Shown: piece by piece, positions 1 to 42,156 of the stretch | Layout: each line of letters opens with the position of its first letter | Position numbering within the stretch: position 1 is the stretch's first letter | Source of the DNA: Candidatus Staskawiczbacteria bacterium | GTDB taxonomy: Bacteria; Patescibacteriota; Minisyncoccia; Minisyncoccales; Staskawiczbacteraceae | Length of the DNA stretch: 42,156 nt | Assembly (NCBI GenBank): GCA_026395175.1 | Contig: JAPLZF010000012.1 | Coordinates: 1-42,156, forward strand | Direction: 5' to 3' | Made by a program: the position numbers and the translations under genes | Notes under the pieces: model-generated | Told to the model about the DNA's origin: nothing | Database searches by the model: none | Seen by the model: only the letters and a program-made list of their open reading frames with translations

Positions 1-1
1 C

Positions 2-988
2 CCTGTTACTTTAGCTTACAGCGGTTCAGCCCCGGACATTGGAGCATTCGAGTATGATTCAGGATATGTATACACTCCACCTGCTTGCACCCCCAGCTGG
101 TCGTGCGGTTCATGGACAACCTGCGCTTCCAGTTACCAGACAAGAACCTGCACAGATTCAAACAGCTGTGGAACAACAACCAACAAGCCTGCAACCACCC
201 AGCCATGCACATCCACGCCTCCACCTGCATCAACTTACACTTTGTCTGTTTCAGGAGCCAATGGAACAATATCCAAGAGCCCCAGCCAGGCAACCTACGC
301 TTCAGGAACCTCAGTCACCCTGACAGCAATTCCTAACTCAGGATACGAGTTTTCCAGATGGTCAGGAGGCATTACAGGCTCAACCAACCCAATAACCGTC
401 ACAATGTCTTCTGACAAGTCAGTCATAGCCACCTTCATAGCCTCAACAAACCCTCCGCTAGCAACACCTCCAACAACTCCGCCTCTAACTCCTGCAACGC
501 CTCTTACTCCTGCAGAAACAGCCGGCAACGTGGCAACAAACTGCTCAGGAATCGCATTTGTCAGAGCGCTCGTTCTTGGTTCAACAGGCCAGGATGTCAA
601 GTGTCTGCAAACCATCTTAAACACATCAGCTGCAACTCAGGTTGCCTTGTCAGCAGGAGGCTCTCCGGGCAAGGAAACAACATACTTTGGACAAAAGACT
701 CTTACAGCTGTCAGGAAATACCAAGCAGTCCAGGGATTCGTTCCTGCCAACGTGGTCGGAGTAAAAACGCGAGCCGCGCTAAACAAGTATTTGGGCGTTA
801 CTCCGCCGGCAACACCGCCAGCCTCGCAAACACCGGCTAAAACACCAACTCCGCCAGCCACTCCAAAGCCGGTTAAAACAATCACAGCTCCAACGCCTGC
901 TCCTGCTCCGGCAATCACTCCCAACAACCAGCGGGCAATGGTGCAGACTTTAGACAACATACTCAAAGCGCTGCAAGGGGGGAAGTAA
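2..988 (+). CDS. Secreted cell-surface protein, 5'-truncated by window edge; DIGAFEY-type beta-helix end, Cys-rich WSCGSW segment, InlB-like B-repeat, Pro/Thr linker, peptidoglycan-binding domain
   Basis: Frame 2 is open from base 2 (PVTLAYSGSAPDIGAFEYDSGYVYTPPACTPSWSCGSW...) and runs into the listed 242..988 ORF; NGTISKSPSQATYASGTSVTLTAIPNSGYEFSRWSGG resembles an InlB B-repeat; LVLGSTGQDVKCLQTIL...YFGQKTLTAVRKYQ resembles PG_binding_1. Confidence 0.8.
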   Translation, partial: PVTLAYSGSAPDIGAFEYDSGYVYTPPACTPSWSCGSWTTCASSYQTRTCTDSNSCGTTTNKPATTQPCTSTPPPASTYTLSVSGANGTISKSPSQATYASGTSVTLTAIPNSGYEFSRWSGGITGSTNPITVTMSSDKSVIATFIASTNPPLATPPTTPPLTPATPLTPAETAGNVATNCSGIAFVRALVLGSTGQDVKCLQTILNTSAATQVALSAGGSPGKETTYFGQKTLTAVRKYQAVQGFVPANVVGVKTRAALNKYLGVTPPATPPASQTPAKTPTPPATPKPVKTITAPTPAPAPAITPNNQRAMVQTLDNILKALQGGK

Positions 989-990
989 GG

Positions 991-1551
991 TTAAACGCGT
1001 TTTACGTAGGTTTCGGTGTCTGTGTTTATTTCAATTACATCTCCTTCTTCAATGAATAAAGGAACCTGAATAACTGCGCCGGACTCCAAAATTGCTTCTT
1101 TTGTTCCGCCCTGGGCGCGGTCGCCCTTGACTCCGGGAGCAGATTCTTTAACCTTTAGCTGAACCTTAATTGGCAGCTTAAAGTTTATAATTTTATCCTC
1201 AAAAACTATTCCAATTACACTCTCGTTGGGTCTTAAAAATTTTGCCTGAGTTCCAATTTGTGCCTCTGTAAAAGAAAATCTTTTCGATGGATCTTTTGGT
1301 TCGCAGAAAAAATATTGTCCTTTGCTTTGGTATAAAAATTTTATATCTTTTTTTTCCAGGTCAGCTTCGTTAAACATATCGCCCTGCTGAAAATTTACTT
1401 CCTGGACTTTGCCGTCAATCAAATTTTTAATTTTGCTCTGAATCACCGGCCTTCTTTGGGCCATTTTTAAAAGTTGGGCCTCCAAAACCACCCAAGGCTG
1501 GTCTAGGTAGATAAATTCAACTCCTTTTTTTAAATCATTATGTGTCAACAT
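991..1551 (-). CDS. efp: Elongation factor P
   Basis: Full-length EF-P-like protein; conserved C-terminal GDRAQGGTKEAILESGAVIQVPLFIEEGDVIEINT. Confidence 0.92.
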   Translation of the reverse strand: MLTHNDLKKGVEFIYLDQPWVVLEAQLLKMAQRRPVIQSKIKNLIDGKVQEVNFQQGDMFNEADLEKKDIKFLYQSKGQYFFCEPKDPSKRFSFTEAQIGTQAKFLRPNESVIGIVFEDKIINFKLPIKVQLKVKESAPGVKGDRAQGGTKEAILESGAVIQVPLFIEEGDVIEINTDTETYVKRV

Positions 1552-1567
1552 AAATGTATAATATTAA

Positions 1568-1647
1568 GCGAGCCAATAAATTTTTTCGAGGCGAGGGAAA
1601 CCGCCTAGGGGACAGGTCGAGCCGCAGAAAAAATTTGATTGGCGAGC
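1568..1647. other. Structured intergenic inverted repeat between polX-like gene and efp
   Basis: Arm GCGAGCCAATAAATTTTTTC (1568-1587) pairs imperfectly with GAAAAAATTTGATTGGCGAGC (1627-1647); GC-rich interior. Confidence 0.5.
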
Positions 1648-1650
1648 GGA

Positions 1651-2346
1651 TTATTCTATTATTTTCCATTCAATTTTGTCCTGTTTGTCGGCAAACTCCA
1701 GCCACTCGCCGTATTTTGAAATTACAAACCATTTCTTTTTTGTTTCAGACCAAATCATTGGGTCGCCTCGGTAAAATGGTTTTTTGACAATTTCTTTTGG
1801 CCTTAAATTATCCAATTCCAGCCATTTTTTAAAAACCGTTTCAATTGCATAGTCCAGCTTTCTGGTGCTGGCCCATTTTGCAACCTTATCAATTGCGTCT
1901 TTTGCTTTCTCAACAGAACCCGCCAATTCCAGCAATTGTTTTGCCGGCTTTGTAAACCGAGAATATATTATCTTTTTCTTTTTAGCATTATTTTTCAATT
2001 CTTGCAACCCCACGCCTTTGGTCTCAAAAAAGTGCGTAATTATATTTTGTATGGCTGTCTCTTCTTTTAATTCCTCATATTCTTTTATCACGCCGTAGCC
2101 CTTGGCGGAGGAGGCTGTGCGTATATACTCCTCAATTTTTTTTGCATTTTTTTCGCCTATGATTTTTGGCACTTTTAATCCAGCTAATCCGTTTTCAGCA
2201 TAAATTTCAGAAACGTCTTTGTCTAAACGTTCTAAATATTCCGCAGATTTTCTGTATGCATTTATATGAAAACTGCTGTCGCCCCGAATGTTCAGCAACT
2301 CCGCTATTTCCCGAAAAATTTTCGCAATTTCCTTGTTCATTACCAT
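1651..2346 (-). CDS. Protein with PolX-type N-terminal helix-hairpin-helix domain, lacking a recognisable palm domain
   Basis: MNKEIAKIFREIAELLNIRGDSSFHINAYRKSAEYLERL resembles the HHH_8/PolX N-terminal domain; the rest is unfamiliar. Confidence 0.6.
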   Translation of the reverse strand: MVMNKEIAKIFREIAELLNIRGDSSFHINAYRKSAEYLERLDKDVSEIYAENGLAGLKVPKIIGEKNAKKIEEYIRTASSAKGYGVIKEYEELKEETAIQNIITHFFETKGVGLQELKNNAKKKKIIYSRFTKPAKQLLELAGSVEKAKDAIDKVAKWASTRKLDYAIETVFKKWLELDNLRPKEIVKKPFYRGDPMIWSETKKKWFVISKYGEWLEFADKQDKIEWKIIE

Positions 2347-2379
2347 CTATTCTATCACAAGAGAAAAGAGCAGGCACTA

Positions 2380-2408
2380 TTGACAAGGCTATCCATAAAT
2401 GCTATAAT
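2380..2408 (+). promoter_or_regulatory. Perfect consensus sigma70-type promoter
   Basis: TTGACA (2380-2385), 17-nt spacer, TATAAT (2403-2408). Confidence 0.8.
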
Positions 2409-2435
2409 AAAACGAGTATAAAGTACATTGAAATT

Positions 2436-2550
2436 GGGACATGCCCTTCTTTCAAATCATTAGTCGAATACAGAATAAATCGCAGAATAGCAGATTTTTC
2501 AGAAATTAAATTAAGTTCTTTAGTGATTTGAAAGAAGGGATGTGTGTCCC
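2436..2550 (+). promoter_or_regulatory. Structured leader (long inverted repeat) upstream of GC-rich orphan gene
   Basis: gggacatgcccttctttcaaatca (2436-2459) is the near-perfect reverse complement of tgatttgaaagaagggatgtgtgtccc (2524-2550). Confidence 0.7.
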
Positions 2551-2612
2551 TCAAATGGAAATGTTCCGTGCCGGTGGTCGGTGCGGAGTTCTACCGATGG
2601 AAGGGAACTGCA

Positions 2613-3122
2613 ATGAACGAGATTCTGGTTGTGCCACGTCGTTTAGGGTGTGTCGCTTGGATATCGAACACTCTGATGGTCCCGCTGATGTATTTTTTGG
2701 CGGGAACACTGCGGGAAAAACCGCAACAAACCCACCCTTGGACATGCCAGCGGTTGAAACCAGACGAAGCCACCCGTATGGAGGAGTCAGCAATGGCTCA
2801 TCTCACGGCCGTGGGAAAAGCGATCCAACACCATCACTGGTGGGATCCGCGGTTTCACATGCCAATCTTCACCGGTTGGCGGCAGTACGCTGTCTTAGAC
2901 AGCATGTTTGGCGGACCATGGTACGTAGGTTGGCGAGTGTCCGGTGGAGAGACCGCCGAAGTATCCCGTATGTCGCAAGTTGGACCCATCAGGGTTCTGC
3001 TCGGGCCGAAGGACGTTTCGTTCTTTGGCGTTGACGACAACGGCGTTCAAGTTCCGATTCACCAAATCGGCGGAGGTCGGATAGGCGATGGCGGGCCGTT
3101 CTCACAAGTTCCGCTTTCATAG
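2613..3122 (+). CDS. Hypothetical protein of GC-rich orphan cassette (alternative GTG start at 2544)
   Basis: MNEILVVPRRLGCVAW...PWYVGWRVSGGE...GPIRVLLGPKDVSFFGVDDNGVQVPIHQ; GAAGGGAA Shine-Dalgarno-like stretch upstream of ATG 2613; own promoter and terminator. Confidence 0.6.
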   Translation: MNEILVVPRRLGCVAWISNTLMVPLMYFLAGTLREKPQQTHPWTCQRLKPDEATRMEESAMAHLTAVGKAIQHHHWWDPRFHMPIFTGWRQYAVLDSMFGGPWYVGWRVSGGETAEVSRMSQVGPIRVLLGPKDVSFFGVDDNGVQVPIHQIGGGRIGDGGPFSQVPLS

Positions 3123-3148
3123 GTTCTCCTGGGAAGGAGAGCGAATAT

Positions 3149-3190
3149 GTCCCAGATCACGTCGTGATGATGTTTTCTGGGACTTTTTAT
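3149..3190 (+). terminator. Rho-independent terminator of the orphan cassette
   Basis: GTCCCAGA...TCTGGGAC stem followed by TTTTTATTTG. Confidence 0.75.
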
Positions 3191-3238
3191 TTGTTCCATT
3201 TATTTGCTCTATTTTACTCTCCCTTTTTATTCTTTCTA

Positions 3239-3280
3239 CTAGGTTCACAATCTACGCTATCGCGTAGTTATTGAACCTAG
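3239..3280. repeat. Palindromic repeat A (left of PaaX/Cas2-like gene)
   Basis: CTAGGTTCACAATCTACGCTATCGCGTAGTTATTGAACCTAG; CTAGGTTCA/TGAACCTAG and TACGC/GCGTA arms. Confidence 0.85.
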
Positions 3281-3306
3281 TTGTATTTTATAGTAATATA
3301 AATAAA

Positions 3307-3843
3307 ATGAATGCAATTAGAGAAAAAATTTTATTGCTTTTATTGGGCGGGGTTGCTTTTGGGTATAGCATTACGCCCGGCAAACAAAGAATGGTTTTAA
3401 GAACTATCTCAAGAGAATGGAACAAAATAAACAAGAGAGAATTAAGAGAGGGGATTAAATATTTATACAAATTAGATTTTATTGATAAAGATGTTTCTAA
3501 AAATGGGTTTGTGAAATTGTCTTTAACTAAAAAAGGCAGGTTGAAATTATTGAATTGCAGGCTGAATAATCTTAAAAACAAAAAAGTTAAATGGGATGAA
3601 AAATGGCGAATGGTTGCCTTTGATGTTCCAGAAAAATACAAAAGCGGAAGAGATGCTTTGCGTCGAAAATTAAGGTCTGTAGGATTTTGCGAACTTCAAA
3701 AGAGCGTTTTTGTAACGTCAATTGATTGTGAAAAAGAAATAGAATCGCTGGTTAATTTTTTTAGGCTTGAAAAGTATGTTCGTTTCGGAGTTTTAGATAA
3801 AATTGACAATGAAAAACACCTTAAAAAATTATTTAAATTATAA
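3307..3843 (+). CDS. PaaX/Cas2-like protein (winged-helix-like N-terminus plus ferredoxin-like Cas2/PaaX domain)
   Basis: WDEKWRMVAFDVPEKYKSGRDALRRKLRSVGFCELQKSVFVTS resembles the PaaX central/Cas2-like domain; ATG 3307 preferred over the TTG at 3271 inside the palindrome. Confidence 0.65.
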   Translation: MNAIREKILLLLLGGVAFGYSITPGKQRMVLRTISREWNKINKRELREGIKYLYKLDFIDKDVSKNGFVKLSLTKKGRLKLLNCRLNNLKNKKVKWDEKWRMVAFDVPEKYKSGRDALRRKLRSVGFCELQKSVFVTSIDCEKEIESLVNFFRLEKYVRFGVLDKIDNEKHLKKLFKL

Positions 3844-3848
3844 TTAAA

Positions 3849-3865
3849 TTGTAGCCACGCTACAA
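3849..3865. repeat. Short perfect hairpin just after the PaaX/Cas2-like gene
   Basis: TTGTAGC-CAC-GCTACAA. Confidence 0.6.
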
Positions 3866-3870
3866 TACGA

Positions 3871-3910
3871 CTAGGTTCACAATCTACGCTATCGCGTATT
3901 TAGTGAACCT
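3871..3910. repeat. Palindromic repeat B (right of PaaX/Cas2-like gene)
   Basis: CTAGGTTCACAATCTACGCTATCGCGTATTTAGTGAACCT; first 28 nt identical to repeat A. Confidence 0.85.
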
Positions 3911-3969
3911 ACGGCTAAAATTAAAGCAAAAGTTTTGAATTTTTTAGTATTTTTTGCTATTATAAGCCA

Positions 3970-4539
3970 ATGGAAAAAAGACATCGAGTTTTTATTGCTA
4001 TCAATTTGCCGGGGGAGATAAAAAAAGAGCTAGCTGGGTTTTATGATAAATGGCCAGAATTGCCGGCAAAGTGGACAGCTAAGGATAACTTGCATATTAC
4101 CTTGGAGTTCTTGGGCGACTTAACCGATGTTGAAATTGGCGACGCCTGCAAAATTACAGCCGAAGTTGTAAAAAGGCATAACTCTTTTGATTTAAATTTG
4201 AATAAGATTTTGTATGGTCCTCCCAAAAAGAATCCGCCACGCTTGGTCTGGGTGGAAGGGCAAGAATCAAAAGAGCTGGCAGATTTAAAAAATGATTTGC
4301 AGGAATCTTTGCTGGAAAAAATAAGATTTAGGCCCGATGAAAAAGGATTTGTTACGCACATCACTTTGGCAAGAATTTCAGAGTGGGAATTTAGAAAATT
4401 TGAGCTAGAAGAAAGACCTGAAATTAATGAAAACATTGACTTAATGTTTACAGCAGAATCAATTGAGGTTATGGAGTCAGAATTAAAACGTGGAGGACCG
4501 GTTTATACAATTTTAGAGTCGCATAATTTAGGAGAATAA
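3970..4539 (+). CDS. thpR: RNA 2',3'-cyclic phosphodiesterase (2H family)
   Basis: Two HxT motifs (HITLEFLG, HITLARI). Confidence 0.88.
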   Translation: MEKRHRVFIAINLPGEIKKELAGFYDKWPELPAKWTAKDNLHITLEFLGDLTDVEIGDACKITAEVVKRHNSFDLNLNKILYGPPKKNPPRLVWVEGQESKELADLKNDLQESLLEKIRFRPDEKGFVTHITLARISEWEFRKFELEERPEINENIDLMFTAESIEVMESELKRGGPVYTILESHNLGE

Positions 4540-4544
4540 ATTTT

Positions 4545-5795
4545 ATGAAAATACATTTAATTGGAATTGGGGGAATTGGGGTAAGCGCATTGGCGCAATA
4601 TTATTTGTCAAAAGGACACAATGTGAGTGGTTCTGATTTGGTTGCTTCAGAAATTACAGATTTTTTGAAAGAAAAGGGGATTAGAATATCTATTGGAAAC
4701 TTGGCGGAAAATATAAAAAAAGATTTAGATTTGGCGGTTTACAGCCCGGCAGTAAAACCAAACAACACGGAATTTAAAAGAGCAAAAAAATTAAAAATAA
4801 AAACTATAAGCTATCCGCAGGCTTTGGGCGAGTTAACAAAAGAATATTACACAATTGCTGTTGCCGGTTCTCACGGAAAAAGCACAACAACCGCAATGGT
4901 TTCTCTAGTTTTAACAAAAGCCGGGCTTGACCCAACGGTTATTGTGGGCACAAAATTAAAAGAATTTGAAAACAGCAATTTCAGAGCAGGAAAGTCAAAG
5001 TTTTTGGTAATAGAAGCCTGCGAGTATGATTCGTCATTTTTATATTACTCACCAAAAATAATTGTTGTAACAAATATTGATAAAGAGCATTTGGATTATT
5101 TTAAAACTTTTGCAAACGTTAAAAAAGCATTCAAGAAATTTATTGTAAAGCTTCCGGCAGATGGATTTTTAGTTAATAAATATCCCTCAAAAGAAGTTAA
5201 AAAAGTAAAAAAGATTTTGAAGGTTCCGGGAAAGCACAATGTTTTTAACGCCGTGCTGGCCTTGCAGGTTGCAAAAATTTTGGGAATTCCTGAAAAAATT
5301 TCTTTAGAGGCTCTTTCAGAGTTTAAGGGAACATGGAGAAGGTTTGAGGTGAAAGAGGGAAGGGCAAATAATAAAAAGATTACAATTATATCTGATTATG
5401 CTCATCACCCAAATGAGATTTCAGCCACATTAAAAGCAGTAAGAGAAAAATATCCCAAAAAAACAATTTGGTGTGTTTTCCAACCGCATCAGCACCAAAG
5501 AACGCATTATTTATTTTTGGATTTTGTTAAAACATTTAAAAACGCAAAAATAGAAAATATTATAATTACCGATATTTATGACGTTGCCGGCAGGGAAACC
5601 AAAAAAATAAGCAAAGCAATAACCTCTGAAAAATTAGTTGAAAAAATAAATACCCCTCGGGGCACAGGCAGGAAAAATGTTTCTTATTTGCCAATAGAAG
5701 AATTGGAATTCAACATAAAGCAAAATATAAATTCTGGCGATGTTTTAATAATTATGGGCGCCGGCAACATTTATAAACTAGCTGACAAATTTTAG
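4545..5795 (+). CDS. murC: UDP-N-acetylmuramate--L-alanine ligase
   Basis: IHLIGIGGIGVSALAQYYLSKGHNVSGSD; GSHGKSTTTAMV; DYAHHPNEI. Confidence 0.93.
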   Translation: MKIHLIGIGGIGVSALAQYYLSKGHNVSGSDLVASEITDFLKEKGIRISIGNLAENIKKDLDLAVYSPAVKPNNTEFKRAKKLKIKTISYPQALGELTKEYYTIAVAGSHGKSTTTAMVSLVLTKAGLDPTVIVGTKLKEFENSNFRAGKSKFLVIEACEYDSSFLYYSPKIIVVTNIDKEHLDYFKTFANVKKAFKKFIVKLPADGFLVNKYPSKEVKKVKKILKVPGKHNVFNAVLALQVAKILGIPEKISLEALSEFKGTWRRFEVKEGRANNKKITIISDYAHHPNEISATLKAVREKYPKKTIWCVFQPHQHQRTHYLFLDFVKTFKNAKIENIIITDIYDVAGRETKKISKAITSEKLVEKINTPRGTGRKNVSYLPIEELEFNIKQNINSGDVLIIMGAGNIYKLADKF

Positions 5796-5796
5796 T

Positions 5797-6423
5797 ATGA
5801 TAAAAGCAGTAATTTTTGATTATGGAGGAGTTATGAAAGATGCGCACGCGTTGTCTTTGGATGTTGCTATAATATGCGAAATTTCACAAGAGGAATTTGA
5901 AAAAACAAGAGAAAAACGAAAAGAAATCGTAGGTATGACAGAACGCGGAGAAATAAATGATGAAGAATATTGGGAGAGATATTCTAAAATTATAGATAAG
6001 TCCATAAGAAAAGATGCTGTTGGAATAGCGCAAAAATTGTATAGAGAGACTTTTATTTTTCATAAAGAGATGTTTGATTTGGCAAAAAGCTTAAGAGAAA
6101 AAGGCATTAAAACAGCCGTATTATCTAATATTTTTAAATTTGAAGCAGATGTTATTAGAGAAAAAAAGGGATACGATGAATTTAATCCGGTTATTCTTTC
6201 TTATGAGGTCAGAATGAACAAACCAAATAAGGATATTTATCTTTTTGCATTAGAAAAACTGAATTTAAAATCAGAAGAGTGCATTTTTATTGATGATAAA
6301 GAAAGATATCTTGTGCCGGCGAAAGAACTTGGAATAAAAACTATTTTGTTTGAGAATCCAGAACAGACCGAAAAAGATGTTTTTTTAATTATAAATTCGC
6401 AAAATCCTCAAAACTTGGTATAA
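5797..6423 (+). CDS. HAD-superfamily hydrolase
   Basis: VIFDYGGVMKD; VLSNI; CIFIDDKERYLVPAKELGIKTILF. Confidence 0.8.
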   Translation: MIKAVIFDYGGVMKDAHALSLDVAIICEISQEEFEKTREKRKEIVGMTERGEINDEEYWERYSKIIDKSIRKDAVGIAQKLYRETFIFHKEMFDLAKSLREKGIKTAVLSNIFKFEADVIREKKGYDEFNPVILSYEVRMNKPNKDIYLFALEKLNLKSEECIFIDDKERYLVPAKELGIKTILFENPEQTEKDVFLIINSQNPQNLV

Positions 6424-6449
6424 TCAAATAATGTTTTAATTTTAAAAAT

Positions 6450-7679
6450 ATGACAGATACAAATTCTCAGAAAATTGAAGAAATTTTAAAAAGAGGGTCA
6501 AGCGAGGTTATCGTTGAAGAGCATCTTAAAGAAAGGCTTGCAAGCGGTGAAAAACTAAGAATAAAATTTGGAATCGATCCGACCGGAAACCTGTTGCATT
6601 TAGGACACGCTGTTTGCTTAATGAAATTAAGGGAGTTTCAGGAAGCAGGGCATCAGGTTATTTTTTTAATTGGCGATTTTACTGCCAGAATTGGAGATCC
6701 GACTGGTCGGACAAATGCTCGGGCGCCGTTAGGTGAAAAACAGATAAAGGAAAACATGAGGGACTACGTAAAACAAGCAGCATTGATTTTGAATATGAAA
6801 AAAGTTGAAATTCGGTATAATTCTCAATGGTGGAACAAAATGGATCTTAGAGAAATGATGCAACTTGCGATGAAGGTGACTTATAGCCAGGTTTCTGCCC
6901 GAGAAGATTTTAAAAAACGGCTTGCTGAGGACAAGGATTTTACACTGGAGGAATTTTTGTATCCTGTGTTGCAGGGATATGACTCGGTCGCGCTTAAGGC
7001 AGATGTTGAAATAGGCGGTACGGATCAAAAATTTAACATGCTGATGGGAAGACAAATTCAAAAAAGATATAATCAAAATTCCCAGGATGTTATTACTATT
7101 CCAATTTTGGAAGGCTTGGATGGTAAGGAAAAGATGAGTAAATCTTTAAGAAATTTTATAGCCATTATTGATAAGCCCCATGAGATGTATGGCAAAATTA
7201 TGTCTCTTCCGGATTTTTTGACTTTGCGATATTTTGAGCTTTGCACCAGGATTTCTATGCAGGAATTGGCTGATATAAAAGATAAATTGGCAAACGGAAA
7301 CAATCCAAGAGATATCAAAGCAAGACTGGCAAAAGAAATTGTGAAGATGTATCACGGGGATAAAAAAGCCGCGGAAGCGGAAGAAGAATTTAATAAAGTT
7401 TTTCGTGATAAAGAATTACCATCAGACATTTTGGTTTTTCAAATTAGCAAAAATAATTATTTAATTTCAGACCTGTTGTTTGACGCAAAAATGGTTGCTT
7501 CAAAAAAAGAGGCAAAAAGACTGGTTGAAGGCGGGGGAGTGCAGATTGAAATCCCAAATCCCAATGACCAAACTCCAAAACGAATTAAAATTCAAAATTG
7601 GAGAGAAGAGATAAAATTGGAAGATGGGATGATAATTAAGGTTGGCAGCAGAAAATTTATTAAAATAAAAAATAAATAA
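6450..7679 (+). CDS. tyrS: Tyrosyl-tRNA synthetase
   Basis: KFGIDPTGNLLHLGHAV; KMSKS; C-terminal S4-like domain. Confidence 0.94.
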   Translation: MTDTNSQKIEEILKRGSSEVIVEEHLKERLASGEKLRIKFGIDPTGNLLHLGHAVCLMKLREFQEAGHQVIFLIGDFTARIGDPTGRTNARAPLGEKQIKENMRDYVKQAALILNMKKVEIRYNSQWWNKMDLREMMQLAMKVTYSQVSAREDFKKRLAEDKDFTLEEFLYPVLQGYDSVALKADVEIGGTDQKFNMLMGRQIQKRYNQNSQDVITIPILEGLDGKEKMSKSLRNFIAIIDKPHEMYGKIMSLPDFLTLRYFELCTRISMQELADIKDKLANGNNPRDIKARLAKEIVKMYHGDKKAAEAEEEFNKVFRDKELPSDILVFQISKNNYLISDLLFDAKMVASKKEAKRLVEGGGVQIEIPNPNDQTPKRIKIQNWREEIKLEDGMIIKVGSRKFIKIKNK

Positions 7680-7680
7680 T

Positions 7681-8271
7681 ATGAAAAAAATAAATATAAT
7701 AATTTTAATAATTATTTGTTTGGTTGTTATTTTAATTGGCGGGTATTTTGCCGATAAATATTTGTTGTCTCATAAATCTGAGCCTATTACCTGTACTATG
7801 GAGGCAAAAATTTGTCCCGACGGCTCAACTGTTGGCCGAACCGGGCCAAATTGTGAATTTGCTCAATGTCCGGATTGGAGAAATTATAAAAACAACGAAT
7901 ATGGTTTTGAAATGACTTTTCCTGATTCATGGAAAGGCTTTACCATAGATGGAAGCAAATTATGGCATGGAAATAGTTTGGATAATTCTAATGTCAAATA
8001 CGACGGGCCAATGATTGTTTTTGTAAATCCTAAAACGACATCTAAAATCCAATATCAAGATATTCCAATTATGGTTTTTACGCCCGATGTTTGGAAAATG
8101 GTAAACGGTGAAAACCCAATAATTGCTGTGAGCGCAGCTCCAATTGGTCCGGCGAAAATAGGAGAGAATTCAAAATATGTTTTTGCAACTCCGCCACGCT
8201 GGTATGGATTTACAGATGCCGTAGGATTTCAGGAGGCGGTGGAAATAGTAAAAACATTTAAAGCATTTTAA
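7681..8271 (+). CDS. Membrane-anchored secreted protein with Cys motif
   Basis: N-terminal TM segment; CTMEAKICPDGSTVGRTGPNCEFAQCP. Confidence 0.6.
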   Translation: MKKINIIILIIICLVVILIGGYFADKYLLSHKSEPITCTMEAKICPDGSTVGRTGPNCEFAQCPDWRNYKNNEYGFEMTFPDSWKGFTIDGSKLWHGNSLDNSNVKYDGPMIVFVNPKTTSKIQYQDIPIMVFTPDVWKMVNGENPIIAVSAAPIGPAKIGENSKYVFATPPRWYGFTDAVGFQEAVEIVKTFKAF

Positions 8272-8289
8272 AATTAAAAATTTTACATT

Positions 8290-9621
8290 ATGCCAAGATT
8301 TTTAGTAAAAGACGCAGTAAAACACATTGGAGAAAAAGTCAGGCTTTGCGGATGGGTGAATGTCAGAAGGGCCCACGGCAAAATTTTATTCATTGACTTG
8401 CGCGACATTTCCGGAGTTATGCAGGTTGTTTTTGTGCCTTCAAACAAAGAGGTTTATGAACTGGCAGAAACCCTGAGGCCCGAATGGGTAGTGGAAATTA
8501 TAGGACAGGTTGTGAAGAGGCCAGAAAACATGGTTAATGATAAAATTGAAAGCGGGCAAGTTGAAATGTCGGTTGAAAGCCTGAAGGTTTTGGCAGAAGC
8601 TGAAACTCCGCCAATTCCGGTAGGCGAAGAAAATACAGAAGAGGTTGAAATTGACAAAAGGATGGACTGGCGATGGATAGATTTGCGTAAGCCCAAGAAT
8701 GCCCTGATTTTTGAAGTTTGGACGTTGATGGAAGAATCATTCAGGAAATATTGGACTTCAAATAATTATTTGGAAATACATTCGCCAAAATTGATTGCTG
8801 CAGCTTCAGAATCGGGAGCGGAAGTTTTTGAAGTAAAATATTTTAAAACAAAAGCGTATCTTGCACAAAGTCCGCAATTTTACAAGCAAATGGCAATGGC
8901 ATCAGGATTTGAAAAAGTTTTTGAGGTTGGGCCGGTTTTTCGCGCCGAACCGTCATTTACTTCGCGCCATGCCACAGAATTTACAGGATACGACGCAGAA
9001 ATTTCTTTTATTAATTCTCATTATGATGTCATCGAGGAAGAGGAAAGAATGATTGCCTATGGCCTGCAACAAATAAAAGAAATTTATGGAGAGAAAATTG
9101 AAAAAATGTTTGGCAGGGAAGTTGTTGTTCCCTCGGTTCCGTTTCCAAGATTGTCCATAAAAGAAGCAAAAGCAATTCTTAAAAAACGCAAGATAAAAAA
9201 TGAAAGGGAAGGCGACTTGTCGCCGGAAGAAGAACGCGAGGTCAGCAATTATATCAAAGAAAAATACGGGCATGAATTTGTATTTGTTACAGAGTATCCT
9301 GTTTCGGTAAGGCCTTTTTACCACATGCATGACGAAAAAGATCCGACGCTTACAAAAAGCTTTGATTTGCTGTGGAACGGTCTTGAAATTACAACGGGCG
9401 CTCAAAGGGAACATCGATATGATGTTTTAATGAAACAGGCAAAGCAGAAAGGAATGAATGTCAAAAAATTGAAATTTTATCTGGATTTTTTCAAGTATGG
9501 CTGCCCGCCGCACGGTGGTTATGGCATGGGACCGAATCGCATGATTATGAAACTTTTTGATTTGGATAATGTAAGAGATGCCATGTTTGTTTATCGCGGC
9601 GTAAAACGATTAACTCCATAA
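8290..9621 (+). CDS. aspS: Aspartyl-tRNA synthetase, archaeal/eukaryotic-type architecture
   Basis: ~440 aa; LAQSPQFYKQMAMASGFEKVFEVGPVFRAEPSFTSRHATEFTGYDAEISFI; no space for the bacterial GAD insertion; GMGPNRMIMKLFDLDNVRDA motif 3. Confidence 0.9.
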   Translation: MPRFLVKDAVKHIGEKVRLCGWVNVRRAHGKILFIDLRDISGVMQVVFVPSNKEVYELAETLRPEWVVEIIGQVVKRPENMVNDKIESGQVEMSVESLKVLAEAETPPIPVGEENTEEVEIDKRMDWRWIDLRKPKNALIFEVWTLMEESFRKYWTSNNYLEIHSPKLIAAASESGAEVFEVKYFKTKAYLAQSPQFYKQMAMASGFEKVFEVGPVFRAEPSFTSRHATEFTGYDAEISFINSHYDVIEEEERMIAYGLQQIKEIYGEKIEKMFGREVVVPSVPFPRLSIKEAKAILKKRKIKNEREGDLSPEEEREVSNYIKEKYGHEFVFVTEYPVSVRPFYHMHDEKDPTLTKSFDLLWNGLEITTGAQREHRYDVLMKQAKQKGMNVKKLKFYLDFFKYGCPPHGGYGMGPNRMIMKLFDLDNVRDAMFVYRGVKRLTP

Positions 9622-9627
9622 TTTAAA

Positions 9628-10539
9628 ATGAATTTTAAGCGCGCTATTGCCGGACCGTTATTGTCAATTGTTTTTTTAGTAATTTTTTTGTATATGATTT
9701 CCGGAGTTAAATTGATTTTTGAAAATTATCAGCAGAACGAAAAAAATATTGCTTCAGCGAGCGTTGCAGACAGCGTCCAGAATATTTTTGAAGAACCTGA
9801 TATCCATGCCCAGTCGGCAATTTCCGTTTGGACTGATCTTTCAGGACAATCCGACAAAGTTTTATTCAGCAAAAACGAGCAAAGAATACTTTCTGTGGCA
9901 AGCATAAGCAAATTGATGACTGCCCTGGTAGTTGTGGAGAATTCAGACCTTTCCCAAAAAATAACAATAAGCGATAAATCCGCCAACCAAAGCAAAGACT
10001 CAGAACCGTTGAAAGCAGGAGAAACATATTTTGCAAAAGACCTTTTGTATACAATGCTGATTGGCTCGGACAATACAGCCAGTTATGCTCTTTCAGAATC
10101 GATTGGCGCAGATAAATTTGTCGGGCTGATGAATGAAAAAACAAAAGAGCTGGGGCTTTCTGACACTTCATTTGAAAATCCGACAGGTCTTGGCTTGGAA
10201 AATTTTTCAACAGCGCATGATTTGGCAAAACTGGCTGAATATTTATTGAAAGAGCATTCTTCTATTTTGGCAATAACAACCACGCCGGAATTCAATCTTT
10301 ACAGCGCTGATGGTAAAATTATGCATGAAATTATCAATACAGACAAATTATTAAATGATTCATCGGACTTGGCGGAAAGGATTATTGGAGGAAAAACCGG
10401 CGACACGAGAACTGCCGGCAAGTGCCTGCTTCTGGTGGTAACCTCGCCAGATAATCAGGGTTATTTTATAAATGTAATTTTAAATTCAAATGACAGATTC
10501 GGAGAAATGAAAAAATTAATTAATAGATATGCTAATTAG
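9628..10539 (+). CDS. D-alanyl-D-alanine carboxypeptidase (peptidase S11)
   Basis: SISKLMTAL (SxxK), SDNTASY (SxN), GGKTGDT (KTG). Confidence 0.85.
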   Translation: MNFKRAIAGPLLSIVFLVIFLYMISGVKLIFENYQQNEKNIASASVADSVQNIFEEPDIHAQSAISVWTDLSGQSDKVLFSKNEQRILSVASISKLMTALVVVENSDLSQKITISDKSANQSKDSEPLKAGETYFAKDLLYTMLIGSDNTASYALSESIGADKFVGLMNEKTKELGLSDTSFENPTGLGLENFSTAHDLAKLAEYLLKEHSSILAITTTPEFNLYSADGKIMHEIINTDKLLNDSSDLAERIIGGKTGDTRTAGKCLLLVVTSPDNQGYFINVILNSNDRFGEMKKLINRYAN

Positions 10540-10545
10540 CGCAAT

Positions 10546-11613
10546 ATGCAAATAACATTACTTACCTTTAATGTCATAAAAGTTTTCAGCTTAGCGGCAT
10601 TAGCTTCGGCCTTTGCAATTTTATGGTGCCCTTTGCTGACGCATTTTTTATATAAACATAAACTTTGGAAAAAATCAGCCAGGCAGAAAGCAATTTCCGG
10701 AGAAGATGCAGTTGTTTTTAATGGGCTTCATAAAGAAAAAGAAATTGGCACGCCTCGCATGGGCGGACTTTTAATTTGGCTCACGGTTGTTTTTATTGCA
10801 TTTTTATTTTTTATATTGTCTTTAATTTTTCCAAACACATGGATTGCCCAATTTAATTTTTTTTCAAGAGGCCAAACATGGCTGCCTATTTTCACTTTGG
10901 TTGTTGCGTCATTTGTTGGGTTGGTAGACGATGCTTTGGTTGTTAGAGGCCAAGGAAAATATGTAGGCGGAGGGCTGTCTTTTAAAAAACGATTTTTGCT
11001 GGTAACTTTAATCGGCCTTATCGGAAGCATTTGGTTTTACCAAAAATTAGGATGGGATGTAATTTTTATTCCTTTTGTGGGAGATGTTTCAATTGGGTTA
11101 CTTTATATTCCCTTGTTTATAACAGTAACTGTCGCCTGCTGGTCTGGTGGAATTATTGACGGATTGGACGGCCTTGCCGGCGGAACTTTTGCGTCAATTT
11201 TTGGCGCTCTTACAATTATTTCTTTTTCTTTGGGAAAAATTGATTTGGCATCTTTTTGCGCAGTTATTACGGGAACTTTGTTTGCTTTTTTGTGGTTTAA
11301 TATTCCGCCTGCTAGGTTTTATATGGGAGAAACAGGAATACTTGGCCTAACAACAGTTTTAGCTGTTATAGCTTTTTTAACAGATTCTGTTTATGTTCTG
11401 CCCATAATTGCCGGATTATTAGTGGTTGAAGTTTTGTCTGTAATAATTCAACTTTTATCTAAAAAATTTAGGAAAAAGAAAATTTTTCTTTCTACACCAA
11501 TTCATCATCATTTTGAGGCAATTGGCTGGCCTGCATATAAAGTCACAATGCGCACCTGGATTGTTGGGGTTGTTTTAGCGCTTATTGGTGTTGCAATAAG
11601 ATTGTTAAGATAG
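10546..11613 (+). CDS. mraY: Phospho-N-acetylmuramoyl-pentapeptide transferase
   Basis: Polytopic membrane protein; GTPRMGGLLIW, DDALVVR, IIDGLDGLAGG, PIHHHFEAIGWP. Confidence 0.94.
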   Translation: MQITLLTFNVIKVFSLAALASAFAILWCPLLTHFLYKHKLWKKSARQKAISGEDAVVFNGLHKEKEIGTPRMGGLLIWLTVVFIAFLFFILSLIFPNTWIAQFNFFSRGQTWLPIFTLVVASFVGLVDDALVVRGQGKYVGGGLSFKKRFLLVTLIGLIGSIWFYQKLGWDVIFIPFVGDVSIGLLYIPLFITVTVACWSGGIIDGLDGLAGGTFASIFGALTIISFSLGKIDLASFCAVITGTLFAFLWFNIPPARFYMGETGILGLTTVLAVIAFLTDSVYVLPIIAGLLVVEVLSVIIQLLSKKFRKKKIFLSTPIHHHFEAIGWPAYKVTMRTWIVGVVLALIGVAIRLLR

Positions 11614-11633
11614 TATAATTTGGAATTATATCA

Positions 11634-11704
11634 GGGCCCATAGTAAATCGGTATTACGCGTCCATGGCATGGACGAGGGCCGGGTTCGATTCCCGGTGGG
11701 TCCA
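11634..11704 (+). tRNA. tRNA-Ala(GGC)
   Basis: GGGCCCA/TGGGTCC acceptor, GTAA/TTAC D-stem, CGTCC-ATGGCAT-GGACG anticodon arm, CCGGG-TTCGATT-CCCGG T arm; CCA not encoded. Confidence 0.95.
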
Positions 11705-11705
11705 C

Positions 11706-11736
11706 AAAAAACCGAGCTTTCCGCTCGGTTTTTGTT
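11706..11736 (+). terminator. Rho-independent terminator after tRNA-Ala
   Basis: ACCGAGC-TTTCC-GCTCGGT followed by T-run. Confidence 0.85.
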
Positions 11737-11770
11737 TGACATTTTGAGAAATTTAGTGTATGATAAGTAT

Positions 11771-12997
11771 ATGATAGACAAAAAATTAGAAATACCTGTA
11801 AAGACTAATATAGAAACAACTTTTGGCGGGCTTTCCATAGCTCCCAGAATTCTTGATGTGCTTTCAAAAGCAGGATTTAGAACTCCAACCTCAATTCAGC
11901 ACAAAGCAATTCCAGCTGCAATTGAAGGCAAAGACATTATTGGAATTGCCCAAACCGGAACAGGAAAAACTTTGGCGTTTTCAATTCCGCTGATACAGCA
12001 AATTTTAAAAAATCCAAAAACAAAAGGTTTGATTATTTTACCAACAAGAGAATTGGCACTGCAGGTTGACGAAGCCATACAAAAAATTGGCAGGGGATTT
12101 GGCATTAAAACAGCTGTGCTGATTGGCGGAAGTTCAATTCGCATGCAAACCAAAGAAATATATAACAATCCGCATATTGTAATTGGAACTCCTGGAAGAA
12201 TTAATGATTTAATAAACCAAAGAATTTTAAATTTGCAAAATGTTTCTGTGCTGGTTTTAGACGAAGCCGACAGAATGTTTGATATGGGTTTTGCTCCTCA
12301 AATAACCAGAATTTTGCAATCGGTTCCTGAAGAAAGGCAGACATTATTGTTTTCTGCAACAATGCCCGACGGCATTGCAAAAATTGCCTCGCATCATATG
12401 AAACTTCCGGTTCGCGTGGAAATTGACAAAGCCGGAACTACTGCAGAAAATGTTGAACACGAATTGTTTGTTGTCAAGAAAGACCAAAAACTTTCCTTGC
12501 TGAAAAAATTGCTGAAAGATTATAAAGGAAGCGTTTTAATTTTTTTAAGAGTAAAACACGGCGCCAAAAAAATCTGTAATGCATTACGAGACGTTGGAAT
12601 TTCTTCAGCAGAAATCCATTCCAACAGGTCGCAAAACCAAAGAAAGGAAGCCCTGGAAGGATTTAAAAACGGCAGATATCGAGTTCTTGTGGCAACAGAT
12701 ATTGCCTCGCGTGGAATTGATGTAAAAAACATTGAATTGGTTGTAAATTTTGACCTTCCGGAAAACCCCGAAGATTATGTGCACAGAATTGGCAGAACCG
12801 GCAGAGCAGGGCTTTCGGGAAAGGCAATTTCTTTTGCAATGCCAGACCAAGGAAGTAAAGTCCGCGAGATCGAAAAGCTAACCAGGTTGTTTTTGCCAAT
12901 TTCAAAATTACCCGATGACCTGCCCGTAGAACAAAAACAAAAAGCAGATAATTTTAACAGAAACAGAAGACCCAACTATGGCAAAAGAAGATATTAA
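11771..12997 (+). CDS. DEAD-box RNA helicase (RhlE-like)
   Basis: AQTGTGKT, PTRELA, GTPGR, DEAD, SAT, HRIGRTGRAG; ATG 11771 chosen because the listed 11669 start lies inside tRNA-Ala. Confidence 0.93.
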   Translation: MIDKKLEIPVKTNIETTFGGLSIAPRILDVLSKAGFRTPTSIQHKAIPAAIEGKDIIGIAQTGTGKTLAFSIPLIQQILKNPKTKGLIILPTRELALQVDEAIQKIGRGFGIKTAVLIGGSSIRMQTKEIYNNPHIVIGTPGRINDLINQRILNLQNVSVLVLDEADRMFDMGFAPQITRILQSVPEERQTLLFSATMPDGIAKIASHHMKLPVRVEIDKAGTTAENVEHELFVVKKDQKLSLLKKLLKDYKGSVLIFLRVKHGAKKICNALRDVGISSAEIHSNRSQNQRKEALEGFKNGRYRVLVATDIASRGIDVKNIELVVNFDLPENPEDYVHRIGRTGRAGLSGKAISFAMPDQGSKVREIEKLTRLFLPISKLPDDLPVEQKQKADNFNRNRRPNYGKRRY

Positions 12998-13058
12998 ATT
13001 TGATTTGTTAAATTGTTTGTTATATTATAAAAAAGTGTAATTATTAAAACATAAAAAT

Positions 13059-14105
13059 ATGGAAAAAGAAATAATGGCAGAATATATTTGGCTTGATGGA
13101 AGAAAACCAACTGCCAAATTAAGGTCAAAAACAAAAGTAATAAATGGGCCTATAGAAAGCTTGGAGCAAATTCCTGCTTGGGGATTTGACGGTTCTTCAA
13201 CAGAACAGGCAGAAGGGCATTTTTCTGATTGCCTGTTGAAACCCGTTGCCTTTATAAAGGATCCGGTCAGGGGCGAGCCAAATATTTTGGTAATGTGCGA
13301 AGTGCAAAATCCTGACGGAACTCCTCACCCAACAAACACAAGACACATCTTGGCAGATGTTGCCCAAAAGTATGCCGAGCAAAAACCATTGTTTGGAGTT
13401 GAGCAGGAATACACTTTATACCAGGATGACAGGCCATTTGGTTGGCCGGAAAAAGGGTTTCCTCATCCTCAGGGAAAATATTATTGCGGAATTGGCGCTG
13501 ACGAAGTTTATGGAAGGCCTGTTGTTGAGCATCATATGAAAGCATGCCTGGAAGCCGGAATTATGATTTCTGGAATTAATGCTGAAGTTATGCCGGGCCA
13601 GTGGGAGTTCCAGGTTGGTCCCTTGCCAACATTACAAGCAGCCGACCAATTGTGGCTGGCAAGATGGCTTTTGTACCGTTTGGGAGAAGATTATAACGCT
13701 TATGCAAAGCTTGACCCAAAGCCAATGCCCGGAGACTGGAACGGAGCCGGCGGACACACAAATTTTTCCACAGAAAAAATGAGAGCCGACGGGGGACTGA
13801 ATGTTATAAAAGAAGCCTGCGAGAAATTGGGGAAATTTCACTCGCAACACATTGCAGTTTATGGAGCCGACAATGACAAGCGCCTAACCGGAAAACACGA
13901 AACCTGCAGTATACATGAATTCAGATATGGAGTGTCTGACAGGGGAGCTTCTGTAAGAATTCCAGCCCGCGTTGCAAGCGAGGGCAAAGGATATTTGGAA
14001 GACCGCAGACCGGCAGCCAATTTAGACCCATATCAAATTTTTACCGCGCTTTTGGAAACCACCTGCGGAGAAGGCTTTGACCCAAAAAAGTACTCCTGGG
14101 CATAA
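13059..14105 (+). CDS. Glutamine synthetase, type II (eukaryotic-like)
   Basis: ~348 aa; YIWLDGRKPTAKLRSKTKV, PAWGFDGSSTEQAEGHFSDC, VMPGQWEFQVGP, NGAGGHTNFSTE, RRPAANLDPY. Confidence 0.9.
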   Translation: MEKEIMAEYIWLDGRKPTAKLRSKTKVINGPIESLEQIPAWGFDGSSTEQAEGHFSDCLLKPVAFIKDPVRGEPNILVMCEVQNPDGTPHPTNTRHILADVAQKYAEQKPLFGVEQEYTLYQDDRPFGWPEKGFPHPQGKYYCGIGADEVYGRPVVEHHMKACLEAGIMISGINAEVMPGQWEFQVGPLPTLQAADQLWLARWLLYRLGEDYNAYAKLDPKPMPGDWNGAGGHTNFSTEKMRADGGLNVIKEACEKLGKFHSQHIAVYGADNDKRLTGKHETCSIHEFRYGVSDRGASVRIPARVASEGKGYLEDRRPAANLDPYQIFTALLETTCGEGFDPKKYSWA

Positions 14106-14112
14106 TCTATTC

Positions 14113-14138
14113 AAAAAACACCTTAAAGGTGTTTTTTG
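14113..14138 (+). terminator. Terminator after glutamine synthetase
   Basis: AAAAAACACCTTAAAGGTGTTTTTT. Confidence 0.8.
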
Positions 14139-14176
14139 TTATTGATTTGATAAAGTTTTTTTGGTAATATTATTGT

Positions 14177-15367
14177 ATGAATATTAAAATGAATTATAAA
14201 AAAGTAATTTTTGGAGTTGTCATTGTTTTAGTTGTTGTTGGCGCGTTTTTGGGCGGAACTTGGTATGGCGCAAAGGTTGTTGTGTATCACGTGCCACAGC
14301 CCGGAACAATTGATTTTTCACTTTTTTGGGACGCTTACAATAAACTTCAGCAGAATTTTATTGACCCTTCAAAAATAACCAATCAAAAAATAACCTATGG
14401 CGCAATAGAAGGAATGACAAATGCGCTGGGAGACCCTTATACAGACTTTTTTGACCCGCCACAGGCGCAAAGATTCCAGCAAGATTTAGCAGGCTCCTTT
14501 GACGGCATTGGAGCAGAAATTGGAGTTAAAAAAGATTTGCTGACAATAATTGCTCCGCTAAAAGGCACTCCGGCAGAAAATGCAGGATTGCGCGCCGGGG
14601 ATATAATTTCAAAAATAAACACAAAAGACACAACCAACATGACTGCCGACGAGGCAGTAAGCCTAATTCGGGGACAAAAAGGCACCGAGGTGACTTTAAC
14701 TATTTTTCGCGACGGCTGGACAAACACAAAAGATTTTAAAATTGTCAGAGACACCATAAAAGTTCCTTCAATTGAATGGTCACTTAAGGGAGACGTGGCA
14801 TACATACAAATGTATCAGTTTGACGAAACGCTTTCCCCAGATTTTAAAACAGCAGCGCTTGCCATCTTGCAAAGTCCTGCAAAAAAGATAGTATTAGACT
14901 TAAGGAACAATCCCGGAGGATATTTGCAAACCGCCCAGGACATTGCAGGCTGGTTTTTGCAAAAAGGCCAAACTGTGACAATTGAGGATTTTGGAAAAGG
15001 AAAAACCCAGCAAATATACAAAACAGAGGGAAACGCCGAATTGGCAAATTATCCGATGGTTATTTTAATAAACCAGGGCTCGGCTTCAGCTGCCGAAATT
15101 TTAGCAGGAGCCTTGCGTGACAACAGAAAAATAAAATTAGTTGGAAATAAATCTTTTGGAAAAGGTTCTGTTCAGGAAGTTGTAAATCTGCGGGACGGTT
15201 CGTTTTTAAAAATAACCATTGCGCACTGGCTGACTCCAAAAGGCAGTTTTATTTCAGATGTTGGTTTGGCTCCCGATGTTAAAGTAGACATTTCAGACCA
15301 GGACGTTCAGGCAAAAAAAGACCCGCAGTTGGACAAGGCCCTTGAAATCGTAAACAATTTAAAGTAG
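14177..15367 (+). CDS. C-terminal processing peptidase (S41 family)
   Basis: Signal/TM segment, PDZ (GIGAEIGV...AGLRAGDIISKIN), LRNNPGGYLQTA, GSASAAEILAGAL, GKGSVQ. Confidence 0.9.
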   Translation: MNIKMNYKKVIFGVVIVLVVVGAFLGGTWYGAKVVVYHVPQPGTIDFSLFWDAYNKLQQNFIDPSKITNQKITYGAIEGMTNALGDPYTDFFDPPQAQRFQQDLAGSFDGIGAEIGVKKDLLTIIAPLKGTPAENAGLRAGDIISKINTKDTTNMTADEAVSLIRGQKGTEVTLTIFRDGWTNTKDFKIVRDTIKVPSIEWSLKGDVAYIQMYQFDETLSPDFKTAALAILQSPAKKIVLDLRNNPGGYLQTAQDIAGWFLQKGQTVTIEDFGKGKTQQIYKTEGNAELANYPMVILINQGSASAAEILAGALRDNRKIKLVGNKSFGKGSVQEVVNLRDGSFLKITIAHWLTPKGSFISDVGLAPDVKVDISDQDVQAKKDPQLDKALEIVNNLK

Positions 15368-15404
15368 AATAAAAAATTATAATAGTAATAGCAAAATATC
15401 AAAT

Positions 15405-15875
15405 ATGAAAGTCATTCTCTTACAAGATGTTGAGGGTCTTGGAAAAAAATATGAAGTAAAGGAAGTAAAAGACGGCCACGCCAGAAATCTTTTGTTGCCG
15501 GAAAAAATGGCTAAGGCTGCAACAAAGGAGGCTTTAAAATGGTTGTCTGACCAAAAAGAGGTTATAGAGAAAGAAGCAGAAGAAGATTTAAAAAAAGAAC
15601 AATCTGTTGCTTCAGAGCTTGATGGGTCAGAAGTTGCTATTTTAGTTAAGGTTGGCGACGAAGACCAACTTTTTGAATCTATAAACGCGCAAAAAATTGC
15701 CGAGAAATTGAAAGAAATGGGCTTTGAAATTAAAAAATCTCAAATTAAATTGGCAGAGCCAATAAAAGAACTTGGAGAATTTCCAATTAGTGTAAGTTTA
15801 AAACACAATTTAGAGGCAGAAATAAAAGTAATAATTTCAGCAGATTCTGCTGAGAAAAAACTAGAAGAAGAATAA
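15405..15875 (+). CDS. rplI: 50S ribosomal protein L9
   Basis: MKVILLQDVEGLGKKYEVKEVKDGHARNLLLPEKMAKAAT. Confidence 0.93.
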   Translation: MKVILLQDVEGLGKKYEVKEVKDGHARNLLLPEKMAKAATKEALKWLSDQKEVIEKEAEEDLKKEQSVASELDGSEVAILVKVGDEDQLFESINAQKIAEKLKEMGFEIKKSQIKLAEPIKELGEFPISVSLKHNLEAEIKVIISADSAEKKLEEE

Positions 15876-15876
15876 A

Positions 15877-17502
15877 ATGCCAACAAAATATATTTTCGTC
15901 ACGGGGGGAGTTATGTCGGGCGTAGGCAAAGGAGTTGCAGCAGCTTCAATTGCCAAAATTCTCCAATCTCGAGGATTCAGTGTAACGGCTATTAAAATTG
16001 ACCCTTATGTCAACGTTGATGCCGGCACAATGAACCCAACCGAGCATGGAGAAGTTTTTGTTTTAGACGACGGAATGGAGTGCGACCAGGACATGGGAAA
16101 TTATGAAAGGTTTTTGGACACAAGCCTGTCTTCTGCAAATTATATGACAACAGGAAGCGTCTACCTTTCTGTAATCAACAAAGAACGCCACATGGAATAT
16201 GGTGGAAAATGCGTTGAGGTTGTTCCGCGAATTCCCATGGAAGTAATCGACAGGATTGATAAAGCAGTTGAAAAAGAAAATGCCGAAATTGTTGTTATTG
16301 AAATTGGCGGAACAGTTGGCGAATATGAAAATTTGCTTTTTTTAGAAGCAATAAAATTAATTAAATTAAAACATTCAAAAGATATTATTACGGTTTTGGT
16401 CAGTTACATACCAACTTTGGGCGCAGGTGGTAACGAATTAAAAACAAAACCAACCCAGCATGCAGTCAGGAATTTGAATGCGGTTGGAATTCAGCCGGAT
16501 ATTATTTTGGGCAGGGCAAATGTTCCGCTTGACGACAGGCGAAAGGAAAAAATTATGTTTACCTGCGGAGTAGAAAAAGAAGATGTAATTTCGGCTCCAA
16601 ATGTTGAAAGCATTTATGAGGTTCCGGTAAATTTTGAAAATGACAATATTTCAGACCGAATTTTAGAAAAGCTTTCTTTAAAAGCAAAAAATAAAGATTT
16701 AAAAGAATGGAGAGAATTTGTGCACAACATCCAAAACCCAGAGGGCGAAGTTAAAATTGGAATAATTGGAAAATATTTTGGCAGCGGAGATTTTATTCTA
16801 ACCGATTCATATATTTCTGTTATAGAATCTGTAAAACACGCAGCATATTTTGCCAAAAAAAAACCAATTATTGAATGGCTTGATTCTGATGTATATGAAA
16901 AAGATGCTTCAAAATTAAAAGAGCTGGACGAGTTAGACGGCATAATTGTTCCCGGCGGATTTGGAAACAGAGGAATAGATGGTAAAATTTTAGCCATTGG
17001 ATATTGCAGAGAAAATAAAATTCCATATTTTGGACTTTGCTATGGAATGCAATTAGCCACAATAGAATTTGCCAGAAATGTTGCAGGGCTAAAAGATGCC
17101 AACACAACCGAAATTAATAAAGACACAAAAAATCCTATTATAGACATAATGGAAGAACAAAAAACATTAATGAAAGAAAACAGATATGGAGGGTCAATGC
17201 GTCTTGGTGCTTATGATTGCAAATTAGTTGAGGGCACAAAAGCATTTTTGGCTTATGGAAAAAAAGATATTTCCGAACGCCACAGGCACAGATTTGAATT
17301 CAATAATAAATATCGCGACATTTTAACTGAAAAAGGATTGGTTATTTCGGGCATAAACCCGGATAGAGATTTGGTGGAAATAGTGGAGTTAAAAGACCAC
17401 CCTTTCTTTGTGGGCACGCAATTTCATCCTGAATTTAAATCAAGACCATTAACTCCTCATCCATTATTTCGTGAATTTGTGAAGGCGGCAATCCGGAAAT
17501 AA
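15877..17502 (+). CDS. pyrG: CTP synthase
   Basis: KYIFVTGGVMSGVGKGVAAASIAKIL; glutamine amidotransferase domain PYFGLCYGMQLATIEFARN. Confidence 0.96.
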   Translation: MPTKYIFVTGGVMSGVGKGVAAASIAKILQSRGFSVTAIKIDPYVNVDAGTMNPTEHGEVFVLDDGMECDQDMGNYERFLDTSLSSANYMTTGSVYLSVINKERHMEYGGKCVEVVPRIPMEVIDRIDKAVEKENAEIVVIEIGGTVGEYENLLFLEAIKLIKLKHSKDIITVLVSYIPTLGAGGNELKTKPTQHAVRNLNAVGIQPDIILGRANVPLDDRRKEKIMFTCGVEKEDVISAPNVESIYEVPVNFENDNISDRILEKLSLKAKNKDLKEWREFVHNIQNPEGEVKIGIIGKYFGSGDFILTDSYISVIESVKHAAYFAKKKPIIEWLDSDVYEKDASKLKELDELDGIIVPGGFGNRGIDGKILAIGYCRENKIPYFGLCYGMQLATIEFARNVAGLKDANTTEINKDTKNPIIDIMEEQKTLMKENRYGGSMRLGAYDCKLVEGTKAFLAYGKKDISERHRHRFEFNNKYRDILTEKGLVISGINPDRDLVEIVELKDHPFFVGTQFHPEFKSRPLTPHPLFREFVKAAIRK

Positions 17503-17587
17503 TAAAAAAGCAGGAATAAATATTTTGCACGCCCGCCAAACCCACGGCCAGCCCGAAAAGCAAAATATTTATTCCTGCTTTTTTATT
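17501..17587. terminator. Very long perfect inverted repeat, probable bidirectional terminator between pyrG and rpmA
   Basis: aataaaaaagcaggaataaatattttgc (17501-17528) is the exact reverse complement of 17560-17587; 31-nt GC-rich loop. Confidence 0.8.
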
Positions 17588-17864
17588 TTTTAGATTCTAC
17601 CGAAACTACTTTAGCTTTTCTTCTTGTTCCATTGAAAAGCAGTTTGGATTTTGTAGCAAATTTTACCACGCCATTTTTCATGGCATAGATTGTGTCGTCT
17701 GAACCTTTTTTAACATTTTTTCCCAAAAGATATCTTGTGCCGCGCTGTCTGATAATAATCATTCCAACTTTTACATCCTGGCCGGCATTAACCTTGACTC
17801 CAAGCCTTTTAGACTCTGAATCTCTGCCTAATCTGGATGAACCGCCTTGTTTAGTCTTTGACAT
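17583..17864 (-). CDS. rpmA: 50S ribosomal protein L27
   Basis: [59 protein letters not shown]. Confidence 0.93.
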
Positions 17865-17898
17865 AGTTTAAAATATTTATATTTAGTATAATAATATC

Positions 17899-18072
17899 AT
17901 GTTAGCAGAAATAAAGGATTTTGTCAAAGCCCGCAACTTTCTTAAAACGCATTTTAATGATATAATATTATTTATAATAGTCGCGCTTTTGGTTATGCTG
18001 GCATTTTCAGCAGGTTATATAATTGCAAAAGAGCAATCAAAAACGCCAATACAAATAAGTAATTTTAAATAA
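17899..18072 (+). CDS. Small single-pass membrane protein (57 aa)
   Basis: MLAEIKDFVKARNFLKTHFNDIILFIIVALLVMLAFSAGYIIAKEQSKTPIQISNFK*; absent from the supplied ORF track. Confidence 0.55.
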   Translation: MLAEIKDFVKARNFLKTHFNDIILFIIVALLVMLAFSAGYIIAKEQSKTPIQISNFK

Positions 18073-18082
18073 CAAATTTTAA

Positions 18083-18766
18083 ATGACAATTCCTAAGCAC
18101 ATAGTTTTATTCCCAGACGGCAACCGAAGATGGGCAAGAGAAAAAGGAATGCACACGTTGGAAGGCCATAAAAAAGGTTATGACAATCTTTTGGATTTTT
18201 CTGAATGGTGCAAAAATAGGGGAGTGAAGACTCTTACAGCTTTTGGTTTTTCAACTGAAAATTGGAACAGAAGCCCAGAAGAAGTAGATTACCTAATGAA
18301 ACTTTTAGAAAAATGCTTATTGGATAATTTATTAAAATATGATAAAGATGGCATAAGAGTTCGCGTAATAGGGCAGAGAGAAAGATTGCCAAAAACCTTG
18401 CAGGAAGCAGTTGTAAAAGTGGAAGACGCCACAAAAAATAATTCTAACTTGTTTTTGAATTTTGCAATTAGTTATGGCGGAAAATGGGACATTTTAAATG
18501 CAGTTAAAAAAATAATTCAGGCAGGAACTCCGGCAGAAGAAGTAGATGAAAAACTTTTTGAAGCATATTTATCAACCACTGGCTTGCCGACCCCAGATTT
18601 TATAATCCGCGCAGGTGGCGAAATGCGGCTTTCTAATTTTGTTTTGTGGCAAGCGGCTTATGCAGAATTATATTTTTCGCCAAAGTATTGGCCGGATTTT
18701 TCAGAACAAGATTTGGACACAGCCCTTGCCGAATTCGACAAAAGGGCCCGCCGCTTCGGCAAATAA
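18083..18766 (+). CDS. uppS: Undecaprenyl diphosphate synthase family protein
   Basis: PKHIVLFPDGNRRWA, FGFSTENWNR, IRAGGEMRLSNFVLWQAAYAELYF. Confidence 0.9.
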   Translation: MTIPKHIVLFPDGNRRWAREKGMHTLEGHKKGYDNLLDFSEWCKNRGVKTLTAFGFSTENWNRSPEEVDYLMKLLEKCLLDNLLKYDKDGIRVRVIGQRERLPKTLQEAVVKVEDATKNNSNLFLNFAISYGGKWDILNAVKKIIQAGTPAEEVDEKLFEAYLSTTGLPTPDFIIRAGGEMRLSNFVLWQAAYAELYFSPKYWPDFSEQDLDTALAEFDKRARRFGK

Positions 18767-18793
18767 AAAACAGGGGATTGAGCCCTGTTTTTT
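18765..18793. terminator. Bidirectional terminator after uppS
   Basis: AAAAACAGGG...CCCTGTTTTTTT. Confidence 0.75.
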
Positions 18794-18798
18794 TATTG

Positions 18799-19293
18799 CT
18801 AGTTTGTTTTGGATAAGGTTTTTGCCATGTCCAGCCATTTTGGTGCGCGGGGTTTATTTTTGTATTTTGAAGATGATTTGTGAATTTCTATTAAAGAGTT
18901 AAGCTCGTTCTTTTTCCAGCCGGTTAGGGGTTTGCCTTTATTTTTTTGAATTATTTCAACTGCTTTTGCCCATAAACCAAAATCTTTTTTCTTTTTATCT
19001 GCCAAACAATTTTTTTTAAAAAATGGTACAACAGTTTCTGTAATGTCTGAAATTTTTTGCACAGAGAATCTTGCCTGGTCTTTTGAAATAGAAATATCTC
19101 CGCAATCCATTTCTCTTTTTATTTTTTCTAAAATTTTAATGTCATTTTTTGGAGCTGTCACAACAAATTGTGCCTTCCACCGGTAGTAAGTGGGGGAGTT
19201 GGTTCGGTCGTGCCTTTGGTCTTTTCTAAATTGCAAATCAAAGCACCCGTCATTATTTACCAGGCTAACAATATTGAAATTTTCTTTCGCCAT
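18799..19293 (-). CDS. Free-standing LAGLIDADG-like homing endonuclease family protein
   Basis: NIVSLVNNDGCFDLQFRKD...KAQFVVTAPKNDIKILEKIKREMDCGDISISKDQARFSVQKISDITETVVPFF; single-motif architecture. Confidence 0.65.
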   Translation of the reverse strand: MAKENFNIVSLVNNDGCFDLQFRKDQRHDRTNSPTYYRWKAQFVVTAPKNDIKILEKIKREMDCGDISISKDQARFSVQKISDITETVVPFFKKNCLADKKKKDFGLWAKAVEIIQKNKGKPLTGWKKNELNSLIEIHKSSSKYKNKPRAPKWLDMAKTLSKTN

Positions 19294-19396
19294 ATTTTTA
19301 AAATATTTTATTTGTATATTTTATTGTAGCAGATATTCTATTATGCGACAATGCCCTAGTTTTTATTGTGCGACACTTGGGCGTTGTTCAGTAAAT

Positions 19397-20368
19397 TTAT
19401 TTTTTGTCGGGGTCGGAGTGGAATTGGTGGTGGATGTCGCGGAGGCGCTTGTTGGTTACGTGCGTGTAAATTTGCGTTGTGGCAATATTACTGTGGCCTA
19501 AAAATTCTTGAATGCTTCGAAGGTCAACTCCTTGGTTTAGTAAATCAGTAGCGTAACTGTGGCGCAATGTATGAGGTGTGGTAAAAATTGGCACGCCAGA
19601 AAGCAGAGCATATTTTTTTACCATGCGTTCTATAGAGCGTGGAGTTAGCCTGGCATCTGCATCATCCTTTTTATCACGAAAGTTTATAAACAAAGCTTTT
19701 TGGTTTGCGTGCTTAACATTGTTTCTTATTTCAAGATATTTTCTAATAAAGTTTAATGCGCGTTCAGAAAAATAAACCACGCGGGGTTTCCCGCCTTTTC
19801 CAATAACGCCCAGTTCCATATCCTTTTTATTTTTTATGCTGTTAAACTGTTCAAGATTTAAAGCAGTAAGCTCGGCAATGCGAAGTCCGGTTGAGAAAAA
19901 GGCCTCTAAAATAGCCCTGTCCCGGGTGCTAATATCATCTTTTGGCTCAATAGATGCTAAAAGCTTGCTAACCTGCTCTAAAGTAAGGAATTTTATGCTT
20001 TTTGAGCCCTTATCTGGCTTTGAGAGGGCTATTTTGTCTGGGGGCAAGGACAAGACGTCTTTTGCCACAAAGTAGCCCAAATACGCCCTTAGGGCGATTA
20101 AATAGTAGTTCTGGGTGCCTTTAGACAGCAATTTGCCGGTGGCGGGGCTAGGCTGGCGGGAAAGGTATAATCTATATGCCCAAATGTTGTCGGCGGTCAG
20201 TTGATGGGGGAGAAGTGAGCTATTTTTCTCCTGGTCTAGCCAACCAAAAAATTTTTGCAAATAATTTTTATAATTCTCCTGAGTATTTTTTCTCAAACCT
20301 TTTTCAACCTCGCAAAAGTCTAAAAAATCTTGCAGGTGGTTTATAATTGGTTTTGATGATTTCTTCAT
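19397..20368 (-). CDS. Tyrosine recombinase, XerC/XerD-like
   Basis: STGLRIAELTALN, TPHTLRHSYATDLLNQGVDLRSIQEFLGHSNIATTQIYTHV. Confidence 0.9.
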   Translation of the reverse strand: MKKSSKPIINHLQDFLDFCEVEKGLRKNTQENYKNYLQKFFGWLDQEKNSSLLPHQLTADNIWAYRLYLSRQPSPATGKLLSKGTQNYYLIALRAYLGYFVAKDVLSLPPDKIALSKPDKGSKSIKFLTLEQVSKLLASIEPKDDISTRDRAILEAFFSTGLRIAELTALNLEQFNSIKNKKDMELGVIGKGGKPRVVYFSERALNFIRKYLEIRNNVKHANQKALFINFRDKKDDADARLTPRSIERMVKKYALLSGVPIFTTPHTLRHSYATDLLNQGVDLRSIQEFLGHSNIATTQIYTHVTNKRLRDIHHQFHSDPDKK

Positions 20369-20491
20369 TGTTTTAAAGAGTCCCTATTGTATAACGTCGC
20401 TTTACCTACATTTTGCGACATACTCTCTATCCTAATAATAGCCGTCCCCTAGGCCTATGTCAAGAAAAAAGATGACCCAACAAACTACAAC

Positions 20492-20854
20492 TTATTTGGC
20501 AGGCGGAGTTTGTGCAGGACAGTTTTGTGGGTCGCCTGGATGCACAATACTATTTTCTACTCCAGAAAAATAATTTGAAATTTTTTCTCCAATATTTTCT
20601 GAAACTTTATTTTTTTCTTGCGCAACTTCGTTTTTTATGATGGCTCCCCTATTTTGCACCTCCCCGGTTACTTTTGGATAGATTTTGGAGGTGGCCCATT
20701 CAGACCCTTTTGATAAATATGCCGAGGCTTTGCTTCCTGCGCCAGACAAAAGGGTTTTTCCAACTTCCCACGAATATGCTTTCTGGCTCAAAAATATGGC
20801 CAATAATATAATAATTATAATTACAATATATTTTATGGTGCCTCGTGTATTCAT
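20492..20854 (-). CDS. Hypothetical N-terminally membrane-anchored protein
   Basis: MNTRGTIKYIVIIIIILLAIFLSQKAYSW...; stop codon and plausible TM anchor. Confidence 0.55.
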   Translation of the reverse strand: MNTRGTIKYIVIIIIILLAIFLSQKAYSWEVGKTLLSGAGSKASAYLSKGSEWATSKIYPKVTGEVQNRGAIIKNEVAQEKNKVSENIGEKISNYFSGVENSIVHPGDPQNCPAQTPPAK

Positions 20855-20907
20855 ATTAAAAAAATTAATTATATTATTCCCCTATTTGTCGCACAATAGA
20901 CATTATA

Positions 20908-22404
20908 TTACAATAATTTTATTGCTTCCTGTATTCTTTTTAAGGTTTTTTCCTTTCCCAAAATATTGGCTATTTCAAATGGGCTTGGTGAGGATTGCTT
21001 GCCAGATAATGCCACACGTAATGGCCACAGCATATAGCCTTTGTTTTTTTCCGGATAATTTTTTTCCAAATTAAATTTTTCAGATGCCAAAAATAATTCT
21101 ACTTCTATATTTTTTAATTCCCATTTTTTATTTTCAGATAATATTTTTTCAGAATATTTCAAGGAGTCTTTTATCTCACTCTCCCCCATCTTGTTCCACG
21201 ACAATAAATTTTTATCATATTTTAGTTTATCGGCAAAGAAAAAATCTGACAATTCAACAATGTCGGATAATTTTTTCATTCTGGTTTTTGAAACCTCAAT
21301 AATTTCCTGCAATTTATTTTGTGTAATTTGTCCTGCAACCAAAAGCCCTGCTTCTTTCAAATATGGCGTGCAAAGTTCTGTCAGTTTTTCTATTGGTTTT
21401 TCCCGAATATAAAAACCATTCAAAGAATCTAGTTTTTGTATATTGAATATGGCGCCCGATTTCTGCACTTTTTCTATGGAAAATTCCTTTGACAATTGCG
21501 ACAATGAAAACACTTCTTCTTCTGTTCCCGGGTTCCAGCCCAGCAAAGCCATAAAGTTAATCAGGGCCTCGGGCAAATATCCCTGGTCCTTGTATTCTGT
21601 CACAGAAACTGCTCCAAACCTCTTGCTCATTTTGGACCTGTCGGGCGCCAAAATTAAAGGCAAGTGTCCATATTCAGGGTGATAAAACCCCAAAGCCTCC
21701 TGAATTAAGAGCTGTTTTGGTGTGTTTGAAATGTGGTCTTCACCCCTTATCACGTGGCTAATTTTCATTTCAAAGTCATCAACAACAGCAGTAAAGTTAT
21801 ACAACGGAGTTTCAAAATCTTTTGCAATAATAATGTCGCCCATTAAGATTGTGTCAAACTCCACTTCTCCTCGAATTAAATCATTAAATTTTATTTTTTT
21901 ATTTTCTACGCGAAATCTTATTACAGATAGTTTTTTTTCTGCAAAGTTTTTTTCGATAATTTTTTCTGGCAGGTGCGCGCAGGTTCCGTCATATTTTGGC
22001 GCTAATCCCCTACTCATCTGCTCTTGCCTTTTATTTTCCAGTTCTTCTGTTGTGCAAAAACAAAAGTAAGCTTTATCCTCATCTAAAAGTTTTTTTAAAT
22101 ACTTTTCGTAAAGATTATTTCTTTGAGATTGCTTATATGGACCAAATTTTCCATCAATATCCGGTCCCTCGTCCCATTTAATTCCCAGCCATTTTAGACC
22201 ATCTATTATGTCCTGTACCCATCTTAATTCAGACCTTTCTTTGTCTGTGTCTTCAACACGCAAAATAAATTTGCCGTGATTTTTTTTGGCAAATAAATAA
22301 TTGAAAAGCGCGCTTCGGGCTGTGCCAATATGCAAAGCCCCTGTTGGAGACGGCGCAATTCTAACCCTTACTGGCATATTTATTTTTGTATTTTCTTTTT
22401 TCAT
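20908..22404 (-). CDS. gltX: Glutamyl-tRNA synthetase (GltX family)
   Basis: RIAPSPTGALHIGTARSALFNYLFA; KMSKRFGAVSV; start trimmed from 22437 because the upstream part is the palindrome read through from a TTG. Confidence 0.92.
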   Translation of the reverse strand: MKKENTKINMPVRVRIAPSPTGALHIGTARSALFNYLFAKKNHGKFILRVEDTDKERSELRWVQDIIDGLKWLGIKWDEGPDIDGKFGPYKQSQRNNLYEKYLKKLLDEDKAYFCFCTTEELENKRQEQMSRGLAPKYDGTCAHLPEKIIEKNFAEKKLSVIRFRVENKKIKFNDLIRGEVEFDTILMGDIIIAKDFETPLYNFTAVVDDFEMKISHVIRGEDHISNTPKQLLIQEALGFYHPEYGHLPLILAPDRSKMSKRFGAVSVTEYKDQGYLPEALINFMALLGWNPGTEEEVFSLSQLSKEFSIEKVQKSGAIFNIQKLDSLNGFYIREKPIEKLTELCTPYLKEAGLLVAGQITQNKLQEIIEVSKTRMKKLSDIVELSDFFFADKLKYDKNLLSWNKMGESEIKDSLKYSEKILSENKKWELKNIEVELFLASEKFNLEKNYPEKNKGYMLWPLRVALSGKQSSPSPFEIANILGKEKTLKRIQEAIKLL

Positions 22405-22416
22405 ATTGTTGGTAGC

Positions 22417-22440
22417 AGTCAGGTTGTCGTACGGCAACCT
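22417..22440. repeat. Palindromic repeat P1, left 24-bp terminal inverted repeat
   Basis: AGTCAGGTTGTCGTACGGCAACCT. Confidence 0.85.
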
Positions 22441-22630
22441 AATGCTTTATAATAACCTTTAATTTATTTAAATCAATGTCCTTTTTAAAAATTATGAAAT
22501 CTCTTCCCATCTTCATTGCCTTGATTGAACCATTGTGTATTCGTTTTAATACAGATTGCTTGCTAATTCCCAGAATAACCACTAATTCGTTTGTCGTATA
22601 AAAGTCTTTTTCTTTTATTATTTTACTCAT
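22439..22630 (-). CDS. Small HTH DNA-binding protein (excisionase/MerR-like)
   Basis: MSKIIKEKDFYTTNELVVILGISKQSVLKRIHNGSIKAMKMGRDFIIFKKDIDLNKLKVIIKH; ATG 22630 preferred over TTG 22654 in the palindrome. Confidence 0.75.
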   Translation of the reverse strand: MSKIIKEKDFYTTNELVVILGISKQSVLKRIHNGSIKAMKMGRDFIIFKKDIDLNKLKVIIKH

Positions 22631-22637
22631 GTTTTTC

Positions 22638-22657
22638 AGGTTGTCGTACGACAACCT
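22638..22657. repeat. Palindromic repeat P2 (perfect 20-bp palindrome between the two accessory genes)
   Basis: AGGTTGTCGTACGACAACCT. Confidence 0.9.
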
Positions 22658-24401
22658 AAGCTACTTCGGTGTTGTAACACTGTTCGCAATATACTATCTC
22701 GGGACGGTCAGGAGAATAACTAGTCTCAAATTCGTTAAGGCACTTTCCACTATGATGCGAATGATTCATGTTGCACATGCACTGCCGATGCCATAATTTC
22801 ATTGGATTTCTTTGCTCTATTCTTTCTCCGTGTCTACAATTTGGACAAAGTCGTGGAATAGGAATTTTTAATTGACGATAAAATTGTAATTCTTGAGGTA
22901 CCATACGAAAAGCCTTTGAACATTGGTGTTTGCATTTGCCAGCGTGTATACAACCTATTATTTCATTAGTAATAGAATCATCAGCAACTTCGATGTCAGG
23001 GATTACCTCTGGTTGTAATGTGATATCATAATTATTTTGTTTAACATCACGCCAATTAAATCCTAATTTTTCTGCTTTATCTTTTTCAAGCGGGAAAAAT
23101 TCTTGTGCGGTGGTTTCATTGTATCCGAATGGACTCATTTTAACTGGAAAAAATTCTCCATAGCGATATATTCTACCTTTGTCATCAATATATGGGTTGT
23201 TATTCATTTGGTCTATAATAGTTTGACGCAATTGATAATATTCCTCTTGCGGGTATTTCTTATTTAGGATGCAATATTCTTTTTTATTCATGCCCATAGA
23301 ACCAAATATATTTTTGCTACCTACGCTAAATGCACTATATTCAATATCATAGCAGTTTGTAACCGCCCACCAAGCAAACCGTATACGTGATGCTTGGTCT
23401 CCCGACTGCATAACTTCATAAAGCAAAGAAGAGTTAATCCCGAAATTTATAAAATCATATGCGTCTTTTAATCCAGGAGAAGTCACAAAGGAACAAAACT
23501 TGCAATCCTCGGCATTACCCACACAATAAGAATTAAGGGTATTTTTTGAATCAAAAATATAATCTCCACTAACATTATTATTACGAATTCCGTGCATATA
23601 TTTATTAGGGAATTTCAGCCAAAATTCACGTGCCTTTCCTTTTGCACTAACGATATCATTCCAAGTGGTTGTATTTTCCTTAACAAATTTTTCAAAATCT
23701 TCTTTAGAAACTGGGTTATTATAGACGCAATACTTCTGATTCTTAAGATTAACGCAACCAAAACAATTCTGGCAGCCGATACAGTTTTTTGAAAAATATA
23801 TATTATTACATTCCTTACAGTCTTGCGAATAAAAAGTTTTATAACACTTGTTGCAGTTTATTGTGTCATAGCAAAGTTCACCCTCCTCTAACATAAGATT
23901 GTCCACGCTATCCTTTGTGTGATTAACAAAACTACCATAAGTAACATTTTCACTATAATCACTATAAGTTATCATGTAGCAATTTTTTAAATAGCTTACC
24001 ATATTTGTATAATCTGAATTCACGAGCGTTGTATAAAGACCATAAAGACTTGGAACGGGTACTTTATGCAAAAGTTCTTGAAATTGAGCAAGAAAAGGTT
24101 TTTTAGGGTTAAAATTAATTCCATAATCAGTGGCATCCCAATCATCGCCCCACCAACAGGGATTGCAATAGACTACAAATTTACTGTCTGGAGAAAAAAT
24201 AGAAATAATACTTTTACTACATTTAGCACAAGTGTGCCTATGAAGCGTCCTCTCATTACGCCAAGCCAAACGCCTTACTAAGCGACATTCAGGGCAAAAG
24301 GTTGGTGCTGGAACTTTTATTTTTTCGTAAAACGCAAAATCATCGGGCTCTATTACGAACTCCTTTTTACAATTCTGACATACCTTAATTTCTTGTTCCA
24401 T
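22656..24401 (-). CDS. Duplicated zinc-ribbon / Cys-rich repeat protein (family often labelled 'CaiB/BaiF' in CPR genomes)
   Basis: N-terminal CQNCKKEF...APTFCPECRLVRRLAWRNERTLHRHTC...FSPDSKFVVYCNPCW and C-terminal CKHQCSKAF...IPRLCPNCRHGERIEQRNPMKLWHRQC...YSPDRPEIVYCEQCY are copies of one domain; Cys-rich repeat core. Confidence 0.7.
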   Translation of the reverse strand: MEQEIKVCQNCKKEFVIEPDDFAFYEKIKVPAPTFCPECRLVRRLAWRNERTLHRHTCAKCSKSIISIFSPDSKFVVYCNPCWWGDDWDATDYGINFNPKKPFLAQFQELLHKVPVPSLYGLYTTLVNSDYTNMVSYLKNCYMITYSDYSENVTYGSFVNHTKDSVDNLMLEEGELCYDTINCNKCYKTFYSQDCKECNNIYFSKNCIGCQNCFGCVNLKNQKYCVYNNPVSKEDFEKFVKENTTTWNDIVSAKGKAREFWLKFPNKYMHGIRNNNVSGDYIFDSKNTLNSYCVGNAEDCKFCSFVTSPGLKDAYDFINFGINSSLLYEVMQSGDQASRIRFAWWAVTNCYDIEYSAFSVGSKNIFGSMGMNKKEYCILNKKYPQEEYYQLRQTIIDQMNNNPYIDDKGRIYRYGEFFPVKMSPFGYNETTAQEFFPLEKDKAEKLGFNWRDVKQNNYDITLQPEVIPDIEVADDSITNEIIGCIHAGKCKHQCSKAFRMVPQELQFYRQLKIPIPRLCPNCRHGERIEQRNPMKLWHRQCMCNMNHSHHSGKCLNEFETSYSPDRPEIVYCEQCYNTEVA

Positions 24402-24421
24402 GTTTTTGTCTTGAATTATTC

Positions 24422-24445
24422 AGGTTGCCGTACGACAACCTGACT
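24422..24445. repeat. Palindromic repeat P3, right 24-bp terminal inverted repeat
   Basis: AGGTTGCCGTACGACAACCTGACT, exact reverse complement of 22417-22440. Confidence 0.85.
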
Positions 24446-24469
24446 TGTCTTGTTCTATGTCGATATTTT

Positions 24470-25585
24470 TTAGTCCAGCATTAAGAATTCTAAAATTTCA
24501 CGGGCAAGCGCGCGGGCTGCCAGCGGTTTTGCAAAAGCCAAAGCAGATTGCTTCATTTGCTCCAATTTTTCTTTGTGTAAAAATAACAATTGAATTTTTT
24601 CCATAAAAAAGTTTGGCGTTAAATTTTGCTGTTCTAAAACTTCTGCAGCTCCGGTTTCTGAATACGCGTAAGCATTTTTTGACTGGTGGTCACCGGCCGC
24701 AGACGGAAGCGGAATTAAAATGCTTGGCTTGCCACATGCGGCAATTTCAAAAATTGAGCCCGACCCCGAGCGCGAAATTATCAAGTCAGATGCCTTATAG
24801 GCATGTTTCATTTTTTCCTCATCTAAAAATCCAATCGGATGATAATATCGGTCTAAATCTTTTTCTTCTATGACCTGCGCTTCGGCAGATGTCTGTTTAA
24901 CATTTTGCGCGCCGGTAACATGAATTATTTCATAATCTTTTAGCAGGTCATTTAAAATTCTTAAAACAAAATCGTTAATTGTTTCTGCTCCCTGCGAGCC
25001 TCCAATTATTAAAATTATTGGTTTTGAAAGAGTCAAATTGAAAATTTCAGCGGCTTTTTGCTTGTCGCCCTCCAAAATTTCTTTTCTTATGGGGTTTCCA
25101 ATTAAAATTGTTTTTGCCGAACCAAAGTATTCTGTTTTTGGAAATGAAATAAAAATTTTCTTTGCCCATTTTGACGTAATTTGGTTGGACAAGCCCGGCA
25201 CAATGTCTGACTCGTGTAAAAATACGGGAATTCTTAAAATTCTGGCTGAATAAGTCACGGCAATAGAACCCGAGCCTCCCTTGCTAAAAATCAAGTCAGG
25301 TTTAATTGTCAAAAGCAAAAAAAAGCTTTGGATTACTCCGAATGGAATTTTAAATAAAATATCAGCAAAATTTTTAAAAGAAAAATATCTTCGTATTTTG
25401 CCGGAAATTATTTTTTTTATAATAAAGTCTTCCTGCGAAAGCAAAAGCAAACCAAATTCGTCTTTTGGGCCAATATAATAAAACTCTAAATCCTTCTTTG
25501 GGTAAATTCTCCTTGTCTCTCGGACAACAGCCACAATCGGAAAAATGTGCCCACCTGTGCCTCCTCCTGTAAATAGTATTTTCAT
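24470..25585 (-). CDS. murG: UDP-N-acetylglucosamine--N-acetylmuramyl-(pentapeptide) pyrophosphoryl-undecaprenol GlcNAc transferase
   Basis: MKILFTGGGTGGHIFPIVAV; HESDIVPGLSN; ISRSGSGSIFEIAACGKPSILIPLPSAAGDHQ. Confidence 0.94.
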   Translation of the reverse strand: MKILFTGGGTGGHIFPIVAVVRETRRIYPKKDLEFYYIGPKDEFGLLLLSQEDFIIKKIISGKIRRYFSFKNFADILFKIPFGVIQSFFLLLTIKPDLIFSKGGSGSIAVTYSARILRIPVFLHESDIVPGLSNQITSKWAKKIFISFPKTEYFGSAKTILIGNPIRKEILEGDKQKAAEIFNLTLSKPIILIIGGSQGAETINDFVLRILNDLLKDYEIIHVTGAQNVKQTSAEAQVIEEKDLDRYYHPIGFLDEEKMKHAYKASDLIISRSGSGSIFEIAACGKPSILIPLPSAAGDHQSKNAYAYSETGAAEVLEQQNLTPNFFMEKIQLLFLHKEKLEQMKQSALAFAKPLAARALAREILEFLMLD

Positions 25586-25604
25586 ATGTTTAATAATAGC
25601 AAAA

Positions 25605-26732
25605 TTATGTATTTTTTGAAATATTCAGCAAGAGTCCTACGCCAATAAGTTCAACTGTCAGGTGAGAGCCGCCATAGGAAAAAAATGGTAATGGAATTCC
25701 TGCCAGCGGGAAAATTCCCGCCACCGAAGCCATGTTAACAAATGCCTGCAAAGTTATCCAAAAAACAATTCCAATGGCTGTCATCTTTGAAAATCTGTCG
25801 TTTGAATTTTTGGCAATTTGAATGCCCAGCCAGAAAAAATAAATAAAAGCTGAAATTAAAATAACGCACCCGACTATTCCCAACTCCTCTCCAATTATTG
25901 CAAAAATGGAATCAGACATCGCCTGCGGTAAAAAACCAAATTTTTGTGTTGACATTCCCAAACCTTTTCCAAATACTCCGCCAGAACCCAATGAAATTAG
26001 AGATTGTCTAAGTTGAAAGCCTTTCCCTAATGGATCTGAGTCCGGGTGCAAAAAGATTAGCCAGCGGTCCAGGCGATAAGGTTCGAATTTTACCATAAAC
26101 AGCAGCGAACTTATTCCGCCGACTACTATTAGCAAAGTGTGCCACAAGGGCGTTCTTGCCGAAAAATAAAGAGCAAGTAAGGTTATTGAAATAATTCCCA
26201 GTGTGCTGGCATCTCTCTGAAAATACAGCCCAACAGAAATTAAACCCAAGAAAACTATAAAAGGCAGAAGCACATATATAATGTTGTGGTAACTGTTTTT
26301 TGTTGCAGATTTCCAGTCTTTTGCCTGTGAGTCGGCTAATTTAGAGGCAATCCATGCCGATAAATAAAGAATGGCTGTAATTTTTAAGAACTCCGACGGC
26401 TGTATGGAAAAAATTCCTATTCCAACCCATCGGCTGGCGCCTCCTGCGTTTGTGCCAATTTTTGGCAAAAAAACTAAAAACAGGGCAATTAAATTGAGAA
26501 CAACCAGCAACGGCACCCACTTTTTTAGAAATTTCAAGGAAATTTTGTATGCAATAATTCCCAAAATAATTCCGGGCAAAAGCCCTACAAGTAATTGGTG
26601 CAACAAATAATAGTTTGTGGTTCCAAATCTCTGCAAAGACGCCGGAGCCGAAAGGCACGCCAAAAATAAAAAACTGAAGCCAACCAAAAACACAACCAAG
26701 AAAAATAAAAAATAATTAAATTGTTTGTGCAT
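25605..26732 (-). CDS. ftsW: FtsW/RodA-family lipid II polymerase/flippase
   Basis: Polytopic; GGASRWVGIGIFSIQPSEFLKI; LIFLHPDSDPLGKGFQLRQSLISLGSGGVFGKGLG; FPLAGIPLPFFSYGGSHL. Confidence 0.9.
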   Translation of the reverse strand: MHKQFNYFLFFLVVFLVGFSFLFLACLSAPASLQRFGTTNYYLLHQLLVGLLPGIILGIIAYKISLKFLKKWVPLLVVLNLIALFLVFLPKIGTNAGGASRWVGIGIFSIQPSEFLKITAILYLSAWIASKLADSQAKDWKSATKNSYHNIIYVLLPFIVFLGLISVGLYFQRDASTLGIISITLLALYFSARTPLWHTLLIVVGGISSLLFMVKFEPYRLDRWLIFLHPDSDPLGKGFQLRQSLISLGSGGVFGKGLGMSTQKFGFLPQAMSDSIFAIIGEELGIVGCVILISAFIYFFWLGIQIAKNSNDRFSKMTAIGIVFWITLQAFVNMASVAGIFPLAGIPLPFFSYGGSHLTVELIGVGLLLNISKNT

Positions 26733-29233
26733 TATTTAGATTGCTCCTTTACAAAATTTTTAAATTGATTCCCTTTTTCTTCAAAATTCTTCCACACAGA
26801 ATAACTTGGCGAAGCGCAGGACAATAAGCAAATTTTACCAGGAGCAGTATATTTATAGGCGAATTTGACTGCGGCCTCCATACTTTTTGTTTTTAAAGCA
26901 TTAAGTCCTTTTGTTTTAATCTTTGTGCCAGAATTTGGAAAAAGCGCCACATTCCTTATTCTATATTTTTTTATGGTTTTTTCCAACTGCGAAAAGTTGT
27001 ATCCCCTATCCTCTCCGCCCAGAAATATCGTATCAACATTTTTTAAGGCCTTAATTGCCATTATTGTGGACTCTGGAGTTGTTGAAATTGCATCGTCATA
27101 AAATTTAATGTTTTTGAATTCGCCGATAAATTCCAACCTGTGTGGCAAAGGCTTAAAATTTTCAATTGCTGTTTTTATAACTCTGTCTGAAACCAAAAGT
27201 TCTTTTGCAACCGCAACAGCAATTAGTATGTTTTCTTTGTTGTGCTCACCGATTAAGGGCAGGTTAACTCCGTCAAGGAATTTTTTGTTTGCAATAGGAA
27301 TTTTTTTTGCTTTTGTTTCTTCTTTCCATTCTTCTAATTTCTTTATATTCTTATTATAGACAAATGTATTATTTTCGTTTTGGAAATTGATTATATTTTT
27401 TTTTGCGTCATAATAATTTTTTTCGCCTTTGTGGTAGTCCATGTGTTCGGGAAATAAATTTGTTACAACAGCTATGTCGGGCGAAAATTTAATGTCGTCC
27501 AACTGGTAGCTTGAAAGTTCTATAACAAAAATTTCATCTTTTTGTATAGGGGTCGTCATGGCCCCCAGCATTGGACTGCCAATATTTCCTAGAAGCCTGG
27601 CGTTTTTCCCACCTTCTTTCAGTATCGAATAAATTAATGAGGCTGTTGTTGATTTGCCCTTGCTTCCTGTGACGCCAATAATTTTATTCCCTAATTCCTT
27701 AACATTAGAAAAAAATATATTAGTTGCAGTAGTATAGGGTATTTTTATAAGATTTTTATTTATTCCCGGAGTTTTTATTAAAAAATCATAATCTTTTTGT
27801 TTTTTAAGATAATTTTTTCCGTCTTTTTTGTCTGCCACGCCAATTTTTAAATTTGGATATTTTTTTTCAACGTATTTTTTAGAAGCTTCTCCTTCTCTGC
27901 CAAAGCCTAAAATTAAAACGTTTTTCATTCCTGAAAATTTGAATTGAGCAGGAATATTTGGCGATGGGTGAGTTTTAAATAAATCTTTTGTGCGCGGTTT
28001 TTTTATTTTTGGCAAAAGAGTTTTTACGATAAAATCATTTTTGAATTTGGGCACACTCATGGCAAATGATGCCTTTGATTCCTCAAAAGTTCCCACGCAA
28101 TCAAATGGTTTCATTGTTCCTAAACCTAAAACATCTTTAAATAATGGCAAAAGGCTTTCATCTCGGTAAAGATTTTTTTTGAAAATATCCAGCAATTCTT
28201 CTTTTATCAGAAACGCAGAAAGCAGGTTGAAAACGAAAACGCACTTTGGGCAGCAACCGCACCATAGGCCTTTTTTATCTTCTTTAACTAATTTAAAGTT
28301 TTTATTACAGCTAGAAAAATAGGGAAAATATTTTTTGTATTTTGAGAATTGTTCTGCAATTCGTATTTCGTAAAATGGCCTTAACAAAGAAAAATATTTT
28401 ACATCAGGGGAAACAAAATTATTAAGATAATCTGAAAAGAGATTCTCAAATTCAGAAGACTTTGACCACTGGTGGTTTATTAGCTTGCCCTTGTATTTTA
28501 TGTTGCCAAAATTACTGCTGTATTCATTGGCAACAACAAAATAAGAATAGTTGTACAAAACAGCATAAAAAATTCCCAAGAAAGCGTATATTGCAGAGAT
28601 TGGTATGTGGCCGTCGTATTTGTGCTTTTGGAAAACCTGCCAGTCCAAAAAACGCTGGATTTTTAGAAATTTGCCTCCAAATTTTTCCGCCACGTTGTCC
28701 ACCAAGTCAGATTTTATGTTTGTCTCTGTAAAAATTGTTGCAACATCAATCCCCTGCTCTTTTAATAATTCGGCAGCAACAATTGAATCTTTTCCGCCAG
28801 ACAAGGCAACCAAACATTCATTATTTTTTTTCAGAGAAAATGTTTCGCTTTTTAGGTTGTTATTGTAAGGAAATTTCGGAGATTTTTTTGGGTCTAATTT
28901 ATTCTTGAACCAAAATTCTCCAAGGCCATCTTTGTAAATTGTATTCCAAAAATCAGCCTCTTCTTTTGAAAGGCTGTAAGGTAGCTTTATTTTTGTCGCA
29001 CAATAAAATTTATAATAACTAATCCCCAGCATCAAATGCAGGCCTTGCAAAAGTTTTTTTACCAGTTCTTCTGGAATATTTTTCAAATCAACTGTCTCGG
29101 GCAAAATTATTGTTTCAGAAAAAACAAGCGGTTCCTTACCTGAAAATTCCTGCTTATAACCAAAAGAAACCCTTTTTTTCTCGGGCTCAAAATTATACGA
29201 GCTAAATTCAAAAACAGTAGGTTTTGCCTCCAT
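26732..29233 (-). CDS. MurL-like UDP-MurNAc-L-Ala-L-Glu epimerase fused to MurD-type ligase
   Basis: N-terminal ~420 aa with SYYKFYCATKIKLPYSLSKEEADFWNTIYKDGLGEFWFKNKLDP and CLVALSGGKDSIVAAELL (PP-loop, MurL-like); C-terminal MurD-like VLILGFGREGEASKKYV...GVTGSKGKSTTASLIYSIL...LPLIGEHNKENILIAVAVA. Confidence 0.75.
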   Translation of the reverse strand: MEAKPTVFEFSSYNFEPEKKRVSFGYKQEFSGKEPLVFSETIILPETVDLKNIPEELVKKLLQGLHLMLGISYYKFYCATKIKLPYSLSKEEADFWNTIYKDGLGEFWFKNKLDPKKSPKFPYNNNLKSETFSLKKNNECLVALSGGKDSIVAAELLKEQGIDVATIFTETNIKSDLVDNVAEKFGGKFLKIQRFLDWQVFQKHKYDGHIPISAIYAFLGIFYAVLYNYSYFVVANEYSSNFGNIKYKGKLINHQWSKSSEFENLFSDYLNNFVSPDVKYFSLLRPFYEIRIAEQFSKYKKYFPYFSSCNKNFKLVKEDKKGLWCGCCPKCVFVFNLLSAFLIKEELLDIFKKNLYRDESLLPLFKDVLGLGTMKPFDCVGTFEESKASFAMSVPKFKNDFIVKTLLPKIKKPRTKDLFKTHPSPNIPAQFKFSGMKNVLILGFGREGEASKKYVEKKYPNLKIGVADKKDGKNYLKKQKDYDFLIKTPGINKNLIKIPYTTATNIFFSNVKELGNKIIGVTGSKGKSTTASLIYSILKEGGKNARLLGNIGSPMLGAMTTPIQKDEIFVIELSSYQLDDIKFSPDIAVVTNLFPEHMDYHKGEKNYYDAKKNIINFQNENNTFVYNKNIKKLEEWKEETKAKKIPIANKKFLDGVNLPLIGEHNKENILIAVAVAKELLVSDRVIKTAIENFKPLPHRLEFIGEFKNIKFYDDAISTTPESTIMAIKALKNVDTIFLGGEDRGYNFSQLEKTIKKYRIRNVALFPNSGTKIKTKGLNALKTKSMEAAVKFAYKYTAPGKICLLSCASPSYSVWKNFEEKGNQFKNFVKEQSK

Positions 29234-29274
29234 ATTTTTATTGCTTTAGTATACCAAAAAATTACGTAAAATCA

Positions 29275-29312
29275 AACTGCCACCCGTTTTGCGGGGCGGC
29301 AGTCTTAAAAGC
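29275..29312 (-). terminator. GC-rich hairpin terminator of the 29316-30407 gene
   Basis: ACTGCCACCCGTTTTGCGGGGCGGCAGT; on the minus strand followed by TTTGATTTT. Confidence 0.7.
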
Positions 29313-29315
29313 GAA

Positions 29316-30407
29316 TTAAACGTTGGATGAAAGGCGTTTGAATACAATAATAAATAAAAATATTAAGACAAGCCCGACTAAAATCCACAAATACCATCTT
29401 TTCAAAAATCCCATAAAACCAGATGTTGCCGGGGCTTTAGAAACTGCGGCTACTGCTTGGACTTGGCTAAAATTTATAGAAACAGAATCGGTCTGTATTT
29501 TTCCAGAAACATTGCTCGTTGCGGTTGCCTGTTTTGTTGAAACTGCGGAAATTGTTTGTGTTTTTCCTTCAAAGGTTATTAGTTTTGTGCTTTGAGGCGC
29601 AACGGACCCAATATTGATTCCAGAAACTATGTCTCCCGAAACCAAAACTCCATTGACCTGCAAATTTCCCAAGGAAGAAATTTCAGTTGGAATATTTGCT
29701 GAGACATTAACATTGTCAATTTGAGCAGTTGAAGCGTTTGTTGCAGAAATCATAAAATAAATTTGGCTGTTTTGGCCGAGTTCTGCTGTTTTCTGCCATT
29801 GGGTGGAAGCTGAATCTTGTTTGGCAAAAAATGCAATTGACAACCCGCTTGGTATTATATTCGCGGCTGGAGTTGGAGTTGTGTTTTGCTGAGCCGGAGC
29901 CGGAGTTGTCTGGCAATAAGTATTGTAATCTGCAGAGCCGACAGCGCAGGTTGTGCCGTCGCATTTTAATGTGTTTGCGCATTTATTTTCCGAGCAAGAA
30001 TCCAAAGTGCAACTGTTTTTGTCGGCGCATTTTTTGTATAAACCGCTGGCGACTCCAAGCGAATCATACCAATAAATGCTGTTGCCTGAACATGCTGTTT
30101 TGTAATATGCCACATAATTGCTGTAATTTTGGACAGGCTGAATTGGCTGGACATAATTTACACATTGGCCATACTGGCAGGTTTGTCCGCCCTGGCAGGT
30201 GTAATATAAATCTTGCTGGTTTTGGCAGGAGTCATACCAGTAAATGCTGTTGCCCGAGCAAAGCTTGTAGGCGTGATAAGTGCAGGACCCAGAGGGTACC
30301 CCGTAATTGTAATAATATTGGGCCTGCGCTGTTCCAGCCAAAACAAAGGCTGAAGCAAAAAGCATTATTGCAAATACGCTTATAGCAAGTAAATTTGATG
30401 TTTTCAT
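29316..30407 (-). CDS. Secreted, C-terminally membrane-anchored Cys-rich surface protein with DUF11-like domain
   Basis: Signal peptide; repeated CSGNSIYWYDS; DUF11-like SATNASTAQIDNVNVSANIPTEISSLGNLQVNG; terminal TM segment. Confidence 0.65.
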   Translation of the reverse strand: MKTSNLLAISVFAIMLFASAFVLAGTAQAQYYYNYGVPSGSCTYHAYKLCSGNSIYWYDSCQNQQDLYYTCQGGQTCQYGQCVNYVQPIQPVQNYSNYVAYYKTACSGNSIYWYDSLGVASGLYKKCADKNSCTLDSCSENKCANTLKCDGTTCAVGSADYNTYCQTTPAPAQQNTTPTPAANIIPSGLSIAFFAKQDSASTQWQKTAELGQNSQIYFMISATNASTAQIDNVNVSANIPTEISSLGNLQVNGVLVSGDIVSGINIGSVAPQSTKLITFEGKTQTISAVSTKQATATSNVSGKIQTDSVSINFSQVQAVAAVSKAPATSGFMGFLKRWYLWILVGLVLIFLFIIVFKRLSSNV

Positions 30408-30540
30408 AGTTTTTAGGGTAATATTATATTTTACCACTTCAAGAACAAAAGTCAATAGTTTGCGGTGATGCTTACAGGTTGAATAAATTGCAAATATTGC
30501 AAAAATGGAAAAAGTGATGTAGAATAAAATAACAAAAATT

Positions 30541-30613
30541 GCCCTCGTAGCTCAATTGGTAGAGCAGTTCCCTTTTAAGGAATTGGTTTCGAGTTCGAGT
30601 CTCGACGAGGGCA
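30541..30613 (+). tRNA. tRNA-Lys(TTT), integration site of the downstream element
   Basis: GCCCTCG/CGAGGGC acceptor, GCTC/GAGC D-stem, GTTCC-CTTTTAA-GGAAT anticodon arm, TCGAG-TTCGAGT-CTCGA T arm; CCA not encoded. Confidence 0.95.
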
Positions 30614-32086
30614 CAAATTAGAACAGCCGTTCGCCAAAGCCATTGCTCCGAACGGCTTTTTAAGTGTAAAAGTGAGGTTTTTACCGCTTAATTTGGAGTT
30701 CTGAAATAGAAAGTTGATAAACGCTCGTTTTTCCATTGGTTCAGAACTTTTGAATAGCGAATATGCCCGTTTAGCGAGGCTCATAATCATTGCAATAGTG
30801 ATATAAAATTCTTTGTCGGCTTTCTGGTGCTTTGCTATCTCGGTGTTTATGGCTGTCTGTTTTTCGTCGTATTCATTGATTTTTTTATTGTAGTCCTCTT
30901 TGGTTATCTCCTCGTCGGCTAATCTATCAAGCAAGTTGCTTTTTCTTTTTTCATATCTATCGTAATCAGCCCGCAGGACTTTCATTGAAGCCTCAAAAAA
31001 CTCACTCTTTGCGTCTTCACTCTGGGCTAAGAGCGTCATTAGGCGTGTTTTTTGCCCCTCTGTGAGGCTTATATTCCTCAATACTCTCTCTACTGGCTTA
31101 AAGAGGTCATTTTCGTTCACATAGAGCCTTTTGGCGTGTATTTTATGGCTATTGGTGCAACTATAATAATTGTATTTATTCTTTGTCCTTTCTGCCGTAA
31201 TCGTGCAACCACATTCGGCACATTTTACTAAACCCCTAAAAGCAAAAGGCTTGCAAGCGTATCTAAACGGCTTTTTATTGTAGCCATTAAAAACTTCTTG
31301 CACTCTGTTAAACAACTGTCTTGAAATTAAGGGCTGGTATTTATGCGGATATAACACGCCCTTGATTTTCATTTCGCCATAATAAAACGGGTCTCTTAAA
31401 ATAATATAAATTTGTCCTCTTGGTAGCGGTTTGGGAGTTTTTGTATTACTTCTTAATCCCAGCTTTTCCATTGTTTCTTGAATTTGTTTAGTTGAGGAAG
31501 TCCCTGTCGCATACATTTCAAACATTTTAACGATAAACTGGCTTCGCAGAGGGTCGGGGATTATGTTAGTCCTTTTTCCAGTTTCGTCGTGAACTCCCAC
31601 ATAACCAATTTTAGGTTTTGTAATCCATTCTTTGTTTTGGATTTTCTGCTCGTAGCTTCTTTTTACATCATCAGAAAGCCTGTTGAGGTATTGCTTAGCC
31701 AAAAATACTTTTGCCTCCCACATAAACATCTGGTTGCCAGTTGCATTTTTATTTACAAAAAATCCGTCTTGCACAAAATGAATTTCTAAATCCTCCTTTC
31801 TCCTCATTTCATCTAAATCAACAGCGTCCTTAAAATTCCTTGTTGCTCGGTCAACATTCTCGCAAAGTAAAACCCTAACATCTTTATGGCTTCTAATATA
31901 CGCAATAACTTCCTCAAATTTCTTTCTGATTTTATCTCCCGCACTTTCGTGAAATGAAAAAGTCTCAACTATTTCAAAGTCTTTTTTCTTTGCGTATTCC
32001 TGCAACCTCCTTATTTGAGCGGGGAGTGAGTGTCCTTGCTCCTCCTGCTCCTTTGTTGAAACTCTGGCGAGTATTACGGCTTTCAT
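30575..32086 (-). CDS. Large serine recombinase (integrase)
   Basis: KAVILARVSTKEQEEQGHSLPAQIRRLQEYA; recombinase domain; zinc ribbon CAECGCTITAERTKNKYNYYSCTN; C-terminus read antisense through tRNA-Lys. Confidence 0.93.
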   Translation of the reverse strand: MKAVILARVSTKEQEEQGHSLPAQIRRLQEYAKKKDFEIVETFSFHESAGDKIRKKFEEVIAYIRSHKDVRVLLCENVDRATRNFKDAVDLDEMRRKEDLEIHFVQDGFFVNKNATGNQMFMWEAKVFLAKQYLNRLSDDVKRSYEQKIQNKEWITKPKIGYVGVHDETGKRTNIIPDPLRSQFIVKMFEMYATGTSSTKQIQETMEKLGLRSNTKTPKPLPRGQIYIILRDPFYYGEMKIKGVLYPHKYQPLISRQLFNRVQEVFNGYNKKPFRYACKPFAFRGLVKCAECGCTITAERTKNKYNYYSCTNSHKIHAKRLYVNENDLFKPVERVLRNISLTEGQKTRLMTLLAQSEDAKSEFFEASMKVLRADYDRYEKRKSNLLDRLADEEITKEDYNKKINEYDEKQTAINTEIAKHQKADKEFYITIAMIMSLAKRAYSLFKSSEPMEKRAFINFLFQNSKLSGKNLTFTLKKPFGAMALANGCSNLCPRRDSNSKPIP

Positions 32087-32087
32087 T

Positions 32088-33524
32088 TTATTTACCTAAA
32101 ATAATGCTTTCAACTTCTTGTTTAGCTTTTTCTATTTCGTTTTTTGCTTCTAATTTTAGTTTGGTAGCACTTTCTAATCTATCCCTAAATTCGTTTGCTA
32201 ATTTCTTTTGCGTATCAATGGGTGGGAGGGGGACAGGAATTGATAAATACTCCTCCATAATTAAATTTTTAATGCCCGTTGTTTGGTTTTGCAGATATTC
32301 CATATAATTTAATCCATACAGAGTTTTCAAAAAACAAAATAAGTATTCTGGTATGCACTCTTTTTTTACTCTGAAACATTGCAAAAAATTACTGAAAGTA
32401 AATCTGTCTTTTAAGTTCTCTATCAAGGCAACCCTGCCAACTGGCTGTATCGGACTGCCTCCTGATTTTTCTATTAAAATATCGCCATTTTTTAATTCAA
32501 CTTTTGCCAATTTATTATTTTCTATAAATCGCTCCGCAACAACAGAAAAATTTAAGTTGCCTTGATTATCAAAATTTGTATTTCTTAAAACTTTAATCAA
32601 GGAATAGCCCTCATTATTTTCTAATGTAGCGTCCTCCCCCCATTCTCCCGCAATACTTGTCTCTAATAATTCGGAGAGCGTCTTTGTTTTATATGCAGAC
32701 TTTTTAATGGCTTTTAGTATTGTTTGGGGAGTATCTAAATAACCTTTTGGGTCTAATCTTTTGCCCTCAACCTCTTTGGAATTTATGCAAAAACAATTTT
32801 TATTTTTTAAGTTTTCAATTTTTATATCTAACTCTTTTAAGATATAACTACCAACTGAATTTAGGATATTTTCTGCCTTTTGCTCTTTGTCTATTTTTTT
32901 GTCATAAGCAGACTGCATTAGTTTTACTATTTTATTTTGAGTTTCTAATGGGGGAACAGGTATCGGTAATTTTTTTATAACTTCGTTATTAACATATTTA
33001 ATCGTTGCTATCGTGGCAACCCTATCAATAAGCCTTTTGAAATAATATGTATTTAGCCATATAACGGCGTATTGCGGGTTTATTTCTTTGTTGAACCTTA
33101 TTAGTGTTATATTTTGGTTAATCGTGGCTAAATCGCTCGTATCATAAATTGTAGAAACTCCTATCGTGCCTGCCATACTTATCAAAACATCTCCTTTTTT
33201 TAGCAGTAATCCTTTTAGATTTTTTTCAAATTCCCTTTTTATTTTTTTTGCCGAGCCGTATCTAATAACATTCTCTTTCAAGTCTGTATTTCTAATAAAT
33301 AAAATCCCGTCAATTTCAGTAAAACATTTTAGGCTCGCTTTGGGAGTAGAGCCACTTTTAACTAATTCAGATAATTCTCCTATGGTCTTTGTCTTAAATT
33401 CTCCCTTTTTAATTTTACTTATAATTTCAGCAAATTCTGTTTTGTGATAATAGGGGTCTAATCTGTTATCAAGGTTTTTGCTCCAAACTACAAAGCACTT
33501 GTTATTTTTTTTAACAGCCTGCAT
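32088..33524 (-). CDS. Type I-like restriction-modification specificity subunit (two TRDs)
   Basis: KTIGELSELVKSGSTPKASLKCF...GDVLISMAGTIGVSTI...INNEVIKKLPIPVPPLETQNKIV-like halves, repeated. Confidence 0.88.
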   Translation of the reverse strand: MQAVKKNNKCFVVWSKNLDNRLDPYYHKTEFAEIISKIKKGEFKTKTIGELSELVKSGSTPKASLKCFTEIDGILFIRNTDLKENVIRYGSAKKIKREFEKNLKGLLLKKGDVLISMAGTIGVSTIYDTSDLATINQNITLIRFNKEINPQYAVIWLNTYYFKRLIDRVATIATIKYVNNEVIKKLPIPVPPLETQNKIVKLMQSAYDKKIDKEQKAENILNSVGSYILKELDIKIENLKNKNCFCINSKEVEGKRLDPKGYLDTPQTILKAIKKSAYKTKTLSELLETSIAGEWGEDATLENNEGYSLIKVLRNTNFDNQGNLNFSVVAERFIENNKLAKVELKNGDILIEKSGGSPIQPVGRVALIENLKDRFTFSNFLQCFRVKKECIPEYLFCFLKTLYGLNYMEYLQNQTTGIKNLIMEEYLSIPVPLPPIDTQKKLANEFRDRLESATKLKLEAKNEIEKAKQEVESIILGK

Positions 33525-35295
33525 AGTTTTGTGGATTTTTTAAGAATTTTTTATACTCCTCATAAATTTCTCCGAAATCATTTCTCGGGTCGTCTTTTCC
33601 CGTTGCGTCATATCCTATATGCTCGGCAATTCCCATAAATATCGGGTAGTCTGTTAATTTTTCGTTTTCTCCTCGTCTCCTTAAAAATACCAAAGACGAT
33701 TTTACCCCCGCTCCAAAATGTGCGAAAGAAAAAGACGGGAGAGAGATAACTCCCATAATTTGGCAGTGCTCCATTATAAAATCTCGTATATTTTGCAGGG
33801 AGGAGTTGGTTAGTATCCCGTCTGGTAAAACAATGGCTATTCTGCCTGTTTTTGGCTTTACAAAGTTAATGCAACGCTCAATAAATAAAATTTCTGTTTT
33901 TTGATTTTGTTTATCCTCTCCCAGTTTATATTTATCTAAATAGTCCTTTTCAGTCCTTTTTATCATTGCCCCAAACGGCGGATTTGTAAGTATTAAATCA
34001 AAATGGTTTTTTTCAAATTTCGGGTGTAGTTTTTCTATTTCGTCAAAGTTTTCTAATGCGTCCGTGCTAATAACATTCGTATGCCCGTCGTCGTGGATTA
34101 TCATATTCATTTTACAAACTCTGGCTATCTGGTCGTTTATTTCAATGCCGTATAAATTATCTTTCGCAAAGCTGTGCCAATGGTCTCTGGCTTCTTGCTC
34201 GTCATAGTTTGTCTCTGCGTAATTCCTAACAGCGTCCAACGCATTAAGTAAAAATCCGCCACTCCCACAAGCAGGGTCTAAAACTAACTCGCCCCGCTCT
34301 GGGTTAGTCATTTTAACGCAAAATTGTATAATCGGTCTGGGAGTAAAAAATTGTCCCATTTTACCCTTGAAAAAGTCCGTCATAAATATCTCAAAAGCAA
34401 TTCCCTTAGTGTCTAAGTCAATTTTGTTTATTGCTAACGCCTGCAAGTGTTCTACCACATTATAAACAATTTTCGGCTCTAATTTTATGTCCTCCTTAAA
34501 AACTTCGGCGTCCTCTTTTTTGGCTTTTAGATAAATATCATTAACCCGTTTATAAACTTCGTCTGGTAGCTCGTGTGTGCCTATCTGAAATAAATAAGGG
34601 TCTCCTTTGGGAGTTATTTTTTCGTCTTTTAATTTGCAGAATAGCAATTTAGAAACTTCGTCAAAGGCAGTAGTGGGAGCGAGTTTGCCTCCCTGCCATA
34701 CGCTATCGTGTGCTTTCTCTAACGCCTTAATAAGCTCGTCTCTTGAAACTATTTTTAGCTCTTTGTCCGTTTCGCCTTTTATAAATCTGTATTTGGGAGT
34801 TTTGCCGTATTTTTTAGGAATATCCGAAATAACATTTTTAGCTCTTTCGCTCGGCTTAAATCCCGAAACATCAAAAGCGGTCTTTGTTGTCCCCGCAACA
34901 ACAGAGGCAAGTTTGGCTCGTAAATAATTTGCGTATCTAAATGCTTGGTCTATTGCTGTTTTATATTCGCTGTCTGTTATCCCGTCCTTTTTTGTTTCAA
35001 CTATAATATAAGGTTGTTTTAGCTCGTCGTCTTCATAAACAACAATATCCGCCCTATCTAAATCTGGCTTTGTCCCTATTTCAAAATCAATTCTTTCTTT
35101 TGGGTAATCGTAGTCAAGCACAAGCTCGCAAAAATACGAGGCTCTAACTTTTTCCTCTGGGTTCTTAAAACTGGTTATAAAATCCCGTGAGGCGTGGTAG
35201 GTTATTTTTGTTTTATCGTCGTTAAAAGAAACTATGCCCGCCTCAATGCCCCTGTTTATGCTTGCCTCAAAAATAGACTGGTTTTTATTTTCCAT
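33511..35295 (-). CDS. N6-adenine DNA methyltransferase with fused N-terminal HsdR_N/PD-(D/E)XK-like nuclease domain
   Basis: RADIVVYEDDELKQPYIIVETKK (nuclease-like); DPACGSGGFLLNALDAV and LTNPPFGAM (methylase motifs I and IV). Confidence 0.85.
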   Translation of the reverse strand: MENKNQSIFEASINRGIEAGIVSFNDDKTKITYHASRDFITSFKNPEEKVRASYFCELVLDYDYPKERIDFEIGTKPDLDRADIVVYEDDELKQPYIIVETKKDGITDSEYKTAIDQAFRYANYLRAKLASVVAGTTKTAFDVSGFKPSERAKNVISDIPKKYGKTPKYRFIKGETDKELKIVSRDELIKALEKAHDSVWQGGKLAPTTAFDEVSKLLFCKLKDEKITPKGDPYLFQIGTHELPDEVYKRVNDIYLKAKKEDAEVFKEDIKLEPKIVYNVVEHLQALAINKIDLDTKGIAFEIFMTDFFKGKMGQFFTPRPIIQFCVKMTNPERGELVLDPACGSGGFLLNALDAVRNYAETNYDEQEARDHWHSFAKDNLYGIEINDQIARVCKMNMIIHDDGHTNVISTDALENFDEIEKLHPKFEKNHFDLILTNPPFGAMIKRTEKDYLDKYKLGEDKQNQKTEILFIERCINFVKPKTGRIAIVLPDGILTNSSLQNIRDFIMEHCQIMGVISLPSFSFAHFGAGVKSSLVFLRRRGENEKLTDYPIFMGIAEHIGYDATGKDDPRNDFGEIYEEYKKFLKNPQNYAGC

Positions 35296-35297
35296 AA

Positions 35298-35480
35298 TTA
35301 TTTTTTTGTTTTTACCTTATTAAGAAAATTATTAAACTCCTCTTTGTCTATTCTAAACTCCTTGCCGATTTTATAGGCTTTTACTTTTTTCCGCTTAATG
35401 TAGCGGTAAATTGTCATTGTTGAAACCCTTAGCCTTTCCGCCAACTCCTCAACAAGATAAAATTCTTTTTCTTGTGCCAT
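35298..35480 (-). CDS. Excisionase-type HTH protein
   Basis: YLVEELAERLRVSTMTIYRYIKRKKVKAYKIGKEFRIDKEEFNNFL. Confidence 0.8.
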   Translation of the reverse strand: MAQEKEFYLVEELAERLRVSTMTIYRYIKRKKVKAYKIGKEFRIDKEEFNNFLNKVKTKK

Positions 35481-35483
35481 ATT

Positions 35484-35987
35484 TTATAATAATTGTTTTA
35501 GGTTTTTATAATATGTTTTTACTTCGTTTTCCCATTCTGGCGGATAAAACACTTTATTACTGCCCCGCAGTTCAATAGGTAATATCCTCATTGTATTATC
35601 TAAGCTGTGCGGTCTCCCGTTTTTCCCTGGCGTTGCCTCCCATTTTCTTTGTGCCTTTTCTATCAAAGGACAAGCTATTTTACTGGGAATAATCCAAAAA
35701 TCTGGGTCTTTTTCAAAGCCGTTAAGTTTTACAAAAGCATAATAAAAATCGTCCGCCTCTCCCTTTTCGTCTTTTGCAGATAATGGGAAGTCCGTAGCTT
35801 TTTCGTTCTGCGTTGCTTTAACAGATATTTTAACAAGTCTGCCACTCGGACTAAGAGCAAGTATATCGTATTTTTCAGCCCGCCCGAGCGTTATAGTTGC
35901 AGTAAAATTTATTGCCGATAATCTTGATGCTATGTAATACTCGCCAGCATTTCCGACATTTTGTTTTTGTGCTTTTTCTTGTGCCAT
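35484..35987 (-). CDS. Putative PD-(D/E)XK-fold nuclease-like protein
   Basis: NAGEYYIASRLSAINFTATITLGRAEKYDILALSPSGRLVKISVKATQ. Confidence 0.5.
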   Translation of the reverse strand: MAQEKAQKQNVGNAGEYYIASRLSAINFTATITLGRAEKYDILALSPSGRLVKISVKATQNEKATDFPLSAKDEKGEADDFYYAFVKLNGFEKDPDFWIIPSKIACPLIEKAQRKWEATPGKNGRPHSLDNTMRILPIELRGSNKVFYPPEWENEVKTYYKNLKQLL

Positions 35988-35991
35988 ATTT

Positions 35992-36147
35992 TTAATTTTT
36001 AATTAACCTTTTATCGTCGCCATAAACAGCCTCATAAAGTCCCACGAAGTTGTTAGCTCGGCGGGTTGCTTCCTCGTCTAATAATTCTATGCCGTAGTTT
36101 TTGGCATATAGTTTCTTAAATTCCTCAATAGCTTCCTTCGGCAACAT
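35992..36147 (-). CDS. Small conserved-looking protein (51 aa)
   Basis: MLPKEAIEEFKKLYAKNYGIELLDEEATRRANNFVGLYEAVYGDDKRLIKN*; absent from the ORF track. Confidence 0.55.
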   Translation of the reverse strand: MLPKEAIEEFKKLYAKNYGIELLDEEATRRANNFVGLYEAVYGDDKRLIKN

Positions 36148-36221
36148 ATTTTTATTACTTTTTAATGCTGTTATGCCATTATACCTAATATGACAATAGT
36201 TGACAACGACTAATCTGTGAA

Positions 36222-37349
36222 TTACTTGCCTAAGTCATTATTTTTAATAGTTTCTACAATAAACTCCGCTAATTCTTTTTTGTTAAAGCCATACTTTACC
36301 TCTACATTTTTACCCTCAAAATCAACATTTCTTATTATCTCAATTTGTTTATCGGCTTCAAACCTCCCATATCCGCCAGAGCCAAAAGTCGTCCCAGTAT
36401 ATTTATGCCCGAAATTTTGGCTAAACGCTCGTTTCTGCTCCTCTGTTAGAGGCTGTTTTGATATTTGCCTAACTAATAAATGCCTAAAAGTGTGCGGGTG
36501 GTAATACTTAACTCCCGCATTTGTAAATCTTTTTTCAAAAATTTTCCTTAACGCTGTTTGTGCTTTCATAAATACTGGCTCAACTTTTCCTGTGTTGTAA
36601 TAACCTATATTATCTTTTCCGTTTTCAATTTTAGTAGCGGGAAATATAGGATTTTCTGGCGTAAATCCTCTTTGCTTTTGCAAGTAATCATACCATTGCA
36701 TAAAATAAGTTAGGGTCTCTTTGTAGAAAAAGGGGATTAAGACAGAGGTTATATTTGTTGAATTTTTTGTTTTTACTCCTAATTCAGTATGTTGGTATAA
36801 AACCTGTTTCTCTCGGTCAAAACTTTTCATTGGGAGCGTCATAATAGCCTCAATTCTCGCCCCTGTCATAACAGCCAAAGAAAGCAAAGCCTTGTCTCTC
36901 ATTTCAATCTCGTTCTCTCCCTTGATATTCTCAATGGCTTTTTTAACATCTTGCAAGTCGGGGCATTTTATATCTTTTGGCTGTATGGCTTCCTGTGTTT
37001 CCTTTTTTGTTAAATGCAGATAATCAACGGCATTGCTATCAATTCTCTTATAGCCCTTTTGCTTAGATAACCAATCAAAAAATAGCTTTATAAATCTTAA
37101 AATATGATAGCTGTAAGTTAGGCTAACATTCTCTTGGGAGCGGACTTTTTTCTTATTCCTTAGCCAGTTGGTAAATTCAACCGCTATTGTTTCGTTAAAA
37201 TTCTTAAAGTCTTTATAATCGGTAAAATCCTCCCATAAACAAATCGCATTTTCGTATCGGTTAACGCTTTTAGGTGAAAATTGTTTCTTAAATCTAAGCC
37301 ATTCATAAAATTTCCTTTTTATCTGCTCATTTTTATAAGTTGTTTTCAT
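36222..37349 (-). CDS. Tyrosine recombinase/phage-type integrase
   Basis: LSLAVMTGARIEAIMTL; YYHPHTFRHLLVRQISK; FSQNFGHKYTGTT. Confidence 0.8.
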   Translation of the reverse strand: MKTTYKNEQIKRKFYEWLRFKKQFSPKSVNRYENAICLWEDFTDYKDFKNFNETIAVEFTNWLRNKKKVRSQENVSLTYSYHILRFIKLFFDWLSKQKGYKRIDSNAVDYLHLTKKETQEAIQPKDIKCPDLQDVKKAIENIKGENEIEMRDKALLSLAVMTGARIEAIMTLPMKSFDREKQVLYQHTELGVKTKNSTNITSVLIPFFYKETLTYFMQWYDYLQKQRGFTPENPIFPATKIENGKDNIGYYNTGKVEPVFMKAQTALRKIFEKRFTNAGVKYYHPHTFRHLLVRQISKQPLTEEQKRAFSQNFGHKYTGTTFGSGGYGRFEADKQIEIIRNVDFEGKNVEVKYGFNKKELAEFIVETIKNNDLGK

Positions 37350-37412
37350 ATTTTTTTGTTTTATACCTTAATGGTTTGAATAGGACATTTAAGAGTAATA
37401 ATAAATAACTAC

Positions 37413-37811
37413 TTAATCCCGTTGGCATACCCTTAAATACTTAAATACCTTTCTCCCGCAAACCTCACAAATTCCAGCTTTTCTTAGTTGCTTGTGATTA
37501 TCTTTTCCTATTGTTTTGCCCGTTTCTATTATTTGCTCGCTTCCTGCTTTTGCCTTAACGGCTTTGTGGCATTTCAAGCATAAAAACTCATTTTCCCTTA
37601 TTGGAATTTTCCCTTTCTCCCGTTGCTTATTTATAAAATCTATTAAATCCTCTCCCCGAATAAAATATGGCTTTATACCCTCAATGGTTGCCAATCCCTC
37701 CTCACTAATCCAGCGACGGCAAGTTTTCCCGCTTACGCCATACAAATCCGTTATATCCTTTATTGAATAACTCCTCCTTGCCGTGATTAAGTTGATATTA
37801 TATTTAGGCAT
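37413..37811 (-). CDS. HTH plus zinc-ribbon protein
   Basis: YSIKDITDLYGVSGKTCRRWISEEGL; CLKCHKAV...CEVCGRKVFKYLRVC. Confidence 0.65.
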   Translation of the reverse strand: MPKYNINLITARRSYSIKDITDLYGVSGKTCRRWISEEGLATIEGIKPYFIRGEDLIDFINKQREKGKIPIRENEFLCLKCHKAVKAKAGSEQIIETGKTIGKDNHKQLRKAGICEVCGRKVFKYLRVCQRD

Positions 37812-37815
37812 AGGA

Positions 37816-37998
37816 TTATTTTTCAGTTCCTTTTTTCTGCTCTTTAATTCCTTTCTTTTTATAAAGGTTCGGATTAACCCTCATATCAACCTTTAAGAGC
37901 AACTGAAAAAATCCCAGTAAATTTTGCTCGGCTTCATAGTCGTCAGCTTCTATGTTTTCATTCTCCCTGTTTAGCTCGTTGGGGCTTTCTGCTTTCAT
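37816..37998 (-). CDS. Hypothetical protein (60 aa)
   Basis: Intact ORF in line with neighbours; no recognised domain. Confidence 0.4.
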   Translation of the reverse strand: MKAESPNELNRENENIEADDYEAEQNLLGFFQLLLKVDMRVNPNLYKKKGIKEQKKGTEK

Positions 37999-38105
37999 AC
38001 CCCTATCCTCCCACGAAAAATAAACTTAAATAAATCTTAACAATAGCAACAAAAAAACCCACTTTGTTAGGGCTTTTTGGGAGTTAGCCTACCTGTTAAG
38101 TTCTT

Positions 38106-39326
38106 TTAAGTTGTTTTAAGTTTTTTTGCTTTTCTTTTCTGCAAAGATAGAAGTTGCTTTTGAGTTATGATTTTTGTTTTAATTTCTGGGTTAATAAGTC
38201 TAATATCTCGTCCAACAATTACTTCTGTAAGAGCGTATCTCCCTCCCATATAAATCGGGCAATTTTCATTGTAATTAAAATAATCCCGCATACTAACCGA
38301 AATGTCTTTTACTCCCGTTCTGTTTTCTGGTCGTATATTTTTGTCCGCTATCTCTTTAATAAAAATTTGCCAACTTTCAGAATTGTCTTTTATCTCTCTT
38401 GTCTCATTGTAGCCGTCATTAACAGCAACAGAGTGTCTGCCGTTTTTTAACTCTATGATAGTTATTTTTTCTACTTTTACTTTTCCCTCGCTTATAGCCT
38501 GTGGTTTTACTTGTTTCTTTTGCCTTTCCATTTCGTCCATTTTCAAGATAATGTGATTTTGAAATCTTATCATTGTTGGCTTAACTTTTTCAATTTTATA
38601 AAAGATTGGTTGTCTGTCAGATTTTCCCTCCTCTACCATTAGCCATTCTCCATATAAAATATCGTGGCTCATCATTAACTCCTGCATTGCCTTTGGAGAG
38701 TGATTTTCTACGCCCTCTTTAACTAATACTTTACGCCTCTCCCTGCCGTTTTTAATAATTTTATAGTATCTAATAATATCGTTCATTTTTCCCCATAGCT
38801 CGGTTTCATACCTTTTCCGTCCCTCTTGCAGTAAATCAAAATACAATTTAATCTCGTCCGTTATAAGAAAATGTTTTATATTTGGGCTGTTTTCCCAAAA
38901 GATAATATATTTTAAGGCAAATTCTTTGTGCTCGGGTATTATGTAAAGAAAGCGGATAACTTCGGATAGCTCGTCGTGTAATGCTTCGGTTAAAGCCCTG
39001 CTTCCCATTATTTTTCCACTCAAATAGCCGTCGTAATCATTCAAAGCCTCTTTTATCCCAGCATTATCAACATTGTTTTTAGTGAGATAATCAACGAGCT
39101 CTTTATGAAACCCCTTAATCTGCTCCACGCAAATTGTATCTAACATTTTTAATTTATCCTCAACAATTTTCAACTCTCCCAATAAATTATTAGCAATTTG
39201 GTCAAATTCTGGCACACTTTCAACATAATCAAGGTAATCGCATAACCCATAAAAAAAGTCCTTTGTATTCGCAAGGTCAATAAAAGAATAATATAGTCTA
39301 TCCAAAATTTCTGTTTCTCGGCTCAT
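38106..39326 (-). CDS. Hypothetical protein of the integrative element (406 aa)
   Basis: Long intact ORF (MSRETEILDRLYYSFIDLANTKDFF...); no recognised domain. Confidence 0.6.
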   Translation of the reverse strand: MSRETEILDRLYYSFIDLANTKDFFYGLCDYLDYVESVPEFDQIANNLLGELKIVEDKLKMLDTICVEQIKGFHKELVDYLTKNNVDNAGIKEALNDYDGYLSGKIMGSRALTEALHDELSEVIRFLYIIPEHKEFALKYIIFWENSPNIKHFLITDEIKLYFDLLQEGRKRYETELWGKMNDIIRYYKIIKNGRERRKVLVKEGVENHSPKAMQELMMSHDILYGEWLMVEEGKSDRQPIFYKIEKVKPTMIRFQNHIILKMDEMERQKKQVKPQAISEGKVKVEKITIIELKNGRHSVAVNDGYNETREIKDNSESWQIFIKEIADKNIRPENRTGVKDISVSMRDYFNYNENCPIYMGGRYALTEVIVGRDIRLINPEIKTKIITQKQLLSLQKRKAKKLKTT

Positions 39327-39485
39327 TGCTCTTTAAGTATTTAGTATTAGACTATTTTACTTAAAAAGTTAAGCATTGTAAAGTATGCCGACTTGTATAT
39401 TCCTAAAATTTCGTGTTAGAGTATTATTATAAGCCTTATTAGGCAAGCGAGAAATTAAAAGTTGAGACAAGAGCGTCTAACTCAA

Positions 39486-39537
39486 CCCTCATAGCTCGCC
39501 AGTCAAAGGTTCTAAGTTCGTCTAATAGAGGGCACAA
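39486..39537 (+). pseudogene. tRNA-Lys-like remnant at right end of the element
   Basis: CCCTCATAGCTC...GGTTCTAAGTTCGTCTAATAGAGGGCACAA mirrors CCCTCGTAGCTC...GGTTTCGAGTTCGAGTCTCGACGAGGGCACAA of tRNA-Lys, lacking most of the D and anticodon arms. Confidence 0.55.
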
Positions 39538-39540
39538 TTA

Positions 39541-39571
39541 AAAAATTGCTAGGTCAGACCTAGCAATTTTT
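39541..39571. terminator. Bidirectional terminator overlapping dnaJ stop
   Basis: AAAAATTGCTAGGTCAGACCTAGCAATTTTTT. Confidence 0.8.
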
Positions 39572-40662
39572 TATAATCCTTCTTTTTTCAACTGGTCAAG
39601 CAGTTCTTTTTGCTTGCGGGATAATTTTTTTGGGGTTTTAACTTTAAATTCAACATACATGTTTCCCCTGCCGTACCCGCCAAAGTGCGGAATTCCCTTT
39701 CCAGAAATTCTTAAAACTTTTCCAGTTTCTGTTCCTTGCGGAACTTGCAGTAAAATATTTGTGCCTTCCAAGGATTTTATTTCTATTTCATCTCCCAAAG
39801 CTGCCTGTGAAAAATTAATTTCTGTTTGCGAAAATAAATCGTCTCCCCTTCTCTCAAATGCTGGATGTTTTTTAACAAATATTCTTGCAAATAAATTTCC
39901 AGCTTTTGCTCCCTTTTTTCCAGCCTCGCCTTTTCCATCAACCCTTATTACTTGGTTTGTATCAATTCCAGCTGGAATATGAATTTCAATTGTTTCCTGG
40001 CCTTTTGTTCTGCCCTCGCCTTTGCATACATTGCATGGCTTTTCGGGAATTGTGCCCTCACCCTTGCACTCGGGGCAAGTTGCCAAAGTTGTATAACTGC
40101 CAAAAACCGTTTTCTGAACCTGCTGAACTTGTCCTGTGCCTCGGCAAGAAAAACATTCTTTTATTTTTGTGTTGGGCTCGGCCCCGGTTCCTTGGCACCT
40201 GTGGCAAGTGGCCTGTTTTGATAAAGTTACCTTTTCAACATGTTCTTTCAACACTTTTTCTAAAGTCAGTTCAATGTCAACCTGAATGTCTTTCCCTTTT
40301 TTCGGGTCTTTTTTGGCAGTTCGCCTTCCTCCGCCAAAAAATTGCTCAAAAACATCGCCCAAGTCACCCATGTCAAATTCAACCTCTTCTTGCTGGCGGG
40401 TGTTTCCCCATGACCAATTAAAACCTTGGCCTTCAAACGGATTCCCTCCTGGCTGGCCACCGTCAAAAACTCTTCCATACTGGTCGTATTGAGCTCGTTT
40501 TTGCGCATCAGAAAGCACCTGGTACGCTTCGTTTATTTCTTTAAACTTTTTTTCATCACCGCCTTTGTCTGGGTGATATTGGTGCGCCAGTTTATGAAAT
40601 GCTTTTTTTATTTCATCTTGCGACGCGTTTTTAGTCACGCCGAGAATTTCGTAATAGTCCAT
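39571..40662 (-). CDS. dnaJ: Chaperone DnaJ
   Basis: J domain with [11 protein letters not shown]; four CxxCxGxG-type repeats; C-terminal substrate-binding domain. Confidence 0.95.
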
Positions 40663-40668
40663 GTCTTT

Positions 40669-42156
40669 TTATTTCTCTTCTTTATATTTTCCTTCTTCAG
40701 CGTCTGGTTTCTCATCATCTTTTGGTAAATCTTTTTCGTCTGGATTTGTTTGCGATTGTTCCTGTTTATAAAGTTCTCCGCCAATTTTCTGAATAAGCTC
40801 TGACAACTCCTGTGTTTTTAGCTTAATATCCTCTATGTTATCAGTTTTTTGCGCTTCCTTCAAGCCGTTAATTTTCTCTTCGACAGATTTTTTGTCATCT
40901 TCTTTTACCTTGTCTCCTGCGTCTTTTAAGGTTTTTTCACAGGTATAAATCAAAGCGTCTGCGGTATTTTTGATTTCAATTATTTCCTGTTTTTGCTTGT
41001 CGTCAGATGCGTGCATTTCTGCATCTTTTTTCATTCTTTCAACTTCATCTTTTGAAATTCCCGACGAGCCTTCAATTTTAATTGACTGAATTTTATTTGT
41101 TGCTTTGTCTTTTGCCGAAACATTTAAAATTCCGTTTGCGTCAATGTCAAATGCAACTTCTACCTGTGGAAGGCCTCGTGGAGCCGGTGGTATGCCGTCT
41201 AAAATAAATCGTCCAAGTGTTTTGTTGTCTTGTGCCATTGGCCTTTCACCCTGCAAAACATGCACCTCTACACTTGTTTGGCTGTCGGCTGCAGTTGAAA
41301 ACACTTGAGTTTTTGCAGTTGGCACAGTTGTATTTTTTGGAATTAAAATTGTGTCCACCCCGCCAAATGTTTCAATGCCCAAAGACAATGGAGTTACATC
41401 AAGCAATAAAACATCCCGCACATTTCCCTGCATAATTCCGCCCTGAATTGCAGCTCCAATTGCCACAACCTCGTCTGGGTTTACTTCTTTGTTAGGTTCT
41501 TTCCCAAAATATTTTTTCACCTCTTCTTGAATTTTTGGCATTCTTGTCTGCCCGCCTACCAATACGATTTCATTAATATCTTTTGGTTCAAGCTGGGCCT
41601 CTTTCATTGTTTTCTTAATCAAGTCAATAGACTTTTCAATGTCTTTTCCAACCATTTCTTCAAGCTGAGCTCTTTTTAATTTTAGCAATAAATGTTTTGG
41701 ACCGTTTTGGTCTGAAGTAATAAATGGCAAGTTAATTTCTGTTTCTAAACTAGAAGACAATTCAATTTTTGCTTTTTCTCCTGCTTCTTTAATTCTTTGC
41801 AAAGCCAAGTTGTCCTTTGATAAATCAACTCCGTTTTCTTTTTTAAATTCTGCCACAACCCAGTCCATAATTTTTTGGTCAAAGTCATCTCCGCCAAGGT
41901 GCGTATCTCCACCGGTTGCTTTAACCTCAATACTTCCCTGTTGTTCTTTATCTTCACCTTCTGAGGCTACAATTTCCATTGCAGTTACATCAAAAGTTCC
42001 GCCACCAAAGTCATAAACTACAATTTTCTCATCACGTTTTTTATTTAACCCATAGGCCAAAGCAGCTGCAGTTGGTTCATTTATAACCCTTCTTACATTA
42101 AACCCTGCAATTTCTCCGGCAATTTTTGTGGCTTTTCTTTGTGAATCATCAAAATA
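40669..42156 (-). CDS. dnaK: Chaperone DnaK, 5'-truncated by window edge
   Basis: Frame is open to the window edge ([40 protein letters not shown]...[12 protein letters not shown]). Confidence 0.95.

Follow-up and report, generated by a model that had tools for sequence, protein, structure and literature searches.

REP/RAYT systems (TnpAREP; PMC2817692, PMC8266576) consist of one small gene located between two palindromes, with cognate palindromes dispersed alone and mostly in intergenic positions. Their gene lineages are old and diverged and their dispersed palindromes younger, the palindrome arms show compensatory changes, and target duplication is not seen. All these features are shared by the unit described here, from a genome of Candidatus Staskawiczbacteria; however, its protein joins a winged helix to a Cas2 fold instead of the Y1/HUH fold, a GTAG head is not general, the palindrome pairs are of mixed orientation, while RAYTs are described with inverted REPs, and few solo copies were found per genome. 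For some palindromic repeat families, such as the CGTC REPs, the mobilising enzyme is unknown (PMC3733652).

Four other systems have some features in common with the unit. PaaX regulators (E. coli PaaX 8a39, Rv0674) also carry a winged helix followed by a Cas2-like domain, match the PaaX_M profile and give the best fold match, but the family described here is shorter (about 180 aa), multi-copy and bracketed by palindromes, and keeps the Cas2 Asp and QxS that E. coli PaaX lacks. The ferredoxin fold and the active-site residues are common to Cas2/VapD nucleases; in contrast to these, the family occurs in a genus devoid of Cas1 and has an extra DNA-binding domain and its own palindromes. With casposons and CRISPR adaptation it has in common a Cas-type protein that possibly acts on short palindromic repeats, but no Cas1 integrase. 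As in insertion sequences, a discrete unit is absent at orthologous sites in relatives, at gene-junction resolution, but recent near-identical copies were not seen within any of six genomes.

The window locus and its protein

The window, i.e., the whole stretch of DNA analysed (42,156 nucleotides), belongs to a host genome of 744 kb in 19 contigs. The 28-mer CTAGGTTCACAATCTACGCTATCGCGTA is found exactly at positions 3239-3266 and 3871-3898 and at no third site in the window, where shuffles expect 0. It starts both the left palindrome (CTAGGTTCACAATCTACGCTATCGCGTAGTTATTGAACCTAG, with core GCTATCGC; 3239-3280) and the right palindrome (CTAGGTTCACAATCTACGCTATCGCGTATTTAGTGAACCTAC; 3871-3912), which lie in the same orientation and form a repeat pair of 42 bp with 95% identity; neither is assigned a strand. 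Both palindromes are imperfect, with single-strand folding z-scores of -7.1 to -7.9 (about -7.1 for the left one), and no shuffle folded equally well. The original prediction of two palindromic repeats with 28 identical leading bases in direct orientation was thus confirmed, as were the coordinates of the left repeat; the right one, predicted to end at 3910, extends to about 3912. A small hairpin (ATTGTAGCCACGCTACAAT; 3848-3866, no strand) is located between the stop codon and the right palindrome and is terminator-like on the minus strand only. Neither palindrome was called as an intrinsic terminator in a scan of positions 3100-4100, and that identity was rejected. A structured RNA family was also discarded: the sole Rfam match was MIR2599 at 2435-2550, far under the family gathering score.

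The whole insert (2347-3969, no strand) lies between an HHH_8 gene (complement 1651-2346) and a LigT gene (3970-4539). Its GC-rich part, 2347-3238, is separate from the palindrome-gene-palindrome unit; the stretch at 2400-3200 contains an orphan ORF (2544-3122) preceded by a 19-bp inverted repeat (2444-2462/2521-2539). In the genomes G002, G005, and G010, the HHH_8/LigT junction contains other cassettes that are also GC-rich but unrelated.

The gene between the palindromes (3307-3843, plus strand) encodes a protein of 178 aa, with a winged-helix region at residues ~1-93 and a Cas2-like domain at ~95-166 that contains D106, R115, Q131, and S133. The Cas2/PaaX-like assignment of this ORF was borne out by Pfam, where the protein matches PaaX_M, "central Cas2-like domain" (PF20803), with an E-value of 2.4e-21, and CRISPR_Cas2 falls slightly under the cut-off; against the full-length PaaX model TIGR02277 it reaches 35 bits vs. 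a cut-off of 264.55 bits. All 31 aligned family members match PaaX_M and none of them Y1_Tnp. The AlphaFold2 model (pLDDT 83.5) shows an N-terminal winged-helix-like region, which is assigned from this model and has no curated HTH match, and a ferredoxin-like domain. Its best PDB fold matches, none with an E-value below 1e-3, are E. coli PaaX (8a39), Rv0674 and Cas2 proteins, and no PDB relative was found by sequence profile.

Of 102 family proteins, 100 keep the Cas2 active-site Asp (D106), and the other two copies have N in place of the catalytic D; R115, Q131, and S133 are kept in all 102. At the positions of Asp and QxS, E. coli PaaX reads LLLLSEG and LAPS, respectively. The activity of Cas2-type nucleases depends in part on the Asp and on the Q-Y-S region (PMC10491678), so a catalytic role of the Cas2-like domain is plausible from residue conservation; such residues can also be kept for structural reasons. 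The absence of other cas genes, noted for the window along with that of a CRISPR array, was upheld as to Cas1, which was undetectable in the host genome and in all 12 genomes of the genus and absent from 33 of the 36 genomes of the taxonomic family. A CRISPR remnant was ruled out by the lack of Cas1 in the genus.

A family of genes bracketed by their own palindromes

The host genome carries six copies of the gene: that of the window and five whose products show 31-65% identity to the window protein, the sixth being an intact ORF when its frame was read. Sister species carry 0-12 copies. The share of genomes carrying the gene was 25 of 36 in the taxonomic family, 39 of 119 among those sampled from the order and 10 of 287 among those sampled from the phylum, each wider level being searched at a stricter threshold. 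A single-sequence query with the window protein gave two named relatives, from Candidatus Nealsonbacteria and Staskawiczbacteria. No relatives were found among IMG/VR contigs by a pattern-based search, and viral carriage was rejected.

In the first 31 loci, every copy has its own palindrome pair and units measure 638-732 bp; a few of the pairs do not exceed the top 5% of cross-pair controls in score. A uniform set of 107 genes, 102 of them with full flanks, gave a median unit length of 677 bp and a repeat pair at a score of at least 38 in 86 of 102 copies (1.1% of controls), or at least 30 in 95 of 102 (8.2% of controls). This survey ruled out a single-gene coincidence. The genome-wide search suggested by the original prediction returned further copies in the host genome and in relatives, nearly all of them bracketed by matching palindromes. 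Palindrome-bracketed Cas2-fold genes are thus a real class, and no description of such a unit was found in the open-licence papers searched. The class is REP/RAYT-like in its behaviour and its protein is unrelated to RAYT.

Palindromes are specific to protein lineages, and the more similar two proteins are, the more similar are their palindromes (Mantel r 0.46; 0 of 1000 permutations). An RCGATCGY-like core, to which the window core conforms, is common to all lineages: in centre-aligned palindromes of both sides, C occupies position -3 in 86-87% and G position +3 in 83-86%. Pairing is loose at positions 5-8, and the outer arms (positions 9-17) are variable in sequence but 73-93% complementary, mostly with all four Watson-Crick pair types. 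The mean palindrome score was 13.6 vs. 5.2 in shuffles, which are the fair comparison since palindrome centres were picked for symmetry. Such symmetry is compatible both with a hairpin and with recognition of two half-sites by a dimer. The direct orientation of the pair fits better in 44 of 86 units and the inverted one in 18. A GTAG head was found in 14 of 86 cases (7.4 in shuffles) and GTGG on six (4.1 in shuffles); a RAYT-type head is thus not characteristic of the family.

Other genes of these genomes are also bracketed by palindromes. ArsR-like genes of 91 aa, found in 17 of the 36 family genomes (e.g., G001:C17:28218-28578, L041:2107-2490 and loci L245-L271), constitute a second family, without nuclease domain, and have their own palindromes on both sides in 22 of 26 loci. 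HTH_17-like proteins of about 70 aa lie between AGGTT..AACCT palindromes in several loci. One of them is in the window, where a 71-aa HTH gene (22439-22654; excisionase/MerR-like by eye) is bracketed by AGGTTGTCGTACGACAACCT palindromes (22415-22657), with a third copy near 24416 (24416-24441); similar units were observed in G005 and G007. Both labels, ArsR and HTH_17, were assigned by inspection of the sequences instead of a profile search. As the ArsR-like protein shows the two-palindrome layout without a nuclease domain, this layout needs no Cas2 domain. The ArsR-like and HTH_17-like units may be parallel systems moved otherwise; alternatively, the bracketing may mark DNA-binding proteins with paired operators.

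Empty junctions and solo palindromes

The gene order EF-P, HHH, LigT, MurC is kept in the sister species where enough of the contig could be read. Seven of them (G001, G003, G006, G007, G008, G009, and G011) show the window junction without the unit, G011 with a small different insert in its place, and G005 has there a related unit, 73% identical. The search for empty sites in relatives thus found empty orthologous junctions, and the locus varies within the clade. For most of 32 units in four genomes, the flanking genes adjoin without the unit in one or more sister species, and the unit present at some junctions differs from species to species. Empty sites were resolved at gene-junction level, the exact sites being blurred by species-level divergence, and no cognate palindrome was seen in those empty junctions of sister species that were printed. 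Relatives at different sites (83% nucleotide identity) match approximately from palindrome to palindrome, with flanks at chance level. These comparisons support the predicted single-gene mobile unit of REP/RAYT-like layout with a Cas2-fold protein, and from them we infer that the unit has moved. In the same region of G009, between LigT and MurC, a MITE-like insert with terminal inverted repeats (TTCACCCCCACACCA...) was observed (L040:2061-2257).

Units are co-directional with their neighbouring genes in 51 cases and opposite in eight (p 9e-9), as expected from either strand-biased insertion or selection. Target-site duplication was undetected (3.26 vs. 3.29 in controls). A GTTTA tandem array lies immediately downstream of the C9:55345 unit (L007:2120-2222). 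The best within-genome protein identity between copies was 55-76% across six genomes, with no near-identical gene copies inside one genome, so recent transposition of the gene was not seen. Horizontal transfer between genera was considered for one pair with 87% protein identity vs. a host median of 71%, and not upheld, as this value is inside the host range.

Outside the units, solo matches to unit palindromes were found at 40 loci, vs. a mean of 0.2 for arm-shuffled palindromes, and in 10 of the 40 the matched stretch is 100% identical to that of an element palindrome. Among the 28 intergenic solos, three are in divergent gaps and five in convergent gaps (expected 17% and 10%, respectively); solos are thus not enriched at promoter-bearing gaps. 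Given that gene copies within a genome are old and diverged, spreading seems to be easier for solo palindromes than for the gene, which parallels REP/RAYT. Some solos could be scars of lost units.

Interpretation and significance

On balance, we consider it slightly more probable than not that the unit is a REP/RAYT-like repeat-spreading element built on a Cas2-fold protein that nicks or cuts at its palindrome. The gene product, probably dimeric, would combine the winged helix with the Cas2-like ferredoxin domain. Its targets would be the cognate palindromes of 34-42 bp, whose outer arms differ between lineages around the common core, both those that end the unit and the solo copies. The Cas2-like domain, with the active-site Asp and QxS kept, would nick or cut DNA at the palindrome. 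This cleavage would allow transfer from one intergenic site to another, of solo palindromes and, less often, of the whole unit of ~0.68 kb, with the protein as the putative driver. A narrower proposal, in which a winged-helix nuclease of the Cas2 fold serves a palindromic-repeat element as its dedicated enzyme, is more tentative, and we place it slightly below an even chance.

A possible but less probable explanation is that the protein acts solely as a transcription factor, like PaaX, with the left palindrome as its own operator by the promoter and the right one as a second operator; solos would be other operators or relics, and the unit would be carried by recombination or by unrelated enzymes. 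The PaaX_M assignment, PaaX as best fold, the lack of recent gene copies and the ArsR-like and HTH_17-like genes, which show the layout without a catalytic domain, are all consistent with it, and the centre of the left palindrome is located a median of 47.5 bp upstream of the start codon, and TATAAT occurs close to this palindrome in 32 of 90 cases. However, the centre of the right palindrome is a median of 25 bp past the stop codon, with TATAAT nearby in just 12 of 90, solos are not enriched at promoter-bearing gaps, and the Cas2 active site is kept despite its absence from E. coli PaaX.

The bias toward direct pairs, the common solos and the Cas2-like fold would also suit a gene that inserts into an existing palindrome and duplicates it, as Cas1-Cas2 does with the CRISPR repeat, leaving solos as unoccupied targets. 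This seems improbable, as the printed empty junctions showed no cognate palindrome, inverted pairs exist, palindrome sequence tracks the protein and the genus is devoid of Cas1. Still less credit is due to a toxin-antitoxin or defence unit, in which a VapD/Cas2-like RNase would work with a structured RNA: the Cas2/VapD fold and weak PADLOC Cas2 matches point to it, but the unit has no partner gene, its palindromes flank both sides and are dispersed alone, and no Rfam match was convincing. The least probable reading makes the unit a passenger mobilised in trans by the Y1 (RAYT) transposases of these genomes. Genuine Y1 RAYT genes with their own palindromes coexist with the Cas2-fold family (G000 C19:54546-55394 and C16:153563-154351, with three palindrome copies each); however, GTAG heads are scarce, and no Y1 transposase match was found in G005, G020, and G027, which carry nine, five, and four family copies, respectively, so Y1 RAYTs are not required.

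The pairing of a Cas2-fold protein with its own palindromes would make this family a candidate non-HUH enzyme for palindromic repeats that lack a known one. The family is widespread in the ultra-small Patescibacteria and offers dozens of ready protein-palindrome pairs for recognition tests. If the repeat-spreading reading is true, Cas2-like domains would serve in DNA mobility without Cas1, in addition to the uses of the fold in CRISPR adaptation, PaaX regulation and VapD-type RNases, and REP-like repeats would have a non-HUH route of dispersal.

Follow-up and report, generated by a model that had tools for sequence, protein, structure and literature searches.

Palindromes around a two-gene insertion between murG and gltX of a Candidatus Staskawiczbacteria genome are very probably sites of the small HTH protein that it encodes

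In a 42,156-nt contig of a Candidatus Staskawiczbacteria bacterium (GenBank assembly GCA_026395175.1, contig JAPLZF010000012.1; this whole stretch is hereafter the window), two genes stand between murG and gltX, and three near-identical palindromes lie at the ends of the block and between its genes. What are these palindromes, and how did the genes that they enclose reach this junction? The original prediction was a palindrome-bounded mobile or cassette-like module with no known transposase. The features of the block are as follows.

22417..24445, minus strand: the whole inserted module, bounded by a 24-bp inverted repeat
22421..22440: P1, palindrome AGGTTGTCGTACGGCAACCT, with one asymmetric base
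22439..22630, minus strand: 63-aa HTH protein, excisionase family TIGR01764, Pfam HTH_17
22638..22657: P2, perfect palindrome AGGTTGTCGTACGACAACCT
22656..24401, minus strand: 581-aa Cys-rich protein (cargo), with CxxC motifs at both ends
24422..24441: P3, palindrome AGGTTGCCGTACGACAACCT, an inverted copy of P1

P1, P2, and P3 lie where the original prediction had placed them, letter for letter, and were the sole matches in the window at up to three mismatches (expected 0, 100 shuffles). P1 and P3, described there as exact reverse complements, extend to an inverted repeat (22417-22440 and 24422-24445) that is 24 bp long and 100% complementary, asymmetric base included. In the direction of the genes, the order is murG, P3, Cys-rich gene, P2, HTH gene, P1, and gltX, so the palindromes do enclose the two minus-strand genes as claimed. 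The following ATG is 20 nt from P3 (Cys-rich gene), 7 nt from P2 (HTH gene), and 16 nt from P1 (gltX), and the TAG stops overlap the next palindrome, that of the HTH gene lying in P1 and that of the Cys-rich gene in P2.

The gap between murG and gltX is 2,065 bp here, whereas gltX comes directly after murG in 11 relatives. In 10 relatives of the genus, gltX starts within a dozen or so bases of murG; the eleventh, G004, has murG on two contigs, and its 3′ part also leads directly into gltX. Relatives without the unit have no palindrome at this junction. The comparison indicates that the two-gene block is an insertion between murG and gltX. Its exact breakpoints are unreadable because the nearest MurG is only 84% identical, and, as had been noted before, no target-site duplication is visible at the junction.

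For the HTH protein, profile scores exceeded the curated cut-offs (30.2 bits vs. 28.8 and 32.1 vs. 27), and the predicted recognition helix spans residues 24-33 (KQSVLKR). The predicted fold resembles RacA, Xis, RdfS, BldC, and MerR proteins, with no match at E < 0.001. A second, diverged HTH homolog (36% identity) is encoded in the window at 35310-35480 on the minus strand. The Cys-rich protein belongs to a large paralogous family and gave no match to anti-phage models; its predicted model (pLDDT 32) was unusable for assigning a fold. Tandem arrays of this family occur in several genomes, each with roughly a dozen genes or more that are spaced by a few tens of bases (for example, G009:C10:13925-39827 and G006:C21:30503-53168), and two further copies lie at G000:C2:13688-17231.

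Besides the trio in the window, the same genome holds three more palindromes of the P1-P3 type at other places, as well as palindromes with the same AGGTT...AACCT ends and different interiors; AGTC is a frequent extension of these palindromes. The pattern GGTTRNYNNNNRNYAACC matched 14 sites in this genome, where its reversed control matched 1; among the 36 family genomes scanned, some had 2-15 matches and others 0-2. These numbers follow the HTH gene: 13 genomes with close HTH copies have 2-15 palindromes, and 23 genomes without, a class that includes G013, G014, G015, and G024 with weak HTH matches only, have 0-2. One genome departs from this, as G001, rated 100% complete, has kept perfect or near-perfect GGTTATC and GGTTAAC palindromes (for example, C15:51237, C11:10153, and C24:604), yet a cognate HTH gene was not detected. 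The original prediction had proposed to search CPR genomes for the palindrome and relatives for an empty murG-gltX site, and had named as contrary outcomes a block fixed in all relatives and a palindrome found nowhere else. Both searches succeeded and both contrary outcomes fail: relatives lack the block at this junction, and further copies of the palindromes were found in the same genome and in its relatives.

In a scan of 85,462 species, the exact palindrome was repeated in Ca. Staskawiczbacteria and occurred once in a Nealsonbacteria record. The remaining matches were single and scattered and probably reflect chance, and we rejected a wide spread of the palindrome. A literature search, by titles and abstracts, returned nothing relevant on palindromes, cassettes, or integrons in CPR/Patescibacteria.

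Repeats of other kinds were also seen. Two 38-nt palindromes of another type (AGGTTCA...CTACGC TATC GCGTAG...TGAACCT), at 3241-3278 and 3873-3910 of the window, bound a single gene (3307-3843) with weak PaaX/Cas2 similarity, and further palindromes of this type occur in G000 at C6, C9, and C15. An imperfect inverted repeat near 2436-2550 (GGGACATGCCCTTCTTTCAAATCA / TGATTTGAAAGAAGGGATGTGTGTCCC) precedes a G+C-rich stretch at 2544-3122 (55.6% G+C vs. 37% for the window) that matches no family. Another recurrent intergenic palindrome type has a T-run first and an A-run last, such as TTTTTGCCTCGAGGCAAAAA, a polarity that is wrong for an intrinsic terminator; examples are in L015 (3260-3291 and 4039-4074), L056, L125, L144, and L005 (4192-4223). 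Clusters of CGCTTAAGCGGTACCGC-like palindromes lie beside a gene for a 225-236 aa protein (MNNNDFLTIQEFIQKY...) in L131 (G006:C26) and L138 (G007:C5).

We then compared the HTH proteins with the palindromes beside their genes. The family was searched with the HTH protein, not with the palindrome, which yielded 22 close copies and more distant ones. All 25 HTH units compared had a 20-bp palindrome upstream, and 20 of them also had one downstream, which in two or so lay beyond an adjacent cargo gene. A KQS or RQS helix pairs with the half-site GGTTGTC or GGTTGCC, RIS or RVS before FKR with GGTTAAC or GGTTAAT, KVS with GGTTACC, and RVA or RMA with GGTTATC; where FYR replaces FKR, the half-site is TCTTAAC or CCTTAAC. 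Across the 25 units, the recognition helix correlated with the half-site (Mantel r = 0.73), and this held after the distance of the rest of the protein was removed (partial r = 0.75); none of 20,000 shuffles reached either value, the palindromes and HTH counts having been transcribed by hand and one 21-bp site trimmed to 20. The rest of the protein had no positive partial correlation with the half-site, and the covarying residues map to the predicted recognition helix. The two sites of a unit had their inner half-site in common in 16 of 20 cases (4.0 when shuffled), and within a class they shared their centre in 12, compared with 6.4 expected (p = 0.0003).

Because the helix and the half-site covary, the inner half-sites are shared, and palindrome counts follow the HTH gene, we conclude that the HTH protein very probably binds the 20-bp palindrome, with a specificity that tracks the recognition helix, as for an autoregulated HTH protein. 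The original prediction was sound in so far as the block is inserted, bounded, and cassette-like; its palindromes are very probably sites of the HTH protein inside the unit rather than the bare ends of a mobile element. No two HTH specificities within a genome are alike (p = 0.026), which is what circuits insulated from one another would show. No earlier description of this pairing was found in the openly accessible literature that was searched.

How mobile is the unit? The HTH gene with a palindrome on either side (P-HTH-P) recurs at various loci in related genomes, sometimes with cargo: it is placed before gltX in the window, before gatB and lepA in G005, and before Cys-rich genes in G007 and G032, among others. 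The sequences indicate that P-HTH-P has crossed genera, often together with cargo genes. Between two genera with 49% identity in GrpE, the GCC-type HTH is 90% identical, and the P-HTH-P stretch of the window has 75% identity over 244 bp to one at a different locus in another genus. A second junction with empty and occupied states is folA-gatB, which has no insert in five genomes, including the one studied here; in G005 it holds HAD and then P-HD-P-HTH-P. Two of these palindromes lie in a direct repeat of 62 bp (93.5%), and this repeat also includes a copy of the folA 3′ end. More generally, 10% of same-locus palindrome pairs share direct flanks (extension score of at least 10), compared with 0.5% of pairs between loci.

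The palindromes were rejected as a general means of gene insertion. The gap between grpE and dnaK is empty in G014, G015, and G030 and filled with cargo elsewhere; palindromes were present in 10 of the 21 genomes examined, and the island has cargo both with and without them. Since accessory genes also enter operon junctions that lack palindromes, insertion need not be driven by the palindromes. In G000:C6, the grpE-dnaK junction (L262 498-5151) carries an accessory island with palindromes of three types; the island encodes an HD protein and an EcoRI-type methylase, and after the latter comes a gene for a type II restriction enzyme. No recombinase, transposase, or integrase was found tied to the palindrome units, in keeping with the original "no known transposase"; a Xer-like tyrosine recombinase gene at 19397-20368, 2 kb from the unit, is a candidate by presence alone. 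The palindromes may promote gain and loss, or they may just be carried by modules that move in other ways.

A plainer account, possible although we do not think it probable, is that the palindromes are operators of a small autoregulator over accessory genes, with ordinary horizontal transfer and no boundary role. Order-level HTH homologs would suit it: in most, a single palindrome lies some 12 nt past the first base of a TTGAC box, which reads as an ordinary operator in the promoter, and their genes often stand before a Fic-like gene or carry a fused ATPase-like domain (both names were given from the sequence alone, not by profile). So would the HTH copy that three genomes of the genus carry ahead of an ftsE-like gene, with a palindrome upstream only, and the palindromes themselves lie a median of 38 nt ahead of the next start codon, some being followed by promoter-like -10 boxes. 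Against this account, a place in the promoter of the HTH gene, clear in the order-level homologs, is not recognisable for the dispersed sites: TTGACA occurred 0 times in 4,320 nt upstream of these sites, compared with 10 times in 12,903 nt of palindrome-free gaps, and TATAAT was not enriched. The previous stop is about as near to the palindrome as the next start, and the genes that follow the downstream site are unrelated housekeeping genes (gltX, gatB, lepA, and tgt). With mechanical gene calls, 104 of 113 dispersed sites fell between co-directional genes, compared with 228 of 288 gaps, and 3 of 113 between divergent genes, compared with 31 of 288 (p = 0.009). Because of this preference for co-directional genes, the rarity between divergent ones, and the missing TTGACA, a site that is bound inside operons and gates read-through would fit the dispersed sites better than a classical operator.

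Three other accounts are less probable. That the palindromes are attachment sites of a site-specific recombination cassette, with the HTH protein akin to an excisionase or directionality factor and a host Xer-like recombinase acting in trans, appears unlikely. The HTH protein is in the excisionase family with Xis and RdfS among its nearest folds, units are bounded by sites, one-sided direct repeats occur, and the Xer-like gene is close by; however, plain regulators have that fold too, the units have no linked recombinase, the murG-gltX junction of relatives that lack the unit has no palindrome, and a single recombinase would hardly tolerate half-sites that vary between units. RNA hairpins (for termination, processing, or stability) or REP-like hairpins of a Y1 transposase are very improbable. 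The palindromes do fold as hairpins, yet 62% have a fully self-complementary centre, which a hairpin loop does not need, and G-T and A-C pairs in the sense strand numbered 16 vs. 7 (p = 0.09), no clear preference. A known structured RNA was rejected because no Rfam family matched, terminators because P1 and P3 drew just weak calls, and a REP/RAYT system because several palindrome-rich genomes, namely G005, G008, and G010 (13, 5, and 6 palindromes), have no Y1 match. Least credible of all is a composite transposon whose terminal inverted repeats would be P1 and P3. Their perfect 24-bp inverted match, asymmetric base included, speaks for it, but AGTC is a common extension of these palindromes, and the unit shows neither a target duplication nor a transposase. 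Inverted flanks were found in 0 of 78 same-locus pairs, and the inverted P1/P3 pair is an exception because other loci share direct, never inverted, flanks.

We therefore lean, with some reserve, towards an acquired, self-recognising regulatory module that consists of the 63-aa HTH protein and its own sites, copies of which may serve as recombination breakpoints. The HTH protein would recognise the 20-bp palindrome via its recognition helix, most simply as a dimer that places one subunit on each half-site, a step strongly supported by the comparison across units. A P-HTH-P unit, here with cargo, was inserted between murG and gltX, its HTH protein probably descending from ordinary autoregulators with a site in their own promoter. 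Since the dispersed sites lie between co-directional genes, away from recognisable promoters, we propose that bound HTH most likely acts as a gate or a block to transcripts that would run on into the HTH gene, the cargo, and the gene beyond. The site copies, sometimes in longer one-sided direct repeats, may be points at which modules are gained, duplicated, and lost by recombination; these last two steps draw on the position of the sites and a few repeats. Counter to this explanation are the G001 palindromes without a cognate HTH gene and the inverted P1/P3 of the window, as elsewhere the repeats are direct. A bolder reading, which we hold rather doubtful, is a new kind of gene cassette in Patescibacteria with palindromic bounds set by an internal 60-aa HTH protein, the pairs diversifying to orthogonal specificities and the sites aiding insertion and loss.

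Several known systems resemble parts of this module. Small excisionase/MerR-like HTH proteins (TIGR01764 and HTH_17; RacA, BldC, phage Xis, and RdfS) share the family score and the short winged-HTH fold, and a palindromic promoter site is likewise seen in the order-level homologs; unlike them, the dispersed copies are flanked on each side by a matched site that lies away from promoters, and their half-sites have diversified from copy to copy. Nearest by form are dRS3/NIMEs of Neisseria. These 20-bp intergenic repeats, whose inverted ends are conserved, lie around genes in some cases and are proposed recombination points; dRS3 (ATTCCC N8 GGGAAT) has ∼700 copies, one type being a phage integrase target (PMC3898611). 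The sites here are likewise 20 bp with conserved inverted ends; unlike dRS3, they have AGGTT/AACCT ends, not ATTCCC N8 GGGAAT, and 2-15 copies rather than a high copy number, and each type matches the HTH protein encoded between two copies. Integron cassettes are likewise mostly promoterless-looking genes split by palindromic sites of differing sequence, but the unit here carries its own DNA-binding protein and has no integron integrase nearby (the Xer-like protein reaches 107.9, below the cut-off of 265), and neither attC core box (RYYYAAC and GTTRRRY) occurs in the AGGTT...AACCT sites. REPINs are palindromic intergenic repeats whose number tracks one protein gene, a transposase (PMC8049555). 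The palindrome number here also tracks one protein gene, although that protein, of the HTH type, has no catalytic domain, and Y1 transposases are not required. Compared with inverted-repeat transposons, the 24-mer is present, but duplication, transposase, and inverted pairs at other loci are not.

Overall, our analyses connect a repeat family with the protein by which it is very probably read, in a lineage that is known from little other than its sequence. If the sites direct the gain and loss of accessory genes, they would provide a route for gene swapping inside the operons of reduced Patescibacteria genomes. The 25 matched proteins and sites look like a natural code by which one of the smallest HTH folds recognises its sites, and this series of helices and half-sites is open to bench testing without the organism.
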